Assembly (NCBI GenBank): GCA_018648685.1 | Contig: JABGQT010000046.1 | Span: 1-33,084 of the forward strand | Length of the DNA: 33,084 nucleotides | DNA from: Anaerolineae bacterium | GTDB lineage: Bacteria; Chloroflexota; Anaerolineae; Anaerolineales; Villigracilaceae | Reading direction: 5' to 3' | Shown here: positions 1 through 33,084 of the stretch, one piece after another | Layout of the letters: every line of letters starts with the position of its first letter | Position numbering within the stretch: position 1 is the stretch's first letter | Made by a program: the position numbers and the translations under genes | The notes under the pieces: model-generated | Database searches by the model: none | What the model saw: the letters and a program-made list of their open reading frames with translations, nothing else | What the model was told of the DNA's origin: nothing

Positions 1-227
1 AAAAAGGATTTAGCCTGATTATAGGAGAAGCCCGTAACGAAAAAAGGGAAGAAGTTCGCGCAAAGCTACGCACGCCAGAAGCCTATAACTTTACTGCGCA
101 GACCAGCATCGCTATTGTTGAAAGAATTTTAGCAGGTGATTTCAAAACAGGTTTTCAAACCCCGTCAATGGCTTATGGATCAGATTTTGTGCTAGGTTTT
201 GATGAGGTTACACGAGAAGATCTATAG
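1..227 (+). CDS. Saccharopine dehydrogenase-like protein, C-terminal fragment
   Basis: This is the 3' end of a gene that begins outside the window. The frame is open from base 3 to a TAG stop at 225-227 and gives about 74 residues. The tail contains GFQTPSMAYGSDFVL, which resembles the end of saccharopine-dehydrogenase-family NADP-binding oxidoreductases (often annotated as trans-acting enoyl reductases), where a G-x-Q/x-TP-x-x-x-G segment precedes the C-terminus. No catalytic or nucleotide-binding part is visible, so the reaction cannot be stated. The NUDIX gene begins 11 bases downstream on the same strand and may be co-transcribed. The family call rests on memory of the tail motif only. 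Confidence 0.6.
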   Translation, partial: KGFSLIIGEARNEKREEVRAKLRTPEAYNFTAQTSIAIVERILAGDFKTGFQTPSMAYGSDFVLGFDEVTREDL

Positions 228-238
228 AGTCAGATACG

Positions 239-760
239 ATGAAATTACTATCGACTATATATCGCGACAAAAACGTAAACTCTGAAGGAAAAACTTTCCT
301 CCGCGAAGCCGTGCGTGGAATCATCTTACGCGAGAAAAAACTACTCATGATCTATTCAACGGTCAACGGCGATTATAAATTCCCCGGCGGGGGCATCGAT
401 TTGGGTGAATCACATCACGAGGCATTACGCCGCGAAATCAGCGAAGAGTGTGGCGCAGAGATGAGGCTGGTCACGGGGAAGTTTGGGCAAATAATAGAGT
501 ATGCTCATGCTATAGAAGATAGTTTCGATACCTACAAACAAAATTCCTATTATTATTTTTGCGAGATCAACGGAGATTTTGGCGCATTGAATTTGGAAGA
601 TTACGAAGAAGAATTAGGCTTTCTCCCCAAATGGGTGAGCGTAGAAACTGCGCTAAGAAGAAACAAAGAAGTTTTAGCAAATCCCAACCCTGCCCCAAGA
701 TGGACAAAGCGAGAAGTCTTTATTTTGGAGCATATTCTGTCTAGAAAGCCTTTTACCTAA
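239..760 (+). CDS. NUDIX hydrolase
   Basis: This 173-residue protein carries a complete Nudix box at about residues 51-73: a glycine, then E after five residues, then REISEECG. That motif binds Mg2+ and drives hydrolysis of a nucleoside diphosphate linked to another group. The single-domain length is typical of small NUDIX enzymes. The substrate cannot be told from the motif; housecleaning of damaged nucleotides or a sugar/cofactor pyrophosphatase role are both possible. The ATG lies 11 bases after the preceding stop, and the glutamine amidotransferase gene follows after 23 bases, so the three may form one transcript. The Nudix assignment itself is secure. Confidence 0.9.
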   Translation: MKLLSTIYRDKNVNSEGKTFLREAVRGIILREKKLLMIYSTVNGDYKFPGGGIDLGESHHEALRREISEECGAEMRLVTGKFGQIIEYAHAIEDSFDTYKQNSYYYFCEINGDFGALNLEDYEEELGFLPKWVSVETALRRNKEVLANPNPAPRWTKREVFILEHILSRKPFT

Positions 761-783
761 ATAACCCAAAAGGAATTTTACTA

Positions 784-1488
784 ATGAAAATTGGCATACT
801 GGATACAAATCCACCCAGCGCACATAGCATTAATTGGAACAAAACGCCCTTTGATACTTATGTCCGCTTTTTGGAGCGGGCAAAGCCCAGTTTTGAATAT
901 GAGAACTACAGCGTCGGGATAGGAGAATTCCCCTCTTCCCCGGGTGTTTGTGATGCCTATCTGATCACCGGCAGCCCGAAGGGTGTTTACGAACCTGATT
1001 TGTGGCTTGATACGCTAAAGAGATTCATTCAGGATGCCTATGCTGCAAAGAAAAAGCTGATCGGCATCTGCTTTGGACACCAAATGGTCGCTCATTCATT
1101 AGGCGGACATGCAGAGAAATCTGAAAAAGGATGGGGATTGGGGAAAAAGTATTTTAATATATATACAGAAAAAAAATGGATGTCAGACTTTATCGAAAAC
1201 CCTTCTTTATACTTTGTTCACCAGGATCAGATTATAGAGCTTCCCCCCAATGCTGAATTGCTCGGTGGAAACGAGTTTTGCCCGAATCTCTTTTATACAA
1301 TTGGTGATCAAGTGCTTGGCATACAGGGGCATCCCGAATTTCCGGAAGCATTGGTTCGTGAGATTGTTGAAACTCGCCTCGAAGTCGTTGGTGCAGAACT
1401 CCAAAGCCAGGCATTAGAATCGCTGGATGAAGGCATACCTGACAATCAACTTTTTGCAGAGTGGATCGTTAACTTTTTACTTCTCTGA
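784..1488 (+). CDS. Class I glutamine amidotransferase (GMP-synthase-like GATase domain protein)
   Basis: This 234-residue cytoplasmic protein has the class I glutaminase triad. The nucleophile Cys96 lies in GICFGHQ, and His183 with Glu185 lie in GHPEFP near the C-terminus. Such stand-alone domains release ammonia from glutamine, or act as gamma-glutamyl hydrolases or peptidases on small conjugates. No synthetase partner is encoded next to it, so the acceptor is unknown. The start is supported by an AGGA stretch just upstream of the ATG. The gene lies 23 bases after the NUDIX gene, in the same direction. GMP-synthase-like GATase fold is a confident call; the pathway is not known. Confidence 0.88.
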   Translation: MKIGILDTNPPSAHSINWNKTPFDTYVRFLERAKPSFEYENYSVGIGEFPSSPGVCDAYLITGSPKGVYEPDLWLDTLKRFIQDAYAAKKKLIGICFGHQMVAHSLGGHAEKSEKGWGLGKKYFNIYTEKKWMSDFIENPSLYFVHQDQIIELPPNAELLGGNEFCPNLFYTIGDQVLGIQGHPEFPEALVREIVETRLEVVGAELQSQALESLDEGIPDNQLFAEWIVNFLLL

Positions 1489-1519
1489 GAGCACATATTG
1501 TATTACTACTCTTTTTCAT

Positions 1520-1546
1520 CCCCCTAAATGCTTCGCATTTAGGGGG
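1520..1546. repeat. Dispersed hairpin repeat, copy 1 (CCCCCTAAATGC-TTC-GCATTTAGGGGG)
   Basis: Two perfect 12-base arms flank a 3-base loop, just downstream of the amidotransferase gene. A second copy with a single arm mismatch is at 31002-31028, about 29.5 kb away. No T-run follows, so an intrinsic terminator role is not supported, although the stem would be very stable. Bases 1551-1567 hold another GC-rich imperfect palindrome built from GCCCC/GGGGC around a GCGAAGC core. These are probably REP-like intergenic repeats. Confidence 0.75.
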
Positions 1547-1639
1547 GACGCCCCAGCGAAGCGAGGGGCAGCGGGCTGAACGTCTGACTTAAAAACGCAA
1601 GTGCCTAACATGGGTTTTAACAAGTGAACTGGAGTGAAT

Positions 1640-2323
1640 ATGATCGAAATTTCAGGAAGCAACGAATGGAAAGCCACGCATCTCAATGCTGTGATTGCTT
1701 TATTGGAAATATCGGGCGTGGATAATACACAACCATGCCCTCCGCTTGATGATCGAAAAAGAGAAATAGAAGCACAACTACGTGAAAAATATGGGGAATT
1801 TACGCGAAAGGAATTGGTCGCGCTGCTTGTAATGTCGGCTTATAAGCAATACTATAGTCGCTTTAAAAAGACCTACCATGTGCAGCTTCAAGTCGAATCA
1901 ATTGCACAAAAGGGAAGAAAGCTGCCCAATGTCTCTCCATTGGTGGATGCAAATTTCGTCGCTGAAATGGAGACCTTTATCCTAACAGCGGGGCATGATG
2001 TAGAAAAATTACAGCAGCCGATCACGATAGACATCTCCCGAGAGGGAGATACCATTACACAAATGAACGGTGAACACAAACCTATCCGTGCAGGCGATAT
2101 GATTATGAGAGATTCAAATGGAGTGAGTTGCTCAATCATTTACGGGCAAGACAATCGTTCATTCATATCCCCTGAGACATCTCACGTTCTTTATGTTGCT
2201 TATGTGCCAGATGGTATTCCAGCAGAGATTGCCATGACACAATTAGAGAAGATCGAAGAATATATTCGACTCTTTTCACCAAATGCAGTTGTGGAGCAGA
2301 AGCATTTGCTTAGAGCGAGTTAA
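1640..2323 (+). CDS. B3/4 domain protein (PheRS-beta-like tRNA-binding/editing domain)
   Basis: This protein of about 227 residues resembles the stand-alone B3/4 domain, known from the editing region of phenylalanyl-tRNA synthetase beta chains. Supporting segments are a YSRFKKTYHV stretch, LPNVSPLVDANF in the middle, then a glycine/aspartate-rich segment containing the GEHKPIRAGDMIMRD run, and C-terminal beta strands ending near HVLYVAY. Free-standing members are thought to act on mischarged tRNA or bind nucleic acid, but few are characterised. An in-frame GTG lies at 1634, but the GGAG ribosome site at 1630-1633 is only properly spaced for the ATG at 1640, so that start was chosen. The neighbours are unrelated accessory genes. 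Confidence 0.7.
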   Translation: MIEISGSNEWKATHLNAVIALLEISGVDNTQPCPPLDDRKREIEAQLREKYGEFTRKELVALLVMSAYKQYYSRFKKTYHVQLQVESIAQKGRKLPNVSPLVDANFVAEMETFILTAGHDVEKLQQPITIDISREGDTITQMNGEHKPIRAGDMIMRDSNGVSCSIIYGQDNRSFISPETSHVLYVAYVPDGIPAEIAMTQLEKIEEYIRLFSPNAVVEQKHLLRAS

Positions 2324-2354
2324 TCTCATAATTATAAGCCTACGGAGAAAAAAC

Positions 2355-2471
2355 ATGGAAATAACGGATACGCCTTTCAGCATTACGAATTGGTCAGAAT
2401 TCGAGCAAGCGGTAAAACCCTCACATAACGCCCCGTTAGCCGCGTCAAGTTGTTATCAAATGATTCGATGA
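2355..2471 (+). pseudogene. Truncated cupin gene (N-terminal remnant of a DHCW-motif-type cupin)
   Basis: A GGAG ribosome site precedes this ATG, and the first 17 or so residues (MEITDTPFSITNWSEFE) match the usual start of small DHCW-motif cupin proteins. After that the similarity stops. The frame runs into unrelated sequence at about 2415-2430 and ends at a TGA after 38 residues, so the cupin barrel is missing. The break coincides with a CATAACGCCCCGTTAGCC stretch at 2424-2441 that looks like a recombination point. The family call comes from the short N-terminus only. The remnant is very unlikely to encode a working cupin. Confidence 0.5.
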
Positions 2472-2483
2472 AAGGAATGAATT

Positions 2484-2951
2484 ATGCTTCATCCTGTAAG
2501 CGTTAAAGGCTTTGAAGACCGCCAATTGGCGATTAAATCTGCTGGATTACTTCTGATCCCAGGACCCAAATTGATGATTGACGGCAAGTTCGCTCCTAAA
2601 GGTTCTAAGAGTGGGCAGTATTTGCTTCATAGAAATGACGGCACTGAGATAGTTGCTCAACTTCGTTATTTACTGTTAGGCTTTGATCCTATTCCGCAAC
2701 TTATCATTGGAGATCAGATAATCAAAGTTGTAGAACCACTCAAGTGGTATCAGTGGATATGGAGTGCGCTTTCGTTTCTTTTACTCTTTTTCGGCGGTGC
2801 GGTCGGCGGGCTGTGTGGCGGAATAGCCTTCACGGTGAATATCCGTATCTTTCACTCAAATATGAGTAATTTGGCAAAGTATGCTATGAGCGCGATTGTG
2901 TCTATTGTAGCCGTGATAGCAACCTTTATCTTCGCAATAGCCGTTGCATAA
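2484..2951 (+). CDS. Hypothetical membrane protein, two predicted membrane segments
   Basis: I do not recognise this 155-residue protein. The N-terminal half (to about residue 85) is soluble and mixed alpha/beta in character. The C-terminal half has two strongly hydrophobic segments, at roughly residues 91-118 and 131-155, the first very glycine-rich. This suggests an inner-membrane protein with a small cytoplasmic N-terminal domain. An AAAGGAATGA stretch just before the ATG is a plausible ribosome site. The gene follows directly on a truncated cupin remnant and is bounded on both sides by CATAACG (2424-2430 and 2947-2953), so it may have arrived as a small mobile unit. A terminator hairpin lies about 60 bases downstream. 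Confidence 0.6.
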   Translation: MLHPVSVKGFEDRQLAIKSAGLLLIPGPKLMIDGKFAPKGSKSGQYLLHRNDGTEIVAQLRYLLLGFDPIPQLIIGDQIIKVVEPLKWYQWIWSALSFLLLFFGGAVGGLCGGIAFTVNIRIFHSNMSNLAKYAMSAIVSIVAVIATFIFAIAVA

Positions 2952-3011
2952 CGTTTTGTACGTGTTTTTGAGGTAATTCCTGTTGAAGTGAGAGTATAAA
3001 TGCCGCGTACT

Positions 3012-3059
3012 AAATCATCTCCCGCCTCGTAGTCAACGAGACGGGAGATTTAGTTTTAT
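3012..3059 (+). terminator. Intrinsic terminator after the small membrane protein gene
   Basis: A long stem pairs ACTAAAT and CTCCCGCCTCGT with ACGAGACGGGAG and ATTTAGT around an AGTCA loop. It has a 3-base bulge in the left arm and one C-A mismatch. A T-rich tail (TTAGTTTTATT) follows on the plus strand. It sits between the plus-strand membrane protein gene and the convergent minus-strand HsmA-like gene. Confidence 0.75.
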
Positions 3060-3060
3060 T

Positions 3061-3099
3061 CGTGAAAATCCGCCCAATCCGCAAAATCTGCGTTCTATT
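3061..3099. repeat. Dispersed repeat, copy A (inverted relative to 7675-7715)
   Basis: The reverse complement reads AATAGAACGCAGATTTTGCG then GATTGGGCGGATTTTCACG. It closely matches the plus-strand sequence at 7675-7715. It overlaps the stop codon of the HsmA-like gene by two bases. It is a short interspersed sequence of unknown function found at gene ends. Confidence 0.65.
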
Positions 3100-3466
3100 A
3101 TCTTGTCGCCATTGCAAAAAACATTGGGCTAAAGTAGGGGATCAGCCAAATAAACCAGACCAATACGCTGAATTTGTGGAAATTCTTGATCGCTTTTTCA
3201 TCATTTTTGCGAAGAACAAGATACGCCCAAAGCGCATGAATGAACATCAGGATAATGGCGATCAATCCGGAAATACCATGTACATCAAACATCATGCCGC
3301 CAACAAAATCGAACATCATCCCTGTCCCCCATGTATCGCAAATTAATCCTAGAATAAAAAAGCCCAAGTGCCATTTTTTCAATTCCCCTGAAAAACGTTC
3401 GCTCCACACACCGATCGAATAAAAGACTAAAGCTGATGTGATGATAATACTTGCCGATGAATCCAT
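3098..3466 (-). CDS. HsmA-like (TIGR03987-type) four-helix membrane protein
   Basis: This 122-residue protein is almost entirely membrane: four hydrophobic segments at roughly residues 5-21, 32-56, 62-86 and 98-120. The opening (ALVFYSIGVWSERFSG, then LKKWHLGFFILGLICDT) is characteristic of the small family annotated TIGR03987/HsmA. The founding HsmA of Clostridioides difficile, from memory, is a heme-responsive membrane protein that lessens heme and oxidative stress; whether this homologue binds heme is not shown here. The ribosome site AAAGGAG lies six bases before the ATG and is contained partly in the repeat at 3474-3512. The gene probably once followed homoserine dehydrogenase directly, before the SHMT-like gene was inserted between them. 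Confidence 0.75.
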   Translation of the reverse strand: MDSSASIIITSALVFYSIGVWSERFSGELKKWHLGFFILGLICDTWGTGMMFDFVGGMMFDVHGISGLIAIILMFIHALWAYLVLRKNDEKAIKNFHKFSVLVWFIWLIPYFSPMFFAMATR

Positions 3467-3473
3467 TGAATAC

Positions 3474-3512
3474 TCCTTTGAAAATTATTTCACCGCATTA
3501 CAAAATCTGCCA
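3474..3512. repeat. Direct repeat: duplicated 3' end of the homoserine dehydrogenase gene (degenerate copy)
   Basis: This 39-base stretch matches 4799-4840 with no mismatches, only three missing bases in two gaps. The other copy encodes the last residues ADFVNAVK-stop of homoserine dehydrogenase and the following bases. Here the reading frame is broken by the gaps. The stop codon of the SHMT-like gene (3513-3515) abuts the repeat exactly. Confidence 0.85.
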
Positions 3513-4742
3513 TCATTTATAAACAGGAAATTCCTTACAAATACTGAGAATATCTTTTTTCAAACCATCCAAAACTTCTTCATTTTCATAGTTCATTATT
3601 GCTTTGTCTATGATATTTGCTATTTGTACAACATAATCATCTTCTATCCCTCTAACAGATATTGGGCCTGTGCCGAGACGTAAACCACTTGCCCTCCTCC
3701 CAGTATCTTTAGGAATATAGTTTCTGTTTGTAATAATACCGATGGATTCGAGCGTGTTTTCAGCTTGAGAGCCGCTGAGACCTTTGGCAGTAACATCAAC
3801 GACAACTTGATGCGTGTCCGTTCCACCACCAACTATACGATAGCCTTTTTCTGCAAGATTTTTTGCAAGCAATTTTGCACTCGTCATGGTTTTACGTTGT
3901 ACTTCAATAAAATTAGATTCTTGAGCGAGTTTTGCAATGGTAGCTTTTCCGGCAATATTGCTGACAGCTGTAGTTCCTTGAGTACCTGGAAAAACAGCTT
4001 TATCTACGGCATCAGCGTATTCTTTTTTGCAAAGGATAACGCCGCCCCTGCCGCCCATCATTGTTTTAAAAGTAGTAAAAGACACAAAATCTGCATACTC
4101 AACAGGGCTAGGAATCAATTTCGCTGCGACCAACCCAGCAATATGCGCCATATCCACAAAAAAGTACGCATCGACAGATTTTGCAATTTTAGAAAATTTT
4201 TCATAATCGATCAATCTTGGATACGAGCTTGCCCCCGCAACGATCATTTTTGGTTTAAATTCTTCAGCCTTTTTTGCTAAAGCCTCATAATCAATTAATT
4301 CTGTTTCTAAATCTACTTCGTAGTGCTGAAAAGAAAATGATTTGCTAGTCATTGAAGCAAAGTGTCCGTGCGTGAGATGGCCTCCATGAGAAAGCTCCAT
4401 CGCCAGAACCTTGTCACCGATATCCAGCACGGAAAAATAGACTGCGAAATTGGCAGATGATCCCGTATGCGGCTGAACATTTGCATGTTCTGCGCCAAAG
4501 AGTTCTTTCATCCTGTCAATGGCGAGGTTTTCAATAACATCAACATGTTCACAGCCAGCGTGGTATCGCTTGCCTGGATAACCCTCGATCGTTTTATGGT
4601 TCAGTACCGATCCCATTTCTTCAAGAATCGACTTGGGCATATGCGTTTCAGATGCCACAAGATCAATGGTGTTTTCTATTCTTTCTGCTTCCTGTAGAAT
4701 CAATGCTAATATTTGGGGGTCATCATGTTTTATGTTATTCAT
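3513..4742 (-). CDS. Divergent serine hydroxymethyltransferase-like PLP enzyme
   Basis: At 409 residues this has the full length and fold signature of serine hydroxymethyltransferase (fold-type I, PLP-dependent, glycine plus one-carbon transfer). It has EGYPGKRY, LSHGGHLTHG, VDMAHIAGL (Asp197, His200), the PLP lysine Lys226 and GLRLGT (Arg355). Several active-site positions differ from the E. coli enzyme. The tyrosine before AEGYPGKRY is Thr51, the second Tyr of KRYY is His61, HSGSQAN is HTGSSAN, and the near-invariant TTHK is TTFK (Phe225). These changes suggest an altered donor, for example an alpha-methyl amino acid as in alpha-methylserine hydroxymethyltransferase, rather than ordinary SHMT. 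The gene is visibly more AT-rich than methylmalonyl-CoA mutase nearby and is flanked by duplicated homoserine dehydrogenase tails, consistent with acquisition. Confidence 0.85.
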   Translation of the reverse strand: MNNIKHDDPQILALILQEAERIENTIDLVASETHMPKSILEEMGSVLNHKTIEGYPGKRYHAGCEHVDVIENLAIDRMKELFGAEHANVQPHTGSSANFAVYFSVLDIGDKVLAMELSHGGHLTHGHFASMTSKSFSFQHYEVDLETELIDYEALAKKAEEFKPKMIVAGASSYPRLIDYEKFSKIAKSVDAYFFVDMAHIAGLVAAKLIPSPVEYADFVSFTTFKTMMGGRGGVILCKKEYADAVDKAVFPGTQGTTAVSNIAGKATIAKLAQESNFIEVQRKTMTSAKLLAKNLAEKGYRIVGGGTDTHQVVVDVTAKGLSGSQAENTLESIGIITNRNYIPKDTGRRASGLRLGTGPISVRGIEDDYVVQIANIIDKAIMNYENEEVLDGLKKDILSICKEFPVYK

Positions 4743-4765
4743 TTTCTGCCTTTGAGGCTAAATTA

Positions 4766-4799
4766 ATAAGACCCCGCTCATCATTGAGTGGGGTCTTAT
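4766..4799 (-). terminator. Hairpin terminator downstream of homoserine dehydrogenase
   Basis: ATAAGACCCCGCTC and GAGTGGGGTCTTAT form a 14-bp stem (one G-T wobble) with a six-base ATCATT loop. On the minus strand the stem is followed by TAATTTA, a weak T-rich tail. It lies between the homoserine dehydrogenase stop and the SHMT-like start, directly touching the 4799-4840 repeat, so it may have arrived with the inserted segment. Confidence 0.65.
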
Positions 4800-4840
4800 C
4801 CTTTGAAAATATTATTTCACCGCATTTACAAAATCTGCCA
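4799..4840. repeat. Direct repeat: genuine 3' end of homoserine dehydrogenase
   Basis: This 42-base sequence covers the last codons and stop of the homoserine dehydrogenase gene and is repeated at 3474-3512. The two copies bracket a segment of about 1286 bp (3513-4798) that contains exactly the SHMT-like gene, its leader and the hairpin. Confidence 0.85.
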
Positions 4841-5837
4841 GCAGCCCATACGCAGTAGTATGCGGGCCAGGGTCTTTCTCTACGATAGAGAGATCACCTA
4901 AAACATCGCTTTTGAACTCAACGATAGAGCTCGTCCCTTCCACGCTATAGATGGGGGAAGTGCTGAGGATCAATTCTGGGGCAACTTTAGCGGAAATAAT
5001 TTTATCGCCATCGCGCTCGGCGGAGCAGATCAGTTTATAGCGTTTGCCATCTTTGAGGGCTTCAGCGACCATTTCAGGGGTGATATTGCGCACGCCTTCT
5101 CGGTCTACTTCTTGAGGCTTGAGGGGAATCCCCATTAGCACAGTTACCAATGCAGAGACTTTGATAGCGGCATCCCAGCCATCCACATCGCCGCTTGGAT
5201 CGGTTTCGGCGATGCCGACATCCTGGCAGTGTTTAACAGCTTCGTCAAAGCTATCACCCCTTTCGAGCCGGGACAGGATCAGGTTTGTCGTCGAGTTTAA
5301 AATTCCTTTAAACGAGAGCAAGTTAGATGCAGGAATGGCTTCACGGAAAAGTGAAAAGATGGGCGCACCATCCATAACGGTAGATTCGTGTAAAAAGCGT
5401 ACGCCATTTGCATCCGCTAAATCCAGCAATGCTTTATAACCATGAACAACAGGACCTTTATTTGCGGTGCAGACATGCATCCCCAATTCCAGTGCATTTT
5501 TGATATGATCGAGGGCAGGCTGCCCGGTTTCGTGGTCAACAGAAGTATTTTCGAAGAGGACATCTGCGCCACATTTTTGGATAAAATCGAAAGAATCTTC
5601 GACCGGCTTAGTTGTCAGCAAAGAGAGCGAGCGGGAGGAACGTACCAGTTCCAGCGCGCCGTGTAGATCGATACCATTAGGGTTAACAAGCGAGCCACGC
5701 CGCCCGGTGGCGATGCCTGTAACCGAAAAAGTGATGTCATATTTTTCTTTTAGCTCTGTCTTTTTACGAATAAGCAATTCTGCGAGCGCACGCCCGACAT
5801 TGCCAAAACCAAGGAATGCGAGTTTGTAGTGGGTCAT
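4812..5837 (-). CDS. hom: Homoserine dehydrogenase (no ACT domain)
   Basis: This enzyme reduces aspartate semialdehyde to homoserine with NAD(P)H, in the branch to threonine and methionine. The roughly 341-residue protein opens with the nucleotide-binding GFGNVGRAL. It continues with HVCTANKGPV (lysine in the active-site cleft), GILNSTTNLI and the signature AETDPSGDVDGWDAAIKVSA, which supplies the catalytic acidic residues. It ends without the C-terminal ACT regulatory domain seen in longer family members, so allosteric threonine inhibition through ACT is not expected. A start four codons earlier (5849) is possible, but the GGAG ribosome site lies six bases before the ATG at 5837, so that start is chosen. 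Its 3' end is duplicated downstream around the SHMT-like gene. Confidence 0.9.
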   Translation of the reverse strand: MTHYKLAFLGFGNVGRALAELLIRKKTELKEKYDITFSVTGIATGRRGSLVNPNGIDLHGALELVRSSRSLSLLTTKPVEDSFDFIQKCGADVLFENTSVDHETGQPALDHIKNALELGMHVCTANKGPVVHGYKALLDLADANGVRFLHESTVMDGAPIFSLFREAIPASNLLSFKGILNSTTNLILSRLERGDSFDEAVKHCQDVGIAETDPSGDVDGWDAAIKVSALVTVLMGIPLKPQEVDREGVRNITPEMVAEALKDGKRYKLICSAERDGDKIISAKVAPELILSTSPIYSVEGTSSIVEFKSDVLGDLSIVEKDPGPHTTAYGLLADFVNAVK

Positions 5838-5860
5838 ATCTTTCTCCAAAAATTATAGTT

Positions 5861-5889
5861 GTAGGGGTGGGTTTAAGACCCACCCCTAC
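5861..5889. repeat. Perfect hairpin GTAGGGGTGGGT-TTAAG-ACCCACCCCTAC
   Basis: A perfect 12-bp inverted repeat lies in the divergent intergenic region between homoserine dehydrogenase and methylmalonyl-CoA mutase. It resembles REP-like palindromes common in bacterial intergenic DNA. No T-run follows in either direction, so it is unlikely to be an intrinsic terminator. Confidence 0.7.
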
Positions 5890-5915
5890 CATTAAAGAAA
5901 GTATACCAGTCATGC

Positions 5916-5921
5916 TATAAT
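5916..5921 (+). promoter_or_regulatory. Possible -10 element (TATAAT) for methylmalonyl-CoA mutase
   Basis: A consensus TATAAT lies 31 bases before the mutase ATG. The -35 region is not convincing (TTAAAG at 5892-5897 with an 18-base spacer). The ribosome site AAAGGAG follows just upstream of the start. Confidence 0.4.
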
Positions 5922-5952
5922 TTTCGCTATCTCAACCGCCAAAGGAGACTTT

Positions 5953-7632
5953 ATGTACGACAAAAAGAAATTATCGCAGACAGAAGAAAGCGTAAAAAAA
6001 TGGGAAGAGGGGAGACTCAAAAAAACAACAGAACGATTTCCTGAGAGACAAGACAGTTTCATCACGACATCATCGGAGGAGGTCGAACGACTTTATACGC
6101 CCGCCAGCATCCCGGACTTCGATTACGAGCGTGATTTGGGCTTGCCCGGCGAGTATCCCTTTACGCGTGGCGTTCACCCGACCATGCACCGAGGCAAACT
6201 ATGGACTATGCGCATGTTTGCCGGTTTTGGTACCGCAGAGGAAACAAACGCCCGCTTCAAGTATCTTCTCGGTGAGGGGCAAACGGGACTCTCGATAGCC
6301 TTCGATCTGCCCACCCTGATGGGCTACGATAGCGATGCTCCTGAAGCCTTGGGCGAATTTGGCAAATGCGGCGTAGGGATTTCCTCCCTGCGTGATATGG
6401 AAATTCTGCTCGATGGCATTCCTTTGGATAAAGTCTCGACGAGCATGACTATTAACTCGCCTGCATCCATTATTTGGGCAATGTATATCGCTGCTGCTGA
6501 GAAAAAGGGTGTCAAAAGAGCGCAATTGCGCGGCACGACCCAAAATGATATTCTTAAAGAATATATTGCCCAAAAAGAATATATCTTCCCGCCCGAACCT
6601 TCAATGCGACTGGTGACAGATACCATCGAATTTGGCACAAATGAATTGCCGCAATGGAATACGATTTCTATCTCTGGTTATCATATCCGCGAGGCTGGCT
6701 CGACGGCAGCGCAGGAATTAGCCTTTACATTGGCTGACGGATTTGAATACGTCCGCTGGGCATTGGAGCGCGGTTTGGATATCGATGATTTTGCCCCGCG
6801 TCTCTCACTCTTCTTTAACTCACATAATGATTTCTTCGAGGAAATTGCCAAATTCCGCGCAGCACGCCGTATTTGGGCACGCGAGATGAAAGAAACCTTC
6901 GGCGCGAAGAATCCCCGATCGTGGCTGATGCGATTCCATACGCAGACGGCAGGCGCATCGCTCACGGCGCAGCAGCCCGAAATCAACGTGGTGCGTGTTG
7001 CGCTCCAAGCCCTCGCTGGCGTTCTTGGCGGGACACAATCTTTGCATACAAACAGTCTTGATGAAGCTCTCGCGCTCCCTTCCGCTGAAGCTGTCACCAT
7101 CGCCTTACGCACTCAACAGATCATCGCCGAAGAATCGGGCGTGACAAATACGATTGACCCGCTCGGTGGCTCTTTCTTTGTCGAAGCACAAACCAACAGA
7201 ATCGAAGCGCAGGCTTATGATTATTTCCGTCGCATTGAAGACTTGGGCGGGATGTTACCCGCCATCGAAAAAGGCTTTTTCCAAAGCGAAATTTCGGATG
7301 CAGCCTACCGTTATCAGCGCGAGATCGATCAAAATGTCCGTCGTATGGTCGGGGTCAACGCATACCAAGACGATAAACCGATCAATATCCCCATCCTTGA
7401 AATGGATCCCGAAGGCTACGACCGCCAAGTCGCGAGATTAAATGATCTTCGCAAAACACGGGATAATGAGAAAGTGACGAAATCATTGGCGCGTCTCCGC
7501 AATGCCTGCGAAGGGACAGAAAACACTATGCCTTTCATTCTCGATTCTGTCCGCGAGTATGCCACCCTTGGCGAGATCGTGAATGTGATGAAGGATGTTT
7601 TTGGCGGCTACGAAGAGCCGACTTGGATTTAG
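5953..7632 (+). CDS. Methylmalonyl-CoA mutase, catalytic (large) subunit
   Basis: This is the substrate-binding TIM-barrel subunit of the adenosylcobalamin enzyme that interconverts methylmalonyl-CoA and succinyl-CoA. The 559-residue protein contains the family segments [20 protein letters not shown], the GFGTAEETN stretch, [29 protein letters not shown] and [16 protein letters not shown]. It ends where the catalytic domain ends. The B12-binding domain (DxHxxG) is absent, so a separate small subunit encoded elsewhere is needed, as in many archaeal and chloroflexotal enzymes. Isobutyryl-CoA or ethylmalonyl-CoA mutases share this fold and cannot be fully excluded. An AAAGGAG ribosome site supports the start. 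It fits propionate, branched-chain amino acid or fatty acid metabolism. Confidence 0.93.
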
Positions 7633-7674
7633 TTCGTTAGGGATCAGGTGATAGGAGATTAGGAATCAGGAAAA

Positions 7675-7715
7675 AATAGAACGCGGATTTGCGCAGGTTG
7701 GGCGGATTCTCGCGG
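7675..7715. repeat. Dispersed repeat, copy B
   Basis: The plus strand reads AATAGAACGCGGATTTGCGC then AGGTTGGGCGGATTCTCGCGG. It matches the reverse complement of 3061-3099 with several substitutions. Both copies lie immediately beyond the 3' end of a gene. Confidence 0.65.
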
Positions 7716-7741
7716 ACTATACAAGGGCGTGATACAAAAGC

Positions 7742-7769
7742 AAAAAGGCGAGATAAATCTCGCCTTTTT
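7742..7769. terminator. Bidirectional intrinsic terminator
   Basis: AAAAAGGCGAGAT and ATCTCGCCTTTTT pair perfectly over 13 bp around a very short loop, with an A-run on one side and a T-run on the other. It serves the convergent methylmalonyl-CoA mutase (plus) and YcxB-like (minus) genes equally well. Confidence 0.9.
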
Positions 7770-7800
7770 ATTTATGAAACGTAAATTTAGGAGATACTGT

Positions 7801-8382
7801 TCATCGCACGTTGAGAAGAACCATAATCACAATCACTACAAACAAGAGAGCATACACAAAGAGTGTTTTGTTTTTAGTGTCTGCGGCAATATCATTTTTC
7901 ATCAAGTATTTCTTGAAATTTTCAATTTCCTGATCGTTAGAAAAACAACGTTTGGGAATAATATTGAACATTATGTCTGACTGATAGATCACCAAAATAT
8001 CGTCATTTTCTTTCCATTTCAAAAAGTTCTCCCATGGATATGTGCTATTACCAAACTCGTTTGAAGCTATCAATCCCTCCTCTGTAAACTCCATTTCAAA
8101 AGGCACTTGCATACTTTTTTGTTGGGAAAAGACTTTCTTAATTTTCTTGGGGAAAAACACATAGCGATAAAGGAGAAAGAGAAGAATAAAAAGAAAAGCG
8201 GGGGAAAATAATAAAAAGGAAATTTGCCCGATAACAACCAAATAAAAACCATAAAGAAGTACAAGTACCGCTATTATTGAAAATAAGCCATATTTTTTTG
8301 TCTTGTTATATCCAGACGGCTTGCCATGGAGTAGTTGAGCCTCAAGATAATCTGTCCATTCAAGTTGCCCTTTGATCTTCAT
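7801..8382 (-). CDS. YcxB-like membrane protein
   Basis: This protein of about 193 residues has an N-terminal cytoplasmic stretch, two closely spaced membrane segments (roughly residues 34-55 and 60-80), a soluble beta-rich domain and a last hydrophobic helix at the C-terminus. The soluble part, including TEEGLIASNEFGNSTYPW, then WKENDDILVIYQ and IIPKRCF, is typical of the YcxB-like C-terminal domain. The function of that family is unknown. An upstream start at 8412 is possible, but AAGGAGAG sits five bases before the ATG at 8382, which decides the start. It is divergent from the tetR gene. Confidence 0.7.
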   Translation of the reverse strand: MKIKGQLEWTDYLEAQLLHGKPSGYNKTKKYGLFSIIAVLVLLYGFYLVVIGQISFLLFSPAFLFILLFLLYRYVFFPKKIKKVFSQQKSMQVPFEMEFTEEGLIASNEFGNSTYPWENFLKWKENDDILVIYQSDIMFNIIPKRCFSNDQEIENFKKYLMKNDIAADTKNKTLFVYALLFVVIVIMVLLNVR

Positions 8383-8593
8383 AACCGCTCTCCTTATTTC
8401 TAAAATTCCCATACGATAATTTCATTATACAGAAATTTTAAAATTTTTCTAGCACTCTATTTTATTCCGAGAGTGCTCAAGATATGTAGAGTCTCTACTA
8501 TTTCTTTAGATTAAACTCTCCGTTGAATGGAACTCTACAAAAGGGTTGTTAGGGGAGCCAAGCCAAAATCACGTACGCTGTGCATTTATTCCC

Positions 8594-8621
8594 TTGACAG
8601 GTATTTTTCTTTATGTATAAT
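8594..8621 (+). promoter_or_regulatory. Consensus sigma-70-type promoter of the tetR gene
   Basis: TTGACA (8594-8599) and TATAAT (8616-8621) are both perfect consensus hexamers, separated by 16 bases. The operator palindrome begins one base after the -10 box, so a bound repressor would cover the transcription start. The tetR ATG follows at 8650. Confidence 0.85.
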
Positions 8622-8622
8622 A

Positions 8623-8637
8623 CCGAACACTGTTCGG
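8623..8637. promoter_or_regulatory. Operator palindrome 1 (CCGAACACTGTTCGG) for the TetR regulator
   Basis: A perfect inverted repeat of CCGAACA and TGTTCGG around a central C lies immediately downstream of the -10 element of tetR. The identical sequence occurs again at 9263-9277. Placement and identity suggest autoregulation by the adjacent TetR-family repressor. Confidence 0.85.
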
Positions 8638-8649
8638 AGAAAATCTTTA

Positions 8650-9243
8650 ATGAAAAACACACGTCAAGAACGTCAAGCTGATACGAGAAAAGCCATCCTG
8701 CAAACTGCGCTGGGCCTAGTTGCCGAAAAAGGTCTGGACAAACTCTCTTTGCGAGAGATCGCGCGTCGGGTAGGCTATAGCCCGGCGGGCTTATATGAAT
8801 ATTTTGATAGTAAAGAAGATATTCTCTGGACCCTCGCGAAAGAAGGAGATAGCCGCTTACGTAGAGCAGCTCTAAACATCCGGCCTGAACTTCCTTCTAC
8901 AGAACGCCTTATTCAAGCCTGCTTGGCCTATGTAGATTTTTCTGTTCATAATGCCGAATACTTTATCATCATAAACAGCCTTACAACGCACCGCGCCTCG
9001 CTGGAGGAGCCAGCCTCTTCAGAATCTTCTTATTCAGTCTTCTTGAAAATTATAGAAGCAGCGATAGATGAAGGTGAGATCATATCGCGGGATAATTTTT
9101 GCGCAGAGGAAATTACCTACAGCCTTTGGGCGCTCATTCATGGAATGGGGATGTTACGCCTAACGCAACTCCGCAACTTCAACGCAGATTTTGAAAGCAT
9201 AAACCGAAAAGCAATAGAAACTTTTATCATCGGTCTCAAATAA
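8650..9243 (+). CDS. TetR/AcrR-family transcriptional regulator
   Basis: This protein of about 197 residues has the N-terminal TetR helix-turn-helix: ILQTALGLVAEKGLDKLSLREIARRVGYSPAGLYEYFDSKEDIL spans about residues 17-60 and is closely canonical. The C-terminal ligand-binding domain is variable, as usual, and gives no ligand clue. The frame is open upstream to 8527, but that part covers the promoter and operator, so the ATG at 8650 is taken. Two identical 15-bp palindromes, one in its own promoter and one before the next gene, indicate that it represses itself and probably the alpha/beta hydrolase lipoprotein encoded 49 bases downstream. Confidence 0.92.
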   Translation: MKNTRQERQADTRKAILQTALGLVAEKGLDKLSLREIARRVGYSPAGLYEYFDSKEDILWTLAKEGDSRLRRAALNIRPELPSTERLIQACLAYVDFSVHNAEYFIIINSLTTHRASLEEPASSESSYSVFLKIIEAAIDEGEIISRDNFCAEEITYSLWALIHGMGMLRLTQLRNFNADFESINRKAIETFIIGLK

Positions 9244-9262
9244 GCTCTTTTTTTGCCAGAAA

Positions 9263-9277
9263 CCGAACACTGTTCGG
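9263..9277. promoter_or_regulatory. Operator palindrome 2 (CCGAACACTGTTCGG)
   Basis: This copy is identical to operator 1, including the flanking A on each side. It lies 20 bases after the tetR stop and ends 15 bases before the hydrolase ATG. No good promoter hexamers overlap it, so it may act on an internal promoter at the end of tetR or as a roadblock to read-through. Confidence 0.8.
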
Positions 9278-9292
9278 AAAAGGAAATGAATT

Positions 9293-10861
9293 ATGAATAC
9301 AACAACATGGATAGCCTTCAGCGCAATTTCACTTGCATTTTTCTTGGCAGCTTGTGGTGGGAAGAAATCATCATCGATCAGTTTGGATGAGGCTACCCCC
9401 GGGGATTTTCAGCTCAAGCCTTGTACTATAAAACTAGCTTCGGAGAAATACGCAGCAGATTGTGGCTTGCTTGCTGTCCCCGAAAATCGAGCCGACGAGG
9501 AGAGCCGTTTGATCTCCCTCCCCGTCACTCGCATCCGAGCAACGGGAGATACTCCAGCCGAGCCAATCTTCTACCTTGAAGGCGGACCCGGCATGAGCAA
9601 TATGAACGCCAAGCCGCCAAAAAAATTGCTGGAAAGCCATGACTTTATTATGGTCGGCTATCGTGGCGTAGATGGTTCAGTAAAATTGGATTGCCCAGAA
9701 GTAGCGCAAGCTATCATAGGAGATGGCGTAGATGTCCTAAGTAAGGCTTCGCTTGCAGGTATGTCTGCCGCGATGCGTCAATGTGCCATACGCTTGGAGA
9801 GTGAAGGAGTCGATCTGGACGGCTACACCATTCAAGAAGTCATCGCTGATATGGAAGCGGCACGGATCGCATTAGGCTATGAACGCATTAATTTATTCAG
9901 CTTTAGCTATGGAACACGAGTTGCTCAACTCTACGCCACCCAACACCCAGATCAAATTCATCGCTCAGCGATGGTAGGCGTAAACCCACCCGGGCATTTT
10001 GTCTGGGAACCAGAAATGATTGATGCCCAAATTGAGCATTATTCACAACTATACGCGCAATCAGAAGATCCACGCACTGCCGATCTTGTGCAGACAATTT
10101 CCAAGCTGAGCCACAATATGCCTGAAAACTGGCTTTTCTTCAAAATCGATCCGGGCAAGGTAAAGATCGTCAGCTTTGCAATGCTCTTCCACCGCAACAC
10201 CGCTGCCATGGTATTTGATGCTTGGCTCTCGGCTGAAAATGGGGACCCCAGCGGGCTGGCGTTGATGTCTTTCGCCTATGATTTCATTATCCCCAATATG
10301 AGTGTTTATGGTGAGTTTTTCTCCAAAGGCGTAAGTGCCGATCATGACCCAAATCGTGACTATTTCGACGATATGGAGCCGACAGATTCGATTATAGGCT
10401 CACCAATGTCCAAGTTGATTTGGGGCAGTGCAAGAGATGAAGAGGGTGCCACATGGCCCACAGCATTGATGCCCGAAGAATATCGACAGATGAAACCCTC
10501 CGATATTGAAACATTGCTTGTGAGCGGAAATATAGATTTCTCCACCCCGGCAGAATTTGCAACCGAAGAATTGCTACCCTACTTAAGAAATGGCAAGCAA
10601 GTCATCCTATCAGAAATGGGACATACCAACGATGTGATGACACGCCAGCCGGAAGCTATAGAAAGACTACTAACTTATTTTTTTGACACAGGTGAAGTGG
10701 ATGATTCTCTCTTTACCTACGAGCCGATTACTTTTGAAGTCAAAGCGGGGTTTCCCGCAATAGCAAAAATCGCATTGGGTTTTGCGTTCTTGGGCGTTCC
10801 GATAATTGTTTTTGGGCTTTGGAAACTGACGAAACGATTTATGAATAGAAGAAAGAAATAA
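9293..10861 (+). CDS. Lipoprotein alpha/beta hydrolase (TAP/proline iminopeptidase-like)
   Basis: This 522-residue protein begins with a lipoprotein signal, and the lipobox LAAC places the lipidated cysteine at residue 21. The alpha/beta-hydrolase body has the oxyanion-type EGGPG (96-100), nucleophile Ser205 in SFSYG, and likely Asp415 (GNIDFSTP) and His444 (EMGHTND). The nucleophile elbow has Ser in place of the first Gly of GxSxG. The layout matches secreted tripeptidyl aminopeptidase/proline iminopeptidase-like enzymes, so an exported peptidase or esterase is likely. Unusually, a hydrophobic segment at about 487-510 followed by a basic tail (KRFMNRRKK) adds a C-terminal membrane anchor. 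AAAGGAAA precedes the ATG. Control by the upstream TetR is likely. Confidence 0.85.
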   Translation: MNTTTWIAFSAISLAFFLAACGGKKSSSISLDEATPGDFQLKPCTIKLASEKYAADCGLLAVPENRADEESRLISLPVTRIRATGDTPAEPIFYLEGGPGMSNMNAKPPKKLLESHDFIMVGYRGVDGSVKLDCPEVAQAIIGDGVDVLSKASLAGMSAAMRQCAIRLESEGVDLDGYTIQEVIADMEAARIALGYERINLFSFSYGTRVAQLYATQHPDQIHRSAMVGVNPPGHFVWEPEMIDAQIEHYSQLYAQSEDPRTADLVQTISKLSHNMPENWLFFKIDPGKVKIVSFAMLFHRNTAAMVFDAWLSAENGDPSGLALMSFAYDFIIPNMSVYGEFFSKGVSADHDPNRDYFDDMEPTDSIIGSPMSKLIWGSARDEEGATWPTALMPEEYRQMKPSDIETLLVSGNIDFSTPAEFATEELLPYLRNGKQVILSEMGHTNDVMTRQPEAIERLLTYFFDTGEVDDSLFTYEPITFEVKAGFPAIAKIALGFAFLGVPIIVFGLWKLTKRFMNRRKK

Positions 10862-10873
10862 CAGCAAATTAGA

Positions 10874-11521
10874 TTAAGAGATTGAAGATTTAAAACTCTG
10901 CCGATGGATGGAACTCTTCCCCAGCTTTTGGATTGCTTCTCGATGAGATTTTGTTCCATACCCCTTATTGCGGGACAATCCATAACCCGAAACTTGCTCG
11001 TTGAGGAGAAGCATCTCTGCATCCCTAGCAGTTTTCGCCAGCACCGAAGCAGATGCGATAGTCAACGAACGCATATCACCTTTGATGAATTTTTCCTGGG
11101 GAATATTGATATCGGAGAGATTGAGATAATCAGTAATTAGGTAATTGGGGGCTAGAGATAAGGCTTCTACAGCTCTTTTGGCAGCTAATCTTGTAGCGGG
11201 GAGAATGCCAATTTCGTCAATCTCAGCGGGAGATGCAAAGCTAACGCCCCAAGCCAGCGAAATTTCTTTAATGAGTGGTTCAAAATGATTTCGTTGTTTG
11301 ATGGTCATCTCTTTTGAGTCTCGTACGCCCGCTAAAATCTTCTTGAGTTTGGGGATATTAGGGAGGATAACAACTGCGGCATATACAGGACCTGCTAATG
11401 CGCCGCGACCGGCTTCGTCGATGCCGCCGAGATGGGTAAACCCTTTTTTCCAGAGTCTTTTTTCAATCTTTAGGTCTGGTGATTTAGGAAGTGTAGAAAT
11501 ATCAAACTTTTTTCTCGGCAT
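10874..11521 (-). CDS. rnhB: Ribonuclease HII
   Basis: RNase HII cleaves RNA in RNA-DNA hybrids and starts removal of single ribonucleotides from DNA. The 215-residue protein has the diagnostic GGIDEAGRGALAGP near residues 33-46 (catalytic Asp-Glu), DSKEMT, the ITDYLNL strand and SLTIASASVLAKTARD, with the expected acidic residues. Length matches the family. The start codon lies only six bases after the stop of the upstream methyltransferase gene, so the two are almost certainly co-transcribed. It converges with the hydrolase gene, leaving only 12 bases between their ends. Confidence 0.95.
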   Translation of the reverse strand: MPRKKFDISTLPKSPDLKIEKRLWKKGFTHLGGIDEAGRGALAGPVYAAVVILPNIPKLKKILAGVRDSKEMTIKQRNHFEPLIKEISLAWGVSFASPAEIDEIGILPATRLAAKRAVEALSLAPNYLITDYLNLSDINIPQEKFIKGDMRSLTIASASVLAKTARDAEMLLLNEQVSGYGLSRNKGYGTKSHREAIQKLGKSSIHRQSFKSSIS

Positions 11522-11527
11522 GAGAAT

Positions 11528-12241
11528 TTATCTTTTCTCCCAAGTCTGATACAAACCAAGATTGCCCGTGGAACCATCTGAGTAAAACGTATCCACAACT
11601 TTGAAATCACTCAACTCAGCAAGATGAGCCAGTTCTTCTTCGCTGTATTGGTGGGCGTAGCGATAGCCTGTGCCGCCACGCCGCCAGTCGAGGAGGTAGT
11701 CGCCTTTGTCGAGGTCGCTTTCGTTGATGTTGGCCACTTCCCAGCTTTGGATACGATTGCGGAGGCGTTCGGAGTTCAGAAATTGCCAATTAGAGAAGAT
11801 GAATTGTCCATTCGGGGCAAGGCGTTGGTGGATATTGCGCAAAATACGTAAACGCGTTTCTTCGCCGGGGATATGGTGCAATGTTGCAAAAGAAGTAATA
11901 AGTGAAAAGCGATCAGTGATGAGTGACCAGTCTGGCGAAGTAATGTCGAGGGCGAGGAATTTAGCGGGAAAATGTTTGGGGACGCGCATCGCGTCTTTGA
12001 GGAGTGGCAAGCTGAAATCCACGCCGAGATACGGGGCGGTATGACCGGTATCCGCTAATTGACGGGCAAACTCTCCATTGCCGCAGCCCAAATCCAGGAT
12101 CGAGAGATCCCGCCCAATCTCATCTAGAATTTTTCTCACGCCGGGTTGGATACGTCCGCGCGTCGCAGAAAATTGCTCGCCAAATTTCTGATAGAATTGG
12201 CTATTCAGTTCGACAATTTTCTCTATCGTTTCTTTTTTCAT
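11528..12241 (-). CDS. Trm9-like SAM-dependent methyltransferase (candidate tRNA wobble-uridine methyltransferase)
   Basis: This 237-residue class I methyltransferase has SAM motif I DLGCGNGEFA (50-59) and an acidic motif II residue at Asp75. Beyond the generic fold it matches the eukaryotic Trm9/ALKBH8 methyltransferase layout along its length: FYQKFGEQFSATR at 16-28 (Trm9 has YNEIAPHFSQTR), TLHHIP with ETR at 120-130 (VVHHWSTRERR), NWQF at 151 and YRYAHQYSEEEL at 193-204 (YRYYHLYREGEL). Trm9 methylates cm5U34 of tRNA, which is made by Elp3. Here elp3 starts 26 bases away on the opposite strand. An orthologous role is inferred; the Trm112 partner of eukaryotes is not encoded nearby. A TATAAT stands six bases before the ATG, so the mRNA may be leaderless. 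Confidence 0.75.
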   Translation of the reverse strand: MKKETIEKIVELNSQFYQKFGEQFSATRGRIQPGVRKILDEIGRDLSILDLGCGNGEFARQLADTGHTAPYLGVDFSLPLLKDAMRVPKHFPAKFLALDITSPDWSLITDRFSLITSFATLHHIPGEETRLRILRNIHQRLAPNGQFIFSNWQFLNSERLRNRIQSWEVANINESDLDKGDYLLDWRRGGTGYRYAHQYSEEELAHLAELSDFKVVDTFYSDGSTGNLGLYQTWEKR

Positions 12242-12267
12242 TTCTTTATTATATCCTGTAGGAAAAG

Positions 12268-13887
12268 ATGCCTGAAAAAGAAGTTTGGCTAGAATCTCGA
12301 AAAATCACGCCCGAAAAAATGCGGCTGGCGCGCTTGGCGCTGGCTGAGATTTACGCTGGCGAAGATGCGCTGAGCGCCATCAAACATCACCCCACAGCGA
12401 CGGGGTATATAGGCAAAAATGTTTTGGTTGCGGCCTATAACGCGATGGTTGATGGCGGCGAGATCGAAGCAAATAACGAGATCTTGGCAAAGATCCGCAT
12501 GAAACCCGTGCGCACGCTTTCGGGCGTGACGACGGTAACGGTGCTTACAAAACATTATCCCTGCCCGGGCGAGTGCATTTTTTGCCCAGACGATGTGCGC
12601 ATGCCAAAATCTTATTTGCCAGATGAGCCAGGTGCGATGCGAGCTTTGCATCATAAATTTGCCCCCTTTGAACAAGTTGAAGCTCGATTGGAAGCCTTGC
12701 GCGCAGTCGGGCATCCGACCGATAAAATTGAGTTGCTCATTTTAGGCGGAACGTGGAGTTCCTATAGACGCGATTATCAGGAGTGGTTTATAACGCGCTG
12801 TTTTGACGCACTAAATAAAAAGACCAGAGATAGTGAAATAGAAGTGGCAAAAGAAGGGGAATTAGAAAAAGCACATCGGATCAACGAAAGCGCACAACAT
12901 CGGAACGTCGGCTTGGTCGTCGAAACCCGACCGGACGAAGTCACACCAGAAGAGTTGGCTTGGTTCCGTTATTTGGGTGTGACCAAAATCCAGATGGGTG
13001 CGCAAAGTCTCGATAACGAGATTCTCGCGCTAAATAAACGGGGACACACCGTAGAAGAATTGCATCGCGCAATGGCGCTGCTGCGCGCAGGCGGCTTCAA
13101 GATCGTACTGCATTGGATGCCAAATCTGCTTGGCGCGACATTGGAATCTGACAGAGAAGATTTTCAACGCCTTTGGGGTGGAATCGCCCCAGATGAGATC
13201 AAAGTCTACCCCACCCAATTGCTTGAAAATACTGAACTACACGAAGCGTGGGAACGCGGCGAATATAAACCTTATACAACCAAAGAATTGATCAATCTCC
13301 TTGCAGATGTAAAACCCAGCATCCCGCGTTATTGTCGCGCAAATCGTGTTATTCGGGATATTCCCTCAACGAATGTGGTCGAAGGGAATAAGCGCACAAG
13401 TCTTCGTCAAGATGTGCATAGAGAAATGGCAACGCGAGGTACAAAATGTGATTGTCTGCGCTGTAGAGAAGTACGCGGAAAAGCGATTGAGATCGAGAAG
13501 TTGAAATTGGATGACTTAAAATATCAGGCTGATGATGCAGAAGAACATTTTATTTCCTTCATCACGTCCGATGATAAAGTAGCAGGTTTCTTAAGACTCT
13601 CACTCCCCAATGCGGATGCACCGAAGACGGGAATATCTGATTTGGAAGATGCTGCGATCATCCGCGAAGTACACGTTTATGGACTTTCTCTCGAAGTAGG
13701 CTCAGAAAAGAGTGGTTCGGCGCAACACGTAGGTCTTGGCACACGGCTGATGCTCGAAGCCGAGCAAGTTGCTCTCAAGAGCGGCTTCAGCAAAATGGCT
13801 ATCATCGCGGCAGTGGGGACGCGGGGCTATTATCTCGACCGTGGTTTTAAACGCGGTGAGTTATACCTAGTCAAAGAGATCAAATAA
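12268..13887 (+). CDS. elp3: Elp3-type tRNA uridine(34) acetyltransferase (radical SAM plus GNAT)
   Basis: This 539-residue protein has the full Elp3 arrangement. The radical SAM domain carries Cys99, Cys103 and Cys106 in CPGECIFC for the 4Fe-4S cluster. A cysteine cluster follows at CDCLRC (394-399), and the C-terminal GNAT acetyltransferase domain has QHVGLGTRL (486-494) for acetyl-CoA and ends in GYYLDRGF and YLVKEI. Elp3 transfers a carboxymethyl precursor from acetyl-CoA to C5 of wobble uridine in tRNA; bacterial single-subunit enzymes, including one from Dehalococcoides, have been studied structurally. AGGAAA precedes the ATG. Divergent 26 bases away is a Trm9-like methyltransferase gene. 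The tauE-like gene overlaps its stop (TAATG), so translation may be coupled. Confidence 0.95.
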   Translation: MPEKEVWLESRKITPEKMRLARLALAEIYAGEDALSAIKHHPTATGYIGKNVLVAAYNAMVDGGEIEANNEILAKIRMKPVRTLSGVTTVTVLTKHYPCPGECIFCPDDVRMPKSYLPDEPGAMRALHHKFAPFEQVEARLEALRAVGHPTDKIELLILGGTWSSYRRDYQEWFITRCFDALNKKTRDSEIEVAKEGELEKAHRINESAQHRNVGLVVETRPDEVTPEELAWFRYLGVTKIQMGAQSLDNEILALNKRGHTVEELHRAMALLRAGGFKIVLHWMPNLLGATLESDREDFQRLWGGIAPDEIKVYPTQLLENTELHEAWERGEYKPYTTKELINLLADVKPSIPRYCRANRVIRDIPSTNVVEGNKRTSLRQDVHREMATRGTKCDCLRCREVRGKAIEIEKLKLDDLKYQADDAEEHFISFITSDDKVAGFLRLSLPNADAPKTGISDLEDAAIIREVHVYGLSLEVGSEKSGSAQHVGLGTRLMLEAEQVALKSGFSKMAIIAAVGTRGYYLDRGFKRGELYLVKEIK

Positions 13888-14669
13888 TGGCAGATAATTT
13901 TCTAATGATCGGCGCCGGACTGGCGATCGGCTTTCTCATCGGGCTAACGGGCATGGGCGGCGGTGCGCTAATGACGCCCTTCCTGCTCGCAGTGATGAAA
14001 TACGACCCCGTTTTGGCAGTGGGCACAGACCTGGCTTTTGCTGCCATCACCAAGATCATCGGCGGCATCGGGCATCACCACGAGAGCAAAATCTCGCTCA
14101 AACCCGTACTCTGGATGGCGGCGGGCAGTATCCCCGCATCCATTTTAGGCTCACAATTTATTCTCAGCCAAACCGATAACCGCCAGCTAATAGACGAATT
14201 TCTCCCCAATCTTCTGGGTTGGACGCTGGTTATTGTCAGTGTAATCATCATCGCGCGCAGCTTCCGCGTTCTGGGACCGAAAAAAGAGAGCGAAGTCCGC
14301 TACCCCTCCCCTTGGGCGCTGGTAGCAATCGGCGCGATCGGCGGCGTATTGGTCGGGATGACCTCCATCGGAGGCGGGACAGTCATCATGGCGTTGCTTC
14401 TGCTCTTCTTCTCTATCCCGCTGAATTTTATGGTCGGGTTGGATGTCATGCACGGTGCGCTGCTCGCGATTATTAGCGCGTTTAGTTATATTTTCGCTGG
14501 ACAAACGGACTGGACAGCCGTTGGCTTGCTTCTAATTGGCTCTTTGCCCGGCGTCTGGCTTGGCGCCCGCACAGTACACCGCATCAACTTGCTGATGGTG
14601 CGTGGAATTTTAGGGCTGCTCGTACTGGGTGCGGGAATCCAGTTATTGCTTGGGGGCGGGGGACATTAA
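13887..14669 (+). CDS. TauE/SafE-family membrane transporter (putative sulfite/organosulfonate exporter)
   Basis: This 260-residue protein has about eight hydrophobic segments arranged as two halves, each beginning with a glycine-rich GLTGMGGGAL or GMTSIGGGTV motif (about residues 18-27 and 157-166). That internal repeat is the hallmark of the TauE/SafE (DUF81) family of anion exporters. The substrate, often sulfite or a sulfonate, cannot be determined from sequence. Its ATG overlaps the elp3 stop codon by one base and the HIT gene starts one base after its stop, so the three genes are tightly coupled in one operon. Confidence 0.88.
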   Translation: MADNFLMIGAGLAIGFLIGLTGMGGGALMTPFLLAVMKYDPVLAVGTDLAFAAITKIIGGIGHHHESKISLKPVLWMAAGSIPASILGSQFILSQTDNRQLIDEFLPNLLGWTLVIVSVIIIARSFRVLGPKKESEVRYPSPWALVAIGAIGGVLVGMTSIGGGTVIMALLLLFFSIPLNFMVGLDVMHGALLAIISAFSYIFAGQTDWTAVGLLLIGSLPGVWLGARTVHRINLLMVRGILGLLVLGAGIQLLLGGGGH

Positions 14670-14670
14670 G

Positions 14671-15081
14671 ATGAGTTGTATTTTTTGTGAAATCTCAGCA
14701 GGAAATGCTCCCGCAAGTTTTATATATAAAGACAAAGATGTTTTTGGCATTATGAGTTTGGAACAGCCTAACCCATATAAGGTGCTTATCATTCCCCGCG
14801 CTCATGTTGAAAGCATATATGATCTTGATAATGATCTAGCCGCATCTATTTTTCAGGCAACAGCAAAGGTGGCGCGCGCCATCCGCGACGCTTCTAATTG
14901 TGAAGGGTTGAATATTGTACAATCTAACGGAAAAGCGGGACAACAGGATGTTTTTCATTTTCATCTTCATATAGTGCCCCGTTTTTTTGATGACCAAATT
15001 ATTTTCGATTGGGACAATACACCTGCAAACAGAAATGTTTTAGATAATCTGGCTAAAAAGATCAGAGAATCTCTTTCATAA
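14671..15081 (+). CDS. HIT-family nucleotide hydrolase/transferase
   Basis: This 136-residue protein has the histidine-triad motif HFHLHIVPR near residues 92-100, with the catalytic middle histidine, and an N-terminal CIFCEI stretch typical of bacterial HIT proteins, which cleave nucleoside phosphoramidates or dinucleoside polyphosphates. The frame is open upstream to 14629, but this overlaps the tauE-like gene; the ATG at 14671 gives the canonical MSCIFCEI start one base after the preceding stop. A G-rich stretch just upstream could serve as the ribosome site. It is the third gene of the elp3 operon. Confidence 0.92.
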   Translation: MSCIFCEISAGNAPASFIYKDKDVFGIMSLEQPNPYKVLIIPRAHVESIYDLDNDLAASIFQATAKVARAIRDASNCEGLNIVQSNGKAGQQDVFHFHLHIVPRFFDDQIIFDWDNTPANRNVLDNLAKKIRESLS

Positions 15082-15120
15082 ATTTTACAGGCTTTATATC
15101 TTTTTTTGGAGTTTTTTAGT

Positions 15121-15948
15121 ATGAAAAACAAAATACTACTCGTCACGAACGGGTGCACAGAAAGCTGGGAAACCGTGCAATATGCAACGGAGATGGCCCG
15201 GGTAATGAAAATGCCGCTCACTCTTTTGGGCGTTGTCGAAAAAATGGATATTGAACATCCTGTTGAAGATATTTTTAGCCGCGCAGTCACTCTTTTTCAA
15301 GAAAAAGAACTCAATTACAACCTGCAACTCGTTAATGGTGATACAGAGGATATTTTAGCCAAGAGAGAGTGGGATGAAAGCACCTATCTCTTTGTGGGTC
15401 CTTTAGGACGTTCACAGTTTCGCCATTGGCTTATGGGACGCTCCTTTAGAAAAATCCTGGAGAGCGTGTCCAGCCCTATTTTCTATGCGCGTGAAGCACG
15501 TCTGCCAATCAAAAGAATTTTGATTTGCTTCAGCGGTTTAGATAATATCAGCAATGCCGAAAGAATTGGTCTTGAAATAGGCAAACGTGCTGGTGCAGAA
15601 GTGAAATTCTTACACGTTGTCCCCCCCGTAGAGTCAGAGTCCTTACCCAGCATGGAAGCAGACAAAAAACCAGAAAAATTAATGGATAGAAAACCTGCCA
15701 AAACCTTAAAAAAAGCACAAGCACACGCCAAAGATGAGGGTATAGAATCGAATATCGTTGTGCGGCAGGGGAATATCCTTCAGCAAATTATCGTGGAACT
15801 GGAAACACAAAGCTATGATCTGATTTGCATGGGATCATATTTCAGTGATCCAGAGAATCTCCGCAGGCACTATGTACCCAATATCACCGCCGAAGTTGCA
15901 GAAGCGGTTAATTGCCCGGTGCTCTCTGTGCGGGCATCCCCGCTTTAG
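15121..15948 (+). CDS. Universal stress protein with two Usp domains
   Basis: This protein of about 275 residues consists of two tandem Usp domains (roughly 1-126 and 130-275). The first carries the ATP-binding G-x2-G-x9-G pattern in GPLGRSQFRHWLMGRS. The second has only a degenerate version around GSYFSDPENL. Usp proteins bind nucleotides and modulate stress survival; the target here is unknown. The open frame extends to a TTG at 15106, but TTGGAG there is better read as the ribosome site for the ATG at 15121. It follows the HIT gene by 39 bases and appears to close the elp3 operon. Confidence 0.88.
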   Translation: MKNKILLVTNGCTESWETVQYATEMARVMKMPLTLLGVVEKMDIEHPVEDIFSRAVTLFQEKELNYNLQLVNGDTEDILAKREWDESTYLFVGPLGRSQFRHWLMGRSFRKILESVSSPIFYAREARLPIKRILICFSGLDNISNAERIGLEIGKRAGAEVKFLHVVPPVESESLPSMEADKKPEKLMDRKPAKTLKKAQAHAKDEGIESNIVVRQGNILQQIIVELETQSYDLICMGSYFSDPENLRRHYVPNITAEVAEAVNCPVLSVRASPL

Positions 15949-15956
15949 TTTTTTAG
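15930..15956 (+). terminator. Intrinsic terminator overlapping the end of the Usp gene
   Basis: GCGGG and CCCGC form a short GC-rich stem with a four-base loop, followed by TTTAGTTTTTTAG. The stem lies in the last codons of the Usp gene. It would end the elp3 operon before the LIV-type operon. Confidence 0.6.
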
Positions 15957-16082
15957 ATAAAACCTCATCCTCTATAAGCCAATTTGATATATTGAGATGT
16001 TTTTCTGCGGGGATATTTTTTCTAACTGGGTGGAAAAGAGTAAGTAATTTATTCCGTTATCAGATTCCAATTTCATTTCCTC

Positions 16083-16126
16083 CGTTAACGCTCACGTTAA
16101 CGCTTTAATAGCGCAGCTTATATAAG
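16083..16126 (+). promoter_or_regulatory. Possible livG promoter region with repeated CGTTAACGCT
   Basis: The 210-base gap before livG contains two direct copies of CGTTAACGCT (16083-16092 and 16095-16104), each with a GTTAAC palindrome. TTAACG at 16097-16102 and TATAAG at 16121-16126, 18 bases apart, could be -35 and -10 elements. The repeated palindrome could be a regulator site. The evidence is sequence layout only. The livG ATG with an AAGGAG ribosome site follows at 16159. Confidence 0.4.
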
Positions 16127-16158
16127 ATAGCAATATTATTCTTGTCTAAGGAGCGTCT

Positions 16159-17016
16159 ATGCAGCGTGATTTTCGACATACTCTCAATAGCAGCCCTCTC
16201 AACCCCGGCGATTTACAGTTAAATGTGGAGCATGTCCGCTTGGGTTTTGGTGGCGTTACCGCTTTGTTTGATGTGAGTCTTTCCATTTACCAGAGTGAAA
16301 TTTTTGCCATTATTGGACCCAATGGTGCGGGGAAAACATCCCTGCTAAACTGCATTAGCGGACTCTATCATCCGCAGCAGGGGAGTATTACTTATCATAC
16401 GGGGAATGCTGAACATCAGATCACCAAGCTCAAGCCTTATGAAATCGCTGAATTGGGCATCGCACGCTCTTTCCAAAATATCGAATTATTCCGTCATATG
16501 ACTGTCCTCGATAATATCATGGCAGGCGCACATGTTCATATGAAGGCAGGTTTACTCTCCAGTATGCTCTATTGGGGCAAGACTCAGCGCGAAGAAATCA
16601 AATTTCGTCGTTTTGCGGAAGATATTATTGACCTGCTTGAGATTCAGGCGATTCGAGACAAACAAGTCGGCGAGTTGGCCTATGGTCTCCAAAAACGTGT
16701 GGAATTAGGGCGTGCTTTGGCGATGAAACCTGCCATCCTGCTTTTGGATGAACCGATGGCTGGAATGAATGCCGAAGAGAAGGAAGATATGGCTCGCTTC
16801 GTGCTAGATGTAAACGAAGAGCACGGCGTGACCATTGTGCTGATCGAGCACGATATGGGCGTGATCATGGATATCAGCGATCGCATTGCCGTCTTGAATT
16901 TCGGTCAGAAAATTGGAGATGGTACGCCGGAAGAAGTGAGCAAGAATCAGGATGTTGTTCATGCTTATTTGGGCGAAGACGAGGATGCAAACCCTGTCAA
17001 GCAGATGAATTTATAA
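16159..17016 (+). CDS. livG: LIV-type ABC transporter ATP-binding protein LivG
   Basis: This 285-residue ATPase has Walker A GPNGAGKT (53-60), an ABC signature region AYGLQKRVELGRAL (174-187), Walker B ILLLDEP (193-199) and the H-loop histidine in LIEHDMG. The signature AYGLQKR and the MAGMN sequence after Walker B are typical of LivG-type subunits of branched-chain amino acid transporters (HAAT family). It starts a plus-strand operon that includes both LIV permeases, two binding-protein genes, livF and two acyl-CoA ligases. The cargo may therefore be a carboxylate other than an amino acid. The N-terminus carries about 20 residues before the ABC core. AAGGAG lies five bases before the ATG. 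Confidence 0.92.
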   Translation: MQRDFRHTLNSSPLNPGDLQLNVEHVRLGFGGVTALFDVSLSIYQSEIFAIIGPNGAGKTSLLNCISGLYHPQQGSITYHTGNAEHQITKLKPYEIAELGIARSFQNIELFRHMTVLDNIMAGAHVHMKAGLLSSMLYWGKTQREEIKFRRFAEDIIDLLEIQAIRDKQVGELAYGLQKRVELGRALAMKPAILLLDEPMAGMNAEEKEDMARFVLDVNEEHGVTIVLIEHDMGVIMDISDRIAVLNFGQKIGDGTPEEVSKNQDVVHAYLGEDEDANPVKQMNL

Positions 17017-17085
17017 AAACAGTTTCTGAGCAGAGTGCTGAACAAAGGTGAAGCACGCAGACGAAGAGAAGCTTTTAGATACCCG

Positions 17086-17114
17086 TCCTTCGACTGCGCT
17101 ACGCTCCGCTCAGG
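17086..17114. repeat. Dispersed sequence CCTTCGACTGCGCTACGCTC / CGCTCAGG
   Basis: This short sequence, in the 188-base gap between livG and the acyl-CoA ligase, resembles the widespread intergenic motif built around CCTTCGAC...CGCTCAGG. A small open frame crosses it but has no coding character. No second copy was seen in this window. Confidence 0.4.
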
Positions 17115-17204
17115 AGCTGGGCACTTGGTTTATTAAACGGAATCCAGCTAAAAATACGTGCGAATCGTCACATCTAAATAGAAGAAAAACTGTCGGAGAA
17201 ATCC

Positions 17205-19106
17205 ATGCCAGAAACTTTACCGCAATATCTTATCCAACATGCAGAAGCTACGCCAGATGCTACGGCTCTTCGTGAGCGAAATTATGGCATTTGGCAAGCT
17301 CTTAGTTGGAGAGAATATCTTGACCATGTGAAATACTTTGCTCTTGGGCTGCATACTTTGGGATTGGTGCCTGAAGAGACGATTGCAGTGATCGGTGATA
17401 ACCGCCCTGAATGGGTGATCTCTGAGTTGGCGGCGCAGTCGGTAGGTGCCAAGAGCGTTGGCATTTATCAGGATGCGGTTGTTAAAGAGATGGTCTACAT
17501 TTTTAATCATTCTGACGTTTCTTTTGTTGTGGTTGAAGATCAGGAGCAGGTGGATAAACTGATCGAAATGTGGGATGAGCTTAAGGGCATCCGCAAAGTG
17601 ATCTATTACGATCCCAAAGGTTTGCCGAATTACACCGAAGATTATTTGCTCTATTTCCCCGATGTGGAGGAAATGGGACGCAAATTTGATGAGGAGAATC
17701 CCGGCTTTTGGGAGGCGAGAGTAGCAGAGGGGAAAGAAGAGGATCTCTGCATCCTTTCGACAACTTCCGGGACGACCGGGGACCCGAAACTTGCTATGCT
17801 GACCCATAAAAATCTACTCAGCATGGGCAAAAACCTGATGAGCTTCGATCCCATTGAGCAGGGCGATGAATTTGTCTCTTTCTTGCCTTTAGCGTGGATC
17901 GGCGAACAAATGATGTCTTTGGCTTGCGGTTTGCAGGTTGGTTTTACGATCAACTTCCCCGAAGAGCCGGAAACCGTGCAACATGATATTCGTGAAATTG
18001 GTCCCCAAGCCATGTTCAGCCCGCCCCGCATTTGGGAAAACATGATCTCACAAGTGCAGGTCAAGATCGAAGACAGCACAAAGCTAAAACAGAATATGTA
18101 TGAGTGGGCATTGAAAATCGGCTACGAGATGGCTGATATGCGTTTTCGGAAGGAAAGCCCAGCTTTTGGGATGAAGGTCAAGCATTGGTTTGCAGATTGG
18201 ACTGTTTTTCAGGAAATCAAAGACCAGCTTGGCTTACGTCATCTGAAAAGAGCTTATACAGGTGGAGCCGCTTTGGGGCCCGATGTTTTTCGCTTTTTCC
18301 ACGCGTTAGGTGTCAATCTCAAACAGATTTACGGGTCAACGGAAACAAGCGGAATATCCGTAGTGCACCGCGATGGGGATATTAAATTCCAGACTGTCGG
18401 CACACCCATCCCAGAGACAGAGATCAAAATTGATGAGAGTGGCGAAATCCTTGTTGCATCACCTGCGGTGATGATCGGCTACTACAAAAATGAAGAAGCG
18501 ACCAGCGAGACGCTAGAAGATGGCTGGCTGCACACCGGCGACGCTGGTTATTTCGACGACGACGGGCATCTGATCGTTATTGATCGCGCAAAAGATGTAA
18601 TGACCCTGCACGACGGCACAAAATTTAGCCCGCAATTTATTGAGAATAAACTCAAATTCAGCCCTTATGTCAAAGAAGCGGTCGTTTTCGGTGGTGATTG
18701 GCCTTTCGTAACCGCAATGCTTAATATCGATTTTGCGAATGTAGGCAAATGGGCAGAGAATAATTTGCTTGCCTACACCACCTATACAGATCTGGCGCAG
18801 AAAGAGCAAGTTTATGCACTCGTACGTGAACGTGTTGAAGAAGCAAATGCCGATCTGCCCCCCGCCGCCAGGATAAAACGTTTTGTCTTGCTCCACAAAG
18901 AACTAGATGCCGATGACGCCGAGCTAACCCGCACACGAAAAGTACGTCGTAACGTGGTGGCAGAGCGCTACGATGAAATCGTCTCTGCACTTTATAGTCA
19001 GAACTCGCATCTCAATATTGAGACAGTCATCACTTATCAGGATGGGCGCACAGCGACATTGAAAACTCGCTTGCGGCTGGAAGATATGGAAATTAGTGAG
19101 CAGTAA
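17205..19106 (+). CDS. Long-chain acyl-CoA ligase-like AMP-dependent synthetase
   Basis: This 633-residue ANL-superfamily enzyme activates a carboxylic acid with ATP and CoA. Visible motifs are the P-loop TSGTTGDPK (about 191-199), YGSTETSG, then GWLHTGDAGYFDDDGHL and the hinge IDRAKDVM. The C-terminal domain contains ELTRTRKVRR with the likely catalytic lysine. The architecture is that of long-chain fatty-acid-CoA ligases (FadD15-like), but substrate length cannot be read. Its place between livG and livH suggests that the imported ligand, or a product of it, is converted to a CoA thioester. GGAG precedes the ATG. Confidence 0.88.
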   Translation: MPETLPQYLIQHAEATPDATALRERNYGIWQALSWREYLDHVKYFALGLHTLGLVPEETIAVIGDNRPEWVISELAAQSVGAKSVGIYQDAVVKEMVYIFNHSDVSFVVVEDQEQVDKLIEMWDELKGIRKVIYYDPKGLPNYTEDYLLYFPDVEEMGRKFDEENPGFWEARVAEGKEEDLCILSTTSGTTGDPKLAMLTHKNLLSMGKNLMSFDPIEQGDEFVSFLPLAWIGEQMMSLACGLQVGFTINFPEEPETVQHDIREIGPQAMFSPPRIWENMISQVQVKIEDSTKLKQNMYEWALKIGYEMADMRFRKESPAFGMKVKHWFADWTVFQEIKDQLGLRHLKRAYTGGAALGPDVFRFFHALGVNLKQIYGSTETSGISVVHRDGDIKFQTVGTPIPETEIKIDESGEILVASPAVMIGYYKNEEATSETLEDGWLHTGDAGYFDDDGHLIVIDRAKDVMTLHDGTKFSPQFIENKLKFSPYVKEAVVFGGDWPFVTAMLNIDFANVGKWAENNLLAYTTYTDLAQKEQVYALVRERVEEANADLPPAARIKRFVLLHKELDADDAELTRTRKVRRNVVAERYDEIVSALYSQNSHLNIETVITYQDGRTATLKTRLRLEDMEISEQ

Positions 19107-19117
19107 ATAGCAAGTGG

Positions 19118-19162
19118 TGGTTGAGTAGTCCCGAATGCTTTTAGAGGGACGTATCGAAACCA
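19118..19162. repeat. Imperfect palindrome between acyl-CoA ligase and livH
   Basis: TGGTT and AACCA form the outer arms and GTCCC and GGGAC the inner arms around GAATGCTTTTAGA. The layout suggests a REP-like mobile palindrome rather than a terminator, because no T-run follows and the operon continues. It fills much of the 105-base spacer. Confidence 0.5.
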
Positions 19163-19211
19163 ACGGATGCTATTTGAAATATTTTAGTCAATTCAGGAAA
19201 ACGGAAATCAC

Positions 19212-20084
19212 ATGGAACTTTTCATTCAGTTGACACTAACAGGTTTGACCAACGGCGCAATTTTAGCCTTAGCCGCGCTCGGTTTTGTGCTCATCTATAA
19301 AGCCAGCGACGTGATCAATTTTGCACAAGGCGAATTCCTGCTCGTTGGCGGATACGTCACTTATGCCATGATCGGACAATTTGGCTTAGCATGGCCCATC
19401 GGGATGCTGATCACGATCGCTGTTTCGATTGGCTTGGGTGCTCTTGTAGAGCGTTTTGTCCTTCGCCCCCTAATTGGTGAGCCGATCATCTCCGTCATCA
19501 TGGTTACTATCGGTCTTAGCTCCTTATTGCGTGCAATCGTTAGCACCATTTGGGGCAATACACCAAAGGCTTTCCCCTCTTTTATTCCCAGCGAACCAGT
19601 CAAGGTCTTTGGCGCAACCATCGGCGCAGATCGTCTTTGGGCAATTGTGATCGCCATTGTCATGTTGGGATTATTCACCTTCTTCTTCCGCCGCTCCAAA
19701 GAAGGCATCGCCATGCGTGCTGTTGCAGATGATCAGCAAGCTGCGCTCAGTATGGGCATCAGCGTTAAAAAGATATTTGCCTGGGCATGGTCAATCGCCG
19801 CGATCAGCGCAGCCGTTGGTGGAGCATTGGTCGCCAATATCGTTGGCGTTAGTCAGGAACTGAGTCACTTTGGTTTGCGGGTTTTCCCCGTTGTTATCTT
19901 GGGCGGGTTGGATTCCATCCCTGGCGCAATTATTGGCGGCATCATCATCGGTTTACTTGAAACCTATACCGGTGGCTATATTGGCCATGGACTAAACCAA
20001 GTTATTCCTTTCGCAGTCCTGATCTTAATTCTGATGGTGCGACCTTACGGTCTTTTTGGTCAGGAAATTATTGAGCGAGTGTAA
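19212..20084 (+). CDS. livH: LIV-type ABC permease LivH
   Basis: This 290-residue permease has about eight hydrophobic segments and the typical LivH opening FIQLTLTGLTNGAILALAAL followed by FVLIYKASDVINFAQGE. Near the C-terminus it has GGLDSIPGAIIGGIIIGLLE, the conserved loop that contacts the ATPases. It forms one half of the membrane channel with LivM. Within the operon it is preceded by the acyl-CoA ligase and followed after 99 bases by livM. Confidence 0.95.
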   Translation: MELFIQLTLTGLTNGAILALAALGFVLIYKASDVINFAQGEFLLVGGYVTYAMIGQFGLAWPIGMLITIAVSIGLGALVERFVLRPLIGEPIISVIMVTIGLSSLLRAIVSTIWGNTPKAFPSFIPSEPVKVFGATIGADRLWAIVIAIVMLGLFTFFFRRSKEGIAMRAVADDQQAALSMGISVKKIFAWAWSIAAISAAVGGALVANIVGVSQELSHFGLRVFPVVILGGLDSIPGAIIGGIIIGLLETYTGGYIGHGLNQVIPFAVLILILMVRPYGLFGQEIIERV

Positions 20085-20183
20085 ATAGCTCACGCATCAC
20101 TCATCACCTTTCACAAAGGCATAAAACCAACAAATCAACCATCCAATTCAGCATCAATTGTGAGACCTAAATAGGTAAACTCT

Positions 20184-21227
20184 ATGAACTCTGGCATCTT
20201 TCACTCCACATACAAAGCAGATATGGGACTGCGTCACACCTATCTCGAAAAGGCACGCTGGGTCATCTTTGCCATTTTTCTTCTGGCATTCCCCTTCTTT
20301 GCTAATCGCTATTATTTGACCCTCGCCAACACGATCGGAATCGCCACTATCGGCGCAATCGGGTTGAATATCCTTGTGGGCTATACAGGGCAGATCAGCT
20401 TGGGACAAGGCGGATTTATGGCAGTCGGTGCCTATACCGCCGCAATTCTCACAATCAATATGGGAATGCCCTGGTGGGCGTCCACGCTTGTGGCTTGCGT
20501 GGTGACAGCGATCGTGGGTGCGTTATTTGGCATCCCTTCTCTACGCTTAAAAGGGCTTTATCTGGCTATCGCTACCCTGGCTTCTCAGGAAATCATCATT
20601 TGGATCGTCACCCACTGGGATGCGGTTACCGGTGGTGTGGATGCCCTCGTTGTTCCCGCACCGATGCTTTTTGGCATCACAATGAGTTCAGATTTCAATT
20701 TCTATTGGTTGGTTTGGGCATTGGCTGGTGTCACCGCTTTGCTAACGGCAAATCTCTTCCGCACACATATTGGGCGAGCTTTTGTCGCCATCCGTGACCA
20801 GGATATTGCCGCCGAAGTAATGGGTATTAATCTTTTCAAATATAAATTACTCTCCTTCGCTGTTTCCTCTTTCTTTGTAGGGATGGCCGGTGCGCTCACG
20901 GCTCATTATCGCAGTATTGTGACATGGGAACGTTTTACCGTAGATATTTCTGTTCTCTACTTGGCGATGATCATCATCGGCGGGTTGGGATCGGTACGAG
21001 GCGCTTTCTTTGGCGCGACCTTTATTACTCTGCTCCCCGCTACGTTGACCAATCTCGGACGTTCTCTAAAATCGACTTTCCCCGTTGTTGACTCTATTTT
21101 GCCCTTTATCCAGCAGGCAGCTTTTGGCCTGGTAATTATCTTGTTTTTGGTCTTTGAGCCGGAGGGCATCAATAAGATGTGGAAAGATATTAAAGATTAT
21201 TTCAGGTTGTGGCCTTTTAGTTATTAG
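20184..21227 (+). CDS. livM: LIV-type ABC permease LivM
   Basis: This 347-residue permease is the LivM partner. It has TIGAIGLNILVGYTGQISLG with GGFMAVGAY, the cytoplasmic loop containing RDQDIAAEVMGINLFKYKLL, and a C-terminal GGLGSVRGAFFGA. About nine membrane segments can be drawn. The N-terminus carries some 25 polar residues before the first helix. An AGGT stretch upstream of the ATG is a weak ribosome site. The stop codon at 21225-21227 overlaps the AGAGA that flanks the MITE-like element downstream. Confidence 0.95.
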   Translation: MNSGIFHSTYKADMGLRHTYLEKARWVIFAIFLLAFPFFANRYYLTLANTIGIATIGAIGLNILVGYTGQISLGQGGFMAVGAYTAAILTINMGMPWWASTLVACVVTAIVGALFGIPSLRLKGLYLAIATLASQEIIIWIVTHWDAVTGGVDALVVPAPMLFGITMSSDFNFYWLVWALAGVTALLTANLFRTHIGRAFVAIRDQDIAAEVMGINLFKYKLLSFAVSSFFVGMAGALTAHYRSIVTWERFTVDISVLYLAMIIIGGLGSVRGAFFGATFITLLPATLTNLGRSLKSTFPVVDSILPFIQQAAFGLVIILFLVFEPEGINKMWKDIKDYFRLWPFSY

Positions 21228-21230
21228 AGA

Positions 21231-21343
21231 TAGGACTTACGCACAATACATCTTTCCTGACAGCAATGCTTTGCGTTGCGGCTTGATAGATCGTCCCAAC
21301 GCAGAGCATTGGGACAAGGATTGTGAAAAATGCGTAAGTCCTA
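21231..21343. mobile_element. MITE-like element with 13-bp terminal inverted repeats
   Basis: The 113-bp element begins TAGGACTTACGCA and ends TGCGTAAGTCCTA, a perfect terminal inverted repeat. A second nested inverted repeat (CAATGCTTTGCGTTG, about 21263-21277, with CAACGCAGAGCATTG) makes almost the whole element foldable. AGAGA occurs on both sides (21226-21230 and 21344-21348) and looks like a 5-bp target duplication; alternatively the outer TA could be a TA target site of an IS630-like element. No transposase is encoded, so it would be non-autonomous. It sits inside the LIV operon. Confidence 0.8.
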
Positions 21344-21349
21344 AGAGAG

Positions 21350-21385
21350 TATTGCGCAAAAATACAAAATACGTTTTACGCAATA
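21350..21385. other. Hairpin TATTGCGCAAAA / TTTTACGCAATA next to the MITE
   Basis: Two 12-base arms with one mismatch flank a 12-base loop, directly after the MITE-like element. It might be a remnant of a second small repeat, or it may modulate read-through to the CBS-ACT gene. No adequate T-run follows. Confidence 0.5.
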
Positions 21386-21486
21386 TGGTTTAGTGAAACA
21401 GGGTTCATTTTCAAGACCACGTAGATTAAACAGAACCCAGTTCAAAATAAGGGCGGCTCCGTCCTTCATCCTATGTGAGGTAAAAA

Positions 21487-22158
21487 ATGTTTGTACGCGA
21501 TTATATGACCAAAGATCCGCTTAGCATTAGTCCAAAAACGACTTATCCAGATGCTATCCGCTTAATGCGCGAGCATAAAATTCGGCGTTTGCCGGTGGTA
21601 AAAAAGGGGAAGTTGATCGGCGTTGTGGTGGAGAAGGATTTGCTTTCTAACCAGCCTTCTCCAGCGACGACACTCAGCATTCACGAAATGTATAGCCTTT
21701 TAGAAAATCTAAAAGTAAAACAGATGATGAGCAGCCCCGTTTTTACGGCGACAGTTAATTGCCCAATGGAAGCGGCAGCAGGGATCATGATCAAAAACAA
21801 AATTGGCTGTCTGCCGGTAATGGATGGGAACGATTTGGTCGGCATCATCACCGAGACGGATATTTTCAAAGCCTTTGTAAGCGTGCTTGGCGGCTACGCA
21901 GAGGGGATCCGTTTGACGGTAGATTTGCCAGACGAGGTAGGAAAGTTGGCAGAAGTTGCCAAACTGATCGCCGAGGCAAATGGCAATATCCTTGCTGTGA
22001 CTACGACAAATATCAACCAAGATGAAAATAGCGAAGTGACCATTAAAGAAACAGGTGCCGATGCCAAAGCATTGAAGAAATTACTGGACAAAGCAGATAT
22101 ATCGGTTGTTGATTTACGTACTAATGTTGACTATTCTCCCAAAAAATTTGGAAAATAG
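21487..22158 (+). CDS. AcuB-like protein: two CBS domains plus ACT domain
   Basis: This 223-residue protein has CBS domain 1 at about residues 1-55 (VRDYMTKDPLSISP ... LIGVVVEKDLL) and CBS domain 2 at about 75-132 (VKQMMSSPVFTATV ... LVGIITETDIF). A C-terminal ACT-like domain follows from about 141 (IRLTVDLPDEVGKLAEVAKLI). CBS pairs bind adenine nucleotides and ACT domains bind amino acids, so this is probably an energy- or metabolite-sensing regulator. The same architecture is found in AcuB. Its place in a LIV operon suggests it senses the state of uptake or CoA activation; that is inference. Confidence 0.85.
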   Translation: MFVRDYMTKDPLSISPKTTYPDAIRLMREHKIRRLPVVKKGKLIGVVVEKDLLSNQPSPATTLSIHEMYSLLENLKVKQMMSSPVFTATVNCPMEAAAGIMIKNKIGCLPVMDGNDLVGIITETDIFKAFVSVLGGYAEGIRLTVDLPDEVGKLAEVAKLIAEANGNILAVTTTNINQDENSEVTIKETGADAKALKKLLDKADISVVDLRTNVDYSPKKFGK

Positions 22159-22208
22159 TTGATATAGTTCGACCTTTTTTATTCATTTCTAACCAAAGGA
22201 GAAAAGAA

Positions 22209-23406
22209 ATGTCCCGTAAAACCATGTACACCTTATTTGCAGCTTTTATTTTGGCAGCGATGATGCTTACAGCCTGTGGCGGTGGAGGAGCTGCCACAGA
22301 TGAGACCATTAAGGTCGGTGCTATTCACGATCTAACCGGCCCTACATCTGATGTAGGGACCCCCTTATGCAGAAGGAATCAAGGGCTATGTTGCTTGGCG
22401 CAATGCCAATGGCGGTATTGAAGGCAGGCAGATCGAGTTGATCTCAGCAGATTATGCTTATAAAGTCGATCAGGCTGAATTGCTCTACACTCAATATACA
22501 CAAGAAGGCGCTGTTGTCTTCCAAGGCTGGGGCACTGGTGATACTGAAGCGTTACGTGGCAAAGTTGCTGCCGACCAAATTCCTTTCATGTCTGCTTCCT
22601 ACTCAGCTGGCCTTTTGGATATGGAAGAAGCTCCCTATAACTTCCTTGTTGGTACTTCCTACTCTGACCAGGCAATTATTGCTATTCGTTGGGCAATAGA
22701 CGATTGGGCAGCCGCAGGCAATGATGGTGCACCTTCTGTTGCGATCATCCATCATGATAGCCCCTTCGGGCAATCCCCGGTTGAAGATGCATCCGCTTAT
22801 GCAGAGGCAAATGGCGTTGCTTTCACTAGCCTTGCCATGCCCAAAGCAACTGACTTTGTTGCAGAATTGGCTCAAATGCAGCAATTCGGCGCAAATTACG
22901 TCATCATTCACACTGTGTCCAGCCCCGCTGCTGTGCTCGTAAAAGATGCTGCCAGCCAAGGCTTAATGGATGAAATGCAATTCATTAACATGAACTGGTG
23001 TGCAGATGAAGGCTTTGTTGAACTCGCTGGCGACGCTGCTGAAGGCGTTGTGGGCACGATCCCCTTCACCCCACCCAGTTCCCCTGTTGCCGGTCATGAA
23101 GATGCGGCTGCCTGGTTAAAAGAAAATGGCGGCGATCTTGATGAGATCGGTCTCCACTACACCCAAGGTTGGTGGACAATGGCAACCATGGCTGAAGGTA
23201 TTGAAATTGTTGTGAAGAACGGCGACGAACTCACCGGTGCTAATATCAAAGCTGCTCTCGAAACTTTGAGCAACTTCGATACCGGCGGCGTAACTTCCCC
23301 GCTAACATTCACATCTTCCAGCCATCGTGGTAATAACGCATTGCGTCTCTATCAAGTTGAAGGCGGTGTTTGGAACTCCATCAGCGATTTCATTTCTGCT
23401 GAATAA
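22209..23406 (+). pseudogene. LIV-type substrate-binding lipoprotein 1, with one frameshift
   Basis: This is a periplasmic-binding-protein type I gene of the HAAT/LivK family. The signal peptide ends in the lipobox LTAC with Cys23. Compared with the second copy there is one extra T near 22365-22366 (CCCCTTATGC against CCCCTACGC). It shifts the frame after VGTP and stops at about 22421. Correcting it restores a 398-residue protein similar throughout to copy 2. All the sequence after the shift is intact, so the lesion is recent, an error in the sequence, or rescued by +1 slippage at CCC-T. An AAAGGAGAAAAG ribosome site precedes the ATG. A downstream open frame from 22438 is a by-product, not a separate gene. 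Confidence 0.85.
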
Positions 23407-23427
23407 ATTAGATACTAGATAATTAGA

Positions 23428-23467
23428 GATGATTAGGGAGTAGGTAAAAATCTGCTCCCTAATCATC
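23428..23467 (+). promoter_or_regulatory. Intercistronic hairpin after binding protein 1
   Basis: GATGATTAGGGAG pairs perfectly with CTCCCTAATCATC around a 14-base loop, 21 bases after the stop. No T-run follows. In ABC operons such stems often protect the binding-protein mRNA and lower expression of downstream genes. The same stem occurs after binding protein 2. Three GAATACT repeats follow before the truncated livF. Confidence 0.7.
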
Positions 23468-23521
23468 AAACTGAAGCCTGACTCTTCACTGAATACTGAA
23501 TACTGAATACTGGATTTTCCT

Positions 23522-23866
23522 ATGCTCTCATTAAATAATATCGAAGTCATTTATAACGACGTTATTCTCGTCCTGAAAGGCATGTCAATGAAAGTGCCCG
23601 AAGGCAAAATTGTAGGACTGCTCGGCTCAAACGGCGCAGGAAAATCTACGACCCTAAAAGCCATCTCCGGATTACTAAAGCCAGAAGACGGCGAAGTGAC
23701 CGACGGTAGTATCGTCTTTAAAGACAAAGAGATCCATCATCAAGACGCAGAAGATACCGTACGAGCTGGCATCTTTCAGGTCATGGAAGGCCGCCGTGTC
23801 TTCGAGCATCTCACCACCGAAGAAAACCTCATCGCAGGCGGATACACCCGTCCTGACAGCGGGCAA
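23522..23866 (+). pseudogene. Truncated livF (first 115 codons)
   Basis: The frame is nearly identical to the first 345 bases of the intact livF at 25217, with one residue change (Lys24 for Glu24). It keeps Walker A GSNGAGKS (35-42) but ends before the ABC signature, Walker B and H-loop, so it cannot be a working ATPase. At 23867 it switches to the leader of binding protein 2. By chance the frame stays open through the leader and into that gene, giving an apparent 526-residue ATPase-binding-protein fusion (23522-25102). The second gene has its own ribosome site and signal peptide, so this fusion is best treated as an artefact of the duplication. Confidence 0.9.
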
Positions 23867-23908
23867 GTTCGACCCTTTTTATTCATTTCTACCCAAAGGA
23901 GAAAAGAA

Positions 23909-25102
23909 ATGTCCCGTAAAACCATGTACACCTTATTTGCAGCCTTTATTTTGGCAGCGATGATGCTTACAGCCTGTGGCGGTGGAGGAGCTGCCGTAGA
24001 TGAGACCATCAAGGTCGGTGCTATTCATGATCTAACAGGCCCCACATCTGATGTAGGAACCCCCTACGCAGAAGGAATCAAAGGCTACGTTGCCTGGCGT
24101 AACGCTAATGGCGGTATTGAAGGCATGCAAATCGAGTTGATCTCAGCTGACTATGCTTATAAAGTCGATCAGGCTGAATTGCTCTACACCCAATATACAC
24201 AAGAAGGTGCTGTTGTCTTCCAAGGCTGGGGCACTGGTGATACCGAAGCGTTGCGTGGCAAAGTTGCTGCCGACCAAATTCCTTTCATGTCTGCTTCCTA
24301 CTCAGCTGGCCTTTTGGATATGGAAGAAGCTCCCTACAACTTCTTGGTTGGTACTTCCTACTCTGACCAGGCAATTATTGCGCTTCGTTGGGCAATAGAC
24401 GATTGGGCAGCCGCAGGCAATGATGGTGCGCCTTCCGTTGCAATTACTCACCATGATAGTCCCTTCGGGCAATCCCCGGTTGAAGATGCAGCTGCTTACG
24501 CAGAAGCCAATGGTGTTGAATTCATGAGCCTCCCCATGCCCGGCGGCGTGACCGACTATGTTGCTGAATTGGCGCAGATGCAGCAATTTGGTGCGAACTA
24601 CATCATCATCCATACTGTTTCCAGCCCCGCAGCAATCATGATTAAAGATGCTGCCAGCCAGGGTCTTGATACACAATTTGTCTGCCTGAATTGGTGTGCC
24701 GATGAAGGTATGGTCGAATTGGCTGGCGACGCTGCTGAAGGCGTTGTGGGCGCGATCCCCTTCACTCCGCCCAGTTCCCCCGTTTCTGGTCATGAAGATG
24801 CAGCTGCCTGGCTGAAAGAAAATGGCGGCGATCTTGATGAGATCGGTCTCCACTACACCCAGGGTTGGTGGACAATGGCAACCATGGCTGAAGGTATTGA
24901 AATTGTTGTGAAAAACGGCGATGAGCTCACCGGTGCCAACATCAAAGCTGCTCTCGAAACTTTGAGCAACTTCGATACCGGCGGCGTAACTTCCCCGCTA
25001 ACATTCACATCTTCCAGCCACCGTGGTAATAACGCTTTGCGTCTCTATCAAGTTGAAGGCGGCGTTTGGAACTCCATCAGCGATTTCATTTCTGCTGAAT
25101 AA
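23909..25102 (+). CDS. LIV-type substrate-binding lipoprotein 2
   Basis: This 397-residue HAAT-family periplasmic binding protein is anchored by lipidated Cys23 (lipobox LTAC). It delivers ligand to the LivHM permease. The sequence has the family segments IKVGAIHDLTGPTSDVG and the NANGGIEG turn. It is nearly identical to copy 1 in residues 1-160 and in the last 105 residues, but differs at about 20 positions with two small indels in between (for example MPGGVTDYV against MPKATDFV). That block forms part of the second lobe and could change ligand preference. The ATG at 23909 has its own AAAGGAGAAAAG site. This copy is intact and is probably the main binding protein. Confidence 0.92.
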   Translation: MSRKTMYTLFAAFILAAMMLTACGGGGAAVDETIKVGAIHDLTGPTSDVGTPYAEGIKGYVAWRNANGGIEGMQIELISADYAYKVDQAELLYTQYTQEGAVVFQGWGTGDTEALRGKVAADQIPFMSASYSAGLLDMEEAPYNFLVGTSYSDQAIIALRWAIDDWAAAGNDGAPSVAITHHDSPFGQSPVEDAAAYAEANGVEFMSLPMPGGVTDYVAELAQMQQFGANYIIIHTVSSPAAIMIKDAASQGLDTQFVCLNWCADEGMVELAGDAAEGVVGAIPFTPPSSPVSGHEDAAAWLKENGGDLDEIGLHYTQGWWTMATMAEGIEIVVKNGDELTGANIKAALETLSNFDTGGVTSPLTFTSSSHRGNNALRLYQVEGGVWNSISDFISAE

Positions 25103-25123
25103 ACTAGATACTAGATAATTAGA

Positions 25124-25170
25124 GATGATTAGGGAGTAGATGATAGATGAAAACCTGCTCCCTAATCATC
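25124..25170 (+). promoter_or_regulatory. Intercistronic hairpin after binding protein 2
   Basis: The same 13-bp stem as at 23428-23467 (GATGATTAGGGAG with CTCCCTAATCATC), with a longer 21-base loop. It separates the binding-protein gene from livF and probably lowers livF expression or protects the upstream mRNA. Confidence 0.7.
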
Positions 25171-25216
25171 AACTGAAGCCCGACTGTTCACTGAATACTG
25201 TATACTGGATTTCCCT

Positions 25217-26011
25217 ATGCTCTCATTAAATAATATCGAAGTCATTTATAACGACGTTATTCTCGTTCTGAAAGGCATGTCTATGGAAGTGCCCGAAGGC
25301 AAAATTGTAGGACTGCTCGGCTCAAACGGCGCAGGAAAATCTACGACCCTAAAAGCCATCTCCGGATTACTAAAGCCAGAAGACGGCGAAGTGACCGACG
25401 GTAGTATCGTCTTTAAAGACAAAGAGATCCATCATCAAGACGCAGAAGATACCGTACGAGCTGGCATCTTTCAGGTCATGGAAGGCCGCCGTGTCTTCGA
25501 GCATCTCACCACCGAAGAAAACCTCATCGCAGGCGGATACACCCGTCCTGACAGCGGGCAGGTTCGTCCCGACCTTGAAATGGTCTACGACTTTTTCCCC
25601 CGTCTCAAGGAACGCTATAACCAGACCGCGGGCTATCTCTCTGGCGGCGAACAGCAAATGCTCGCCATCGGGCGCGCCCTCATGGCAAAACCACAGCTAA
25701 TGATGCTTGACGAACCTTCTCTCGGTCTTGCCCCGCTCCTCGTGCAGGAAATTTTCGACATCATCGAACGCATTAACAAAGAGCAAGGCACCACCATTCT
25801 TCTCGTCGAACAAAATGCCAATCTTGCACTTGGCGTTGCCCATTATGCCTATATCATGGAGAGCGGTCGCATCGTTCTCGATGGCTACCCAGATGACCTC
25901 CGCGCCAATGCCGACGTGCGCGAATTCTATCTCGGTCTCACCGAGGTCGGCAGCCGCAAATCCTACCGAGATGTAAAACACTACAAACGCCGCAAACGCT
26001 GGCTTTCATAA
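25217..26011 (+). CDS. livF: LIV-type ABC transporter ATP-binding protein LivF (intact copy)
   Basis: This 264-residue ATPase has Walker A GSNGAGKS (35-42), the ABC signature LSGGEQQ (about 141-147), Walker B MMLDEPSLGL and the H-loop region LLVEQNANLA. The GLAP sequence after Walker B is typical of LivF. It pairs with LivG to power LivHM. A basic C-terminal tail (KHYKRRKRWLS) extends beyond the usual end of about 235 residues. Its first 345 bases are duplicated at 23522. Confidence 0.95.
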   Translation: MLSLNNIEVIYNDVILVLKGMSMEVPEGKIVGLLGSNGAGKSTTLKAISGLLKPEDGEVTDGSIVFKDKEIHHQDAEDTVRAGIFQVMEGRRVFEHLTTEENLIAGGYTRPDSGQVRPDLEMVYDFFPRLKERYNQTAGYLSGGEQQMLAIGRALMAKPQLMMLDEPSLGLAPLLVQEIFDIIERINKEQGTTILLVEQNANLALGVAHYAYIMESGRIVLDGYPDDLRANADVREFYLGLTEVGSRKSYRDVKHYKRRKRWLS

Positions 26012-26022
26012 AAAAAAAAGAA

Positions 26023-26115
26023 AATGAATTTACGAGGAGCATCTTTTTGCGACGTGGCAGTCTCACAGAATTTAGGATTGCTTCGTCGTAAGAGCATACT
26101 CCTCGCAAATTCATT
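26023..26115. repeat. 93-bp palindromic dispersed repeat between livF and the PaaK-like gene
   Basis: Outer arms AATGAATTTACGAGGAG and CTCCTCGCAAATTCATT pair with one mismatch. Inside are TTGCGACGTGGCAGTCTC and GGATTGCTTCGTCG segments, which resemble a widespread bacterial intergenic repeat with CGACGTGGCAATCTC and GGATTGCTTCGTCG cores. It probably folds as a long hairpin. It leaves room for the ribosome site AGGAG just before the PaaK-like start. Confidence 0.7.
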
Positions 26116-26138
26116 AAAGTAGGATAGGAGATTAAGTT

Positions 26139-27329
26139 ATGGATATGGATATTGCCCCTCTTATCAAACATTTTGCCGAAAACGCACCGGGATTCGCCGA
26201 GCGCATCCGTGAATCTGGGCTGGATACCGATAAACTGAACTCGGTCGAGTCCCTTAACAGCCTCCCCATAATCCGCAAAGATGATCTGGCAGACCTTCAG
26301 GCAGCCTCCCCACCCTTTGGCGGATTCCTGGCCTGCGACCCCAGCGAACTCAAACGCATCTATCAATCTCCAGGTCCCATCTATGATCCCGAACCCCGCG
26401 TAGCCGACTATTGGCGCTGGGAATCAGCCATGCGCGCCGCAGGCTTTGGAGAATATGATGTCGTCCTGAATGCATTTGGTTATCATCTCACTCCTGCTGG
26501 CGCAATGTTTGAAGAAGGTCTTCTTGCGGCAGGCTGCGCCGTCATCCCCGGTGGCATTGGTAATCAGGAACAGCAGATACAGGCGATGCACACTCTTGGG
26601 GTAACATGTTATCTCGGTCTTCCATCCTATCTAAAAGCCCTTCTTGATAAAGCTGACGAAATGGGCGTGACATTAAAGGTTAATAAAGCCTTTGTCGTTG
26701 CCGAGCCATTGCCCCCTTCCCTGCGAGCAGAATTGATCGCTCGCGGCGTAACCACTGTCCGTCAAGGCTATGGCACAGCCGAATGCGGCAATCTCGGTTA
26801 CGAATGTGAAAAAGAAGAGGGTTGGCATCTTCCCACCGATGCGATCATCCAGGTTTGCGATATTAACAGTGGGCAGCCTCTCCCTGCTGGAGAGACAGGC
26901 GAAGTCGTCGTAACACTCTTTGCCAAAGAATACGCCATCATCCGTTTCGGGACAGGTGATCTTTCTGCCGTTCATCCTGAAAAATGTTCATGTGGGCTAG
27001 ATACGCCTCGGCTGATGGGCTGGCTGGGACGAGTAGGTGATGCCGTTAAAGTACGCGGCATGTTTTTGCATCCACGCCAATTAAACGGGTTGATGTCTCA
27101 GTTTGGGGAAGTGGAAAAATGGCAGGCGCAGGTATCACGCTCGGATCACAAGGACAAGTTGACGTTAAGAGTGTCCCCATCTTCTTCATCCGATATTGAA
27201 ACGCTCCCAGAACGACTATCCTCTGCGGCGCGGGAGAATATCAAATTCCGCATAGAAGTTGAATTGGTCGGTGCAGACGAAATCGCCGATGACGCGCCAC
27301 CCATTGAAGATTTGCGTAGTTGGGATTAG
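26139..27329 (+). CDS. PaaK-like phenylacetate-CoA ligase family protein with altered P-loop
   Basis: This 396-residue ANL-family protein resembles phenylacetate-CoA ligases: YGTAECGN (211-218), FGTGDLS (270-276) and GRVGDAVKVRGMFLHP (297-312) are all placed as expected, and a CSCG pair (283-286) follows. The ATP-binding P-loop TSGTTGxPx is replaced by QSPGPIYDPE (76-85), and the usual lysine-containing C-terminal segment is not obvious (it ends PPIEDLRSWD). It may bind or use a CoA ester or an acid differently from classic PaaK. It ends the LIV operon, supporting a link between uptake and CoA metabolism. AGGAG lies upstream of the ATG. Confidence 0.8.
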   Translation: MDMDIAPLIKHFAENAPGFAERIRESGLDTDKLNSVESLNSLPIIRKDDLADLQAASPPFGGFLACDPSELKRIYQSPGPIYDPEPRVADYWRWESAMRAAGFGEYDVVLNAFGYHLTPAGAMFEEGLLAAGCAVIPGGIGNQEQQIQAMHTLGVTCYLGLPSYLKALLDKADEMGVTLKVNKAFVVAEPLPPSLRAELIARGVTTVRQGYGTAECGNLGYECEKEEGWHLPTDAIIQVCDINSGQPLPAGETGEVVVTLFAKEYAIIRFGTGDLSAVHPEKCSCGLDTPRLMGWLGRVGDAVKVRGMFLHPRQLNGLMSQFGEVEKWQAQVSRSDHKDKLTLRVSPSSSSDIETLPERLSSAARENIKFRIEVELVGADEIADDAPPIEDLRSWD

Positions 27330-27360
27330 CCTAATTATCCTTATCCCAACGCTCTTCGCT

Positions 27361-30300
27361 TTAATGCTGTGTTTCTCGTCCGAGCGTCATGAGGGCGAGA
27401 GTTAGACTTTCGCCGCCTTCGTCGAGATGAGCTGCGCTGACCTTCTCATAAGTATCGAGTGTGGTGCCTGCGGTTAAGTCCCAACCTTCCCAGAGCAGAC
27501 CGATACGGGGAGCATCGTCGCCGTTGTTCAGGGATGCGCCGTTATCAAAAACAATGCTGATGTCCACGCGTTCGCCGGTACGCTCTGTGGGGGTCCTCAT
27601 CCGTTTGGCAGCATCTTCAAAAATATTCGCCAAGCGTAGACTGCCGCCAACCGACAAGAGGAGTTGATTCCCTTCCTTAGCACCGAGCCCGCGCAAATCC
27701 ACGATCGTTTCGACTTCGTAGGCAGATGAAAATCCTGTTTTTGCGCTCAAGAATTTCTCCACATCCGTCTGTACATATTCGCCTCCTTCCAATCCTTCAC
27801 CGCTATAGGCAACAAAAAGGAAGGTTTTATAGGGCTGGTATCCGCTCTCCTGCATGGTGCGGATGAGCTCAAGCATCATCCCCACACCCGAGGCATTATC
27901 GTTCGCACCAACGGGAATTTGCCCATCAGGCAATAAGGGCGGCTGGTCATATTGAGCAAAGACAACGATCATCTTGTCGTCAAATTGCCCTTCGCCAGCA
28001 ACTCCCGCTGTACCGGGCATATAACCGATCACATGCTTCGCTTCAACATTTTCGTGAATTTCCCCTTCGATTTTCATACGCAAATTCGTGTCAATTTCAA
28101 AATCAAAGATCTCATCCTGCCCCAAATCATCGCTCAGGTGCCGCAGCTCCGTCACGTTATAACCACTTTCAGCCAGCAGGCGGTTTGCCATTTCCTCGCT
28201 GATCCACATTGTGGGAATATCTGCGCCCTCTTCACGATTTGTACCAAACATGATCCAAATAGGATCGCGCGCAGAAAGGGTATAACGCTCTTTCAATCGT
28301 TTTTCGTCATCGGTGACGATCAAAACACCGGCTTTGGATACATCAGCCAGTTCATTAGCAGCTTCTTCCGAAAGAACGAGTAAAATTTCACCTCCGTAAT
28401 CTACGCCGCGCAAAGCCGGGATATTCGGGCCAAACCAAGTACCAAGGTTAAGCAGCTCTCCTGTCGCAACAAAGCGGACACTGCCTTCAACGTCACCTAA
28501 ATTGCGATAATAGCCAGGCCCATATTCCACATAATCTTCCCGATAGAGGGGCGCTGCCTTGCCGTCGTCTACTTCAAACACAGGGATGCTGGTTAAGGTT
28601 TCAAAAGAGCGTGAACGGGTTTGAAAAAACGTAGCTTTTTCGCCCGCCGGTTGAATGCCTAAATTTTTAAATTCGGATGCGATATAGTCTGCGGCCAGAT
28701 CCATTCCTCCGCTTCCCAACGCTCTCCCATCGAAAACGGGATTCGTGAGAACCGCAACGTGACCCAAGGCTTGCTCGCCGTCAAATTGGCTTGCCTGCTG
28801 CTGATAAAAAACAATATCACCCGTGCTACCACGCAACCAAAAGAAAGCCGTGACCGCCAAAGCAGAAGCAAGGAAGGTGTAACGATTAGCGAAAAGCCGC
28901 GTTACTTCAACACCAACGCGCTCGATAAGGCGACGAATGCCTTCACCAAAAAGGTTAAAGCCCATAATAGAGATAAAAAATGCGCCAGCGGGGTAGATCG
29001 CCATCCAGGGATAGGAGCGCGTATAGGTGCGCAGGTTGCTGAGCATCGCGCCCCATTCGGGGACATCCGAATAATGGAAAGGTGCGCCTGCAATATCAAG
29101 CTCTGCAAATGCGCCGCCACCGATAAAGATGCCAATAAAGCCCAATTCGCCGAGCAACATCAAAACCGCGCCCATCTCAAGTACGATGATCGAAACCAGG
29201 GAAGGAATCAAATTAGGCAGCACGTGCCGCCAGATAATACGCGGAGAGCGTGCCCCCAAGGCAACAGCACTCTCGATAAAAAGCTTTGGGTGGATCATCA
29301 TTACTTCGCCGCGCACAAATTGCATGATCTCCCCCCAGCCCACAAATCCCAGTGCGATAACAAAGGGATCAATACCTCGTCGAATACCAAAAGCCAGCAC
29401 CAGGATCATCGCCAGCAACAAAGTGGGGAAGGCAGCAATGATCTCTGCGAATCCGACGATAATACGATCTATTCTGCTACCGGCAAGCCATCCGGCAATT
29501 GCACCGAGCAAGAAGCCGACAAAAATACGTGCCAGAACAACAGCAGTTGCCAAAAAGAGCGTTTGTTGCGCACCGGAAAGCACCAAACTCATCATATCGC
29601 GCCCAAGCATATCCGTTCCCCAAGGATGGGTTTCGCTCGGCTCAAAAGGCGGGACAGAAAAATTGCCATCTTCGATGACCAAGCCCTGTGTTGTATAGGG
29701 GCTATGCGGAGAGAGTTGAGGACCAAAAACAATAACAAGAAATAGCGAAAGAAGAATGACGCCGCCGACCATAAAAGGGATATTCCCCAGCGTTCCTTGT
29801 ATCCACGCGCGTTTCCTGCCTTTGGTGCGATCACTTTTCAACTCAGGTAATGCAGCAGTTTCAGATTCAGCAGCGTCCAGCTTTTCCTTTACCAATTGGG
29901 TAAAAGGGCTGCCAGAATCTCTTTCTTTATCTTTCGATCTCTGCTTAAAGCCATCGCGCAAATCTCGAAGCCATTGAAGCAAGCCCTTATTTCCTTCTCT
30001 GTAAACACCGCGAGCAGCGTCTGCCAAACGTGGGTCTATAAGGTGATAGAGAATATCCAGAACGATATTGACGAAGATCACTAACGCGCCTAAAGAAAGC
30101 GCCAAAATGATCGTTAGATTATCATCACGCTGAGAGATAGCTTTTAACAAGGTAAATCCGATGCCCGACCAGCCGAAGAAAAATTCAACAACAGGCAAAG
30201 AACTCAATGAAAAGCGCAAAGATAGTGCAACGGTCGTGAGAATGGAAATAGCAGCATTCCGAAAGACATGCACTCCCGTAACAACGCGCTGACGCAACCC

Positions 30301-30933
30301 TTTGCTATGCGCCGTGCGGACATAATCTTGCAAGAGAATTTCTTCGATGGTTACAAAAGTAACACGGCTAATCTGCGCCAGAGGGCGGGCAGCAAGCACG
30401 AGCGCAGGCAGAATCATCCGTTTATCCCAGCCCAAACCGCCAACAGGAAGGAATTCCGAGCCGGTTGCCTGCGAAATTTTTATCACAGCAATTTGAAGGA
30501 GCATTGCCATAAAGAAGCTCGGGACAGAGATGCCAATGATCGAAAGCATTATCATCAAAAGAGAACGCCCTGATCTTTTCCCCGCCGCCAAAACCCCAAG
30601 TATCACCCCAAATACTGTTGCCACAAGCAAAGAAACTGCCAATAAACCAAAGCTACGAAGGATAAGCTCTGGGGCAAGTTCTATTACTGGCTCGGGTAAG
30701 AGAGAGAAACCACCTGCTGTGGTCTCGCCAAAATCTCCCTGTATCGCTTTCCCCCCATAGGCAATGGATTTACGCAATGCTTCTGGCATGGCATTTTCCA
30801 GGGGAACACCGCGCGCCATATCCAATCCCATGAAGCTCAGGAAAAGAATAAAGCCCAAAATAAGCACGCCAAATAGCAGGCGCTGTCCAAGCGCCAGAAA
30901 AATGCTCTTCTTCATTGTTTGTGTTTTGCTCAT
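27361..30933 (-). CDS. Fused DppB-DppC permease with C-terminal M28-peptidase-like domain
   Basis: From the ATG at 30933 this is about 1190 residues. Residues 7-310 are a DppB/OppB-type permease (EAA loop at about 206-227). Residues 381-671 are a DppC/OppC-type permease (HPWGTDMLGRD near 436, EAA loop at about 554-574). An extra membrane helix at about 685-701 should place residues 716-1190 outside. That last part resembles an M28 aminopeptidase (GANDNASG with Asp1012, GEG with Glu1046, Asp1079 in VDLRG). The first ligand His is Gln994, the second Glu of GEE is Gly1047 and the final His is replaced by Asp near 1140, so activity is doubtful. An upstream ATG at 31020 lies inside a repeat and is not favoured; no clear ribosome site is seen. 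Confidence 0.85.
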   Translation of the reverse strand: MSKTQTMKKSIFLALGQRLLFGVLILGFILFLSFMGLDMARGVPLENAMPEALRKSIAYGGKAIQGDFGETTAGGFSLLPEPVIELAPELILRSFGLLAVSLLVATVFGVILGVLAAGKRSGRSLLMIMLSIIGISVPSFFMAMLLQIAVIKISQATGSEFLPVGGLGWDKRMILPALVLAARPLAQISRVTFVTIEEILLQDYVRTAHSKGLRQRVVTGVHVFRNAAISILTTVALSLRFSLSSLPVVEFFFGWSGIGFTLLKAISQRDDNLTIILALSLGALVIFVNIVLDILYHLIDPRLADAARGVYREGNKGLLQWLRDLRDGFKQRSKDKERDSGSPFTQLVKEKLDAAESETAALPELKSDRTKGRKRAWIQGTLGNIPFMVGGVILLSLFLVIVFGPQLSPHSPYTTQGLVIEDGNFSVPPFEPSETHPWGTDMLGRDMMSLVLSGAQQTLFLATAVVLARIFVGFLLGAIAGWLAGSRIDRIIVGFAEIIAAFPTLLLAMILVLAFGIRRGIDPFVIALGFVGWGEIMQFVRGEVMMIHPKLFIESAVALGARSPRIIWRHVLPNLIPSLVSIIVLEMGAVLMLLGELGFIGIFIGGGAFAELDIAGAPFHYSDVPEWGAMLSNLRTYTRSYPWMAIYPAGAFFISIMGFNLFGEGIRRLIERVGVEVTRLFANRYTFLASALAVTAFFWLRGSTGDIVFYQQQASQFDGEQALGHVAVLTNPVFDGRALGSGGMDLAADYIASEFKNLGIQPAGEKATFFQTRSRSFETLTSIPVFEVDDGKAAPLYREDYVEYGPGYYRNLGDVEGSVRFVATGELLNLGTWFGPNIPALRGVDYGGEILLVLSEEAANELADVSKAGVLIVTDDEKRLKERYTLSARDPIWIMFGTNREEGADIPTMWISEEMANRLLAESGYNVTELRHLSDDLGQDEIFDFEIDTNLRMKIEGEIHENVEAKHVIGYMPGTAGVAGEGQFDDKMIVVFAQYDQPPLLPDGQIPVGANDNASGVGMMLELIRTMQESGYQPYKTFLFVAYSGEGLEGGEYVQTDVEKFLSAKTGFSSAYEVETIVDLRGLGAKEGNQLLLSVGGSLRLANIFEDAAKRMRTPTERTGERVDISIVFDNGASLNNGDDAPRIGLLWEGWDLTAGTTLDTYEKVSAAHLDEGGESLTLALMTLGRETQH

Positions 30934-31001
30934 AGTTTTTTGTTTTGTTTTTTTGAAAACGTCCCTCGTCGCCCCCCTGCTCCTTGCTCCACTCGGAGCT
31001 T

Positions 31002-31028
31002 CCCCCCAAATGCTTCGCATTTAGGGGG
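31002..31028. repeat. Dispersed hairpin repeat, copy 2
   Basis: This is the second copy of the repeat at 1520-1546, with arms CCCCCCAAATGC and GCATTTAGGGGG around TTC and one C-A mismatch in the stem. It sits between the beta-propeller-like gene and the permease fusion gene. Confidence 0.75.
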
Positions 31029-31038
31029 AAAAGAGAGA

Positions 31039-32802
31039 TTAGTACGCACCCAGGAAATTCACGCCATAAATAGCTAATGTGAGCAGCATATCAACCAGTG
31101 CAGTTACAAAATAGTAACGCAAAGTCGAGGGCACACCCTTTCCGCGTCGGCGGAATCTTTCAGAAAAGAAAATTGCAATAGCAAAAATGATAAAGGGGAC
31201 AATTATGCGTAAGGGCGTTCCCCACCCATCAGCAATATCGATCCAAGCTGAGAAAGGGGTATAGTCCACAAAAGTCGGGAAAACCAGAATTTTTGAACCC
31301 TGATATAAGATCAGAGAGACCATCAAAACAATTTGAGATGACCTGAAGCTGATATTCTCATCATTTTTTACCAGCCGCCAAATCACAACAAGCACCAAAC
31401 CGGGAAAGAGCCACGGGAAAGCGAGCGGAAAAAGCAAAATGCCGGTCATACTTTCCAGTCCACTGGCCAAGATAAGGGTAGAAGCGTCCCGCAATGTTGG
31501 ACGATCAATGATCGCTCGGATTTCGGGATCCATTGTTGTATAGTAGACAGCTTCTTTGTCAAATCCCTCCCGCCAGACCAAATGGATATTGCCATCAGCA
31601 TCTGCTGCCAAAACCGGGTCACCTGAAATCTCCTGTGTTTTCGTCGCAAAGCTATAGCCTTTGTAAATACCATTTTCCATAAAGGCAACAGCGATCTGAA
31701 CATAGCCATCCAAACGATGTTGCTGCTGCGCCGCCAACGCAAGCGCCATTTCGCCACGCGGGTTTTGGATAAGTGAAGGCGCATAAACAAAGGGCGTTGT
31801 TCGGTTAATAAGAGAAGCTGGCACCAACTCGCTATAAGAATAACCCCCATCTTTAGGCTGAAAAAGCGGCTCTTCGTAGGGCAGCACCCAAATATCATCC
31901 TGACTCGAAACTTCTTCAGGCACTCCAAGGGGAAAACTCACAAACTCCGTGCGCGCTGTTCCTGCCTCCAAACCGGATTGGTCAAGAATAGACCAGAAAA
32001 TATATACCTGCTCATCCGAAATGCCCATTCTGGGACCATTAAGGCTCGCCCCCGTCCCCAATGCGATATGGTGGATATTCTCCGGCGTATGAGCAAAACC
32101 TGCATCAAGTTCTGCATAGATGAGATCATTATTATTATTGAGCCAGGATAAATGGATTTGATCATCAGCCCCCAAGGCAATACTCGGATTTGAACCCTTC
32201 TCCGCGACGCTCGTGATTTGGGCTTGCTTCTGACCATCGGCAGATACGCCTGTCAAATGGATGCTGCCAGAGTTCGTATCGTCCCAGACAACCCAGAAAC
32301 CCCCATCAGAATCCCCTACTGCTTCAAAACGACGGACACCGAAGCTTGCATCTGAGAGCATTTTTGGCTCAGTTTGGAGCGTACCTTCAAGATCAATTTC
32401 TGCATACCAGAGTTGCCATTTTTGTGATGAATCTACGCGTGTAGCCCATAATAAGCGTAAGGAATTCTGCTGCGTCATAAAAATACGTGGAGCACGCATT
32501 TCGCCTTGAATTTGAACGACATCTTTCTCTTCAACGACACGAGCGCTCTCGCCAAGCTGGACGTACCGGATACCGGTCTTACCGGCATCCGCTTCAAAGG
32601 GCCAAACAAGATGAATAGCAGAGCCATCGTCTTCAACAACCATGCCAAGGGTTCCTGAAGCATCAGCGCCAACGGGCACACCACGCCCCCAATCGGTTGA
32701 GGGTTTCCGTGTCCGTGCCGGACCAGAGCTATAGCTGATAAGCAGCCATAGAGCAACTACAAATGCCAGCGCTATTAAGAGGGATTTTCCACGTTTTTTC
32801 AA
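31039..32802 (-). CDS. Membrane protein with extracytoplasmic beta-propeller-like repeats
   Basis: This protein of about 587 residues starts with a basic signal anchor (KKRGKSLLIALAFVVALWLLI). It continues with about 430 residues of repeats in which a hydrophobic-hydrophobic-W strand recurs (IHLVWPF, LRLLWATR, FWVVWDD, IHLSWLN, VYIFWSI, IHLVWRE), as in BNR/sialidase-like propellers. It ends with four membrane helices. No enzyme active site is recognised; the repeats probably bind a ligand or partner. A TTG at 32847 is open, but it lies inside the terminator hairpin. The TTG at 32802 has GGAG eight bases upstream and gives a proper signal anchor, so it is chosen. It lies upstream of the DppBC-M28 fusion on the same strand, suggesting one transport-related complex. 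Confidence 0.7.
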   Translation of the reverse strand: MKKRGKSLLIALAFVVALWLLISYSSGPARTRKPSTDWGRGVPVGADASGTLGMVVEDDGSAIHLVWPFEADAGKTGIRYVQLGESARVVEEKDVVQIQGEMRAPRIFMTQQNSLRLLWATRVDSSQKWQLWYAEIDLEGTLQTEPKMLSDASFGVRRFEAVGDSDGGFWVVWDDTNSGSIHLTGVSADGQKQAQITSVAEKGSNPSIALGADDQIHLSWLNNNNDLIYAELDAGFAHTPENIHHIALGTGASLNGPRMGISDEQVYIFWSILDQSGLEAGTARTEFVSFPLGVPEEVSSQDDIWVLPYEEPLFQPKDGGYSYSELVPASLINRTTPFVYAPSLIQNPRGEMALALAAQQQHRLDGYVQIAVAFMENGIYKGYSFATKTQEISGDPVLAADADGNIHLVWREGFDKEAVYYTTMDPEIRAIIDRPTLRDASTLILASGLESMTGILLFPLAFPWLFPGLVLVVIWRLVKNDENISFRSSQIVLMVSLILYQGSKILVFPTFVDYTPFSAWIDIADGWGTPLRIIVPFIIFAIAIFFSERFRRRGKGVPSTLRYYFVTALVDMLLTLAIYGVNFLGAY

Positions 32803-32816
32803 AGTTATTGCTCCAG

Positions 32817-32856
32817 CGAAAGAAAAACTGCGGACGCTTTCTTGCAATCCGCAGTT
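32817..32856 (-). terminator. Intrinsic terminator after the dppC-like gene
   Basis: On the minus strand AACTGCGGA and TCCGCAGTT form a 9-bp stem around a 13-base loop, followed by TTTCTTTCG. It lies about 60 bases beyond the stop of the partial DppC gene and partly overlaps the leader of the beta-propeller-like gene, so it may act as an attenuator between them. Confidence 0.75.
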
Positions 32857-32914
32857 CTTTTTCTGTCTATTTTTTTATACCCCAGCCCAATCAACCTTTA
32901 TAGCAAGAAAGAAG

Positions 32915-33084
32915 CTATTGTTTTTGGCGGGGGTCAAATGCATCTCGCAAACCGTCTCCGAGGAAGTTGAAAGCCAATGTCGTTAGCGATAAGGCCACAG
33001 CGGGAACCAATATCTGGTTGGGATAAGACCGCAATCCCTTCACCCCTTCAGAGATCATAATACCCCAACTCGGGGTTGGCGCGT
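32915..33084 (-). CDS. DppC-like ABC permease, C-terminal fragment
   Basis: Only the last 55 residues are in the window. The frame enters at 33082 and ends at a TAG whose complement is 32915-32917. It reads PTPSWGIMISEGVKGLRSYP, then a membrane helix (VALSLTTLAFNFLG) and the typical DppC ending GDGLRDAFDPR. This is the end of the permease that pairs with DppB in dipeptide/oligopeptide ABC transporters. Because a further DppB-DppC pair is fused downstream, the locus holds at least two DppC-type units. Confidence 0.85.
   Translation of the reverse strand, partial: APTPSWGIMISEGVKGLRSYPNQILVPAVALSLTTLAFNFLGDGLRDAFDPRQKQ

Follow-up and report, generated by a model that had tools for sequence, protein, structure and literature searches.

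The question raised by this locus is whether two divergently transcribed genes of an Anaerolineae bacterium (Villigracilaceae) encode a tRNA wobble-uridine pathway like that of eukaryotes. In eukaryotes, Elp3, as part of Elongator, forms cm5U34, and Trm9 (ALKBH8) methylates this base to mcm5U34. Most bacteria use the MnmEG route at the same position (PMC7663514, in excerpt). We analysed a 33,084-nucleotide stretch of contig JABGQT010000046.1, here called the window, together with related loci and genomes. Comparison of the sequences makes it likely that the enzymes of this gene pair act one after the other on the wobble uridine, in a bacterial pathway that stands in place of MnmE/MnmG and has mcm5(s2)U34 as its product.

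The divergent gene pair

The methyltransferase gene (P0001, 237 amino acids) occupies positions 11,528 to 12,241 on the reverse strand and elp3 (P0002, 539 amino acids) positions 12,268 to 13,887 on the forward strand. An earlier note on this DNA had described a complete Elp3 starting 26 bases from a divergent methyltransferase, and the open reading frame coordinates and the spacing of the two start codons (gap at 12,242 to 12,267) confirm it. The Elp3 protein, a putative cm5U34 synthase, scores 473.1 bits against TIGR01211 (curated cut-off 350) and has the Pfam radical-SAM, radical-SAM C-terminal and GNAT domains (PF00583, 22.8 bits). Its iron–sulphur motif CPGECIFC, with C99, C103 and C106, lies at 12,562 to 12,585 on the forward strand, and a further cysteine cluster starts at C394.

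The Methanocaldococcus enzyme needs K150, K266 and Y517 (PMC6367351, in excerpt) as well as E207, K302 and Y304 (PMC13315578, in excerpt). When these numbers are set by hand on the printed alignment, with an offset of 42 taken from the Q461/H463/Y517 spacing, they correspond to K153, K278 and Y521 and to E219, K312 and Y314 of the window protein. The sole exception among the key residues checked is Q461, which is Glu467 here; the tunnel residue M156 is Leu159. This TIGR01211 member thus keeps the residues for acetyl-CoA hydrolysis and cm5U formation, bar Q461, and it has an N-terminal segment of roughly 75 residues, of a type missing from DmcElp3.

The earlier note also placed RNase HII in the methyltransferase operon. 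The gene (10,874 to 11,521, reverse strand; PF01351, 112 bits) is indeed located 6 bases downstream of the methyltransferase gene, but it is no member of the conserved unit: a search with it as query at E ≤ 1e-5 came up empty in all 80 related loci, whose flanks were up to 4 kb long, some shorter. TauE was likewise rejected, being present in just 3 of the 80 (L071, L076 and L115). No conserved third gene was seen in the related loci in a search that covered the window's own neighbours, and no other Elongator gene stands beside the pair within the window.

Conservation of the pair

Among 249 genomes drawn from the class, 123 have both genes, 12 have Elp3 only (12 of 135 Elp3 genomes), one has the methyltransferase only and 113 have neither. 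Genomes were scored positive at 46.7 bits or more for the methyltransferase (next best generic match 40.1), at 97 bits or more for Elp3, partial genes included (a 75.3-bit partial gene in G120 was excluded), and at 95.9 bits or more for MnmG (next 73.8), thresholds that were chosen after the gaps in the scores were visible. The adjacency that the earlier note proposed to look for is borne out: where both genes lie on the same contig they are divergent neighbours within 1.7 kb in 96 of 98 cases, and of the other 27 among the 123 pairs, 25 are split between contigs, one is widely separated and one is arranged in tandem. A draw of 301 genomes from the phylum, which overlaps with the class draw, gave 51 genomes with both genes and one with each alone (E ≤ 1e-25, 1e-40 and 1e-40 for methyltransferase, Elp3 and MnmG), and 47 of 48 pairs are divergent within 3 kb. 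Fisher values are 1.3e-55 and 7e-29 in the class draw and 1.5e-55 and 6e-14 in the phylum draw, which overstate the evidence because the genomes are not independent; counts of families are the fairer measure. Both genes are retained even in families f36 and f21, where they were found side by side in just 0 of 10 and 1 of 9 cases.

The pair also occurs in Patescibacteria, in Deltaproteobacteria and in one Ignavibacterial genome. Of the 75 related loci whose sequence extends 600 bases or more upstream of the methyltransferase, 58 contain Elp3, always divergent, and 17 show no Elp3. The pairing seen by the earlier note is therefore real; its frame was too narrow, since the pair is found in a number of phyla, and the gene beside the Dehalococcoides elp3, whose product has been crystallised, is one of its members. 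A mobile origin of the methyltransferase was considered and set aside: viral contigs encode no relative of P0001, a query that reaches close relatives only, and the 10 plasmid records that match it do so over no more than 80% of its length.

Relation of the methyltransferase to Trm9

The window protein is a class I methyltransferase, and four stretches by which the earlier note had likened it to Trm9 (FSATR, LHHIP...ETR, NWQF and YRYAHQYSEEEL) are all found in it. Profiles of the methyltransferase family searched against the PDB rank Trm9 (5cm2_Z) first, with 58 bits over residues 23 to 221 for alignment A1 and 94.8 bits over 26 to 220 for A2, so that both match Trm9 across the core and into the C-terminal lid. 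With single queries the order differs: the window protein retrieves the generic methyltransferase 3bkw first and Trm9 sixth, and its Dehalococcoides relative retrieves Trm9 seventh. When the core letters of Trm9 were searched against the window's genome, the window gene came first, narrowly (27.4 against 26.6 bits), and was the only gene matched over 3 to 180; in several relatives another gene ranks first. Foldseek searches with the predicted structures returned numerous class I methyltransferases, with Trm9 third for the window model and sixth for the Dehalococcoides one; by target-normalised TM-score within the best 50 rows, Trm9 is highest for the Dehalococcoides model (0.80) and joint highest for the window model (0.76). 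The comparison of models does not single out Trm9 for either protein.

Three residues of the Trm9 active site are kept. In the alignment to 5cm2_Z, R28 of the FSATR stretch (12,158 to 12,172, reverse strand) falls on the Arg of the Trm9 'NTR', which we take to be R29 of Saccharomyces cerevisiae. H122 and H123 (11,873 to 11,878, reverse strand) fall on the Trm9 HH (H115 and the next residue), and R194-Y195-A196-H197 (11,651 to 11,662, reverse strand) on RYYH, in the region of R241; the yeast numbers were assigned to columns from the yeast sequence and the Yarrowia letters in the profile alignment, and the placement is probable. All three positions R29, H115 and R241 are thus represented, by R28, H122 and R194. 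The 30 sequences of A1 show no variation at R28, H122, H123, W152, R194 and Y195; among the 46 of A2, R28 and H123 are kept in all, R194 in 45, Y195 in 44, H197 in 43 and H122 in 40. Mutation of R29, H115 or R241 in Trm9 lowers tRNA affinity and kcat (PMC5372719, in excerpt). The column of Trm9 Y243 (196) has Ala in the window protein and Tyr in 11 of the 46 A2 sequences, and the N271 region aligns unreliably with the family, so that an equivalent residue could not be fixed.

Against NCBIfam the window protein reaches no cut-off and matches generic families weakly; the CmoM equivalog gives 16.2 bits against a cut-off of 366, and no family named for MnmM or MnmC is among its 22 matches, in a library that may have no such model. 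The L071 and Dehalococcoides proteins likewise reach no cut-off, and for the remaining A2 members the comparison consists of counts and best E-values for 25 of 101 families, without cut-offs. The reading as a small-molecule methyltransferase was rated low because of the co-retention with Elp3.

Trees place the family with Trm9. Tree 1 separates family plus Trm9 from eight other methyltransferases with support of 92/90; it holds 55 of 75 family rows, Trm9, three PDB fragments, four of eight methyltransferases from the window's own genome (the other four fell to a motif filter) and the L068 fusion protein. Tree 2, with 18 other methyltransferases, added 10 of 14 fetched loci, trimmed to the stretches around the SAM motif (four were removed by the motif filter, and one added row duplicates an own-genome row), and dropped 10 family rows; here family and Trm9 do not lie on one side of a branch, and their clade is not rejected (p-AU 0.41). 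In tree 3 three Dehalococcoides-type rows were added, L165 was omitted and the outgroup lost four rows, namely the duplicate and three that were long, and the support against the 14 remaining methyltransferases is 99/93. Trm9 appears to fall inside the bacterial family, in trees that hold a single Trm9 sequence, on a long branch, and no archaeal one. Profiles and trees together associate the methyltransferase with Trm9 and not with other methyltransferases, so that neither of two outcomes named in the earlier note as counting against its reading, grouping with unrelated methyltransferases and lack of conserved adjacency, was observed.

MnmG and MnmA

MnmG is found in none of the Elp3 genomes (0 of 135 in the class draw, 0 of 52 in the phylum draw), whereas of the genomes that lack Elp3 it is present in 65 of 114 and in 122 of 249, respectively. 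Counted by family, 24 have the pair, 20 have MnmG and none has both. Outside the draws, the Ignavibacterial genome L135 has the pair and MnmG together, and among genomes whose title does not name Chloroflexota MnmG is excluded in 21 of 22, of which 19 are of 1.4 Mb or less and have no control rate for MnmG. The best MnmG match in the window's genome (88.5% complete) has E = 5.5e-13, with none at E ≤ 1e-40. MnmA is over the cut-off in 225 of the 249 class genomes, including the window's own. That MnmG is missing is a further, independent argument for the Elp3–methyltransferase reading.

Proposed pathway and alternatives

In the pathway that we consider likely, and whose substrate, product and order of steps we infer, Elp3 alone would use its radical-SAM centre and acetyl-CoA to add a carboxymethyl group to C5 of tRNA U34, giving cm5U34. 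The Trm9-like enzyme, a candidate cm5U34 carboxyl O-methyltransferase by its family-profile matches in the PDB and by the trees, would transfer a methyl group from SAM to the carboxylate, giving the methyl ester mcm5U34, and the retained MnmA would add the 2-thio group on Lys, Glu and Gln tRNAs, giving mcm5s2U34. With both genes present and the common bacterial wobble enzyme almost always missing, carriers of the pair are likely to produce a 'eukaryotic' tRNA base that has no known record in bacteria. The open-licence PMC literature yielded no description of a bacterial elp3/Trm9-like pair, which does not prove its absence, and excerpts of two bacterial papers (PMC9963407, PMC10945773) name mcm5U for eukaryotic or viral-host tRNA only.

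The analysis establishes the gene pair, its conservation, the relationship to Trm9, the conservation of three active-site positions, the lack of MnmG and the retention of MnmA. Three other explanations were weighed. The methyltransferase could act on the Elp3 product and the final nucleoside still not be mcm5U, if the ester were an intermediate on the way to, for example, the amide ncm5U, or if another Elp3-dependent group on U34 were methylated. Side branches do exist, since a yeast trm9 mutant accumulates ncm5U (PMC3110198, title); ncm5U also occurs in an archaeon (PMC5372719, in excerpt), and the replacement of Trm9 Y243 in the window's clade means that the pocket is not identical. Against this, R28, the HH pair and R194 are retained and, as a weak point given that only the window's own neighbours were searched, no third conserved gene was seen, and we regard this explanation as unlikely.

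Less likely still, the methyltransferase serves a pathway of small molecules, lipids or proteins and is kept next to elp3 without a shared function. Assigning enzymes of class I is difficult, and the NCBIfam results and the generic top match of the single query would fit such a role. It is opposed by the retention with Elp3 even in families in which they are seldom found side by side, by the identical divergent layout in several phyla, and by the match of the family profile, lid included, and the grouping in trees with Trm9. We give equally little credence to an Elp3 that is not a wobble enzyme, with the absence of MnmG unrelated to the pair and reflecting lineage history. The weak acetyl-CoA hydrolysis of the Dehalococcoides Elp3 (PMC6367351, PMC7663514, in excerpt) speaks for it, as do the genomes that lack all three genes (48 of 249 in the class draw, 127 of 301 in the phylum draw), which mean that lack of MnmG alone does not demand Elp3. 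The key residues of the window Elp3 other than Q461, its N-terminal stretch and the exclusion of MnmG, both across 24 against 20 families and in most genomes of other title, speak against it.

Trm112

The earlier note suggested that the pair may act without Trm112. This independence is not established, because the window's genome carries a small Trm112-like open reading frame at 1462 to 1716 of locus L070 and Trm112p matches occur nearly everywhere: at E ≤ 0.05 in 30 of 30 methyltransferase genomes, 20 of 20 MnmG genomes and 5 of 10 with neither. Over the cut-off, 53 of 60 genomes have a match, and some Trm112p matches fall in long, unrelated frames. A specific Trm112 partner for the methyltransferase is equally unsupported, as the matches appear alike with and without it.

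Relation to known systems

The key residues of the bacterial Elp3 are nearly identical to those of the eukaryotic Elongator/Trm9–Trm112 (ALKBH8–TRMT112) system, and the methyltransferase has R28, HH, W152, W186 and RY.H at Trm9 positions, with the difference at Y243. Thiolation of the same tRNAs is expected, by MnmA in the bacterial hosts in place of Ctu1/Ctu2 (Ncs6). The archaea Haloferax volcanii and Sulfolobus solfataricus likewise have a single-protein Elp3 and a Trm9 homologue, and in S. solfataricus the two genes form a cluster (PMC2584109, PMC5372719, in excerpt); the bacterial pair differs in being divergent, widespread in its clade and exclusive of MnmG, and in belonging to another domain of life. 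The bacterial MnmE/MnmG route with MnmC or MnmM (cmnm5U, nm5U, mnm5U) also attaches a side chain to C5 of U34, with methylation and MnmA-dependent thiolation as later steps, whereas the pair represents other chemistry and enzymes, and MnmG is missing where Elp3 occurs in both draws.

If the proposal is right, large parts of Chloroflexota and several other lineages read two-box codons by means of a base like that of eukaryotes, without MnmEG, and the two genes offer a simple model for the Elongator–Trm9 pathway. More tentatively, at least three bacterial phyla may have the full mcm5s2U34 pathway (Elp3, a Trm9 orthologue and MnmA) replacing MnmEG as a unit, with eukaryotic Trm9 derived from within the bacterial family, on the branch of Patescibacteria and Dehalococcoides; on such an origin the methyl-ester step would be older than eukaryotes or borrowed by them.

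The Dehalococcoides mccartyi Elp3 of known structure (PDB 5l7j) is identical over 459 of 459 residues to the Elp3 of locus L166, where, just as in the window, a Trm9-like gene lies divergently beside it. When tested, this Elp3 hydrolysed acetyl-CoA only weakly in response to tRNA, and direct evidence for xcm5U34 in these bacteria is described as lacking (PMC6367351, PMC7663514, in excerpt); the proposed pathway would give the protein a partner and a predicted final product that can be tested directly. The Dehalococcoides methyltransferase belongs to another subclade than the window's, together with yeast Trm9, and has LVPW as in Trm9 and RYYR in L166, with RYYH in L165 and L167.

The elp3 and methyltransferase genes

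In the window (contig C88 of a host genome of 3.56 Mb, 88.5% complete) elp3 (12268-13887, + strand) and a class I SAM methyltransferase gene identified by domain search (11528-12241, - strand) are divergent, with start codons separated by 26 bases as the earlier note had read them. The predicted Elp3 has 539 residues, scores 473.1 bits against NCBIfam TIGR01211 (cut-off 350) and contains radical-SAM and GNAT domains in a domain search; its top PDB matches are annotated as Elp3 family and as Elongator protein 3. Two reports (PMC6367351, PMC13315578) give K150, E207, K266, K302, Y304 and Y517 as residues of Methanocaldococcus Elp3 that are important by mutagenesis. When these were placed by hand on the PDB-match alignment, the window Elp3 was found to carry, in the same order, K153, E219, K278, K312, Y314 and Y521, with Q461 of the archaeal protein corresponding to Glu467. 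The methyltransferase, of 237 residues, has a confident AlphaFold2 model built from 30 relatives (mean pLDDT 94.4), and its closest named relatives come from Anaerolineales and other Chloroflexota, the protein at locus L071 being 76% identical.

Relationship of the methyltransferase to Trm9

Both profiles of the methyltransferase family, one of 30 close relatives and one of a diverse set of 46 sequences, place yeast Trm9 (5cm2_Z, Yarrowia) first among all PDB chains, at 58 and 94.8 bits, respectively. The Trm9 match extends through the C-terminal lid, whereas most other tabulated chains match the SAM core only. The window methyltransferase as a single query gives a less clear answer than the profiles, with 3bkw first and Trm9 sixth, yet over the longest span. 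Searched with the Trm9 core letters, the window's genome returns the window gene first, narrowly (27.4 vs 26.6 bits), and as the sole match over 3-180; in the genomes of some relatives another gene outscores the family gene. A Foldseek comparison is consistent with Trm9 but not discriminating.

Mutations of Trm9 listed in section 8 of PMC5372719 as lowering tRNA affinity and kcat affect R29, H115, R241, Y243 and N271. In the alignment, R29, H115 and R241 correspond to R28 (46 of 46 sequences), H122 (40 of 46) and R194 (45 of 46) of the family. The Y243 column holds Tyr in 11 of 46 sequences and Ala in the window protein, and no equivalent of N271 could be placed in the alignment; throughout, the yeast numbers were assigned to these columns partly by way of the Yarrowia letters of the 5cm2_Z alignment.

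The kinship proposed in the earlier note is borne out by two trees, in which the methyltransferase groups with Trm9 against other methyltransferases (92/90, and 99/93 without four outgroup rows). In a third tree one fusion protein joins the family and Trm9, and that clade is neither recovered nor rejected (p-AU 0.41). All three trees, which include a single Trm9 sequence on a long branch, place Trm9 among the family members on a Patescibacteria branch, to which the window methyltransferase is on the sister branch. In the third, Trm9 joins 16 family rows at 96/90, mostly titled as Patescibacteria groups or 'bacterium' and in one case Ignavibacterial.

Conservation of the pair

Among 249 genomes drawn from the class, 123 have both genes, 12 Elp3 alone, one the methyltransferase alone and 113 neither. 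The pair lies on the same contig in 98 of the 123; in 96 of these 98 the genes are adjacent and divergent, no more than 1.7 kb from each other, and of the other two pairs one is tandem and one far apart. In a draw of 301 genomes from the phylum, 51 have both genes and one has Elp3 only; of the 48 pairs that share a contig, 47 are divergent with no more than 3 kb between them. The single genome of that draw with the methyltransferase only has a partial match of 93.7 bits alongside MnmG, and this match may be a false positive.

In the class draw the pair is spread over 24 families, 20 of which include one or more genomes with the two genes adjacent. The genes were seldom found adjacent in families f36 (0 of 10 genomes) and f21 (1 of 9), most of whose pairs fall on separate contigs of draft assemblies; in one three-contig genome, G067, the two genes lie 761 kb apart on one contig. 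Because f36 and f21 keep both genes though these are rarely found adjacent, their pattern favours a common function over simple linkage.

Of 202 related loci found in GTDB contigs we retained 80, 75 of them with at least 600 bases upstream. Elp3 is present in 58 of the 75, in divergent orientation every time and 13 to 3537 bases away, and was not found in the other 17. It is present in 17 of the 22 loci titled with another phylum or none, including Pacebacteria, Dojkabacteria, Kuenenbacteria, Portnoybacteria, Uhrbacteria, Magasanikbacteria, Deltaproteobacteria and Ignavibacteriales. RNase HII, which the earlier note had added as a third gene, does not hold up as a conserved neighbour (0 of 80 related loci).

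At four loci of Elp3-only genomes in family f11 (L041, L045, L050 and L052), the elp3 neighbour is not the methyltransferase and resembles, by eye, a histidine phosphatase with an RHGQT.WN motif. In G194, which has no Trm9-like gene, a different methyltransferase (L068:2089-2970, -) precedes elp3 on the same strand, its start Trm112-like by eye; it might substitute for the missing gene.

A putative alternative to MnmE/MnmG

The standard MnmE/MnmG route, scored here by the MnmG gene, would be expected to be dispensable if U34 is modified by Elp3 and the methyltransferase. MnmG was found in 65 and Elp3 in 135 genomes of the class draw, and in 122 and 52 of the phylum draw, with no genome in either draw carrying both; the 24 pair-bearing and 20 MnmG families of the class draw do not overlap. 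MnmG is likewise absent from 21 of the 22 genomes behind loci outside named Chloroflexota, 19 of which are at most 1.4 Mb and have no control MnmG rate. The exception, and the sole such case seen, is L135 (G256, Ignavibacteriales), where a full-length MnmG (822.9 bits) accompanies the pair; either the genome truly has both, or contigs were binned wrongly. Against a simple replacement count the genomes in which none of Elp3, the methyltransferase and MnmG was found, 48 of 249 in the class draw and 127 of 301 in the phylum draw. Several genomes with none of the three (G003, G010, G041, G046 and G073) have a listed completeness of 97-98% and carry MnmA.

The 2-thiolase MnmA is above cut-off in 225 of 249 class-draw genomes (372.7 bits in the window's). 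Most likely, Elp3, the Trm9-like methyltransferase and MnmA would act in that order at U34. Elp3 would place a carboxymethyl group, as family knowledge and the residues present suggest; the Trm9-like enzyme would esterify it, to judge from lineage, active-site residues and co-retention; and MnmA would presumably add sulphur. Because MnmA is retained, the methyl ester expected as end product is either mcm5U or its sulphur-bearing form, mcm5s2U.

A small Trm112-like protein might assist. Genomes carrying the methyltransferase gave Trm112p matches at E <= 0.05 in 30 of 30 cases, but so did 20 of 20 genomes carrying MnmG and 5 of 10 that lack both, and some matches fall in long, unrelated frames; in the window's genome an ORF of 84 residues matches at 23 bits (cut-off 22).

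Precedents and the Dehalococcoides pair

In archaea, Elp3 and Trm9 homologues are predicted to act jointly and are clustered in Sulfolobus solfataricus, according to PMC2584109 and PMC5372719. A 2017 review reports no bacterial genes similar to Trm112-dependent methyltransferases, and the consulted passages of a 2020 catalogue do not give cm5U, mcm5U or mcm5s2U for bacteria (PMC7694415). We met no description of the bacterial pair in a search of open-licence papers, and the earlier note likewise knew of none. Because the literature gave none, we rate as new the bacterial setting, the combination with MnmA and the putative replacement of MnmEG, the Elp3-Trm9 route itself being known already.

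An Elp3 from the phylum search (L166:2102-3481, +) is identical to PDB 5l7j at 459 of 459 residues. A second chain among its PDB matches has a loop replaced by GSGSG, matching a Dehalococcoides mccartyi construct described in PMC6367351; the L166 protein is therefore the Elp3 used in structural work. Divergent from it, with 43 bases between the ORFs, lies a Trm9-like methyltransferase gene (L166:1384-2058, -; 224 aa) with R, HH, TVW, TLVPW and RYY at Trm9 positions. As a single query its product finds Trm9 seventh among PDB matches, and its model has the highest target-normalised TM-score with Trm9 (0.80) among the rows listed. One review (PMC7663514) notes a lack of direct evidence for xcm5U34 derivatives in these bacteria.

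Other genes of the window

A TauE/SafE-type transporter gene (13887-14669, +) overlaps the final base of elp3 and has matches in just 3 of 80 related loci. Elsewhere, a 1219-residue ORF (27361-31020, -) combines ABC-type permease domains (two BPD_transp_1 and OppC_N) with an M28 peptidase domain, a fusion that seems unusual.
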